24,754 nucleotides of DNA, taken from positions 1 to 24,754 of IMG/VR virus record IMGVR_UViG_3300035703_000397; one strand, 5' to 3'. The notes below the pieces were generated by a model. The model saw only the letters and a program-made list of their open reading frames with translations. It searched no databases and was not told the origin of the DNA. Numbering within the stretch: position 1 is the stretch's first letter; each line of letters begins with the position of its first letter. Source of the stretch: a virus. A program made the translations under genes and the position numbers. Positions 1 through 24,754 of this stretch are shown piece after piece.

Positions 1-57
1 AACTGGTCATCTGCAATTGGCATGGATATAGAATACTCTGAACAAGGAACTAGATAA
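1..57 (+). CDS. C-terminal end of an upstream late (probably structural) protein, partial
   Basis: Frame 1 is open from the first base and ends with TAA at 55-57. It encodes 18 residues ending SAIGMDIEYSEQGTR. The stop shares its last base with the ATG of the next gene (TAATG), the same coupling used throughout this late operon, so it is very likely the end of a real gene that begins outside the window. Too little is visible to name it; by position it should be a tail or fibre protein. Confidence 0.6.
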   Translation, partial: NWSSAIGMDIEYSEQGTR

Positions 58-869
58 TGGCACGTAGTGATATGTACCGTAAACTACCTTGGACAGGTGG
101 TGATGCTAGAAGTGTAGCTGAAATTGTAAACAACCTTGTAGAAGGTAAGTCTAACAACACAGGTGATATTACATTAGCAGCTTCAGGTGCTTCATCTACC
201 ACTATTTATGATGAACGTATAGGTTATAACTCTTATATTGGGCTAGAACCTAAAACACAAACGTCAGCTAGTACATATTTTCCATACGGTTCATTTCAAG
301 ATACGACTGACCAAAGTATAGCCACTATAACAGCTACAGCAAACATTAGTCTTGATACTACAGACTACGCTTTAGGCACAAGTATTGTAGATGGATACAA
401 AATAAAAGTAGACTATTCTGGTCTTTACAATGTGCAATTTAGTATTCAATTAGTTAATACTGATAATGCTCAACATGAAATAGATATATGGTTTCAAAAG
501 AATGGTTCAGATGTTGCAGGTTCTAACAGTAAATTTACAGTTCCAGCTCGTAAAAGTGCAACTATTTATGGAAATATTATTGCAGCATTAAACTTTAATA
601 TAGAACTAGCTAAAGATGACTATGTAAGTTTAGCATGGGCTACAAGTTCTACATTAGTTACAATAGAACATTTAGCAGCACAAACTAGCCCTACTAGACC
701 TGCAACACCAAGTGCTATTGTTACTATTCAGTATTTAAGTGCTAATTCATTTACGACTAACTTATTTACAGAACCTTATATTAGCGCACAGTCAAAAGGT
801 GAAGCTACTATATCGCACCCTGCAAATACAGGCACGAATAAGGTATATCGTTATATAATAGTAGCTTAA
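57..869 (+). CDS. Phage fibre / receptor-binding type virion protein
   Basis: A 270-residue protein rich in Ser, Thr and Asn with low Lys, typical of beta-structured phage surface proteins. Residues about 95-215 alternate short hydrophobic strands and polar turns (for example YKIKVDYSGLYNVQFSIQLV, then IDIWFQKNGSDV). This resembles the C1q/TNF-like jelly-roll repeats of environmental phage fibres; that is a fold impression, not a search result. The short C-terminal strand VYRYIIVA is typical of trimeric fibre ends. It is coupled to both neighbours by TAATG junctions and lies between the end of another structural gene and two acetyltransferase-like genes. The role in host recognition is inferred from position and composition. 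Confidence 0.55.
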   Translation: MARSDMYRKLPWTGGDARSVAEIVNNLVEGKSNNTGDITLAASGASSTTIYDERIGYNSYIGLEPKTQTSASTYFPYGSFQDTTDQSIATITATANISLDTTDYALGTSIVDGYKIKVDYSGLYNVQFSIQLVNTDNAQHEIDIWFQKNGSDVAGSNSKFTVPARKSATIYGNIIAALNFNIELAKDDYVSLAWATSSTLVTIEHLAAQTSPTRPATPSAIVTIQYLSANSFTTNLFTEPYISAQSKGEATISHPANTGTNKVYRYIIVA

Positions 870-1255
870 TGCAGTTTAAATACATACATCCAAATGAGTT
901 AAAACAAGTTTGGAGTCAAATAAAACCAAGTTTAGCAGACATGGCTAGTCGTTCTACATGGATTGTAGAAGATGCTTATTGTGACTTAAAAGAAGGTAGA
1001 GCTCAACTTTACTTAACTATAGAAGATAAATACTTTACCGGATATATCATTACTCAAACATTAGAAGATAAACTACATGTTTGGGCAGCATACAACACTA
1101 ATAATGACGTTCTTAAAGATGGTTTAGAAGCTACAAAAGAATTAGCAAGGCAACAAGGTTTATCAGAAATTACCTTTATTTCACCAAGAAGAGGATGGGA
1201 CAAAATAGCTCCCAAACTAGGCTTTAAACCTTCACAATGGGTCTATAAGCTATGA
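869..1255 (+). CDS. Small GNAT-like acetyltransferase family protein, copy 1
   Basis: 128 residues with the alternating layout of a short GNAT fold: an N-terminal helix (ELKQVWSQIKPSLADMA), central strands (AQLYLTIEDKYFTGYIITQT), a helix with ATKELARQQGL, then a strand and the ending GWDKIAPKLGFKPSQWVYKL. That ending matches the usual GNAT tail, in which a helix carrying a GF-type motif precedes a last strand. The acetyl-CoA loop (Q/RxxGxG/A) is not clear, so activity is uncertain. The start overlaps the previous stop (TAATG). It shares its layout and the 'GWxKxxxxxGxK' ending with the next gene, suggesting a diverged tandem pair. Such proteins often sit next to phage fibre genes. Confidence 0.5.
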   Translation: MQFKYIHPNELKQVWSQIKPSLADMASRSTWIVEDAYCDLKEGRAQLYLTIEDKYFTGYIITQTLEDKLHVWAAYNTNNDVLKDGLEATKELARQQGLSEITFISPRRGWDKIAPKLGFKPSQWVYKL

Positions 1256-1674
1256 TTATCTCATTGGTGATACCTAAAGACTATGACTTATTTTTTCCTG
1301 CTATAGAAGATTATTTAGAACTAGCAAGCCAATATACTTATGGCAGATATAGTGCTAAAGATATACAGGATGAGATGAGAACTAATGAGAAGCAGAATCT
1401 TTGGATAGCTTATAAAGACAATGAGATTTATGGCTTTGTAGTAACAGAAATTATAGAGTATCCGCAAATGACTACTTTAATGATGCACTTTACAGCAGGA
1501 AAAGAATTACCTAAATGGAAAGATTTAATGTTAAACACATTAAGACGATTTGCAAAGGAATCTAATTGTAAAACAATAGAGTCTTATGGTCGTAAAGGTT
1601 GGGGTAAAGTTTTTAAGAATGACGGATACAAAATTAAGTTTATATTTTATGAATTACCTTTGGAGGCAGTATGA
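1252..1674 (+). CDS. Small GNAT-like acetyltransferase family protein, copy 2
   Basis: 140 residues. The middle part (NLWIAYKDNEIYGFVVTEIIEYPQ) reads as the central strand pair of a GNAT fold. The C-terminal part has a helix (WKDLMLNTLRRFAKESNCKTI), a strand, then GRKGWGKVFKNDGYKIKFIFYEL, parallel to the end of the previous gene. As in that gene, no canonical CoA-binding glycine loop is obvious, so it may bind without catalysis. ATGA overlaps join it to both neighbours. Confidence is in the family resemblance only; substrate and role are unknown. Confidence 0.5.
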   Translation: MIISLVIPKDYDLFFPAIEDYLELASQYTYGRYSAKDIQDEMRTNEKQNLWIAYKDNEIYGFVVTEIIEYPQMTTLMMHFTAGKELPKWKDLMLNTLRRFAKESNCKTIESYGRKGWGKVFKNDGYKIKFIFYELPLEAV

Positions 1675-2804
1675 TTGGTTTACACAATTGGCTAGAGAAT
1701 CTAGTTGAATCATTTACATTTTATGGTGGTGGCAAGGGCAAAGGTGGTGGTGGCTCTCAAGCACAAACTCAAACGCAAGATATTGCACCTTGGCTAAAAG
1801 AATATGTAACCTACGGTTTAGGTGAAGCTAAGAACCTTTATCAAGGTTCATCACCAACATACTTTCCTGGTCAAACATACGTTGACCCATCAATGCAAAC
1901 AACATCTGCTATAGATTTAGCTACTAAACGTGCTATGGCAGGAAGTCCTCTAACAAGTGGAGCTATTGCACAACAAACAGGTACAATAGGTGGTTCATAT
2001 TTAGGTGCTAATCCTTATCTTGCAGCAGCATTAAAACCAGGTCAAGAAGCAGCTACAACAGCTTATGAACAAGCTATTAGTGGTGCTAGAAGTAATTTAG
2101 CAGGTGCAGGTCGTTATGGTTCAGGAGCACAAGTGCAACTAGAAAGTTTAGCGGGTAAAAACTTAGCTAATGCACTAGCTAACCAAGCAGGTCAAGCAGC
2201 ATATCAAAACTATGCTACAGAACGTGGCTTACAACAACAATCAGCTTTAGCAGCTCCACAATTAGCTCAATCAGAATATGCTGACATTAACCAACTATTA
2301 CAAGCTGGTCAATTAGGTGAGCAATATAAACAAGCAGCATTAGAATCTGATATTGAAAGATATAACTTTGAGCAACAAAAACCATACGAAAAACTATCTG
2401 CTTATCTTGGTTCAGTATATGGCGCACCTGTTCCTATGACAACTACAGGTTCAAGTACATCTACTGTTAAAAAAGGTAAGATTGTATGCAGCATGATGAA
2501 TGAGTTTTATGGTACTGCACCATTCCGTAATCGTGTATGGCTATTACAATCACAAAGAATGCCTAACGCAAAAGTTATTGAAAAAGGATATCACACAATA
2601 TTCTTACCATTAGTAGAGTTTGCTAAAAAAGATGGCTTCTTAAACAAAGTAGTTCGTAAAACATTAGAACATATTGCTAGACACCGTACAGCAGATGTAT
2701 ATAGAGAAATGCGTAATGGTAAGCGTGATATTTTAGGTCGTATTTATCGTAACATTTTAGAGCCTATTTGCTATGCAACAGGCAAAATGAAAGGTGCAAA
2801 ATGA
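1671..2804 (+). CDS. Internal virion / DNA-ejection type protein
   Basis: 377 residues in two parts. Residues about 20-265 are rich in Ala, Gly and Gln with helical repeats (AAALKPGQEAATTAYEQ, AGKNLANALANQAGQAAYQN), like phage internal head or ejection proteins. Residues about 270-377 form a compact basic domain starting KKGKIVCSMMNEFYGTAPFR, then GYHTIFLPLVEFAKK, LEHIARHRTADVYREM and LGRIYRNILEPICYATGK. I recall this C-terminal module as recurring in podovirus virion proteins but know no established function. A glycine-rich linker (GGGKGKGGGGS) follows the N-terminal helix. It starts on an ATGA overlap and begins a run of four proteins of similar composition, suggesting they enter the host cell together. 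Confidence 0.55.
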   Translation: MIGLHNWLENLVESFTFYGGGKGKGGGGSQAQTQTQDIAPWLKEYVTYGLGEAKNLYQGSSPTYFPGQTYVDPSMQTTSAIDLATKRAMAGSPLTSGAIAQQTGTIGGSYLGANPYLAAALKPGQEAATTAYEQAISGARSNLAGAGRYGSGAQVQLESLAGKNLANALANQAGQAAYQNYATERGLQQQSALAAPQLAQSEYADINQLLQAGQLGEQYKQAALESDIERYNFEQQKPYEKLSAYLGSVYGAPVPMTTTGSSTSTVKKGKIVCSMMNEFYGTAPFRNRVWLLQSQRMPNAKVIEKGYHTIFLPLVEFAKKDGFLNKVVRKTLEHIARHRTADVYREMRNGKRDILGRIYRNILEPICYATGKMKGAK

Positions 2805-3340
2805 GTGACCCAATTACAACAGGTATAGGCATAGGCTTAGGTACTTCTTTATTAACAGGTGGTGACCCATTAAGAGGTGCTGCATTAGGTGGTCTTGGTG
2901 GTGGTGCGTTTGGTGCATTTAAACCAGGTGGCTTTGCATCAGGTATGTTTAAATCAGCAACACCATCAGCAGGCATTATAGGTACTACAGGTGAAATGGG
3001 TTCTAGCTTATTACAAAGTGTTAATCCAGTTACAGGTGCATTGACAAATGCAGGTGCTATTCCATTAAACGCATTTGATAAAATTGGTAATGCTGTAAAT
3101 AGCGTTACTGCTCCATTTGAAAACTTTGCAGCAGAAAATCCATTTTTATCTAGGGTAGGTGCTAATGTATTATCTAATCAAATCATGGGTTCACAAGCTC
3201 CACAAATGCAACCTAGTCCATTAAGTCAAATACCTATTCTTCCAGGTAGAGAATCAGTAGCAGGAAGAGTAACAGGGCTTAGAACTACACCTCAACCACT
3301 AGCTGGTAGAAACATTAATTTTGGCGGTTATCAAGGATAA
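2801..3340 (+). CDS. Glycine-rich hydrophobic virion / ejection protein
   Basis: The start at 2801 (ATGAGTGACC) gives 179 residues and an ATGA overlap with the previous stop. An in-frame upstream ATG at 2768 would add 11 unlikely residues and a larger overlap. The N-terminal third is a glycine-alternating hydrophobic stretch (GIGIGLGTSLLTGG, then GAALGGLGGGAFGAF), resembling membrane-active or pore-forming segments of phage ejection proteins. The rest is Pro/Ala/Asn rich with no visible catalytic motif. I do not recognise a named family; the role is inferred from composition and position. Confidence 0.5.
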   Translation: MSDPITTGIGIGLGTSLLTGGDPLRGAALGGLGGGAFGAFKPGGFASGMFKSATPSAGIIGTTGEMGSSLLQSVNPVTGALTNAGAIPLNAFDKIGNAVNSVTAPFENFAAENPFLSRVGANVLSNQIMGSQAPQMQPSPLSQIPILPGRESVAGRVTGLRTTPQPLAGRNINFGGYQG

Positions 3341-3344
3341 TATT

Positions 3345-4514
3345 ATGGCATTATTTGACACAAATGAATACGGTGGGCTTTTTGATAACCTACCTAATAT
3401 ATTTATGACTCCTGATTTTGCTCAAACAGGAATATTAACAGATGAACAACAAAAAAGTTTAAGAAACCAAGCCACTAAAGCTGGGTTATTAGGTACTGCT
3501 TTAACATATTTTGCGACACCTCAAACAGGAAACTATGGAAGTATTGTTCCTTATTTAGCTAAAGCAGGATTAGGTGGTATGGGTGCAGCACAAGATGTAT
3601 ATGGTGCTGGCTTAACTAATCTTTATAGACAAAGATTGTCAGCAGGTAGAGATAATGAGTTTTCTAATATAAATCCATTAGATGTCACTCCAGAATCACT
3701 TAAAGCATATCAAGATTCAATAGCACAAGGTAAACCAGACCGAAGTTTATTAAGAAGAGCAGCTCCTGTTGAAAAACCAGAATCATTTACTGACGCATAC
3801 AAAAATATATCATTACTTGAATTTGGAACTGCTAACCCTGCTGAATTGACTAAAGAGCAAAGAACAAAACTTTCATCAATGATAAAAGGTGCAGAAAAAA
3901 CTAAAGCAACACAAGATTATACAGAACCACAGTTAGACCAATTAACTGGTAAATATGTTTTCTTACCTAAACGACCAGGATTACCTATTAAAGACTTACA
4001 AGGTAATATTGTTACAGATATTAAATTACCTGAAAAAGCAGGTGAAAAATTAACAGAAGGTGAAAGAACAGCAGGTTTCTTATCAACAAGACTTAATAAC
4101 TCACTTAACCAATTAAAAACAGTAACAGGTGAAAAACCATCTGCTGCTAGTCCAAATGTAAAAGCTGAAGCTATTAAATTCTTTACTCGTTCTGATTATC
4201 TTAAAAACTTAGCTAATCCAGAGTCAAGGCAACAAGTAGAAGCTGCACAATATGATATTCTTGATTCAGCACTAACATTAGGAACAGGTGCTGCGTATAC
4301 AAGAGAACAATTAGAATCATATCGTCAATCCTACTTCCCACAATTAGGCGATAAACCTAAAACAGTTGCAGATAAAGCTAAGCGTTTAGAAGGTCTACTT
4401 GATGCAGCATATCAAAAAGCTGGTCGTGCAGCACCTAAAGAAGCTCAACCACAACCTTCAATGACTATGCCAGCACAACAAGGTTGGTCTATTAAGAAAA
4501 AAACAGGGAGTTAA
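3345..4514 (+). CDS. Internal virion / DNA-ejection type protein
   Basis: 389 residues from the ATG at 3345, 4 nt after the previous stop. A TTG at 3321 would extend it by 8 residues into the neighbour and is less likely. The C-terminal third has a conserved-looking block (GFLSTRLNNSLNQLK, AQYDILDSALTLGTGAAYTR, ESYRQSYFPQLGD, then KRLEGLLDAAYQKAGRAAP). I recognise this as a recurring module in podoviral internal or tail-associated proteins, where many end with a 'SYFPQxGD...A' block. The N-terminus carries an Ala/Gly-rich helix (KAGLLGTALTYFATPQTGNY). No enzymatic motif is evident. It lies third in the four-gene ejection-like run. Confidence 0.55.
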   Translation: MALFDTNEYGGLFDNLPNIFMTPDFAQTGILTDEQQKSLRNQATKAGLLGTALTYFATPQTGNYGSIVPYLAKAGLGGMGAAQDVYGAGLTNLYRQRLSAGRDNEFSNINPLDVTPESLKAYQDSIAQGKPDRSLLRRAAPVEKPESFTDAYKNISLLEFGTANPAELTKEQRTKLSSMIKGAEKTKATQDYTEPQLDQLTGKYVFLPKRPGLPIKDLQGNIVTDIKLPEKAGEKLTEGERTAGFLSTRLNNSLNQLKTVTGEKPSAASPNVKAEAIKFFTRSDYLKNLANPESRQQVEAAQYDILDSALTLGTGAAYTREQLESYRQSYFPQLGDKPKTVADKAKRLEGLLDAAYQKAGRAAPKEAQPQPSMTMPAQQGWSIKKKTGS

Positions 4515-4516
4515 TA

Positions 4517-5620
4517 ATGGCAGTATTTGAAATTACTTCACCTAGTGGAGAAGTGTTTGAGATAACAGCACCAGAAGGTGCTAGTGAACAAGATGTATTA
4601 TCTTATGCACAATCTCAATTTGCTAATCAACCTGCACCAGTAGCACAACCACAAGCAGAGCAAACAACATTTGAAAGAATTAAAACAGGTAACTTTCCAG
4701 CAGCAGAAAGATTTAAAGCTGGATATGAGCAAATGCCAAAGTTTTTACAAGACCCTTATTTAGGATTAAGTGCAGGAACTTTAGGTAAAGTAGGTGCAGA
4801 AATGTTCCCTAATATTGCTAAAACAGTAAGTCAAACAATACCTGAAAAGCTAATGCAAAGTGCTTTAAAGCCTACTCTTAAACAATTAGAAACAGGTCAA
4901 GCATCTACAGCAGTTAAAACTATGCTAGAAGAAGGTATTAATCCTACTCAAGCTGGTGTACAAAAAATACAATCTAAGATTAAAGACTTAAACACTCAAG
5001 TTGCTAATAAAATTGAAGCATCAACAGGAACAGTTAAAAAAACTGACATTCTTAAATACTTAGATGAATTAGAGGCTAAAAAACTTAAACAAGTAAACCC
5101 TGCTGACGATATTGTAGCTATAGATAAAGTTAAGCAAGAATTTATGAACTTTAATAAACCTGTTATTAAAACACCAGGTCAAGCAATTCCTGTGCAATTA
5201 GCTCAACAACTTAAACAAGGTACATATTCTGCTTTAGCTAAAAAATATGGTCAAATGGGTTCTACAGAAATAGAAGCTCAAAAGGCATTAGCACGTGGAT
5301 TAAAAGAAAAAGTAGGGGAGGCAGTTCCTGAAGTGCTTGGGCTTAACAAAAAAGAAGCTCAGTTAATTGATACGTTAGATGTAGTAGAACGTAGAGCATT
5401 AATGGAACTTAATAAAAACCCAGGTGGTTTAACTTGGTTATCTGAAAACCCAATGGCAGCAGCAGGATTTATGGCTGATAAAAGTGCTGTGTTTAAATCA
5501 TTGCTTGCTAGGGGTCTTTATAATCTTAATAAAGGTACAAGTAGAATTCAGGGTCTTTTAAATAAACCCCAAGCTGCACGAGCTGGTGGTCTTTTAACTC
5601 AACCTACAGAGGAACAGTAA
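4517..5620 (+). CDS. Internal virion / DNA-ejection type protein
   Basis: 367 residues beginning MAVFEITSPSGEVFEITAPE. That N-terminal beta-hairpin-like repeat ('xxxPxGxxFEIxAPEGAxExxxLxYAQ') opens many phage internal virion proteins. Residues about 110-300 are strongly helical and Lys/Gln rich (QAGVQKIQSKIKDLNTQVAN, DILKYLDELEAKKLKQVN), likely coiled coil. The end is Gly/Ala rich (LLNKPQAARAGGLL). There is no transglycosylase or peptidase motif. It starts 2 nt after the previous stop and its own stop overlaps the next ATG. The ejection role is inferred from context and composition. Confidence 0.55.
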   Translation: MAVFEITSPSGEVFEITAPEGASEQDVLSYAQSQFANQPAPVAQPQAEQTTFERIKTGNFPAAERFKAGYEQMPKFLQDPYLGLSAGTLGKVGAEMFPNIAKTVSQTIPEKLMQSALKPTLKQLETGQASTAVKTMLEEGINPTQAGVQKIQSKIKDLNTQVANKIEASTGTVKKTDILKYLDELEAKKLKQVNPADDIVAIDKVKQEFMNFNKPVIKTPGQAIPVQLAQQLKQGTYSALAKKYGQMGSTEIEAQKALARGLKEKVGEAVPEVLGLNKKEAQLIDTLDVVERRALMELNKNPGGLTWLSENPMAAAGFMADKSAVFKSLLARGLYNLNKGTSRIQGLLNKPQAARAGGLLTQPTEEQ

Positions 5621-5778
5621 TGGTAAAGTCAGACGTAGAATCACGTTTAAGTACGCATGAAGAAGTTTGTGCGTTACGTTACGAACAAATAAACGCAAGA
5701 CTCAAACGCCTAGAACAAATACTTTTAGGTACAGCAGGTTTTGTTATCGTATTTTTGTTGACTCACTTTACAAAATGA
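5620..5778 (+). CDS. Small holin-like (XhlA-type) membrane protein
   Basis: A 52-residue gene joined by TAATG to the previous stop and by ATGA to the next gene. Residues 1-35 form an amphipathic charged helix (SRLSTHEEVCALRYEQINAR, then LKRLEQ). Residues 36-50 form one transmembrane helix (ILLGTAGFVIVFLLTHF) followed by a short basic end. A cytoplasmic coiled helix plus one C-terminal TM segment is the pattern of the XhlA haemolysin/holin-accessory family, and position at the start of the lysis-like cassette agrees. The function is inferred from topology. Confidence 0.6.
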   Translation: MVKSDVESRLSTHEEVCALRYEQINARLKRLEQILLGTAGFVIVFLLTHFTK

Positions 5779-6134
5779 CATTTATTACAGAGAACAATAT
5801 AGCAAACCTATATTCAGCTCTGATAGACATGCCAATATTTGATGAGTTTAAACTCCCTCCAGCTTCACGAGTGGATTTCGTAATAGTGCATGACGATACT
5901 ATATGTGGACAATACGAACCACCAGAGCAAGGTGAGCCTCATGTTATTACTATATCTACTGCACGTCATTCTCATCTCTATCCTGTCTTAATGACTCTAT
6001 GCCATGAGATTATCCACATGTGCGTATATATAGACTCACCTAAAACAGAACAGTATGCTAGTCATAAAGGTTTATTCTTAAAACTACAAAAGCGTGTAGC
6101 CAAGATGTATGGCTTTGACCCTAAGGAGTTATAA
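5775..6134 (+). CDS. SprT-like zinc metalloprotease
   Basis: 119 residues from the ATG at 5775, which overlaps the previous stop as ATGA. Upstream in-frame TTG codons would run across the 52-residue gene and are rejected. The zinc site is plain: H77-E78-I-I-H81 in CHEIIHMCVY, with a third ligand candidate H97 in ASHKGLFLKLQ, matching the SprT/WSS pattern in which HExxH is followed about 15 residues later by an H-G-x-x-F segment. Cellular SprT-family proteins act on DNA-bound proteins. Here the gene sits between two holin-like genes, so a lysis or ejection-protein role is also possible. There is no signal peptide, so it should be cytoplasmic or virion-borne. Confidence 0.7.
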   Translation: MTFITENNIANLYSALIDMPIFDEFKLPPASRVDFVIVHDDTICGQYEPPEQGEPHVITISTARHSHLYPVLMTLCHEIIHMCVYIDSPKTEQYASHKGLFLKLQKRVAKMYGFDPKEL

Positions 6135-6523
6135 TGTTTAGTTCAATTGCATCTTTAATATTACCAGCTTTAGTACCTGCATTTAGTGATGGTGTTCGTG
6201 GAATCATTGCTAAGTTTACAGGTGGTGCTGGTGGTCAACCACAAAACGTAGAAGAACGAGTAAGGCTCATGGAAGCTGAAGCTGCAAAACTACAGGCTTT
6301 AGCACAATTAGATGGTGTTAATGGTGAACCTTCCAAATGGATTGTAGACCTTCGTGCATCATTTAGATATGTCATCATTAGTTCAATTATGATATTTACC
6401 GCTATAGTAGTATTTAATCCAGATATTGTAGGTGCTGGTGTAGTGGCTGTATTTCTTGATATGACAGGTGCTTGTATGTCTTTTGTAATTGGCGAGAGAA
6501 TGTATCTGACACTTAGAAAATGA
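6134..6523 (+). CDS. Holin, 3-TM (gene-transfer-agent type)
   Basis: 129 residues. The N-terminus is hydrophobic (FSSIASLILPALVPAFSDG), then comes a charged helix (EERVRLMEAEAAKLQALAQL), then two TM segments near the C-terminus (YVIISSIMIFTAIVVFN and VGAGVVAVFLDMTGACMSFV). The loop SKWIVDLRASFR before the first C-terminal TM segment matches the 'W..xxRP..R' region of the 'holin of 3TMs, for gene-transfer release' family as I recall it. Such proteins permeabilise the inner membrane at the end of infection. It is coupled to the protease gene by TAATG and to the next small gene by ATGA. Confidence 0.7.
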   Translation: MFSSIASLILPALVPAFSDGVRGIIAKFTGGAGGQPQNVEERVRLMEAEAAKLQALAQLDGVNGEPSKWIVDLRASFRYVIISSIMIFTAIVVFNPDIVGAGVVAVFLDMTGACMSFVIGERMYLTLRK

Positions 6524-6678
6524 TATTTTTAAACATACTTAACTTTATCGGTTTATCTATACTTAAACTTATCGTAGTGGGACTACTATTTGTAGTCATG
6601 GGTATTGCTTTAGTATTTATGGCAGTTATGGATTATCTTACTATTTTTTTAAAGTACATTAACTCTTATGTTGATTGA
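6520..6678 (+). CDS. Very small membrane protein in the lysis cassette
   Basis: 52 residues starting at an ATGA overlap with the holin stop. Residues about 2-40 are almost entirely hydrophobic (LKLIVVGLLFVVMGIALVFM), giving one long or two short TM helices, with a short polar end (KYINSYVD). It overlaps the next gene by 11 nt. The coupling on both sides and its place beside the holin support a real gene. It could be a holin partner, an antiholin or a spanin-like subunit; the sequence does not decide. Confidence 0.5.
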   Translation: MIFLNILNFIGLSILKLIVVGLLFVVMGIALVFMAVMDYLTIFLKYINSYVD

Positions 6679-7057
6679 AGTTAAAAGGTTTGAATTTAAA
6701 GATACACATACTATAGGCAAGATGTATGTAGACGGTGTATATGAATGTTATACATTAGAAGATGTAGTCAGAAATGGCACTAAAGTCTTAGGTAAAACTG
6801 CTGTCCCTACAGGTGAATATAAACTCATTATAGACAAATCTGTACGCTTTAAACAGGACATGCCACACATACTAAACGTTCCTAACTTTACAGGTGTTCG
6901 TATCCACTCAGGCAATACTTCAGCAGATACAGATGGATGTATATTACTTGGCACAACATGGGCAGGTAAAGACTTTATAGGTAACTCTAAAATAGCCTAT
7001 AACAAGTTCTTTGACAAACTAAAGAAAGCTAAAACAGCCACTATCAAGATATGCTAG
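6668..7057 (+). CDS. DUF5675-like protein, candidate cell-wall enzyme
   Basis: 129 residues matching the DUF5675 pattern: N-terminal strands (EVKRFEFKDTHTIGKMYVDG), a TLED motif, then KTAVPTGEYKLIIDKSVRFK, and the signature GVRIHSGNTSADTDGCILLG around residues 77-96. The His followed by a Cys in 'D-G-C' looks like the H...(S/D)GC active site of L,D-transpeptidase-like folds, so peptidoglycan binding or cleavage is a reasonable inference but is not established. Its place next to the holin makes it one of two candidate lysins; the other is the SleB-like gene at 9522-9914. There is no signal peptide, so it would depend on the holin. Confidence 0.7.
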   Translation: MLIEVKRFEFKDTHTIGKMYVDGVYECYTLEDVVRNGTKVLGKTAVPTGEYKLIIDKSVRFKQDMPHILNVPNFTGVRIHSGNTSADTDGCILLGTTWAGKDFIGNSKIAYNKFFDKLKKAKTATIKIC

Positions 7058-7158
7058 ATTATCTTATTTGCGATATTCTTTGTGCTATAGACCATTTTAA
7101 ATATGTATTACTCATGTTAATTATTTATCTAGTATATAATAAAGTATCTCAACTTTAG
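7051..7158 (+). CDS. Very small membrane peptide
   Basis: 35 residues from the ATG at 7051, overlapping the previous stop by 7 nt (ATGCTAG). It has a polar start, then one hydrophobic helix (YVLLMLIIYLVYNKV). It ends 8 nt before the next gene. The overlap and TM segment match the other tiny genes of this phage, but the length makes it uncertain. It may belong to the lysis set. Confidence 0.4.
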   Translation: MLDYLICDILCAIDHFKYVLLMLIIYLVYNKVSQL

Positions 7159-7166
7159 AGACTACT

Positions 7167-7904
7167 ATGAAAATATTACTTATTGATATAGAAGTAGCGC
7201 CAAATACAGCTCATGTCTGGGGTATCTTTGACCAGAACATCTCTATAAACCAATTACTAGAATCATCTTATACCTTGTGCTATGCAGCCAAGTGGTATGG
7301 TGAATCTAAAATTATGTTTGACTCTATCCAAAAATCTGGCAAACAAAAGATGTTAGACTCTGTGCATAAACTTCTTGACGAAGCTGATGCCATAGTCCAT
7401 TACAACGGTTCTAGGTTTGACATACCCATATTACACAAAGAGTTTTTACTCTCTGGTATGCCACCTCCAGCACCTTCCAAACAGATAGATTTATTACAAG
7501 TAGCTCGTAGACAGTTTAGATTTGTTTCTAACAAACTAGATTATGTAGCACAGGCTTTAGGATTAGGTAGTAAGACAGAACATGAAGGACATGCTTTATG
7601 GGTCAAGTGTATGAATGATGACCGTAAGGCATGGAAAACAATGGAAGAATATAATAAGAATGATGTTATATTACTTGAGAAAGTCTACGATAAATTCAAG
7701 GGTTGGATTAAACAACATCCAAATCATAACGCATATTCTGCTGACGTTTGTTGTCCTAATTGTGCTTCACGCAAATTACAATCTCGTGGTACACAAAGAA
7801 GTAGGACTGCTATTTATCAACGCTATCAATGTCAAAATTGTGGGTCGTGGGCAAGGTCTGTTAAATCAGAAAAAATTGCCAAAGACTCTTTAGTAAATAT
7901 ATAG
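7167..7904 (+). CDS. DEDD-family 3'-5' exonuclease with C-terminal zinc finger
   Basis: 245 residues. Exo I is LLIDIEVAPN (D7, E9); Exo II is IVHYNGSRFDIPIL (N80, D85); Exo III is EEYNKNDVILLEKVY (Y162, D166). This gives the DEDDy set of the RNase H-like/YprB-type 3'-5' exonucleases related to DNA polymerase B proofreading domains. Residues 195-225 form a four-cysteine zinc ribbon (CCPNC ... CQNC) followed by a basic tail, likely for nucleic-acid binding. It is a free-standing exonuclease, not joined to a polymerase, and no DNA polymerase is seen in this window. It lies after the lysis cassette at the end of the late direction, so it may act in host DNA breakdown or end processing. It starts 8 nt after the previous gene. 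Confidence 0.8.
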   Translation: MKILLIDIEVAPNTAHVWGIFDQNISINQLLESSYTLCYAAKWYGESKIMFDSIQKSGKQKMLDSVHKLLDEADAIVHYNGSRFDIPILHKEFLLSGMPPPAPSKQIDLLQVARRQFRFVSNKLDYVAQALGLGSKTEHEGHALWVKCMNDDRKAWKTMEEYNKNDVILLEKVYDKFKGWIKQHPNHNAYSADVCCPNCASRKLQSRGTQRSRTAIYQRYQCQNCGSWARSVKSEKIAKDSLVNI

Positions 7905-7911
7905 GACAATT

Positions 7912-8088
7912 ATGCAACGTTCAGAAGTAGAGATTATCTGTAATCACATGTTAGGTAGAACTATCGTATCCTGTGAAGCATTGCATGGAGATAGCACTAT
8001 AATCATTACATTAGATAATGATAGTGTTGTGGAAATCTCAGGCGAAGAGCTAGCTCTCTATGGCGAACTAACACCAATGGATGACTAG
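7912..8088 (+). CDS. Small unknown phage protein
   Basis: 58 residues, 7 nt after the exonuclease gene with AGGA upstream. The sequence is strand-rich (STIIITLDNDSVVEISGEEL) with an acidic end (ELTPMDD), suggesting a small beta domain. I do not recognise a family. It is the last plus-strand gene before the leftward block and converges with the next gene: both stop codons lie in the same CTAG at 8085-8088. Confidence 0.55.
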   Translation: MQRSEVEIICNHMLGRTIVSCEALHGDSTIIITLDNDSVVEISGEELALYGELTPMDD

Positions 8089-8240
8089 ACGCAGATAATC
8101 ACACCATTACTACCTACCTGACAGACTGTTACAGACCCATCAGGTGCAAGTATAGTCGTAGTTTGACCCATAGCCTTTTCAGTTCCCCAAATAGCTAATG
8201 CAGCTAATACCACAATAAATACCCAATATGTTTTACTCAT
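8085..8240 (-). CDS. Small secreted or membrane-anchored phage protein
   Basis: 51 residues from the second of two adjacent ATGs (8240; the alternative is 8243). AAGG lies 7 nt upstream of the chosen start. The N-terminus is a signal peptide or membrane anchor (YWVFIVVLAALAIWG, then TEKAMGQ with a possible signal-peptidase site after AMG). The short mature part QTTTILAPDGSVTVCQVG contains two Cys residues that could form a disulphide in the periplasm. This short 'TTTILAPDG' type is familiar from other phages but I know no function. It is the last gene of the leftward operon. Confidence 0.6.
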   Translation of the reverse strand: MSKTYWVFIVVLAALAIWGTEKAMGQTTTILAPDGSVTVCQVGSNGVIICV

Positions 8241-8583
8241 CATCTGACCTTTGTAGTTGAATTGCTGTTTCTTTAGGTACACCTTCTACTACATACATAT
8301 CCACAGCATTATCTAATGCAATCTTATCCTTACGAACTCTATCAATAATTAATTGACAATAACCTTGAATGTCTAGCCATGAGTCAAGATAATCAGGGTC
8401 ACCATTTACAATCCTACCCACTTTAGTTGCAATCATTTCTAATGCTTCTTTTTGGTCTGCTTTTAACAAACGATAAGACTCACCATTATGGATAAGAGTT
8501 TTAAAGTCTTGTGATATTTTAGACCTATTTAAAAAGTTACCGTATTGCTCTTCTCTTTCATTTAAAATTTCTTCTATCTGCAT
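8233..8583 (-). CDS. DUF6378-like phage protein
   Basis: 116 residues. The start EILNEREEQYGNFLNR and the later ADQKEALEMIATKVGRIVNG, then DPDYLDSWLDIQGYCQLIID, match the pattern I associate with DUF6378: an all-helical phage protein whose 'REALxMIxxKxxRIxNGDPxxxDxWxDIAGY' core resembles MazG-like or dUTPase-like all-alpha nucleotide hydrolases. The conserved E and D residues would suit metal binding, but no activity is established as far as I know. AGGAG stands just upstream of the ATG. It overlaps the next leftward gene by 8 nt. Confidence 0.65.
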   Translation of the reverse strand: MQIEEILNEREEQYGNFLNRSKISQDFKTLIHNGESYRLLKADQKEALEMIATKVGRIVNGDPDYLDSWLDIQGYCQLIIDRVRKDKIALDNAVDMYVVEGVPKETAIQLQRSDDE

Positions 8584-8584
8584 A

Positions 8585-8701
8585 TCATCTCCTCATAAAA
8601 AATAAATCAATAAGTTCATAACAACCATAAGCAAACCAACCCATACCACCAACAATTAAAATCCACACTATCCAATCAATTACTTTTTCCAAAATTTCCA
8701 T
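8585..8701 (-). CDS. Very small membrane peptide
   Basis: 38 residues: a short amphipathic start (MEILEKVIDW), one TM helix (IVWILIVGGMGWFAYGCY), then a basic end (FFMRR). It overlaps the upstream gene by 22 nt and ends 1 nt before the ATG at 8583; its last codons supply that gene's AGGAG. The position and TM segment suggest a real translationally coupled gene. The function is unknown. Confidence 0.45.
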   Translation of the reverse strand: MEILEKVIDWIVWILIVGGMGWFAYGCYELIDLFFMRR

Positions 8702-8907
8702 GTTTCATTCCTTTTAGATAATCCATTACGTTCACCGTATGGAGTTGGTTTAGGCAAAGTAATATATCCTTGTCTTTCAAGGTTAATTAATCTATATCTA
8801 TTTGTCACACAGTTCTGAATAATATCTTTTAATGTGCAATTAGGATGGCTATTCATATATGACTTAATAAAATTAGCTTGTCTTTGCTCATCTAGTTTTG
8901 TGTACAT
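8680..8907 (-). CDS. Small phage protein, paralogue of the adjacent gene
   Basis: 75 residues, clearly related to the upstream product (8888-9157). Both begin with a Met and a short segment ending in DEQ, have a helix ending YM..HP, then a second helical unit (RLINLERQGYITLPKPTPYG here; RIRNLDKQGLITLPKPMPTG there). The two-helix unit followed by 'GxITLPKP' looks like a winged-helix DNA-binding wing, but this is fold guessing. The end is basic and aromatic (TWKFWKK). It overlaps the paralogue by 20 nt. Confidence 0.55.
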   Translation of the reverse strand: MYTKLDEQRQANFIKSYMNSHPNCTLKDIIQNCVTNRYRLINLERQGYITLPKPTPYGERNGLSKRNETWKFWKK

Positions 8908-9157
8908 TATATTTCATTCCTGTTTTAGAAGCATTTACTTCAGCTCTATCAATGTTAAAATATCTAGCCCAATTGCTATTACTTCCTGTTGGCATTGGTT
9001 TTGGTAATGTAATTAACCCTTGTTTATCTAAATTTCTAATTCTAGCAGCATTGCCAAATGCGTGTAATATAACATGGTTTCTTCCTACTGTAGGATGTTC
9101 TTCCATATATTTATTTACTATTTCTATTAACTGTTCATCAGTTACTTTAAACTGCAT
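8888..9157 (-). CDS. Small phage protein, paralogue of the adjacent gene
   Basis: 89 residues from the ATG at 9157, chosen because GGAG stands 6 nt upstream and because this start lines up with that of the paralogue downstream. In-frame ATGs at 9169 and 9181 would extend it by 4 or 8 residues. The shared core is the 'YM(E/N)(E/S)HP' helix, then NLDKQGLITLPKPMPTG. The C-terminal tail differs and is basic (KTGMKYNVHKTR). Tandem duplication followed by divergence is the simplest account. A winged-helix-like fold is possible, giving a small DNA-binding protein; this is unproven. Confidence 0.55.
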   Translation of the reverse strand: MQFKVTDEQLIEIVNKYMEEHPTVGRNHVILHAFGNAARIRNLDKQGLITLPKPMPTGSNSNWARYFNIDRAEVNASKTGMKYNVHKTR

Positions 9158-9293
9158 CTTTAACTCCATGTATTTCTTCAATCAGTCTAGCAAACTTAAA
9201 TATCTTTTCAAGTGTGACAAGTTGGTCACCTTTACCAAATGCTTGTTTATATATCTTAATTATTTCTTCTTGGGTAAGTGGTTTAGAGTCCAT
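9147..9293 (-). CDS. Small unknown phage protein
   Basis: 48 residues beginning MDSKPLTQEEIIKIYKQAFG and continuing as an amphipathic helix (LEKIFKFARLIEEIHGV). It overlaps its upstream neighbour by 11 nt and the downstream paralogue by 11 nt, the usual junction type in this operon. The 'xLTxEEIxxIyxxAf' start is common in small phage proteins, often followed by 'FARAIE'. I know no function. Confidence 0.5.
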   Translation of the reverse strand: MDSKPLTQEEIIKIYKQAFGKGDQLVTLEKIFKFARLIEEIHGVKDAV

Positions 9294-9522
9294 TGTTAGC
9301 TTCTACTAATCGTTTACTATCATACTTAGATAATCCTTTATATTCTTCTACAGGTTCACCAGCAACTAATGGTGTTATCTTAATATGATGCGTTGTATTC
9401 TTTAAGTCGTTTAAATATGAGAGCTGGTTAGGATGAAATGACCATAAATAAGACTTCTTTAAATCACCAGACCTAACATCAAACTCTTCATAAAGCCATG
9501 CTACAGGTTCTTTTTTAGCCAT
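9283..9522 (-). CDS. Small unknown phage protein
   Basis: 79 residues beginning MAKKEPVAWLYEEFDVRSGD. The 'EPVAWLYE' start and 'ITPLVAG' segment are typical of a widespread class of short phage proteins ('PVAWxxxxxxG...xxPLY') with no known role. Its start shares one base with the stop of the SleB-like gene upstream (TAATG), so the two are translationally coupled. Confidence 0.55.
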   Translation of the reverse strand: MAKKEPVAWLYEEFDVRSGDLKKSYLWSFHPNQLSYLNDLKNTTHHIKITPLVAGEPVEEYKGLSKYDSKRLVEANNGL

Positions 9523-9914
9523 TAGTAAAACTCCATTCTGCCTAGTTTAACTACTTTCTTTTTTTTCCAAATATGTTGCATGTTTATACTATCATCATGA
9601 AAATAATATGTAGTATTTCCAACAGGGTTAGCATACTTCTTAAAAAACAATGTGTCTACTACTAAAAGTTTAGTCTTTAATAATGCTGCTTTATCTATAT
9701 TCTTTTCATTAACTTTCATCATATCTTGTATGCCTATAAATTGACCTTTGGAAAAAGTTACCTCACACGCATCTTTACCAAATTTACCAGACCTAACTCT
9801 ATTTATTATAGTGAAAAGCACGCCCAATTTGGCTTCAAGTGGTTGTGTATTTGCTTCTGTAAAAATCGCTAAGCTAATACAGTGAACATCTGCTTCTGAA
9901 ACATGTATATCCAT
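9522..9914 (-). CDS. SleB/CwlJ-like cell-wall hydrolase, candidate endolysin
   Basis: 130 residues with the Hydrolase_2 pattern: ISLAIFTEANTQPLEAKLGV (catalytic Glu candidate E20 in 'FTEA'), then LFTIINRVRSGKFGKDACEV, TFSKGQF, and late GNTTYYFH. SleB-family enzymes cleave the glycan strand of peptidoglycan as lytic transglycosylases or amidases. There is no signal peptide, so release would need a holin. It sits in the leftward operon, about 2.4 kb from the holin and on the opposite strand, which is unusual for an endolysin. GAAAGG lies 5-10 nt upstream of the ATG. Confidence 0.75.
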   Translation of the reverse strand: MDIHVSEADVHCISLAIFTEANTQPLEAKLGVLFTIINRVRSGKFGKDACEVTFSKGQFIGIQDMMKVNEKNIDKAALLKTKLLVVDTLFFKKYANPVGNTTYYFHDDSINMQHIWKKKKVVKLGRMEFY

Positions 9915-9938
9915 GATACCTTTCTAATGATTATCTAG

Positions 9939-9967
9939 TGTCTAGCAACCCCACATAAGCGTATAAT
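9939..9967 (+). promoter_or_regulatory. Candidate promoter of pqqA
   Basis: A perfect -10 hexamer TATAAT at 9962-9967 lies 50 nt upstream of the pqqA ATG. The matching -35 position (9939-9944, TGTCTA) is poor, so strength is uncertain or activator-dependent. The leader up to 10017 is very AT-rich and ends with AAGGA 8 nt before the ATG. Confidence 0.45.
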
Positions 9968-10017
9968 TCTATTATATTGTGCAATTAAGCATAATATATT
10001 AATTAAGGATAAATACC

Positions 10018-10089
10018 ATGTGGACAACTCCAGCAGCTACAGAAATTAGATTAGGAATGGAAATCACTGCTTATGTAATGAATCGTTAA
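10018..10089 (+). CDS. pqqA: PQQ precursor peptide PqqA
   Basis: 23 residues: MWTTPAATEIRL followed by GMEITAYVMNR. This matches the PqqA consensus along its whole length: W2, P5, R11, G13, the E15-x-x-x-Y19 pair that the radical-SAM enzyme PqqE crosslinks to start pyrroloquinoline quinone synthesis, and the N22-R23 end. The length equals that of many bacterial PqqA peptides. AAGGA lies 8 nt upstream. The gene runs plus-strand inside a minus-strand operon, with its own -10 box and terminator, like a moron gene. Its last 26 bases overlap, antisense, the end of the HNH gene. No pqqB, C, D or E is visible here, so the phage would feed host PqqD/PqqE. PQQ is the cofactor of MxaF/XoxF methanol dehydrogenases, so increased methanol oxidation during infection is inferred. 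Confidence 0.93.
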   Translation: MWTTPAATEIRLGMEITAYVMNR

Positions 10090-10690
10090 TTTTTTTACAA
10101 AAAGCATTATACAAAGAGGCGGACATTAGTCTGCCTTTTTGCCATTCATCACCTGGACAAATAGCATCTCTTTTATTAATTTGACCATTATTCCACCAAA
10201 AATATTTTCCACTTCTAACTTCTTTCATTTTTGCTTTTGTTTCATCAGACCATGGTTTGCCTTTGGTTCCTTTTTTACTAGAAGGTTTACCTTTTTTTGC
10301 TAATGATATTTTTTGTCTTGTTTCATCACTATGTGCAATACCTTTATTCCAAGGAGTTGCACCTAACATTCTTTTAGACATAATTTCTGCTTGTAATTTT
10401 TTAACATTTATTAATAACATGTGATTATGGTATCTATATTGTTTTGATGTTCTTGCTAACATAGCCATAGCAGACCCAACAACCTTATATAAATTATCTC
10501 CAGTTATAAACTTTGTTAATAATATATGGCACAAAAAATGTTCTCTTGCTGTCAAAACTACTAAATTATCTATACTATCACTACCACCCAAACACTTAGG
10601 TAGGATATGGTGTGTTTCAGTATAGCCATTGTTTACCCTACCCTTTGCGTTATTAATAATATTAAAATACCATTTTTCATATTTGTTCAT
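10064..10690 (-). CDS. HNH homing endonuclease with NUMOD3 motifs
   Basis: 208 residues. The HNH core is TETHHILPKCLGGSDSIDNL (H27-H28, N42), with AREHFLCH carrying the later H51. Residues about 125-170 hold NUMOD3-type DNA-binding repeats (DETRQKISLAKKGKPS and WSDETKAKMKEVRSGKYFW), and NNGQINKRDAICPGDEWQKG is the usual end of this class. It is a free-standing selfish endonuclease between the SSB-like and SleB-like genes. It has its own extended -10 promoter and an AGGGG ribosome site. The last residues (about 200-208) are read from the strand opposite pqqA, which may mean the gene end was extended when the two elements came together. Confidence 0.85.
   Translation of the reverse strand: MNKYEKWYFNIINNAKGRVNNGYTETHHILPKCLGGSDSIDNLVVLTAREHFLCHILLTKFITGDNLYKVVGSAMAMLARTSKQYRYHNHMLLINVKKLQAEIMSKRMLGATPWNKGIAHSDETRQKISLAKKGKPSSKKGTKGKPWSDETKAKMKEVRSGKYFWWNNGQINKRDAICPGDEWQKGRLMSASLYNAFCKKINDSLHKQ
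10113..10140 (+). terminator. Intrinsic terminator of the pqqA unit
   Basis: GGCGGAC (10118-10124), loop ATTA, GTCTGCC (10129-10135) with one G-T wobble, then TTTTT at 10136-10140. The flanking AAAGA upstream pairs with the T tract and lengthens the stem. It lies 28 nt after the pqqA stop on the same strand and is contained within the 3' coding part of the HNH gene. Confidence 0.8.
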
Positions 10691-10713
10691 ATTATGCCCC
10701 TATAAAAAACGAT

Positions 10714-10722
10714 ATTATATCA
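10714..10722 (-). promoter_or_regulatory. Extended -10 promoter upstream of the HNH gene
   Basis: On the minus strand TGATATAAT (extended -10, TGnTATAAT) stands 24 nt before the HNH ATG. There is no good -35, which extended -10 promoters can do without. The same bases form a short palindrome, GATAT-T-ATATC (10711-10721). The site would let the endonuclease be expressed apart from the operon. Confidence 0.45.
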
Positions 10723-10744
10723 TACTTTGATGTTATTATCTACA

Positions 10745-10987
10745 TTAGAATGGAACATCTGACGAATCATCTGCACCTTCAGCAACAGGTTTAAGTCTTT
10801 CATCCGTTGCTACCATTGCTACAGCACCAGCAATAAATTTACCATTAGGACCTTCTTTAACCCAACCTGATAAAGTAAATTCAATACCATCTACATTTAA
10901 CTTTCCTCTATAATCTGGTCGTTTAGGATTATCCCCCTTGTCGTTCTTGTTTAACGTAAACGTGTTTGTTTTGTCATACTCAGCCAT
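10745..10987 (-). CDS. Small single-stranded-DNA-binding-like protein
   Basis: 80 residues. The N-terminal half (NTFTLNKNDKGDNPKRPDYR, then GKLNVDGIEFTLSGWVKEG) has the strand pattern of small phage OB-fold or DUF736-like proteins. The end DDSSDVPF copies the acidic, phenylalanine-terminated tip (DDDIPF type) by which bacterial SSB recruits replication and recombination partners. It is coupled to the YqaJ exonuclease and the annealing protein upstream, so it probably coats the single strands they make or anneal. The SSB assignment rests on the tail and the context; the core is too short to be typical SSB. Confidence 0.6.
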   Translation of the reverse strand: MAEYDKTNTFTLNKNDKGDNPKRPDYRGKLNVDGIEFTLSGWVKEGPNGKFIAGAVAMVATDERLKPVAEGADDSSDVPF

Positions 10988-10990
10988 ATA

Positions 10991-11614
10991 CTACTCCTTT
11001 AGTTTAATAATTGTTTGTTCTACTTCGTCTAAAAACTTAATCACTTCTGCTTCTAATTCTCCTATGTAAGTATCATCTCTGTCAACCCTAGCTACAAATA
11101 ACTGTAGTTCTTCAGGGAAGTTAGGATTGTAACTTACAAAGTCTACCCACTTAGCACCGGTGCAAGCTAATTGCCATTGCATTTGTGGTATGTATTTACT
11201 AGGAACTGACTTACTCATAAGCGTATTAGTATGGGTAGTTTCTATAGGGCATTTAATCTCTATAAGACCTGCATACTTACCTTCTTCTTCTGCATTTACA
11301 GCTCCGTCTGGACTAGCACCACTATTCTTGATAACAGGATGGTCAAAGAAACCGACCTCAGTTACAGATACCCCTCTAGTTCGCATATAAAGCTCCCTAG
11401 CAGCACTTTCTCTTTCAATACCATCCAACATAGCTTGATTAACAAAACTATCGCCTTTCTTGCCTGTAAGACGTTCTGATACAAGTTGAACAAGGTAGTT
11501 TTGACGAGATGTAGATACGCCTGTTTTAGTCTTGGCGATAACATCCGATATTCTGGATGCTGTCACCTTGCCTAATCTTTGCTGAAACCACTCTTCTGTG
11601 CGTTGTTCAATCAT
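10991..11614 (-). CDS. YqaJ-type (lambda-exonuclease-like) viral recombinase exonuclease
   Basis: 207 residues. The start MIEQRTEEWFQQRLGKVTAS (EWxxxRxGxxTAS) is diagnostic of the YqaJ family. Active-site residues follow in order: E67 in DGIERES, D103 in GASPDGAV, and E119-x-K121 in GLIEIKCP, the D...ExK site of the PD-(D/E)XK fold. Such enzymes chew one strand of double-stranded DNA ends 5' to 3', giving tails for an annealing protein. That partner, the DUF1071 protein, is encoded just upstream with a 4 nt overlap, so the two form a Red-like pair with the SSB-like gene downstream. Confidence 0.9.
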   Translation of the reverse strand: MIEQRTEEWFQQRLGKVTASRISDVIAKTKTGVSTSRQNYLVQLVSERLTGKKGDSFVNQAMLDGIERESAARELYMRTRGVSVTEVGFFDHPVIKNSGASPDGAVNAEEEGKYAGLIEIKCPIETTHTNTLMSKSVPSKYIPQMQWQLACTGAKWVDFVSYNPNFPEELQLFVARVDRDDTYIGELEAEVIKFLDEVEQTIIKLKE

Positions 11615-12012
11615 AGAAAGTCCTTGCTAGATACTGCCTTTAAAGCTGGTTGTTCTGACTCTGGAATATCCTCACCGCTATAGATGTATAAACCAATGCC
11701 ATGTAACGCAATAGCTTTAGCTAAACAACGTTGCATAGCTGTATTAACTGCCATAGCGTCAGGGTTAGGGATAGCTTGGTTTCTAAAGTTAAGCACAGGT
11801 AATTGAGCTGTCATAGATTTACCAAACGCATGGACTGTGCAGAATACCATAAGTGTTTCACCAAACTGTTTAGGTTCACCATAAGACCATGTTGCAGTTG
11901 GGTCTTGCTGTAGCAAGGTGTCGACCGCCCAAGCCCATGATAAGTATGATAGACCATTCTTTTTTTCAATATGGTCTGATACGTTAATCTTACGTAGTTC
12001 GTTATAGTTCAT
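11611..12012 (-). CDS. Single-strand annealing protein, DUF1071/Sak-like
   Basis: 133 residues from the ATG at 12012. The start MNYNELRKINVSDHIEKKNG, then LSYLSWAWAVDTLLQQDPTA, is the signature of DUF1071, an annealing-protein group in the RAD52-like superfamily. The later block (PDAMAVNTAMQRCLAKAIAL, then HGIGLYIYSGEDIP) is typical too. It would pair complementary strands exposed by the adjacent exonuclease. The start is uncertain: an ATG at 12078 with GGGAG upstream adds 22 Gln-rich residues. I prefer 12012 because AGGAG precedes it and because codons between 12012 and 12078 favour A/T third bases in the other gene's frame. Confidence 0.82.
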   Translation of the reverse strand: MNYNELRKINVSDHIEKKNGLSYLSWAWAVDTLLQQDPTATWSYGEPKQFGETLMVFCTVHAFGKSMTAQLPVLNFRNQAIPNPDAMAVNTAMQRCLAKAIALHGIGLYIYSGEDIPESEQPALKAVSSKDFL

Positions 12013-12166
12013 CTTTGCTCTCTCCTCTTGTTGATGTTGTTGCATCATTACCTGGTCGTAGTGTTGTTGTTGTGACATTTTCTCTCTCCCATTTATCGTT
12101 ATCTAATTTAAGTTCGTCATTCAATCGTTTAAGAATATCTGCTATATGTTCTAAACCATTCGCCAT
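12002..12166 (-). CDS. Small unknown phage protein
   Basis: 54 residues from the ATG at 12166 (an upstream in-frame ATG at 12202 is less likely). The first half is an amphipathic helix (GLEHIADILKRLNDELKLDN); the second half is polar and Thr-rich (TTTTLRPGNDATTSTRGE). Nearly all third codon positions are A or T, like its neighbours. It ends 11 nt inside the annealing-protein gene. I do not recognise it; a small coiled-coil protein is likely. Confidence 0.45.
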   Translation of the reverse strand: MANGLEHIADILKRLNDELKLDNDKWERENVTTTTLRPGNDATTSTRGESKDEL

Positions 12167-12216
12167 ATTATATACCCCCAAAATACAAAAAGGAATAGCC
12201 ATAAGTATTTATTCAT
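12148..12216 (-). CDS. Possible 22-residue membrane peptide
   Basis: Starts on an ATGA overlap with the stop of the 31-residue gene upstream and encodes MNKYLWLFLFVFWGYIIW plus a short tail, almost a pure TM helix. It overlaps the next gene by 19 nt. The coupling is suggestive, but the size makes it a weak call. Confidence 0.3.
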
Positions 12217-12308
12217 ATTGCACCTGCAAACTTACCCATAGCCCAAAGGCAAAAGGCTACATAAACCCAGAATAGTACTGCTAATACTATCATTGTTGAA
12301 ATTTTCAT
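12213..12308 (-). CDS. Very small membrane peptide
   Basis: 31 residues from the ATG at 12308, which has a strong AGGAGAGAG ribosome site. The sequence is MKISTMIVLAVLFWVYVAFC followed by LWAMGKFAGAI: one TM helix with a basic start. It is the first gene after the leader terminator of the leftward operon. The strong ribosome site makes it more credible than most genes of this size. The function is unknown. Confidence 0.5.
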   Translation of the reverse strand: MKISTMIVLAVLFWVYVAFCLWAMGKFAGAI

Positions 12309-12319
12309 GTCTCTCTCCT

Positions 12320-12343
12320 AAAAAGAGGGGAGTTTCCTCCCCT
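12320..12343 (-). terminator. Intrinsic terminator / attenuator in the leftward operon
   Basis: On the minus strand the stem AGGGGAG (12343-12337), loop GAAA and CTCCCCT (12332-12326) are followed by a T-rich tract ending at 12320. The perfect 7-bp GC-rich stem is capped by a stable GAAA tetraloop. It lies between the first leftward gene (12350-12550) and the rest of the operon, so downstream expression needs partial read-through or antitermination. Confidence 0.7.
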
Positions 12344-12349
12344 TTGTTA

Positions 12350-12550
12350 TTATGCTACTCTTCTTTTTTCTTCTGTCAAGTAATGAACCCAGTCAGAAAA
12401 TTTATAGTATACATCAACTGCTTCTTGAGTTCCAAATTCACTGCAAGGAACTGGTTGCTTCAATTGAGAATTTATCATTGAGCCAGTTAATTGAGCCAAA
12501 TAAGTCAACTCTCTTTCTGAAAAATTAATTTCATGTTTTTTACTTTTCAT
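12350..12550 (-). CDS. First leftward early protein, unknown
   Basis: 66 residues: a basic start (MKSKKHEINFSERELTYLAQ), a polar middle, then EAVDVYYKFSDWVHYLTEEK and RRVA. It is predicted to be helical and soluble. It is the first gene after the leftward promoter, has GGAGAG 7 nt upstream, and a terminator follows its stop. It is therefore likely to be made earliest and in the largest amounts, the position often held by host-takeover or regulatory proteins (lambda N sits in the equivalent place). There is no visible arginine-rich RNA-binding motif, so an N-like role is not supported by sequence. Confidence 0.6.
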   Translation of the reverse strand: MKSKKHEINFSERELTYLAQLTGSMINSQLKQPVPCSEFGTQEAVDVYYKFSDWVHYLTEEKRRVA

Positions 12551-12586
12551 GTTACTCTCCGTTTTGTTAAAGAATTGTTATTGCAC

Positions 12587-12605
12587 ATAAGATAATTTAT
12601 CTTAT
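12587..12605. promoter_or_regulatory. Perfect inverted repeat, candidate operator
   Basis: ATAAGATAA (12587-12595), one central T, TTATCTTAT (12597-12605): 9-bp arms with no mismatch. It covers about +1 to +19 of the leftward promoter, a place where a bound repressor would block transcription. A second, shorter repeat (ACTTG-T-CAAGT, 12632-12642) overlaps that promoter's -35. The Cro-like protein encoded at 12732 is the obvious candidate ligand (inference). Confidence 0.6.
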
Positions 12606-12611
12606 AAATAC

Positions 12612-12640
12612 ATCATAACATAATAAAAACAACTTGTCAA
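12612..12640 (-). promoter_or_regulatory. Leftward early promoter
   Basis: On the minus strand TTGACA (12640-12635), a 17 nt spacer, then TATGAT (12617-12612): a near-consensus sigma70 promoter for the leftward operon. Transcription would start about 12605, leaving a 55 nt leader before the first ATG. Confidence 0.8.
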
Positions 12641-12672
12641 GTCTTTTTTTTAATTATTTTTAACAAATTAGA

Positions 12673-12701
12673 TTGACAAGGGTAATTAATAGCATTATAA
12701 T
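12673..12701 (+). promoter_or_regulatory. Rightward early promoter
   Basis: TTGACA (12673-12678), a 17 nt spacer, TATAAT (12696-12701): a full-consensus sigma70 promoter. It is followed by the palindrome TATCGATA (12701-12708) and AAGGA before the Cro-like gene. It should drive the replication genes from the start of infection using host polymerase. Confidence 0.85.
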
Positions 12702-12731
12702 ATCGATACTTTCAATTAAAAAGGAATTTTT

Positions 12732-12893
12732 ATGACTTTAGAAGAGGCTTTATCACACTTTAACAATTCTCGTAGGGAGTTGGCAGAGGCTTTGGGTGTT
12801 TCTACCCAGGCAGTTCAATATTGGGCTGACGAGGAACAAATACCAGAATTAAGAGCTTATCAAATTAAAGAAATTATATCAAACAGAAAGTAG
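12732..12893 (+). CDS. Cro-like DNA-binding regulator
   Basis: 53 residues. The helix-turn-helix is SRRELAEALGVSTQAVQYWA (residues about 13-32), followed by DEEQIPELRAYQIKEI. This is the layout of P22-type Cro proteins, in which 'AVxxALGIxxxAVxxW...IPxxxAYxIE' fills a similar length. It would bind operators between the two divergent promoters and turn early transcription down. AAGGA stands 6-7 nt upstream and the strong rightward promoter lies just before. No partner repressor of the CI type is encoded in the window, so it may act as a simple early-gene regulator in a lytic phage. Confidence 0.75.
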   Translation: MTLEEALSHFNNSRRELAEALGVSTQAVQYWADEEQIPELRAYQIKEIISNRK

Positions 12894-12898
12894 GGCAT

Positions 12899-13795
12899 AT
12901 GAAATATAGGATTGTTAATTTTCGTAAATTTCAGAACTTTCACGACAGAAAACCGCCATGGATTAAATTATATAGGGATTTATTAGATAACATGGATTGG
13001 TTTATGTTAAGTCCAATAGCTAGTAAAAGCCTTATAAATTTATGGCTTTTAGGGTCTGAGTCATTTGGTAACTTGCCAGATGATTTTGAAATTGGATTTA
13101 GATTAAGACTCAATCAAAAAGAATTAGATATAGTTATGAAAGAGCTAATTAAGTTCAAGTTTGTTGAAGAAGGTAAGTATGAATTAAAAGGTTCTGAAGA
13201 AATGTCTATGAATGAACGTATTAGGGAAACCAATGGATTTGCTAGTAGATATATTAAAAATGAAACTAAAACAGAAGTATTAGTAAGAGATAATCATAAA
13301 TGCCAATCTTGTGGTTCTGATAAGAAATTAGAGTTTGACCACATTGTTCCTGTTTCTAAAGGCGGTTCTTCTGAGGCAAATAACCTTCAATTACTATGTA
13401 GGTCATGCAATAGAAGCAAAAGAGCATTATCAAAAGAAGAGTTTGCTACGCAAAGCACAGAAAAAAACTGCGTTAGTCGTAGCCTAGAGACAGAGACAGA
13501 GGCAGAGAGAGAGAGAAAGAAACATATCTATAGCGTTGAGTTTGAAAAGTTTTGGGATACCTTTCCTCCAAATCCGAGAAAGACTGGTAAAGTTTATGCT
13601 TATAAAATATGGACAAGAAAAAGACTAGATGAAAAAATTGATGACATTGTTAAGCATTTGCTTATAATTAGCACTACTGACCAATGGAAAAAAGATAAGG
13701 GAATGTATATACCAATGCCATCAACGTATTTAAGCCAGGAGAGATTTGACATGGAAATTACTGCACAGAAAAAAGTTTGGGAAGGTGGAATATGA
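12899..13795 (+). CDS. Replication initiation-type protein with embedded HNH domain
   Basis: 298 residues in three parts. Residues 1-100 (HDRKPPWIKLYRDLLDNMDW, then LSPIASKSLINLWLL) match the N-terminal winged-helix region of phage replisome organisers. Residues 120-180 are a complete HNH nuclease domain: CQSC (C135, C138), DHIVPVSKGG (D147, H148), N162, and CRSCN (C167, C170). A charged linker (ETETEAERERKK) then leads to residues 213-290, with EFEKFWDTFPPNPRKTGKVY and PMPSTYLSQERF, the usual C-terminal domain of DnaT/lambda-O-like replication proteins. The HNH domain lies between two halves of a familiar protein without breaking the frame. It begins 5 nt after the Cro-like gene and precedes the helicase gene, the usual order for an initiator and helicase pair. 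Confidence 0.75.
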   Translation: MKYRIVNFRKFQNFHDRKPPWIKLYRDLLDNMDWFMLSPIASKSLINLWLLGSESFGNLPDDFEIGFRLRLNQKELDIVMKELIKFKFVEEGKYELKGSEEMSMNERIRETNGFASRYIKNETKTEVLVRDNHKCQSCGSDKKLEFDHIVPVSKGGSSEANNLQLLCRSCNRSKRALSKEEFATQSTEKNCVSRSLETETEAERERKKHIYSVEFEKFWDTFPPNPRKTGKVYAYKIWTRKRLDEKIDDIVKHLLIISTTDQWKKDKGMYIPMPSTYLSQERFDMEITAQKKVWEGGI

Positions 13796-13935
13796 AAGAA
13801 CAATATTTTTATGTATGGCAAAACCACAAAGGTGAAGTCTTATTTCATTTAGGCGATAGAGTAAAAGAAGTGCCAATAGAATATAAATACATAGGCAAAA
13901 TTAAACTAGAGGTGGAATATGAAAAAAGAAACTAA
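13792..13935 (+). CDS. Small unknown phage protein
   Basis: 47 residues on an ATGA overlap with the replication gene. Strand-rich with many Tyr, Lys and Glu (MKEQYFYVWQNHKGEVLFHL, later EYKYIGKIKLEVEYEKRN). It overlaps the next gene by 17 nt. I know no family; coupling on both sides supports a real gene. Confidence 0.45.
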   Translation: MKEQYFYVWQNHKGEVLFHLGDRVKEVPIEYKYIGKIKLEVEYEKRN

Positions 13936-14053
13936 TGAAGCTATTGGAACATTCATAGGAAAAACTATTACATGGGTTTTATTTTTATTTGCTATAGGAT
14001 TAGTTGCTAAAATAGCTTATATCATAATTACATTTGCATGGCGTTTAATATGA
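13919..14053 (+). CDS. Very small membrane peptide
   Basis: 44 residues: a polar start (MKKETNEAIG) followed by one long TM helix (ITWVLFLFAIGLVAKIAYII). GGTGG lies 3-7 nt upstream. Its stop overlaps the preferred helicase start as ATGA, consistent with translational coupling. The function is unknown; membrane location is predicted. Confidence 0.45.
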   Translation: MKKETNEAIGTFIGKTITWVLFLFAIGLVAKIAYIIITFAWRLI

Positions 14054-14970
14054 ACATAGGCGAAGTCATAGATAAACTAACAGTTAGCCAATCAACAGTT
14101 CAAGAATTTTATAACGAGGGGTATGGTCATGCAGAGTTTAAAGTTAAAGGTACGGATATATTTGCTGATGACTTGGTCAAGTATTTTAGTGAGGAAGTTC
14201 ATAGTGGCAAATCGTTGGGCTGGATTAAGACGGAAGATAAATTCAGGATTAGGTCTTCGGAACTAACAATTCTTACTGGTGTATCAGGTCATGGTAAGTC
14301 TATGTGGTTATCACAAGTTGTATTAGCTATGATGAAACAGAATACTAAATGCCTAATAGCTTCTTTAGAAATGAGACCTGTTCTTACATTAGCTAGAATG
14401 ATTACACAGGCATTAGGTTCACCAGAACCAACAGATGATTACATACGTAAGTTTTGTGATAGAGCTAAAGACAAGTTATATATATACGACCAAACAGGCA
14501 GCACTAAGTCAGAAGATATGATAGCAACTCTGCATTATGGAAAGCATGTGTTAGGAGTTGATGTATTTATTATTGACAGTCTTATGAAATTGGATGACGT
14601 AACTGAAGAGTCTTTAGATGGACAGAAAAGATTGACAAACAGTTTAGCGGTTATAGCACGTGATTTACAAGTAAGTATTTTTTTAGTAGCACATACTAGA
14701 AAACTTAAAGACGAGTCAGAGATACCTGATGCTACAAACATTATGGGAAGTTCGCATATTCGTAACTTATGTGATAATATTATTTGTGTATGGCGTAACA
14801 GATACAAAGAGAAGTTAATAGAAGAAGGCAAGACTTCAGATGATGAGTTAAAGATTATTCCAGATGCAAAGGTCTTTGTTCAGAAGCAGCGTAATGCACA
14901 ATGGGAAGGTTCATTTAACTTTTGGTTTGACCAAAAAGGTTTACGATATAACGAGAGTCCACCAAGATGA
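14050..14970 (+). CDS. DnaB-like replicative helicase (RecA-fold ATPase)
   Basis: 306 residues from the ATG at 14050 (ATGA overlap); an ATG at 14038 would add four residues. The Walker A loop GVSGHGKS is at 77-84, followed by a DnaB-type ASLEM (E in CLIASLEMRP). Walker B is VDVFIIDSL (about 170-178), then VAHTRKL, and NIMGSSHIRNLCDNIICVWR resembles the sensor and arginine-finger region of hexameric helicases. The N-terminal DnaB domain is absent, so it is a short single-domain version that may need the adjacent initiator protein for loading. It should unwind the replication fork. No primase or DNA polymerase gene is visible nearby, so host enzymes are probably used. Confidence 0.85.
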   Translation: MNIGEVIDKLTVSQSTVQEFYNEGYGHAEFKVKGTDIFADDLVKYFSEEVHSGKSLGWIKTEDKFRIRSSELTILTGVSGHGKSMWLSQVVLAMMKQNTKCLIASLEMRPVLTLARMITQALGSPEPTDDYIRKFCDRAKDKLYIYDQTGSTKSEDMIATLHYGKHVLGVDVFIIDSLMKLDDVTEESLDGQKRLTNSLAVIARDLQVSIFLVAHTRKLKDESEIPDATNIMGSSHIRNLCDNIICVWRNRYKEKLIEEGKTSDDELKIIPDAKVFVQKQRNAQWEGSFNFWFDQKGLRYNESPPR

Positions 14971-15140
14971 CAATAAATGAATTTATAAAGCAATGCAAAA
15001 AAGTATTTGGAGATGACATTCAATACAAAGCAACTTCTAAAGACGGACAAGTATTTAAAACGAAAGGATGGAGAGATGATAAAGTGGGCACTAACCAAAG
15101 ACAACTTACCCCAGCTTATAGAGAAACTAAAAAATCTTGA
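14967..15140 (+). CDS. Small unknown basic protein
   Basis: 57 residues on an ATGA overlap with the helicase gene: MTINEFIKQCKKVFGDDIQY, then a Lys-rich polar part (FKTKGWRDDK). It overlaps the preferred NinB start by 65 nt, more than usual here, so either the C-terminal part is dispensable or this gene is spurious. No family is recognised. Confidence 0.35.
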   Translation: MTINEFIKQCKKVFGDDIQYKATSKDGQVFKTKGWRDDKVGTNQRQLTPAYRETKKS

Positions 15141-15432
15141 TTTTACTAAACGCTGGCGTGTAACAGTAACAGACGCTAAACTTAACCGTAGTCTTGAACA
15201 GAACGAAAGGTTATGGGAATTATATACAAGTTTAAGTAATCATTTAGGTATTGAGAAAGACCGTATTCATGAACTTTGTGGCTTTAAATTTCTGAGATAC
15301 CAAACAGAAATTGCAGGTATGCCAGTAGAACTTATAAAGTCAACAACTAAACTAACCACAAGTGAAATGACAGAATACCAACAACAGATAGAGGTATGGG
15401 GTCAGACTATGGGTTGGGGTTGGGATTATTAG
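15076..15432 (+). CDS. NinB-like recombination protein
   Basis: 118 residues from the ATG at 15076, with GGATGGAGAG directly upstream; in-frame starts at 15007 and 15013 would lie deep in the neighbour. The core RWRVTVTDAKLNRSLEQNER, then LWELYTSLSNHLG, matches NinB (the 'RSLxQNxxLW' motif), and STTKLTTSEMTEYQQQIEVW matches its C-terminal half. In lambda, NinB (Orf) binds single-stranded DNA and SSB and helps the Red pathway. Here it would complement the exonuclease, annealing and SSB-like proteins of the leftward operon. It ends in a Gly/Trp-rich tail (GWGWDY). Confidence 0.8.
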   Translation: MIKWALTKDNLPQLIEKLKNLDFTKRWRVTVTDAKLNRSLEQNERLWELYTSLSNHLGIEKDRIHELCGFKFLRYQTEIAGMPVELIKSTTKLTTSEMTEYQQQIEVWGQTMGWGWDY

Positions 15433-15965
15433 TGGATGAAGATTTAGGTAGTGTAAGATTAGCAACATTAGAAGACCTGCCTTATGTTATTAGTTTAAGT
15501 AAAAAAGAAAGTAGCTCATTAGGGTTTATTCCTAAAATGGCTTATGAAGCAGCAATAACAGGCATTAAAACTGGTGATAGATGGAGTAATGTTTGTAACG
15601 ATAAATTGTTTATAATAGAATGTAATAAAGATTTAGTAGGGTTTTGTTTGTGTAGTTTTGGATTGCCGCATGCAAATATGAGAATAGGTCGTATAGCTCA
15701 AATATGTATTCAAACAGACGCAAGAAAATTATTAAGAGGTAAATTATTGCTTGACCATGTTATTAGTTATGGTGAAACAAAGTTTACTTTTAGATGGCAA
15801 TGCGGTTGTGCAGATGATTTAGAAAGTAATGTTTTTTGGAAAGCAATGGGTTGGGTTCATATTGCAGATAGACAAGGAATATCTCACAAGAATACTTGGA
15901 AACAAACAAGCAAACGAAAGGTTAATGTGTATAGATTTGATAAAATGGATTTTTTATTAGTATGA
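15432..15965 (+). CDS. GNAT-family acetyltransferase-like protein
   Basis: 177 residues from a GTG at 15432 that shares one base with the NinB stop (TAGTG). An ATG at 15396 would add 12 Gly/Leu-rich residues that overlap NinB, so GTG is preferred. The start SVRLATLEDLPYVISLSKKE is the classic GNAT beginning (strand, then 'xxxDxxxIxxL'). IGRIAQICIQTDARKLLRGK is the acetyl-CoA region in phage versions, with R-x-x-x-R-G-K replacing the usual RxxGxG, and ESNVFWKAMGWVHI is the late 'A..FWxxMGF' motif. The target is unknown. It is not closely similar to the two small GNAT-like proteins at 869-1674. Confidence 0.65.
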   Translation: MDEDLGSVRLATLEDLPYVISLSKKESSSLGFIPKMAYEAAITGIKTGDRWSNVCNDKLFIIECNKDLVGFCLCSFGLPHANMRIGRIAQICIQTDARKLLRGKLLLDHVISYGETKFTFRWQCGCADDLESNVFWKAMGWVHIADRQGISHKNTWKQTSKRKVNVYRFDKMDFLLV

Positions 15966-16252
15966 ACTACAGAAACCCTAAACTTTTAAAGTTAGCAGAT
16001 GGAGCACCATGTATGATGTGTTCTATTCAAGACGGAACAGTTGTATCTGCACACTCTAATCAATTACGTGATGGCAAAGGAACAGGTATCAAGGGGCATG
16101 ATTACCGTATAGCTTTCTTATGTCACCAATGCCACCACATGATAGATAATGATAAGATGTTAGATAAGCATGATAGAATAGCAGCATGGGAAGAAGCACA
16201 CCGTAAAACTATAGGCTGGTTATTTACTAACGGACATTTGGAGGTAAAGTAA
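15962..16252 (+). CDS. YbcO/DUF1364-like HNH-type nuclease
   Basis: 96 residues. The layout RNPKLLKLADGAPCMMC (C17, C20), then SAHSNQLRDGKGTGIKGHDY, then FLCHQCHHMID (C54, C57, H58), matches YbcO/DUF1364, a small metal-dependent nuclease of lambdoid 'nin' regions, including the 'AH...GxGxK..D' centre and the C-terminal IGWLFTNGHLEVK. It probably cuts branched or single-stranded DNA during recombination. It sits just downstream of NinB, as nin-region genes do in lambdoid phages. Junctions are ATGA upstream and TAATG downstream. Confidence 0.75.
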   Translation: MNYRNPKLLKLADGAPCMMCSIQDGTVVSAHSNQLRDGKGTGIKGHDYRIAFLCHQCHHMIDNDKMLDKHDRIAAWEEAHRKTIGWLFTNGHLEVK

Positions 16253-16470
16253 TGGGTAAAGGTTCTGGAAGAAGACCATTGTTAATTTCTGAACAAGAAG
16301 CACAAGACAATTGGGACAAGATATTCAAAAAAGAAAAGAATAGTCCTGACGTTTCACCGCACACTTATGAATACGAACTTAATAAGTCCACCGGTAATGT
16401 AGAGAAAAGATTTATAGACGGAATATGGAAACCTAACAGTGAGCAATTTGACAATATTAAAGATGATTAA
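16252..16470 (+). CDS. Small conserved phage protein, unknown
   Basis: 72 residues beginning MGKGSGRRP, followed by EQEAQDNWDKIFKK. This start ('GKGSxRRP...NWDxIF') is common in short phage proteins found near nin-region nucleases; no function is known to me. The second half is polar and acidic. It overlaps the methyltransferase start by 8 nt. Confidence 0.6.
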   Translation: MGKGSGRRPLLISEQEAQDNWDKIFKKEKNSPDVSPHTYEYELNKSTGNVEKRFIDGIWKPNSEQFDNIKDD

Positions 16471-17086
16471 AATAGGACAAGCAGAATTACACAATATAGA
16501 TTGCATGGCTTATATGGTTACTTTGCCTGATAAAGCATTTGATTTGGCTATTGTAGACCCGCCTTATGGAATTGATGTAACAAAAATGAATATGGGCTCA
16601 AGGCAAACAATAAGACCTGATAAAACAAAAACTTGGGACTTAGCAGTTCCAAACAAAGAATATTTTGATGAGTTAAAAAGGGTAAGTAAAAATCAAATTA
16701 TTTGGGGAGGTAATTATTTTGCATTACCGCCAACAAGATGTTGGTTAATTTGGGATAAAGGAGAGTCAATGTACGGAAGGGATTTTGCTGAAGCTGAAAT
16801 GGCTTGGACAAGTTTTGATAAGGTTGTAAGGTTAAATAAGTTAAATCCAAATCAACTTGATAGAATACATCCAACACAAAAGCCTGTAAAATTATATGAA
16901 TGGCTATTAACCAATTATGCTGAAAAAGGTCAAAAAATATTAGATACACATTTAGGTTCAGGTTCTATTGCTGTTGCTTGTAATAATTTAGGTTTTGATT
17001 TAGTGGGATGTGAATTAGACCAAGATTATTATAAATCGGCTTGCGATAGAGTTAATCAAGCTACAGCACAGACAAGGATGTTTTAA
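16463..17086 (+). CDS. DNA methyltransferase (DPPY type)
   Basis: 207 residues from the ATG at 16463, overlapping the previous stop by 8 nt; a GTG at 16439 would add eight residues. The catalytic motif IV AIVDPPYGID is near residues 31-40. The target-recognition region is short. HPTQKPVKLYEWLL and ILDTHLGSGSIAVACNNLGF (motif I, S-adenosylmethionine site) follow, so the order is the beta class with motif IV first. The DPPY form usually methylates adenine N6 but can also be cytosine N4. No restriction enzyme accompanies it, so protection of phage DNA is the likely purpose. Confidence 0.85.
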   Translation: MIKIGQAELHNIDCMAYMVTLPDKAFDLAIVDPPYGIDVTKMNMGSRQTIRPDKTKTWDLAVPNKEYFDELKRVSKNQIIWGGNYFALPPTRCWLIWDKGESMYGRDFAEAEMAWTSFDKVVRLNKLNPNQLDRIHPTQKPVKLYEWLLTNYAEKGQKILDTHLGSGSIAVACNNLGFDLVGCELDQDYYKSACDRVNQATAQTRMF

Positions 17087-17403
17087 TGGCAACTAGCCCA
17101 ACGCAGTTAAGTCTTAAAAAATTACGAGAAGAAGGATACACTTGTTGGATAACAGAGCATTGGAATAATTGGAGCAAGACAAGACAAGACCTGTTTGGTT
17201 TTATAGATATATTAGCTTTAAAAGGAAAAGAAACATTAGCTGTGCAAACAACTACTGCAACAAATATGTCAGCTAGAGTAAAGAAGATAGGTGACCATGA
17301 AAACGTAGGTCCAGTTCGTGAAGCAGGATGGGCTATTCATGTACATGGTTGGCATCAAGACGATAAGAAAAAGTGGCATTGTAAAGTTAAGGATGTATCA
17401 TGA
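17086..17403 (+). CDS. PD-(D/E)XK-like nuclease, possibly degenerate
   Basis: 105 residues. The strand-turn-strand GFIDILALKGKETLAVQTTT (D41, Q54) has the shape of a VRR-NUC or Hjc-like nuclease core (D...10-15 residues...ExK), with a helix-rich basic start (LSLKKLREEGY) and ending HVHGWHQDDKKKWHCK. However, the usual E-x-K is Q-T-T, so catalysis may be altered or lost. It may act on branched DNA or only bind it. TAATG joins it to the methyltransferase, so a methylase-nuclease pair is conceivable but not shown. Confidence 0.55.
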   Translation: MATSPTQLSLKKLREEGYTCWITEHWNNWSKTRQDLFGFIDILALKGKETLAVQTTTATNMSARVKKIGDHENVGPVREAGWAIHVHGWHQDDKKKWHCKVKDVS

Positions 17404-17750
17404 GTGCTAGAGATAAAATACTAGCTTATCTTACAGAGCCTAAAGCTATAAAAGATATAGCAGCACATGTAGATGGAAATTACAATACTATTAAAAACTT
17501 GCTTGTCACCATGAAGATGGAAGGTCATATACACGCATTCAAAGATAAAGATAATAGACTCATGCACTATTACATTCCACAGCCACATCCACTACAAGGT
17601 ATATTTGGACACACAGCAAATTTTACAGAAGACCAAATAAAAGGTGTTATCAGTCACAACGCAGATGATGCTAAACATAACCTTCAACAAAGAACTACAC
17701 AAGAAACATTTGGGCAAAGCGTAGCTTATACGCTAACACAATATGATTAG
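17400..17750 (+). CDS. Winged-helix DNA-binding protein
   Basis: 116 residues. The first 55 form a typical winged helix (DKILAYLTEPKAIKDIAAHV, then DGNYNTIKNLLVTMKMEGHI, with HAFKDKDNRLMHYYI as the wing). The rest is Gln/His/Thr-rich with no recognised domain. It could be a regulator of the rightward operon or an accessory replication factor. An ATGA overlap precedes it and an 8 nt overlap follows. Confidence 0.55.
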   Translation: MSARDKILAYLTEPKAIKDIAAHVDGNYNTIKNLLVTMKMEGHIHAFKDKDNRLMHYYIPQPHPLQGIFGHTANFTEDQIKGVISHNADDAKHNLQQRTTQETFGQSVAYTLTQYD

Positions 17751-17916
17751 CACAAAATGGAAAAAATTAACAGATGATGAAATATATAAGTTAGAAAGTA
17801 AATATATAACTTATGAAGTTTATGATGATGATGAAGAAGGAATTGATGTAGATATATTTGGTGTAACAGAATTTGCTAAAGCTATAGAAAAATTATTAAA
17901 GGAAAAAAACAGTTAA
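17743..17916 (+). CDS. Small acidic phage protein, unknown
   Basis: 57 residues, very acidic in the middle (YEVYDDDEEGIDVDIFGV), with helical ends (WKKLTDDEIYKLESKY and EFAKAIEKLLKEKN). It overlaps the previous gene by 8 nt and the next by 1 nt (TAATG). An acidic small protein of this kind could mimic DNA or inhibit a host nuclease, but nothing in the sequence proves this. Confidence 0.5.
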   Translation: MISTKWKKLTDDEIYKLESKYITYEVYDDDEEGIDVDIFGVTEFAKAIEKLLKEKNS

Positions 17917-18245
17917 TGATTAGTATGGAACGCTTATTGTCCATCCTAGAGGATTGGGCTTTATGGATGAAGTCGGATAATCACAAACTAGGTTATCCAT
18001 CTAAAAGCATAGGCATGTCATCCGGTGGTGAGTCTACTTCAGAAGCGTTTGAAGAGATGTGTTCTGCCCAAGATATGTCTAATGTTAGAACTATTCACGC
18101 TATCGTGCATAGCTTAGAACAAGGACAACAAGAAGCTATCTATGCTAAATACTTAGGTGCTAAACCACCATTAGCCTTTTATTGGCAATTAGACATGGCA
18201 TACGATAATCTTTTAACTATTGCGAGTCGTAGAATAAATGCTTAA
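17916..18245 (+). CDS. Q-like late antiterminator candidate
   Basis: 109 residues. The pattern LEDWALWMKSDNHKLGYPSK, then GMSSGGESTSEAFEEM, then IVHSLEQGQQEAIYAKYLG and YDNLLTIASRRINA, resembles the phage antiterminator-Q or DUF1133-like group, where 'WGxWxR...LGYP..S...' precedes a sigma-region-4-like helix-turn-helix ('LxxxqxxaIxxxYLG'). Context supports it: it closes the middle region of the rightward operon and a strong promoter-terminator pair lies about 0.7 kb downstream, as with lambda Q, pR' and tR'. Family membership is by eye. Confidence 0.6.
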   Translation: MISMERLLSILEDWALWMKSDNHKLGYPSKSIGMSSGGESTSEAFEEMCSAQDMSNVRTIHAIVHSLEQGQQEAIYAKYLGAKPPLAFYWQLDMAYDNLLTIASRRINA

Positions 18246-18954
18246 TCTAATACATGGTGATTGTTTAGAGGTAATGAAAACATTACCTGATAATCATATA
18301 GATTTAACTATTACAAGCCCTCCTTACAATATGAGAACTAGAGTAAGAAATGGTAAATATACCACAAGAGAAAAGTCAGAACATTTTAGTAAAAAATATG
18401 AGCATTTTGATGATGCCTTACCAATTAATGAATTTTATGAATTTCATTTTAAAGTATTAAATGAACTACTAAGAGTATCTAAAATAGTTTGTTACAATTT
18501 TCAAATAGTAACAGGAAGTAAAGAAGCGTTTTTTAAAATGATTGGTGATTTTCATAAGCAAATAAAAGATATTATTATTTGGGATAAAAATACAGGTCAA
18601 CCAGCAATGCACTCTAATATTCTTAATAGTTGCTACGAATTTATTTTAATAATGGAAAATGATAGTATTGCAGGAAGGCACATTACAAACGCTAAATTTA
18701 AACGTGGTGAAATGAATAATATTCTAAGGGTTAAAAGAGGTAAAAAAATTCATGGTAGTCATGGAGCAGTTTTCCCTGAGAATTTAGTAAGTCAATTAAT
18801 GTTAGCATTTTCTAATGAGCATAATGTAATATTAGACCCATTTATGGGAACAGGCACTACTGGAGTTGTTGCAAAACAATTAAATAGAGATTTTATAGGT
18901 ATAGAAATATCTCAAGAGTACTTAGATATAGCAACTGCTAGGATAAACGCATAA
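18238..18954 (+). CDS. DNA methyltransferase (TSPPY type)
   Basis: 238 residues. The catalytic motif is LTITSPPYNMR (about residues 23-33), the SAM site is VILDPFMGTGTTGVVAKQLN near residue 200, and the end is DFIGIEISQEYLDIATARI. The beta-class order with SPPY is usual for cytosine-N4 methylases but also occurs in adenine-N6 ones. It overlaps the Q-like gene by 8 nt. It is not a close copy of the methyltransferase at 16463, so the two probably modify different sites and protect phage DNA from host restriction. Confidence 0.85.
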   Translation: MLNLIHGDCLEVMKTLPDNHIDLTITSPPYNMRTRVRNGKYTTREKSEHFSKKYEHFDDALPINEFYEFHFKVLNELLRVSKIVCYNFQIVTGSKEAFFKMIGDFHKQIKDIIIWDKNTGQPAMHSNILNSCYEFILIMENDSIAGRHITNAKFKRGEMNNILRVKRGKKIHGSHGAVFPENLVSQLMLAFSNEHNVILDPFMGTGTTGVVAKQLNRDFIGIEISQEYLDIATARINA

Positions 18955-18959
18955 TGTTG

Positions 18960-18988
18960 TTGAACAGAAACGCGGTATCGTGTATAAT
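18960..18988 (+). promoter_or_regulatory. Late promoter candidate (pR'-like)
   Basis: TTGAAC (18960-18965), a 17 nt spacer, TATAAT (18983-18988). Transcription would start about 18995, reaching the terminator at 19033. It lies 6 nt after the last middle gene and before all packaging genes. Confidence 0.75.
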
Positions 18989-19032
18989 ACTACTTCTTGG
19001 ATAACTCCTGTCCCAAAGAAACGTGATTTTAC

Positions 19033-19076
19033 AAAAGCCTGACCATACTCTCTCCTTGGTTGGGCTTTTTCTTTTT
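19033..19076 (+). terminator. Strong intrinsic terminator before the late genes (tR'-like)
   Basis: Stem AAAAGCCTGACCA (19033-19045) and TGGTTGGGCTTTT (19057-19069), with two wobble pairs and an 11 nt loop, then a T-rich tract to 19076. Together with the promoter it defines a leader RNA of about 80 nt. Late genes can only be expressed if polymerase passes it, which points to control by the Q-like protein. The next ATG begins right after the T tract. Confidence 0.85.
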
Positions 19077-19244
19077 ATGAAACTATCTATTTGCGAACAA
19101 TGCGGTGAACCTTTTGACTTCACCGAGTATAGCCTATGTAATACGTGCAGATATGACCATAGATTTATTAAGTTAAGGAAAGATGATGAAATCAGTACCA
19201 AAGACAAAGAAGGGCAAAGAAGCAAAGATGAAGAAAGTGTTTAA
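19077..19244 (+). CDS. Small zinc-ribbon protein
   Basis: 55 residues: MKLSICEQCGEPFDFTEYSL, then CNTC, giving a CxxC...CxxC ribbon (C6, C9, C21, C24), and a charged tail (DDEISTKDKEGQRSKDE). The start codon directly follows the terminator's T tract, so there is no Shine-Dalgarno sequence; translation would depend on read-through. The last 62 nt overlap the next gene. In-frame codons upstream at 19023 lie in the terminator stem and are rejected. Confidence 0.55.
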   Translation: MKLSICEQCGEPFDFTEYSLCNTCRYDHRFIKLRKDDEISTKDKEGQRSKDEESV

Positions 19245-19362
19245 AGAGTTTGGTGCAGGAACTTTAAACGTAGGTAAATCATCAAAAAAAGTGTCAAATC
19301 CTAAGCAGGCTGTCGCGATAGCCTTATCATCAAGTGGTATGTCTAAAAAGAAAGGTAAATAA
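19183..19362 (+). CDS. DUF6496-like small basic protein
   Basis: 59 residues with AAGGA 6 nt upstream. The middle KKVFKEFGAGTLNVGKSSKK, then VSNPKQAVAIALSSSG, matches the DUF6496 pattern ('VMxEFKxGxLxSGSxxGxxVxNxKQAIAIALSEA'). These are short Lys-rich proteins of phages and bacteria with no established function; nucleic-acid binding is plausible from charge. It begins a run of four small basic genes before the glycosyltransferase. Confidence 0.65.
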   Translation: MMKSVPKTKKGKEAKMKKVFKEFGAGTLNVGKSSKKVSNPKQAVAIALSSSGMSKKKGK

Positions 19363-19364
19363 TT

Positions 19365-19496
19365 ATGCCAATGGTCGGAATGAAAAAATTTGCTTACACA
19401 GAAAAAGGTAAGAAAGAAGCTAAAGAATACGCAAAGAAAACAGGTAAAGCTATGGCAGCTAAGCCTATGAAAAAGGCAGCTAAACGTGGCAAGTAA
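19365..19496 (+). CDS. Very small Lys/Ala-rich basic protein
   Basis: 43 residues, 2 nt after the previous stop: MPMVGMKKFAYTEKGKKEAK, then a tail of Lys and Ala (AAKPMKKAAKRGK), resembling histone-tail-like phage peptides. It is probably a DNA-binding or packaged small protein. It overlaps the next gene by 11 nt. Confidence 0.5.
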   Translation: MPMVGMKKFAYTEKGKKEAKEYAKKTGKAMAAKPMKKAAKRGK

Positions 19497-19641
19497 ACCA
19501 GGTCTCTATAGTAATATCGCTGCTAAACGTGCTAGAATAAAAGCAGGTTCAGGTGAGAAGATGCGTAAGGTAGGAACAAAGGGCGCACCTACTGCTATGG
19601 CATTTAAACAATCAGCAAAGACAGCTAAGAAAAAGAAATGA
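19486..19641 (+). CDS. Small conserved basic phage protein
   Basis: 51 residues from a GTG at 19486: ASKPGLYSNIAAKRARIKAG, then SGEKMRKVGTKGAPTAMAFK and a Lys-rich end. The pattern 'GLYxNIxAKRxRIxxGSGEKMRxxGxxGAPTxxAFxxSAKTAKK' is a recurring short phage protein located before the terminase genes. The role is unknown. It overlaps the previous gene by 11 nt and the next by 4 nt (ATGA). Confidence 0.65.
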   Translation: MASKPGLYSNIAAKRARIKAGSGEKMRKVGTKGAPTAMAFKQSAKTAKKKK

Positions 19642-19889
19642 TTAAGAAGGGTAAGGAAACATTCTCAGGTTATAATAAACCTAAAAGAACACCTAGTCAT
19701 CCTACTAAGTCACATGCAGTATTAGCTAAAGATGGTGACCAAGAAAAACTTATACGCTTTGGTCAAAAAGGCGTAAGTGGTGACAAAACAAATACAGATA
19801 GAGCAAAGTCATTTAAAGCAAGACACGCTAAGAATATTGCTAAAGGGAAGATGAGTGCGGCGTATTGGTCCAATAAGGTAAAGTGGTAA
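19638..19889 (+). CDS. DUF6321-like small basic protein
   Basis: 83 residues. The sequence GYNKPKRTPSHPTKSHAVLA, then KLIRFGQKGVSG, then SFKARHAKNIAKGKMSAAYW and SNKVKW, matches what I recall of the DUF6321 family, small basic phage proteins found just before terminase and portal genes. The function is not established; a virion or DNA-packaging role is possible. Its start overlaps the previous stop as ATGA and its end overlaps the next gene by 7 nt. Confidence 0.7.
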   Translation: MIKKGKETFSGYNKPKRTPSHPTKSHAVLAKDGDQEKLIRFGQKGVSGDKTNTDRAKSFKARHAKNIAKGKMSAAYWSNKVKW

Positions 19890-20590
19890 AACTAGATATA
19901 TACGTAGGCATGGATTTAAAGGTAGAACCAGTTGCTTATCATAACTTTTGCCAGTCAGTTATAGAGAAGTCATCTATACCGGTAAGTTTTACACCATTAG
20001 CACTAAATACTTTAAAAGACTACGAAGAAACACATAAAGACGGTAGTAACGCATTTATCTACTCACGCTTTCTAGTGCCATATCTAAATAACTTTAAAGG
20101 TGTCGCACTCTTTGTGGATGGCGATATGATATGCAGAACAGATATAGCAGAGATATTAGCTAACTTTGATAATGACGAAGCAGTTAAAGTCGTAAAGCAT
20201 AACTACACAACAAAGCATCCAGTTAAGTATCTAGGTGCAAAGAACGAGGACTATCCTAAAAAGAACTGGTCAAGCGTTATATTATGGAACTGTGGACATT
20301 GGTTAAACAAACAGTTAACGCCTAAGTTTGTGCAAGAAAAGACAGGACAATACCTACACAGGTTTGAATGGCTAAAGTATCCAGAAGAACAAGTAGGTAA
20401 GCTAGACGAGACATGGAACTGGCTAGAAACAGAATACGAATACAACGAGGATGCTAAGTTAGTGCATCACACATTAGGCACACCATGCTTTAAAGACTAT
20501 CAGAATACAGACTATAGTCAAGAATGGTGGGAAACATACCAAAGAATGATATATCCTTTAAAAGGAAAGAACAGGGAAAGCGAACTATGA
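19883..20590 (+). CDS. GT8-like glycosyltransferase
   Basis: 235 residues from a GTG at 19883. The start LDIYVGMDLKVEPVAYHNF and the metal-binding DxD (D79-G-D81) in GVALFVDGDMICRTDIAEIL are typical of GT-A-fold enzymes of the GT8 lipopolysaccharide type, followed by SSVILWNCGHW and KLVHHTLGTPCF. It would add a sugar to host envelope glycans, phage proteins or DNA; the substrate is unknown. It sits next to the terminase genes, where such genes also lie in other podoviruses I recall, which hints at a link to the virion or to superinfection exclusion. It ends on an ATGA overlap. Confidence 0.7.
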   Translation: MVKLDIYVGMDLKVEPVAYHNFCQSVIEKSSIPVSFTPLALNTLKDYEETHKDGSNAFIYSRFLVPYLNNFKGVALFVDGDMICRTDIAEILANFDNDEAVKVVKHNYTTKHPVKYLGAKNEDYPKKNWSSVILWNCGHWLNKQLTPKFVQEKTGQYLHRFEWLKYPEEQVGKLDETWNWLETEYEYNEDAKLVHHTLGTPCFKDYQNTDYSQEWWETYQRMIYPLKGKNRESEL

Positions 20591-20883
20591 ACTTCTTAGA
20601 TTATTTAGTAAATGCTATGACAGGTGGTCAACCAACTGAGCAAGAACTAATGGCTCGCCAAATGGCTCAACAAGGTTTACTAAGTCCACAAGTAGGGCAA
20701 ATGCCAGAGCCTATGAGAATGACACCACAAATGATGCAGCAGTCTATGCCTAGTATGCAACAACCTGCACAAATGTCACCATACATGCAAAATCTTATCA
20801 ACCCAGGTAAGACTATGCAACAAAACTATATAGACCCAAGATTAATGGAACAAATGTATTACAAAGGCTTATTAAGCCGATAA
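20587..20883 (+). CDS. Met/Gln/Pro-rich small virion-type protein
   Basis: 98 residues from the ATG at 20587, an ATGA overlap with the glycosyltransferase; an ATG at 20524 would overlap it by 67 nt and is rejected. The body is low-complexity (MRMTPQMMQQSMPSMQQPAQ) between two ordinary ends (MNFLDYLVNAMTGGQPTEQE and LMEQMYYKGLLSR). It is probably disordered. By position it may assist packaging or head assembly. No family is known. Confidence 0.5.
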   Translation: MNFLDYLVNAMTGGQPTEQELMARQMAQQGLLSPQVGQMPEPMRMTPQMMQQSMPSMQQPAQMSPYMQNLINPGKTMQQNYIDPRLMEQMYYKGLLSR

Positions 20884-20921
20884 ACATAGAGGGCAACCAA
20901 CCTATTAGGAGTTGCAAAACA

Positions 20922-21251
20922 ATGGACAAAGAAGAACAATTAGCATTAGCTAGAGAGAAAGCAGCCGAAGTAAACAAAGGCAACACATATTCTAGTAAAA
21001 ACAATAGGTTATGGGCAGATACTCTGAGACGTGCTGTTATTCAATCAGATGCAGAACGCTTACGTATGATAGCAGAGGCTTTAATAGATAAAGCAGCTTC
21101 AGGTGATGTATCAGCTATCAAAGAACTAGGTGATAGAATAGACGGTAAGTCAGTAGCAACTACAGAGTTGACTGGCGTAGATGGTTCTAATTTACCTATA
21201 AGCATTGGGATTAACTTTGTCAAGCCAGACGATAGCAACATTTCCGAATAA
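20922..21251 (+). CDS. terS: Terminase small subunit
   Basis: 109 residues. The core RLWADTLRRAVIQSDAERLR, then MIAEALIDKAASGDVSAIKE and LGDRIDGKS, is the helical block seen in many phage small terminases ('LRRAL...RLRxIAxxLIxKAxxGDxxAIKELxDRxDGK'). It recognises the packaging site and guides the large subunit encoded directly downstream. GGAGT lies about 10 nt upstream. Its end overlaps the large-subunit gene by 35 nt. Confidence 0.8.
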   Translation: MDKEEQLALAREKAAEVNKGNTYSSKNNRLWADTLRRAVIQSDAERLRMIAEALIDKAASGDVSAIKELGDRIDGKSVATTELTGVDGSNLPISIGINFVKPDDSNISE

Positions 21252-22473
21252 GCTAGACTTCTTATTTGAGCCACACCGTTATAAAGTAGCATACGGTGGT
21301 AGAGGTTCAGGTAAGTCATGGTCTATGGCAAGGGCATTGCTTATAAAGGCAGCCAATGAGCCAACACGTGTCTTATGTGCTCGTGAAATACAAAAGTCTA
21401 TCAAGCAGTCAGTACATACATTACTTAATGACCAGATACAATCATTAGGTCTAGGAGCTTTTTATGAAGTTCTTGAGTCAGAAATACGAGGTATTAACGG
21501 TAGTACATTTAGCTTTACTGGGTTGGCTACTAATACTGTTGAGTCTATAAAGTCTTTTGAGGGCTGTGACATAGTATGGGTAGAAGAAGCACAGACAGTT
21601 AGTAAGAAGTCATGGGATATTCTTATACCTACGATACGTAAACCTAATTCAGAGATATGGGTATCATTTAACCCTAACATAGATACAGACGATACATATA
21701 CTAGATTTGTGGTTAATCCACCAGAGAACGCTAAGGTTGTTAAAGTAAACTATACTGACAATCCTTGGTTTCCTGAAGTATTAGAGATAGAACGTCTACA
21801 CAGCGAAAAGACTAACCCTGACTATGCAAACATATGGGAAGGTGATTGTAAAGCTGCTGTAGATGGTGCTATATACTCTAACGAGATACGTGAAGCACAA
21901 GAAGGTAACCGTATAACAACTGTACCTTATGACCCTATGATGAAGGTTCATGTAGTCATGGACTTAGGATGGAACGACAGCATGTCAGTTATCCTATGCC
22001 AAAAAGGTATATCAGACTTACGCATCATTGGTTACATAGAAGATGACCACAGAACATTAGATAGTTATTCTGCACAACTTAAGAACTTATCCTATAACTG
22101 GGGTACAATGTTCTTACCACATGACGGACAGTCTAAAGACTTTAAGCATGGTATATCAGCAGAAGAGATTATGAAGAAGTTAGGATGGGATATACGTATC
22201 GTGCCTAAAGCAGACATAGAGTCTGGTATTAAGTTAGCACGTATGAACTTCCACCGTATATACTTTGATAAGTCAGCACAAAGACTTGTTGAATGTTTAA
22301 AGAATTATCGCAGAAGTATAAACTCTGCAACTAACGAACCTGGTGCGCCACTACATGACGAATACAGCCATGGAGCAGATGCGTTCAGATATTTATGTAC
22401 CTCTATTGAGTCTATGAAGAACGAGTCATGGAGCAAAGAGAAAATACAATATACAAATAGAGGAATTGTTTGA
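21217..22473 (+). CDS. terL: Terminase large subunit
   Basis: 418 residues of the PBSX/Terminase_3 type. Walker A is GGRGSGKS at 27-34, Walker B is CDIVWVEEA (about 117-125), and the coupling motif is WVSFNPN. The nuclease domain starts VVMDLGWNDSMSVI (D249), with LPHDGQSKDFKHG and the late HDEYSHGADAFRY supplying further acidic residues. It packages DNA into the prohead and cuts it. There is no ATG upstream of the ATPase domain: the start must be a TTG, at 21217 (GGGA 6 nt upstream) or at 21205, so expression probably depends on coupling with the small subunit. Confidence 0.92.
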   Translation: MSSQTIATFPNKLDFLFEPHRYKVAYGGRGSGKSWSMARALLIKAANEPTRVLCAREIQKSIKQSVHTLLNDQIQSLGLGAFYEVLESEIRGINGSTFSFTGLATNTVESIKSFEGCDIVWVEEAQTVSKKSWDILIPTIRKPNSEIWVSFNPNIDTDDTYTRFVVNPPENAKVVKVNYTDNPWFPEVLEIERLHSEKTNPDYANIWEGDCKAAVDGAIYSNEIREAQEGNRITTVPYDPMMKVHVVMDLGWNDSMSVILCQKGISDLRIIGYIEDDHRTLDSYSAQLKNLSYNWGTMFLPHDGQSKDFKHGISAEEIMKKLGWDIRIVPKADIESGIKLARMNFHRIYFDKSAQRLVECLKNYRRSINSATNEPGAPLHDEYSHGADAFRYLCTSIESMKNESWSKEKIQYTNRGIV

Positions 22474-24476
22474 TGAATATAGAAGACATGGAAATAATTG
22501 CACAGATAGAGGCGCAAGAGAATATAGCCTATGGTGTAAATGATAGTGCATTGTCTAATGATAGAGCAGAAGCGATTGACTACTACCTAGGACAACCATT
22601 CGGTAACGAAGAAGAAGGTCGTTCACAAGTTGTATCGTATGACGTTCAAGATACTATTGAGTCAGCTCTCCCTCAGCTTTTAAAAGTCTTTGTAGCTGGT
22701 GACAAAGTTGTTCAGTTTGACCCTAAAGGTCCTGAAGACCAAGACGCAGCAGACCAAGAAACAGATTACATTAATCATATCGTTATGGAAAAGAACGAAG
22801 GGTTTAAAGTATTCTATGTCTGGTTTAAAGACGCACTACTCTCTAAGAACGGTTATGTAAAAGTATATGCCGAAGAAGAAGAGGAAGAAGAAGAATACGA
22901 GTATAAAGGTCTATCTGACGCACAACTACAGATGTTGGCTTCAGATGATAATACAGAAGTATTAGAGCATACTGGTTACCCTGACCCAAGTGTCAACATG
23001 GATGTTGTTTATCAACAAGCAGCCATGAATGGTGTAGACCCAGCTACAGTTATGCAACCTATGTTACATGACGTTAAGCTTAAGGTTACAGAAAAAGAAA
23101 CAGAGATTGTTATTGAGAACGTAGCTCCAGAAAACATGATGATTTCTGTAGAAGTTAATGGTCCTAACTTACAAGATGCTAAGTTTGTTCAACATAGAGA
23201 AGTGATGCAGTTAGCTGACATTGCTGAGACGTTTGACAAGCCACTAGATTATATTAAGTCTATTATGTCAGACCTACGAGACACTTTTGAAGAAGAGTCT
23301 AATGCTCGTGATATTTATGATGAAGAATATGATAGAGCTATTGAGTCACAAGAAGCACTCGTTAAAGACACATACATTAAGTTAGATGGTGAAAGATATA
23401 GAGTAGTCGTATTAGGTAACACAGTTCTTTATAAAGAGAAATGTGAGTATGTACCTTTCGCATGTATCACACCTATGATAATGCCACATAGACATATTGG
23501 TCGTTCTTATGCTGACTTGACTATGGACATTCAGCTCATTAAGTCTACGCTTATTCGTGGTCAGTTAGATAACATGTATCTAGCTAACAATGGTCGTTAT
23601 GCTATCTCAGATAGAGTAAACCTAGACGATATGCTAACGTCAAGACCAGGTGGTATTGTTCGTGTAGAAGGTGACCCAGGTTCAGGTATTATGCCTTTAT
23701 CACATCCACCACTACCAGCATCATCATTCGGTATGGTTGAATACATGGACTCTATGAAAGAGAAGAGAACAGGTATCACAGCATATAACCAAGGCTTAGA
23801 CTCTAACAGTCTTAACAAGACAGCTACCGGTGTAGCACAGATTATGAATGCGTCTCAACAACGTATTGAGTTAGTAGCTAGAACATTTGCTGAAACAGGC
23901 GTTAAAGAGTTATTTAAACTTGTGCATTACTTGGTAAGAACAACACTTACTAAACCAGACATTATTCGTTTACGTAACAAATGGGTAGAAGTAGACCCTA
24001 GAGAATGGAAAGCTCGTAAAGACTTATCTATCTCTGTAGGCTTAGGTGCTGGTAATAAAGACCAACAGTTAGTTCACTTAACATCTATCTTGAATATGCA
24101 AAAAGAAGCTATCCAAATAGGTCTTACATCACCAGATAAGATATATAACGCATTAGCTAAACTTACACAGAATGCAGGCTTTAAGAACCCTGAAGAGTTC
24201 TGGGTTAATCCAGCTAATACACCTGAACAAGAAGGTCAGCAAGATAAACCTTCTGAAGCAGAGATTATGATTCAAGGTCAGTTACAGATTGAACAACAAA
24301 AAGCTCAAGCACAACTACAACAAGAGCAAGTACGTTCACAGAATGATGTTATAATTGAACGTGAGAAGATAGCATCTCAAGCAGAACTAGAACGCTTTAA
24401 GGCACAATTAAGAGCAGAGACAGATTTAGCTATCGCACAAATCAAAGCACAATCAGGAATGATATATGGCGGATAA
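22473..24476 (+). CDS. P22-type portal protein
   Basis: 667 residues from the ATG at 22473 (TGATG junction with the terminase stop), AGAGGA upstream. The start AYGVNDSALSNDRAEAIDYY, followed by LGQPFGNEEEGRSQVV, is typical of large P22-like portals. The central RSYADLTMDIQLIKSTLIRG and the GIMPLSHPPLPASSF segment fit the clip and stem region. The C-terminal 100 residues are a Gln/Glu-rich coiled coil (IEQQKAQAQLQQEQV), the barrel-like end of podovirus portals. It forms the dodecameric ring for DNA entry and exit. A run of eight glutamates (E134-E141) is unusual. Confidence 0.9.
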   Translation: MNIEDMEIIAQIEAQENIAYGVNDSALSNDRAEAIDYYLGQPFGNEEEGRSQVVSYDVQDTIESALPQLLKVFVAGDKVVQFDPKGPEDQDAADQETDYINHIVMEKNEGFKVFYVWFKDALLSKNGYVKVYAEEEEEEEEYEYKGLSDAQLQMLASDDNTEVLEHTGYPDPSVNMDVVYQQAAMNGVDPATVMQPMLHDVKLKVTEKETEIVIENVAPENMMISVEVNGPNLQDAKFVQHREVMQLADIAETFDKPLDYIKSIMSDLRDTFEEESNARDIYDEEYDRAIESQEALVKDTYIKLDGERYRVVVLGNTVLYKEKCEYVPFACITPMIMPHRHIGRSYADLTMDIQLIKSTLIRGQLDNMYLANNGRYAISDRVNLDDMLTSRPGGIVRVEGDPGSGIMPLSHPPLPASSFGMVEYMDSMKEKRTGITAYNQGLDSNSLNKTATGVAQIMNASQQRIELVARTFAETGVKELFKLVHYLVRTTLTKPDIIRLRNKWVEVDPREWKARKDLSISVGLGAGNKDQQLVHLTSILNMQKEAIQIGLTSPDKIYNALAKLTQNAGFKNPEEFWVNPANTPEQEGQQDKPSEAEIMIQGQLQIEQQKAQAQLQQEQVRSQNDVIIEREKIASQAELERFKAQLRAETDLAIAQIKAQSGMIYGG

Positions 24477-24738
24477 GTCACTAGAAGAAGTTAAACGTGG
24501 TGAACAAGCAACACAGATATTAGATAACCCTATCTACAAAGAAGCTATGGATAAGGTAAGAGAAAGTCTTATTGCTAGTATGGCGAACAGTCCACTAGGT
24601 GATGAGAAGACACATAACAAATTAGTTATCGCACTACAACTACTAAACCAAATAAACAAGCAACTTACTGACGTTATGCAAACAGGTAAGTTAGCAGCTA
24701 TCCAAACGGACAGACCTAAGTTTAAGATATTTGGGTAA
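24466..24738 (+). CDS. Small conserved post-portal protein
   Basis: 90 residues overlapping the portal end by 11 nt. The pattern EEVKRGEQATQILDNPIYKE, then AMDKVRESLIASMANSPLGD and LVIALQLLNQINKQLTDVMQ, is helical and recurs directly after portals in related phages ('RGxxAxxLLxNPxFxxAxxxxxxxxxxxWxxxPxxD'). Possible roles are scaffolding help or head completion; none is proven. The window ends 16 nt later with a possible ribosome site (AAGGA) for the next gene, expected to be scaffold or coat. Confidence 0.7.
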   Translation: MADKSLEEVKRGEQATQILDNPIYKEAMDKVRESLIASMANSPLGDEKTHNKLVIALQLLNQINKQLTDVMQTGKLAAIQTDRPKFKIFG

Positions 24739-24754
24739 GGACAAGCCCACTTAA

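Follow-up and report, generated by a model that had tools for sequence, protein, structure and literature searches.

The 72-bp gene considered here is a genuine phage pqqA, and it probably serves as a precursor-only auxiliary metabolic gene (AMG), with the phage supplying a consumable substrate peptide and the host enzymes making PQQ for methanol dehydrogenase. It is the single PqqA match in the window, i.e. the whole 24,754-base virus record (IMGVR_UViG_3300035703_000397) that was analysed, and reads from an ATG start to a TAA stop (Table 1). The encoded peptide matches Pfam PF08042 (PqqA) along the entire profile (positions 1-19 of 19; 41.2 bits, E 1.5e-10, cut-off 21.1) as well as NCBIfam TIGR02107 (39.1 bits, E 4.7e-10, cut-off 20). 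It shares with the family a length of 23 residues, W2, P5, R11, G13, E15, T17, Y19 and the C-terminal N-R, the E-x-x-x-Y spacing being provided by E15 and Y19, which we take to be the residues crosslinked by PqqE. The window copy differs from the family in being a solitary, phage-encoded gene, and in its GMEITAY core, found in 0 of 187 host-family genomes. The whole-length match, the E15-xxx-Y19 pair, the N-R end and the good ribosome-binding site, all of which a preliminary description had read from the letters of the sequence, were confirmed.

Table 1. Features of the pqqA locus in the window (positions of the whole stretch).
Feature	Position	Strand	Basis or remark
Cell-wall hydrolase (Hydrolase_2, endolysin-like), divergent	9522..9914	-	Pfam PF07486, PHROG 938
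Candidate -10 box TATAAT, in the intergenic leader	9962..9967	+	block around AAGCGTATAATTC conserved in the close relatives L289-L294, L297 and L298
Ribosome-binding site AAGGA	10005..10009	+	direct reading of the sequence
pqqA, 23 codons	10018..10089	+	peptide MWTTPAATEIRLGMEITAYVMNR; PF08042 and TIGR02107 above curated cut-offs
NUMOD3 homing endonuclease	10064..10690	-	PHROG 655, Pfam PF07460
Intrinsic terminator GGCGGAC-ATTA-GTCTGCC-TTTTT	10118..10140	+	28 bases past the pqqA stop

The window record is a tailed phage, encoding TerL, an SU10-type portal, a RecE-like exonuclease, a Sak-like annealing protein, SSB, a DnaB-like helicase and an endolysin. These genes, together with the occurrence of pqqA in sequenced isolates, place the gene in bona fide phage genomes, as is to be expected of an AMG. 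Host pqqA mis-assembled into viral contigs would offer a trivial explanation, given that IMG/VR contigs can include host DNA and that one INPHARED 'phage' is an Acinetobacter chromosome with pqqABCDE. Such contamination has next to no probability, however, and was ruled out by the isolates, by the phage lysis and recombination genes flanking the window copy, and by the lack of adjacent pqqB-E in every viral copy examined.

The gene is equipped with signals for its own expression. A Shine-Dalgarno-like motif lies upstream of 125 of 126 phage pqqA copies, compared to 8% of random positions. Terminator-like hairpins were detected within 100 nt 3' of pqqA in 52/124 loci, compared to 2/566 control places, and their sequences are mostly unrelated across loci; the hairpin of the window was missed by a simple terminator search and detected by a scan with its own controls. 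The candidate -10 box is rated as weak, because the promoter consensus upstream of pqqA (48/124 loci) is only modestly enriched over shuffled sequences (23-37/124).

The window pqqA is oriented opposite to both of its neighbours. The homing endonuclease gene overlaps its 3' end and is inserted between pqqA and ssb, and the closest relatives align to window positions 9400-10090 and then again from approx. 10745, skipping the endonuclease stretch. In these relatives the leader is near-identical, and the 3' half of pqqA and the sequence downstream of it switch. Taken with its orientation and terminator, these features mark pqqA out as a separate unit on a module border subject to shuffling by recombination. 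Loci L289-L294 feature the same or nearly the same neighbouring hydrolase, yet encode different PqqA peptides followed by different terminators, a pattern of rapid shuffling with crossovers inside pqqA. The endonuclease, lacking in relatives, may have co-converted the 3' half of the window gene.

Environmental phages carry pqqA in large numbers. A PqqA pattern yielded at least 120 stretches in IMG/VR, and all 120 listed encode a 23-aa PqqA with the stop at the usual place. With only residues 1-11 fixed, at least 120 matches were again obtained, 120/120 of those listed keeping G13, E15, T17, Y19 and the stop. When a third pattern allowed a single arginine codon, one that accounts for 13/120 of the open sample, at least 120 matches were still obtained, from which at least about 1,100 pqqA contigs in IMG/VR are estimated by extrapolation. 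Since pattern scans bias conservation at fixed positions, conservation of E15 and Y19 was judged only on scans leaving residues 12-23 free: in the two samples selected on residues 1-11 only, pooled, 225 of the 227 copies listed keep G13, E15, T17, Y19 and the stop. For 108 distinct DNA sequences, pN/pS was 0.07 for codons 12-23 and 0.13 for codons 4-23, with pS at synonymous sites of 0.56-0.71. These values point to purifying selection in phages, and by this measure phage pqqA is selectively maintained. The preliminary description would have abandoned its assignment had the reading frame not been conserved in relatives; conservation turned out to be strong. The other two of the 227 copies (L375 and L407) are truncated after G13 (MWTKP.ATEMRFGLTF), and appear to be products of decay or recombination.

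The substitution pattern also bears on the possibility that pqqA DNA is kept as a crossover point between phage modules, and not for its peptide. Its location at a module border with a homing endonuclease inserted alongside, and the leader and 5' half common to close relatives whose 3' halves, downstream parts and terminators differ, would fit such a role. A seam operating at the DNA level should conserve bases, however, and not combine high pS with low pN/pS; furthermore, the genes adjoining pqqA in unrelated phages are themselves unrelated. We consider this explanation highly improbable, and retention for the encoded peptide remains the preferred reading.

With regard to INDEPENDENCE and retention, gene sharing divides the 127 loci, one of them the window, into 22, 38 or 53 clusters depending on the threshold, figures that overstate lineage counts somewhat because many loci are short contigs. 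The window clusters with phages P19250A, Venkman and MEP301. When loci were sampled via the neighbouring hydrolase alone, pqqA was present on the same fragment in 11/12. Long TerL relatives of the window carry pqqA in 13/22 cases (13/15 for records >18 kb, and 6/6 for records >34 kb), the negative relatives being shorter records and possibly fragments.

Carriage is limited to the precursor. No pqqB, pqqC, pqqD or pqqE gene was detected in the 127 loci including the window, in a search that recovered its positive control, and pqqE exceeded the cut-off in 0/50 pqqA-bearing phage records; a complete phage-borne PQQ pathway was found in neither set. The earlier statements that no other pqq gene is visible in the window, and that the phage supplies the peptide substrate only, are upheld and extend to these loci and records. 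The 50 records contain one pqqA each, save G584, with a second copy at the other record end, consistent with an end repeat. A PQQ alcohol dehydrogenase was found in 1 of the 50, a 72-kb viral contig (L430 and L431; same record as L058) on which its gene lies approx. 6 kb from pqqA, as in a virus from Lake Baikal (see below).

A tblastn search of the peptide against 50,697 phage records matched exactly 12 of them, i.e. P19250A, MEP301, Venkman, MEP401, MEP402, four records of Melnitz, the Manatee Spring podovirus and two Acinetobacter contigs, and the Acinetobacter PqqA used as independent query retrieved the identical 12. In the rest of the approx. 50,700 phage records, this search detected no pqqA beyond the methylophages, one metagenomic relative and the mislabelled Acinetobacter contigs. 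One of these two contigs was examined (L008, CAKLQF020000010.1, 'Acinetobacter phage MD-2021a' of INPHARED) and rejected as a pqqA phage, the stretch being bacterial chromosome, with ordinary bacterial genes next to an entire pqqABCDE operon.

The known OM43 phage isolates Venkman, MEP301, Melnitz and MEP401/402 belong to several distinct groups (PMC10580990). With P19250A, a phage of LD28, six out of six are pqqA-positive, so that every cultured Methylophilaceae phage reported has a 23-aa pqqA, over 9 records and at least three unrelated groups. These isolates alone span the P19250A/Venkman-like group, Zobellviridae and Kyanoviridae. The Manatee Spring metagenomic podovirus is a relative of the window, covering 26% of window positions 1-8000 at 75% identity. 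Neither the five isolate records examined nor the podovirus record has pqqA annotated: the records of Melnitz and of the podovirus place a hypothetical ORF over it on the opposite strand, and the MEP401 record has no feature under the match. The gene is also unmentioned in the open-access papers on the isolates. Under-annotation in related phages had been anticipated, correctly, in the preliminary description.

Among 85,000 bacterial and archaeal species genomes, the peptide signature was found in at least 120 stretches, and the titles among the matches listed are Methylotenera, Methylophilus, Methylopumilus, OM43, Methylobacillus, other Methylophilaceae and loosely named bins (Nitrosomonadales, Betaproteobacteria, proteobacterium). 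Most phage copies spell the host's own peptide, and the commonest phage peptide, MWTTPAATEMRFGFEVTMYVMNK, is letter-for-letter identical to many chromosomal Methylophilaceae copies. Judging from this identity, the common phage peptide would be bound by PqqD and crosslinked by PqqE of the host. The methylotroph host proposed earlier is supported by this peptide and by gene sharing with cultured Methylophilaceae phages. A host homologue and a pathway to be fed, as required for an AMG, are both present: 20 Methylophilaceae genomes contain 1-12 pqqA each, with pqqE over the cut-off in 18 of them, and pqqC exceeds the cut-off in 168/187 genomes of the family. One marine Methylophilaceae bin (L260, FRAM18_bin317, 1.0-Mb contig) features a solitary pqqA without pqqC and without pqqE over the cut-off, and is possibly a PQQ auxotroph or has a divergent pathway.

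Published Methylophilaceae have 3-12 pqqA copies but only one set of the remaining pqq genes (PMC4109929). A different methylotroph has five pqqA copies, of which two were expressed far more strongly than the rest (PMC9851590). The phage gene resembles the solitary extra pqqA of Methylophilaceae chromosomes (PMC4109929) in specifying the same peptide without a matching extra pqqBCDE set. It differs from them in being carried by a phage with a terminator of its own and, in the lineage of the window, in being adjoined by lysis or recombination genes.

The window peptide itself represents a variant. Its GMEITAY core, in place of the usual GFEVTMY, occurs in 15 other viral contigs (L024, L040, L077, L095, L419-L429), and is absent from the 187 Methylophilaceae genomes and from 369 sampled genomes of the wider class. 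Processing of the window variant by host PqqE is therefore not implied by identity. The functional PqqA of Methylorubrum has a similar core, GMEVTSY, and by analogy the window variant is likely competent. Alternatively, phage PqqA could be a decoy or brake, binding PqqD/PqqE unproductively and thereby stopping PQQ synthesis or freeing SAM for the phage. That some phages, including that of the window, carry a variant unseen in hosts (16 viral contigs) might be taken to favour such a role. A blocker should nevertheless lose E15 or Y19, both retained in nearly all copies as given above, and the commonest phage peptide, being the host substrate, would be processed and would not block. A decoy function is very unlikely on these grounds, and the peptide is better regarded as a substrate.

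Each PQQ made costs one PqqA peptide, the substrate of PqqE/PqqD, whereas the enzymes serve repeatedly. With such stoichiometric use, a 72-bp substrate gene alone would be the cheapest way to sustain supply; it can be of use only in a host equipped with the enzymes, as Methylophilaceae hosts are. In the proposed mechanism, when the phage infects a Methylophilaceae methylotroph, pqqA would be transcribed separately, as a short RNA of its own. Host PqqD/PqqE would take the phage peptide and crosslink E15 to Y19, and host PqqB, PqqC and a protease would then yield PQQ for the methanol dehydrogenase XoxF or MxaF. Cofactor supply and methanol-derived energy could in this way be kept going as host transcription falls. 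On this view, pqqA would be expressed in infection, the window variant would be processed, and PQQ and burst size would be affected; methanol oxidation that is sustained or raised, as first suggested in the preliminary description, is plausible.

In Acetobacter, overexpression of pqqAB increased PQQ by 29%, and that of the whole cluster eightfold, so that PqqA is not the sole limit; single-gene overexpression of pqqA in Gluconobacter is cited in the same source as raising PQQ (PMC7936290). By analogy with these results, a modest gain from the precursor alone is plausible. PQQ could also serve another purpose, e.g. upon release it could close an outer-membrane receptor of the PqqU type and so exclude competing phages. 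In E. coli, PQQ-bound PqqU indeed blocks a phage using PqqU as its receptor (PMC12124388). A PqqU-like receptor for methylophages is without support, however, and the energy dependence of the hosts on PQQ enzymes provides a simpler account, the carriers among named phages being phages of PQQ-dependent methylotrophs and one window relative. We regard exclusion of competitors as very unlikely indeed, and feeding of the host pathway remains the favoured reading.

AMGs of the psbA type in cyanophages maintain, while infection lasts, a part of the host energy apparatus that is rapidly consumed. Phage pqqA is alike in this upkeep, and differs in that the consumed substrate peptide of a cofactor pathway is brought in, rather than an enzyme or photosystem protein, an unusual logic for an AMG. 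Methylotroph phages seem commonly to replenish a host cofactor precursor. It is tempting to speculate further that PqqA-only supply has been acquired repeatedly and marks nearly all phages infecting PQQ-dependent methylotrophs, much as psbA marks cyanophages, that dehydrogenase maturation in infected cells is limited by the size of the PqqA pool, and that GMEITAY peptides are phage-evolved substrates with altered PqqD/PqqE handling, although we hold this wider proposal only tentatively and think it rather doubtful as a whole.

Whether a phage pqqA had been reported before was left undecided in the preliminary description. In outline it had: one viral population from Lake Baikal (VP_266) was annotated in 2020 with PqqA together with methanol dehydrogenase (PMC7678222), and a 2026 reservoir study listed pqqA among virus-encoded genes (PMC13188868). 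The Baikal case is alike in concerning a presumed methylotroph virus with PqqA, for which an AMG role in methanol oxidation was put forward. It is a single annotated case accompanied by viral methanol dehydrogenase, whereas here pqqA stands alone as an unannotated small ORF in many lineages and in cultured phages. The scale, host specificity and precursor-only pattern of phage pqqA appear to be new within the open-access literature, in which nothing was found linking pqqA to cultured methylophages or giving its prevalence; subscription papers lay outside this search, and priority is not certain. In lakes and coastal seas, OM43 and freshwater Methylophilaceae are important methanol consumers. 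Were their phages to feed the PQQ pathway as a rule, viral infection would directly modulate C1 oxidation, by means of a 72-bp gene that is missing from the deposited isolate annotations. The PqqA peptide also provides a ready host marker, pointing to the host family, and the existence of several phage-host pairs in culture, among them Venkman and Melnitz with Methylophilales H5P1 and P19250A with IMCC19250, makes the question directly testable. The medium described for OM43 includes 1 nM PQQ (PMC9004378), an amount that could hide a phenotype.

An alphaproteobacterial-type pqqA pattern matched a single viral contig (L311), with the peptide at the contig edge, so that the phenomenon looks specific to PqqA of the Methylophilaceae-like and MWTKPxYExxRLGFE[VI]TMYF-like types. 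A second phage PqqA type, MW.KP.YE..RLGFE[VI]TMYF, was observed in L011, L019, L021, L027, L033, L043, L052, L060 and L126, and the phages carrying it probably infect another group of PQQ-making hosts. Finally, pqqA is also present on a viral contig of 356 kb (L039), where it encodes the peptide MWTKPTAQEMRFGFEITMYVMNR.

Follow-up and report, generated by a model that had tools for sequence, protein, structure and literature searches.

An HNH nuclease domain inside a phage replication initiator lies beside origin-like iterons and may be an origin-directed nuclease

Results

A complete HNH domain in frame within an initiator gene

We analysed a viral contig of 24,754 nucleotides, referred to as the window (IMG/VR record IMGVR_UViG_3300035703_000397), and found a phage replication initiator gene whose product carries, from the N to the C terminus and all in frame, a winged-helix domain, a complete HNH nuclease domain, an acidic linker and an initiator C-domain (Table 1). 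The HNH nuclease probably acts at replication origins, because about two dozen related contigs have the same arrangement together with an unusual origin sequence. As the initial annotation had stated, the frame runs unbroken across the HNH (12899-13795, 298 aa). An intein or intron was ruled out, with the frame continuous and the insert of ~80 aa consisting of the HNH alone. The HNH protein is the sole initiator seen in the window, and likewise in the contig of relative L007, and in relative L156 the helicase gene directly overlaps the initiator gene. No Rep/HUH nicking domain of rolling-circle initiators occurred among the Pfam, NCBIfam and PHROG matches listed. The annotation had further proposed that the HNH replaces a separate nickase, which the gene context does not support: the neighbouring gene is for a DnaB-like helicase, and relatives that have this context but no HNH need no nickase.

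Table 1. Positions of the initiator gene, its parts and its neighbours in the window
Feature	Position	Strand	Evidence or remark
Small Cro-like helix-turn-helix gene, just 5' of the initiator	12732..12893	+	Pfam P22_Cro 9e-11
HNH-bearing replication initiator gene	12899..13795	+	Open reading frame, 298 aa
N-terminal winged-helix DNA-binding domain (residues 1-95), RepA_N/DnaD-NTD-like fold	12899..13183	+	AlphaFold + VIA-align; phrog_26426
HNH nuclease domain (residues ~118-178)	13250..13432	+	PF01844; HNH fold pLDDT 81-94; Foldseek
Catalytic positions D147-H148; N162; N171	13337-13342; 13382-13384; 13409-13411	+	Within HNH-coding DNA
Iteron half-site TTTGCTACGCA in linker-coding DNA	13442..13452	+	DNA conserved throughout the window clade
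Second half-site with junction AGTCGTAGCCTAGAGACAGAG	13475..13495	+	CGTAGC 33 bp = 3 x 11 from first GCTACG
GAGACA/GAGAGA purine tract encoding the acidic linker	13486..13520	+	3' of the iterons in nearly all relatives
C-terminal initiator domain (residues 211-298)	13529..13792	+	phrog_9474 3e-13, phrog_270 1e-12; HNH-free homologues L013, L097, L098
DnaB-like replicative helicase gene, next in operon	14038..14970	+	Pfam DnaB_C 5e-15

The HNH was matched by PF01844 at residues 135-174 (E=7.1e-14, 52.1 bits versus a cut-off of 21.4) and by HNH_5 in the same region (3e-12). The zinc and catalytic residues C135/C138, D147-H148, N162, C167/C170 and N171 are all present, the four cysteines, H148, N162 and N171 being invariant in A1 and A4, so that the domain is a complete HNH with its catalytic His (H148) and not an ordinary zinc finger, as the annotation had read it. 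Structure prediction, which the annotation had called for, recovered the winged helix (pLDDT 86-97) as well as the HNH fold (81-94). The first AlphaFold model, built from an alignment without HNH rows, gave a poor HNH (pLDDT ~50), and adding such rows in the second run made the HNH good (81-94) and the C-domain worse. Foldseek returned the HNH nicking endonuclease 4h9d as the best match, and 6ghc (McrA), IscB and 5h0m (the GVE2 HNH) were other top structure matches, with Z ~7, which is modest for a small domain. In all 14 fused sequences the catalytic D-H and N are intact, and 13 of the 14 also keep the last N. In comparisons with L006 and L007, dN/dS was 0.05-0.06 in the N-domain and the HNH alike, indicating that purifying selection on the HNH is as strong as on the DNA-binding domain.

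Both flanks are related to replication proteins, again in line with the annotation. Residues 6-91 matched PHROG 26426 'replication protein' (8e-9; the N-flank was taken as residues 1-114), and the C-flank, residues 180-298, matched phrog_9474, 270 and 9327 'replication initiation/primosomal protein'. When the HNH was excised in silico, the joined N and C parts were collinear with phrog_26426 (6-183) and phrog_270 (38-225). The N-domain was modelled as a winged helix (AlphaFold, pLDDT 86-97 over ~residues 31-90), and its nearest structures were 4pql (Z 7.4), 5kbj (Z 7.1) and 4pt7 (Z 7.0), together with 4pta (range Z 6.6-7.4), with the DnaD NTD 2v79 at Z 6.1; these scores are modest, although initiators head the match list in both AlphaFold models. 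The first four structures, whose titles say 'initiator' or 'Rep-DNA complex', we take to be RepA_N-type plasmid initiators. A PDB sequence search with the N-domain profile gave only spurious inositol monophosphatase matches. PHROGs identify the C-terminal part as an initiator C-domain (FW..YP/TWL..RW type), and no Pfam replisome-organiser domain matched there. Of the architecture claimed by the annotation, the winged-helix N-domain stands, and the usual replisome-organiser C-domain is corrected to an initiator C-domain. The stretches around the HNH are disordered in the AlphaFold model.

Several other genes in the window were recorded. Besides the fused HNH, the window encodes a free-standing endonuclease of homing type, which has NUMOD3 motifs and a weak HNH (10064-10690, minus strand; phrog_655, 8e-40) and lies ~2.2 kb from the initiator gene. 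Two separate N6/N4 DNA methyltransferase genes (16439-17086 and 18238-18954, plus strand) both match phrog_67, and could shield DNA against a phage-borne nuclease. A glycosyltransferase-like gene is found at 19883-20590, and the large terminase gene (21205-22473) adjoins an SU10-type portal gene (22470-24476, plus strand; PF23899, 1e-194).

Relatives with and without the HNH

The search for relatives recovered both kinds that the annotation had asked about. The HNH is kept in 7/7 of the closest viral contigs (84-98% aa identity). A collection-wide DNA probe followed by an HNH-plus-linker profile extended the HNH-bearing set to 26 IMG/VR contigs besides the window and one bacterial MAG of a sponge symbiont (L176), all with the insertion in the same place. 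This set spans at least 4 N-domain groups and several C-domains; for instance, L041 shares the N-domain and HNH with the window (43% overall) and has a different C-domain, and L113 is the collinear HNH-free counterpart of L041. The same N-domain without HNH occurs in more than 120 contigs, most relatives being HNH-free, and L013, L097, L098, L159 and L163 are HNH-free genes with both the N- and the C-part. Because relatives with and without it exist, the HNH was gained or lost as a module. As to the annotation's proposal of a captured homing endonuclease, no HNH-less allele of nearly the same sequence turned up, HNH-free genes being at most ~55-60% identical in the N-domain. Such an allele would have shown a recent insertion; since there was none, we do not regard the protein as a classical homing endonuclease. 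No phage or plasmid record covers the N-domain plus the HNH, and a sample of 369 genomes from the class to which the host of L176 belongs contained no further fusion.

The same slot is occupied in other initiator families. Pseudomonas phage vB_Pae_SG_WM_Sew_P27 has an initiator of another family with an HNH at the same point, and its relatives JBD44 and LC3I3 have no HNH and a nearly identical C-half. In contig L326, a third initiator family, with a DnaD-type N-domain, carries an HNH in this slot. PHROG 5718 ('HNH endonuclease', 394 aa) indicates that such HNH-initiator proteins are already in databases under that name. A literature search of incomplete coverage found no prior paper on HNH-fused phage initiators.

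The DNA of the P27 and LC3I3 initiators (L170:2644-3726 and L103:4770-5618) is nearly identical from the repeats to the stop codon, with the N part diverged. Judged from this pattern, the pair appears to be a natural recombinant with its breakpoint at the repeats and the HNH in P27 only. Separate genes for a different HNH protein, with an HNH and an extra domain of ~150-200 aa, were seen directly upstream of a winged-helix initiator-type gene in four contigs (L103:4031-4777, L105:3962-4720, L171:2489-3289 and L172:2495-3325), and this neighbourhood recurs in Pseudomonas, Oenococcus, Escherichia and Gordonia phages. In Shewanella phage Y11 an HNH gene (L107:3746-4231) lies immediately 5' of replication protein O; its HNH was nearest to that of the window in the first HNH tree (93/85), on a long branch.

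Discordant histories of the N-domain and the HNH

Both single-domain trees rest on few columns; with that limit, the N-domain tree rejected a single clade of HNH-bearing genes (p-AU 0.0006) and required 5 HNH changes, at least 3 of them forced by supported branches, and in the HNH tree one clade of fused HNH domains was compatible with the data (p-AU 0.36), so that these domains may form one clade. The two trees are in supported conflict for L295 and L301. The HNH of L295 groups with L041/L274 (96/85), and its N-domain with the HNH-free L118/L128/L129 (98/97). Part of this discordance could be explained by N-domain swaps.

Among the closest phages, the N-domain and neighbouring genes are strongly diverged, but there is little or no difference in the DNA that encodes the HNH. 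Between the window and L001, synonymous changes were 24/50 in the N-domain and 0/38 in the HNH (p=6e-8). This island of identity has the appearance of a recent exchange with breakpoints near the HNH. Exchange of this kind has been described for phage nuclease genes in general (PMC10448857). Ordinary mosaic recombination at a conserved gene could also produce such a segment without synonymous changes.

The type of iteron in the linker-coding DNA follows the presence of the HNH

The linker DNA to the right of the HNH is more conserved than the HNH itself: between the window clade and L006/L007, synonymous changes were 2/18 in this linker DNA and 20/38 in the HNH. The conserved stretch contains TTTGCTACGCAAAGC and TAGTCGTAGCCTAGAGACAGAGACAGAGG, and a collection-wide DNA probe from the AGTCGTAGCCTAGAGACAGAG region brought three HNH-bearing initiator contigs that were new to the set. 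At the same place, HNH-free relatives carry 11-bp units in tandem, GATATCAnnnn or GCTAGCAnnnn, with the GAGACA tract after them. Matches at lag 11 in HNH-free linker DNA amounted to 18.7/26, against 12.0 in synonymous shuffles, with 49/53 genes above their shuffles; no excess was present at lags 9, 10 and 12-14 or in control codons. Since 11 is not a multiple of 3, the lag-11 signal reflects selection on the DNA.

The type of iteron differed with the HNH. A GCTACG-type site was present in 14/14 HNH-bearing versus 1/41 HNH-free genes (p=3e-12), and at least two GATATC/GCTAGC copies in 0/14 versus 33/41 (p=7e-8). Here the window and L006 (85% identical) enter the 14 as two genes, and a longer stretch was searched in HNH-bearing genes, although the displayed sites fall in the linker. 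Relatedness inflates the p-values, the supported independent contrasts being 3, none contrary and too few for significance. The fullest HNH-type site is a dyad, TGCG[T/G]AGC-N4-5-GCTACGCA, followed in most genes by [T/C]GTAGCC[T/C]AGAG. The HNH-free L261 and L262, whose N-domains are nearest to L292 and L176, have GCTAGCA-type sites, indicating that iteron type tracks the HNH and not the winged-helix family. In L176, L292, L289, L294 and L308 there are iteron copies to the left and to the right of the HNH-coding DNA, and L176 has a perfect 23-bp palindrome on each side; the window retains two or three half-sites, every one to the right of the HNH. Compared with synonymous shuffles within the window clade only, the site is no more than borderline (P ~0.06), and the evidence comes from comparing relatives. 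The half-site TTGCTACGCA, with 2 mismatches allowed, showed no enrichment across the window as a whole. An exact 16-mer iteron scan of viral contigs returned 15 stretches, one of them an initiator gene (on L292's contig), and the other stretches gave no sign of an initiator gene.

We considered whether an 'SRY' micro-homology marks where the HNH was inserted, since HNH-free genes have STRYQ and the HNH is preceded by SRYI, and rejected this because STRYQ is the translation of GATATCAAGATGAT iterons. In the near-identical, HNH-free L035, L037, L038 and L039, the number of GAGACA (ET) repeats in the linker region varies, which suggests slippage beside the iterons.

Since the DNA adjoining the HNH has origin-like iterons whose type follows HNH presence, the link to origin recognition suggested by the initial annotation has become stronger than could be known at that time. 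By analogy with lambda O, we infer that the iterons are the replication origin; they could instead be autoregulatory operators.

Discussion

In lambda O-type initiators, the origin lies inside the initiator gene. The gene described here resembles that type in having origin-like iterons in the linker DNA between the DNA-binding and helicase-recruiting parts and helicase genes adjacent. Lambda O has no HNH, whereas here an HNH is present, and the repeats take the form of 11-bp GATATCA/GCTAGCA units or of GCTACGCA dyads, with a GAGACA tract after them. The replication initiator that the gene encodes is the phage's own, and the origin probably lies within the gene, as it does in lambda gene O. The winged helix would bind the iterons in the linker-coding DNA and the C-domain would recruit the DnaB-like helicase encoded next door. 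With the HNH situated between these two parts, origin binding should deliver the nuclease to the iteron DNA. The protein might then cut or nick the origins of related co-infecting phages, and repair would copy the HNH-plus-iteron segment into the cut phages, a homing-like spread that would give its owner an advantage. That the HNH-coding DNA adjoins the iteron array, or in some relatives lies inside it, and that HNH-bearing genes have their own iteron type suggests that HNH and iterons are a cassette moved among initiator backbones. We infer that the protein binds and cuts at the iterons and that cutting drives this spread; such spread fits the cassette behaviour, the position in or beside the recognition array and the island of identity. 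An origin-directed HNH nuclease with homing-like or trans action is our preferred reading, held tentatively and at somewhat less than an even chance; self-cutting would need to be avoided in some way. In a bolder version, which we consider rather unlikely, HNH and GCTACGCA iterons form a mobile origin-converting cassette: rival origins would be cut inside initiator genes, repair would install the nuclease and the new iteron type, and the converted origin would be served only by the fused initiator. The HNH itself may then help to read the site.

The closest working precedent is Odn (Gp88) of Vibrio phage ICP1, a homing-type nuclease that targets iterons to attack a satellite and in which, as here, an initiator DNA-binding domain (RepA_N in Odn) is joined to a nuclease domain (PMC8263062). 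In Odn the nuclease is a C-terminal, GIY-YIG-like T5orf172 domain and there is no helicase-recruiting C-domain, whereas here an HNH lies inside a full initiator that has this C-domain and is encoded in the phage's own replication operon. Because of these two differences, nuclease class and the absence of an initiator C-domain, we did not classify the protein as an Odn. With free-standing phage HNH homing endonucleases it shares HNH chemistry, discordant module histories and a location at a recombination boundary (PMC10448857), but its nuclease is in frame in an essential-type gene and has no DNA-binding domain of its own. PHROG 5718 and the P27 initiator also have the HNH between the initiator N-domain and the linker, but belong to another initiator family with another repeat sequence and an HNH elsewhere in the tree.

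The same observations can be read as nicking in cis, the HNH nicking one strand of its own origin while the C-domain loads the helicase, so as to open the duplex, relieve supercoils or switch to rolling-circle synthesis. Fusion to an origin-binding domain beside origin-like iterons in 14/14 sequences, a nicking endonuclease as the best PDB fold match, the co-variation of iteron type with the HNH, its dN/dS of 0.06 and its long retention alongside intact initiator parts would all agree with this. Yet the distribution of the HNH is patchy, many relatives whose genes stand in the same order replicate with no HNH and a DnaB-loading initiator requires no nick, which leaves cis nicking a fairly unlikely explanation.

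An anti-competitor nuclease of the Odn type, in which the DNA-binding domain aims the HNH at the origins of satellites or rival phages and homing plays no role, has a working model in Odn (PMC8263062), and similar RepA_N-nuclease fusions occur in coliphages (PMC10448857). The N-domain here is RepA_N-like, and rival origins have a different iteron. HNH-bearing phages, however, own a distinct iteron type, and binding to the GATATCA/GCTAGCA sites of rivals is therefore not implied. Retention of an initiator C-domain, which Odn lacks, and the place of the gene in the replication operon as sole initiator seen in the window and in L007's contig also speak against it, and we judge a purely anti-competitor role unlikely. 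Very improbable, in our estimation, is a passive passenger, an HNH that landed by accident in a disordered linker able to tolerate it and was kept only as harmless or as a structural zinc element. The linker is indeed disordered in the model and varies in length among relatives, and HNH modules are ubiquitous. Against chance capture stand the catalytic D-H and N, intact in all 14 fused sequences (the last N in 13/14), a dN/dS of the HNH that equals the low value of the DNA-binding domain, and an insertion point shared by separate families.

If the origin-directed reading is correct, phage replication initiators have acquired a nuclease domain on more than one occasion, each time at the same position next to the origin, and the insert of the main family brings its own origin signal. 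The combination of GTAGCCTAGAGANAGAG and GCTACGCA offers a DNA signature for finding such initiators. The same reading would carry the idea of an origin-directed nuclease beyond the single ICP1/PLE arms race to many environmental phages, and would make directly testable how phages compete for replication origins, swap them and protect them. On the origin-converting version, the HNH would be a selfish element that resides in replication origins and takes over replicons.
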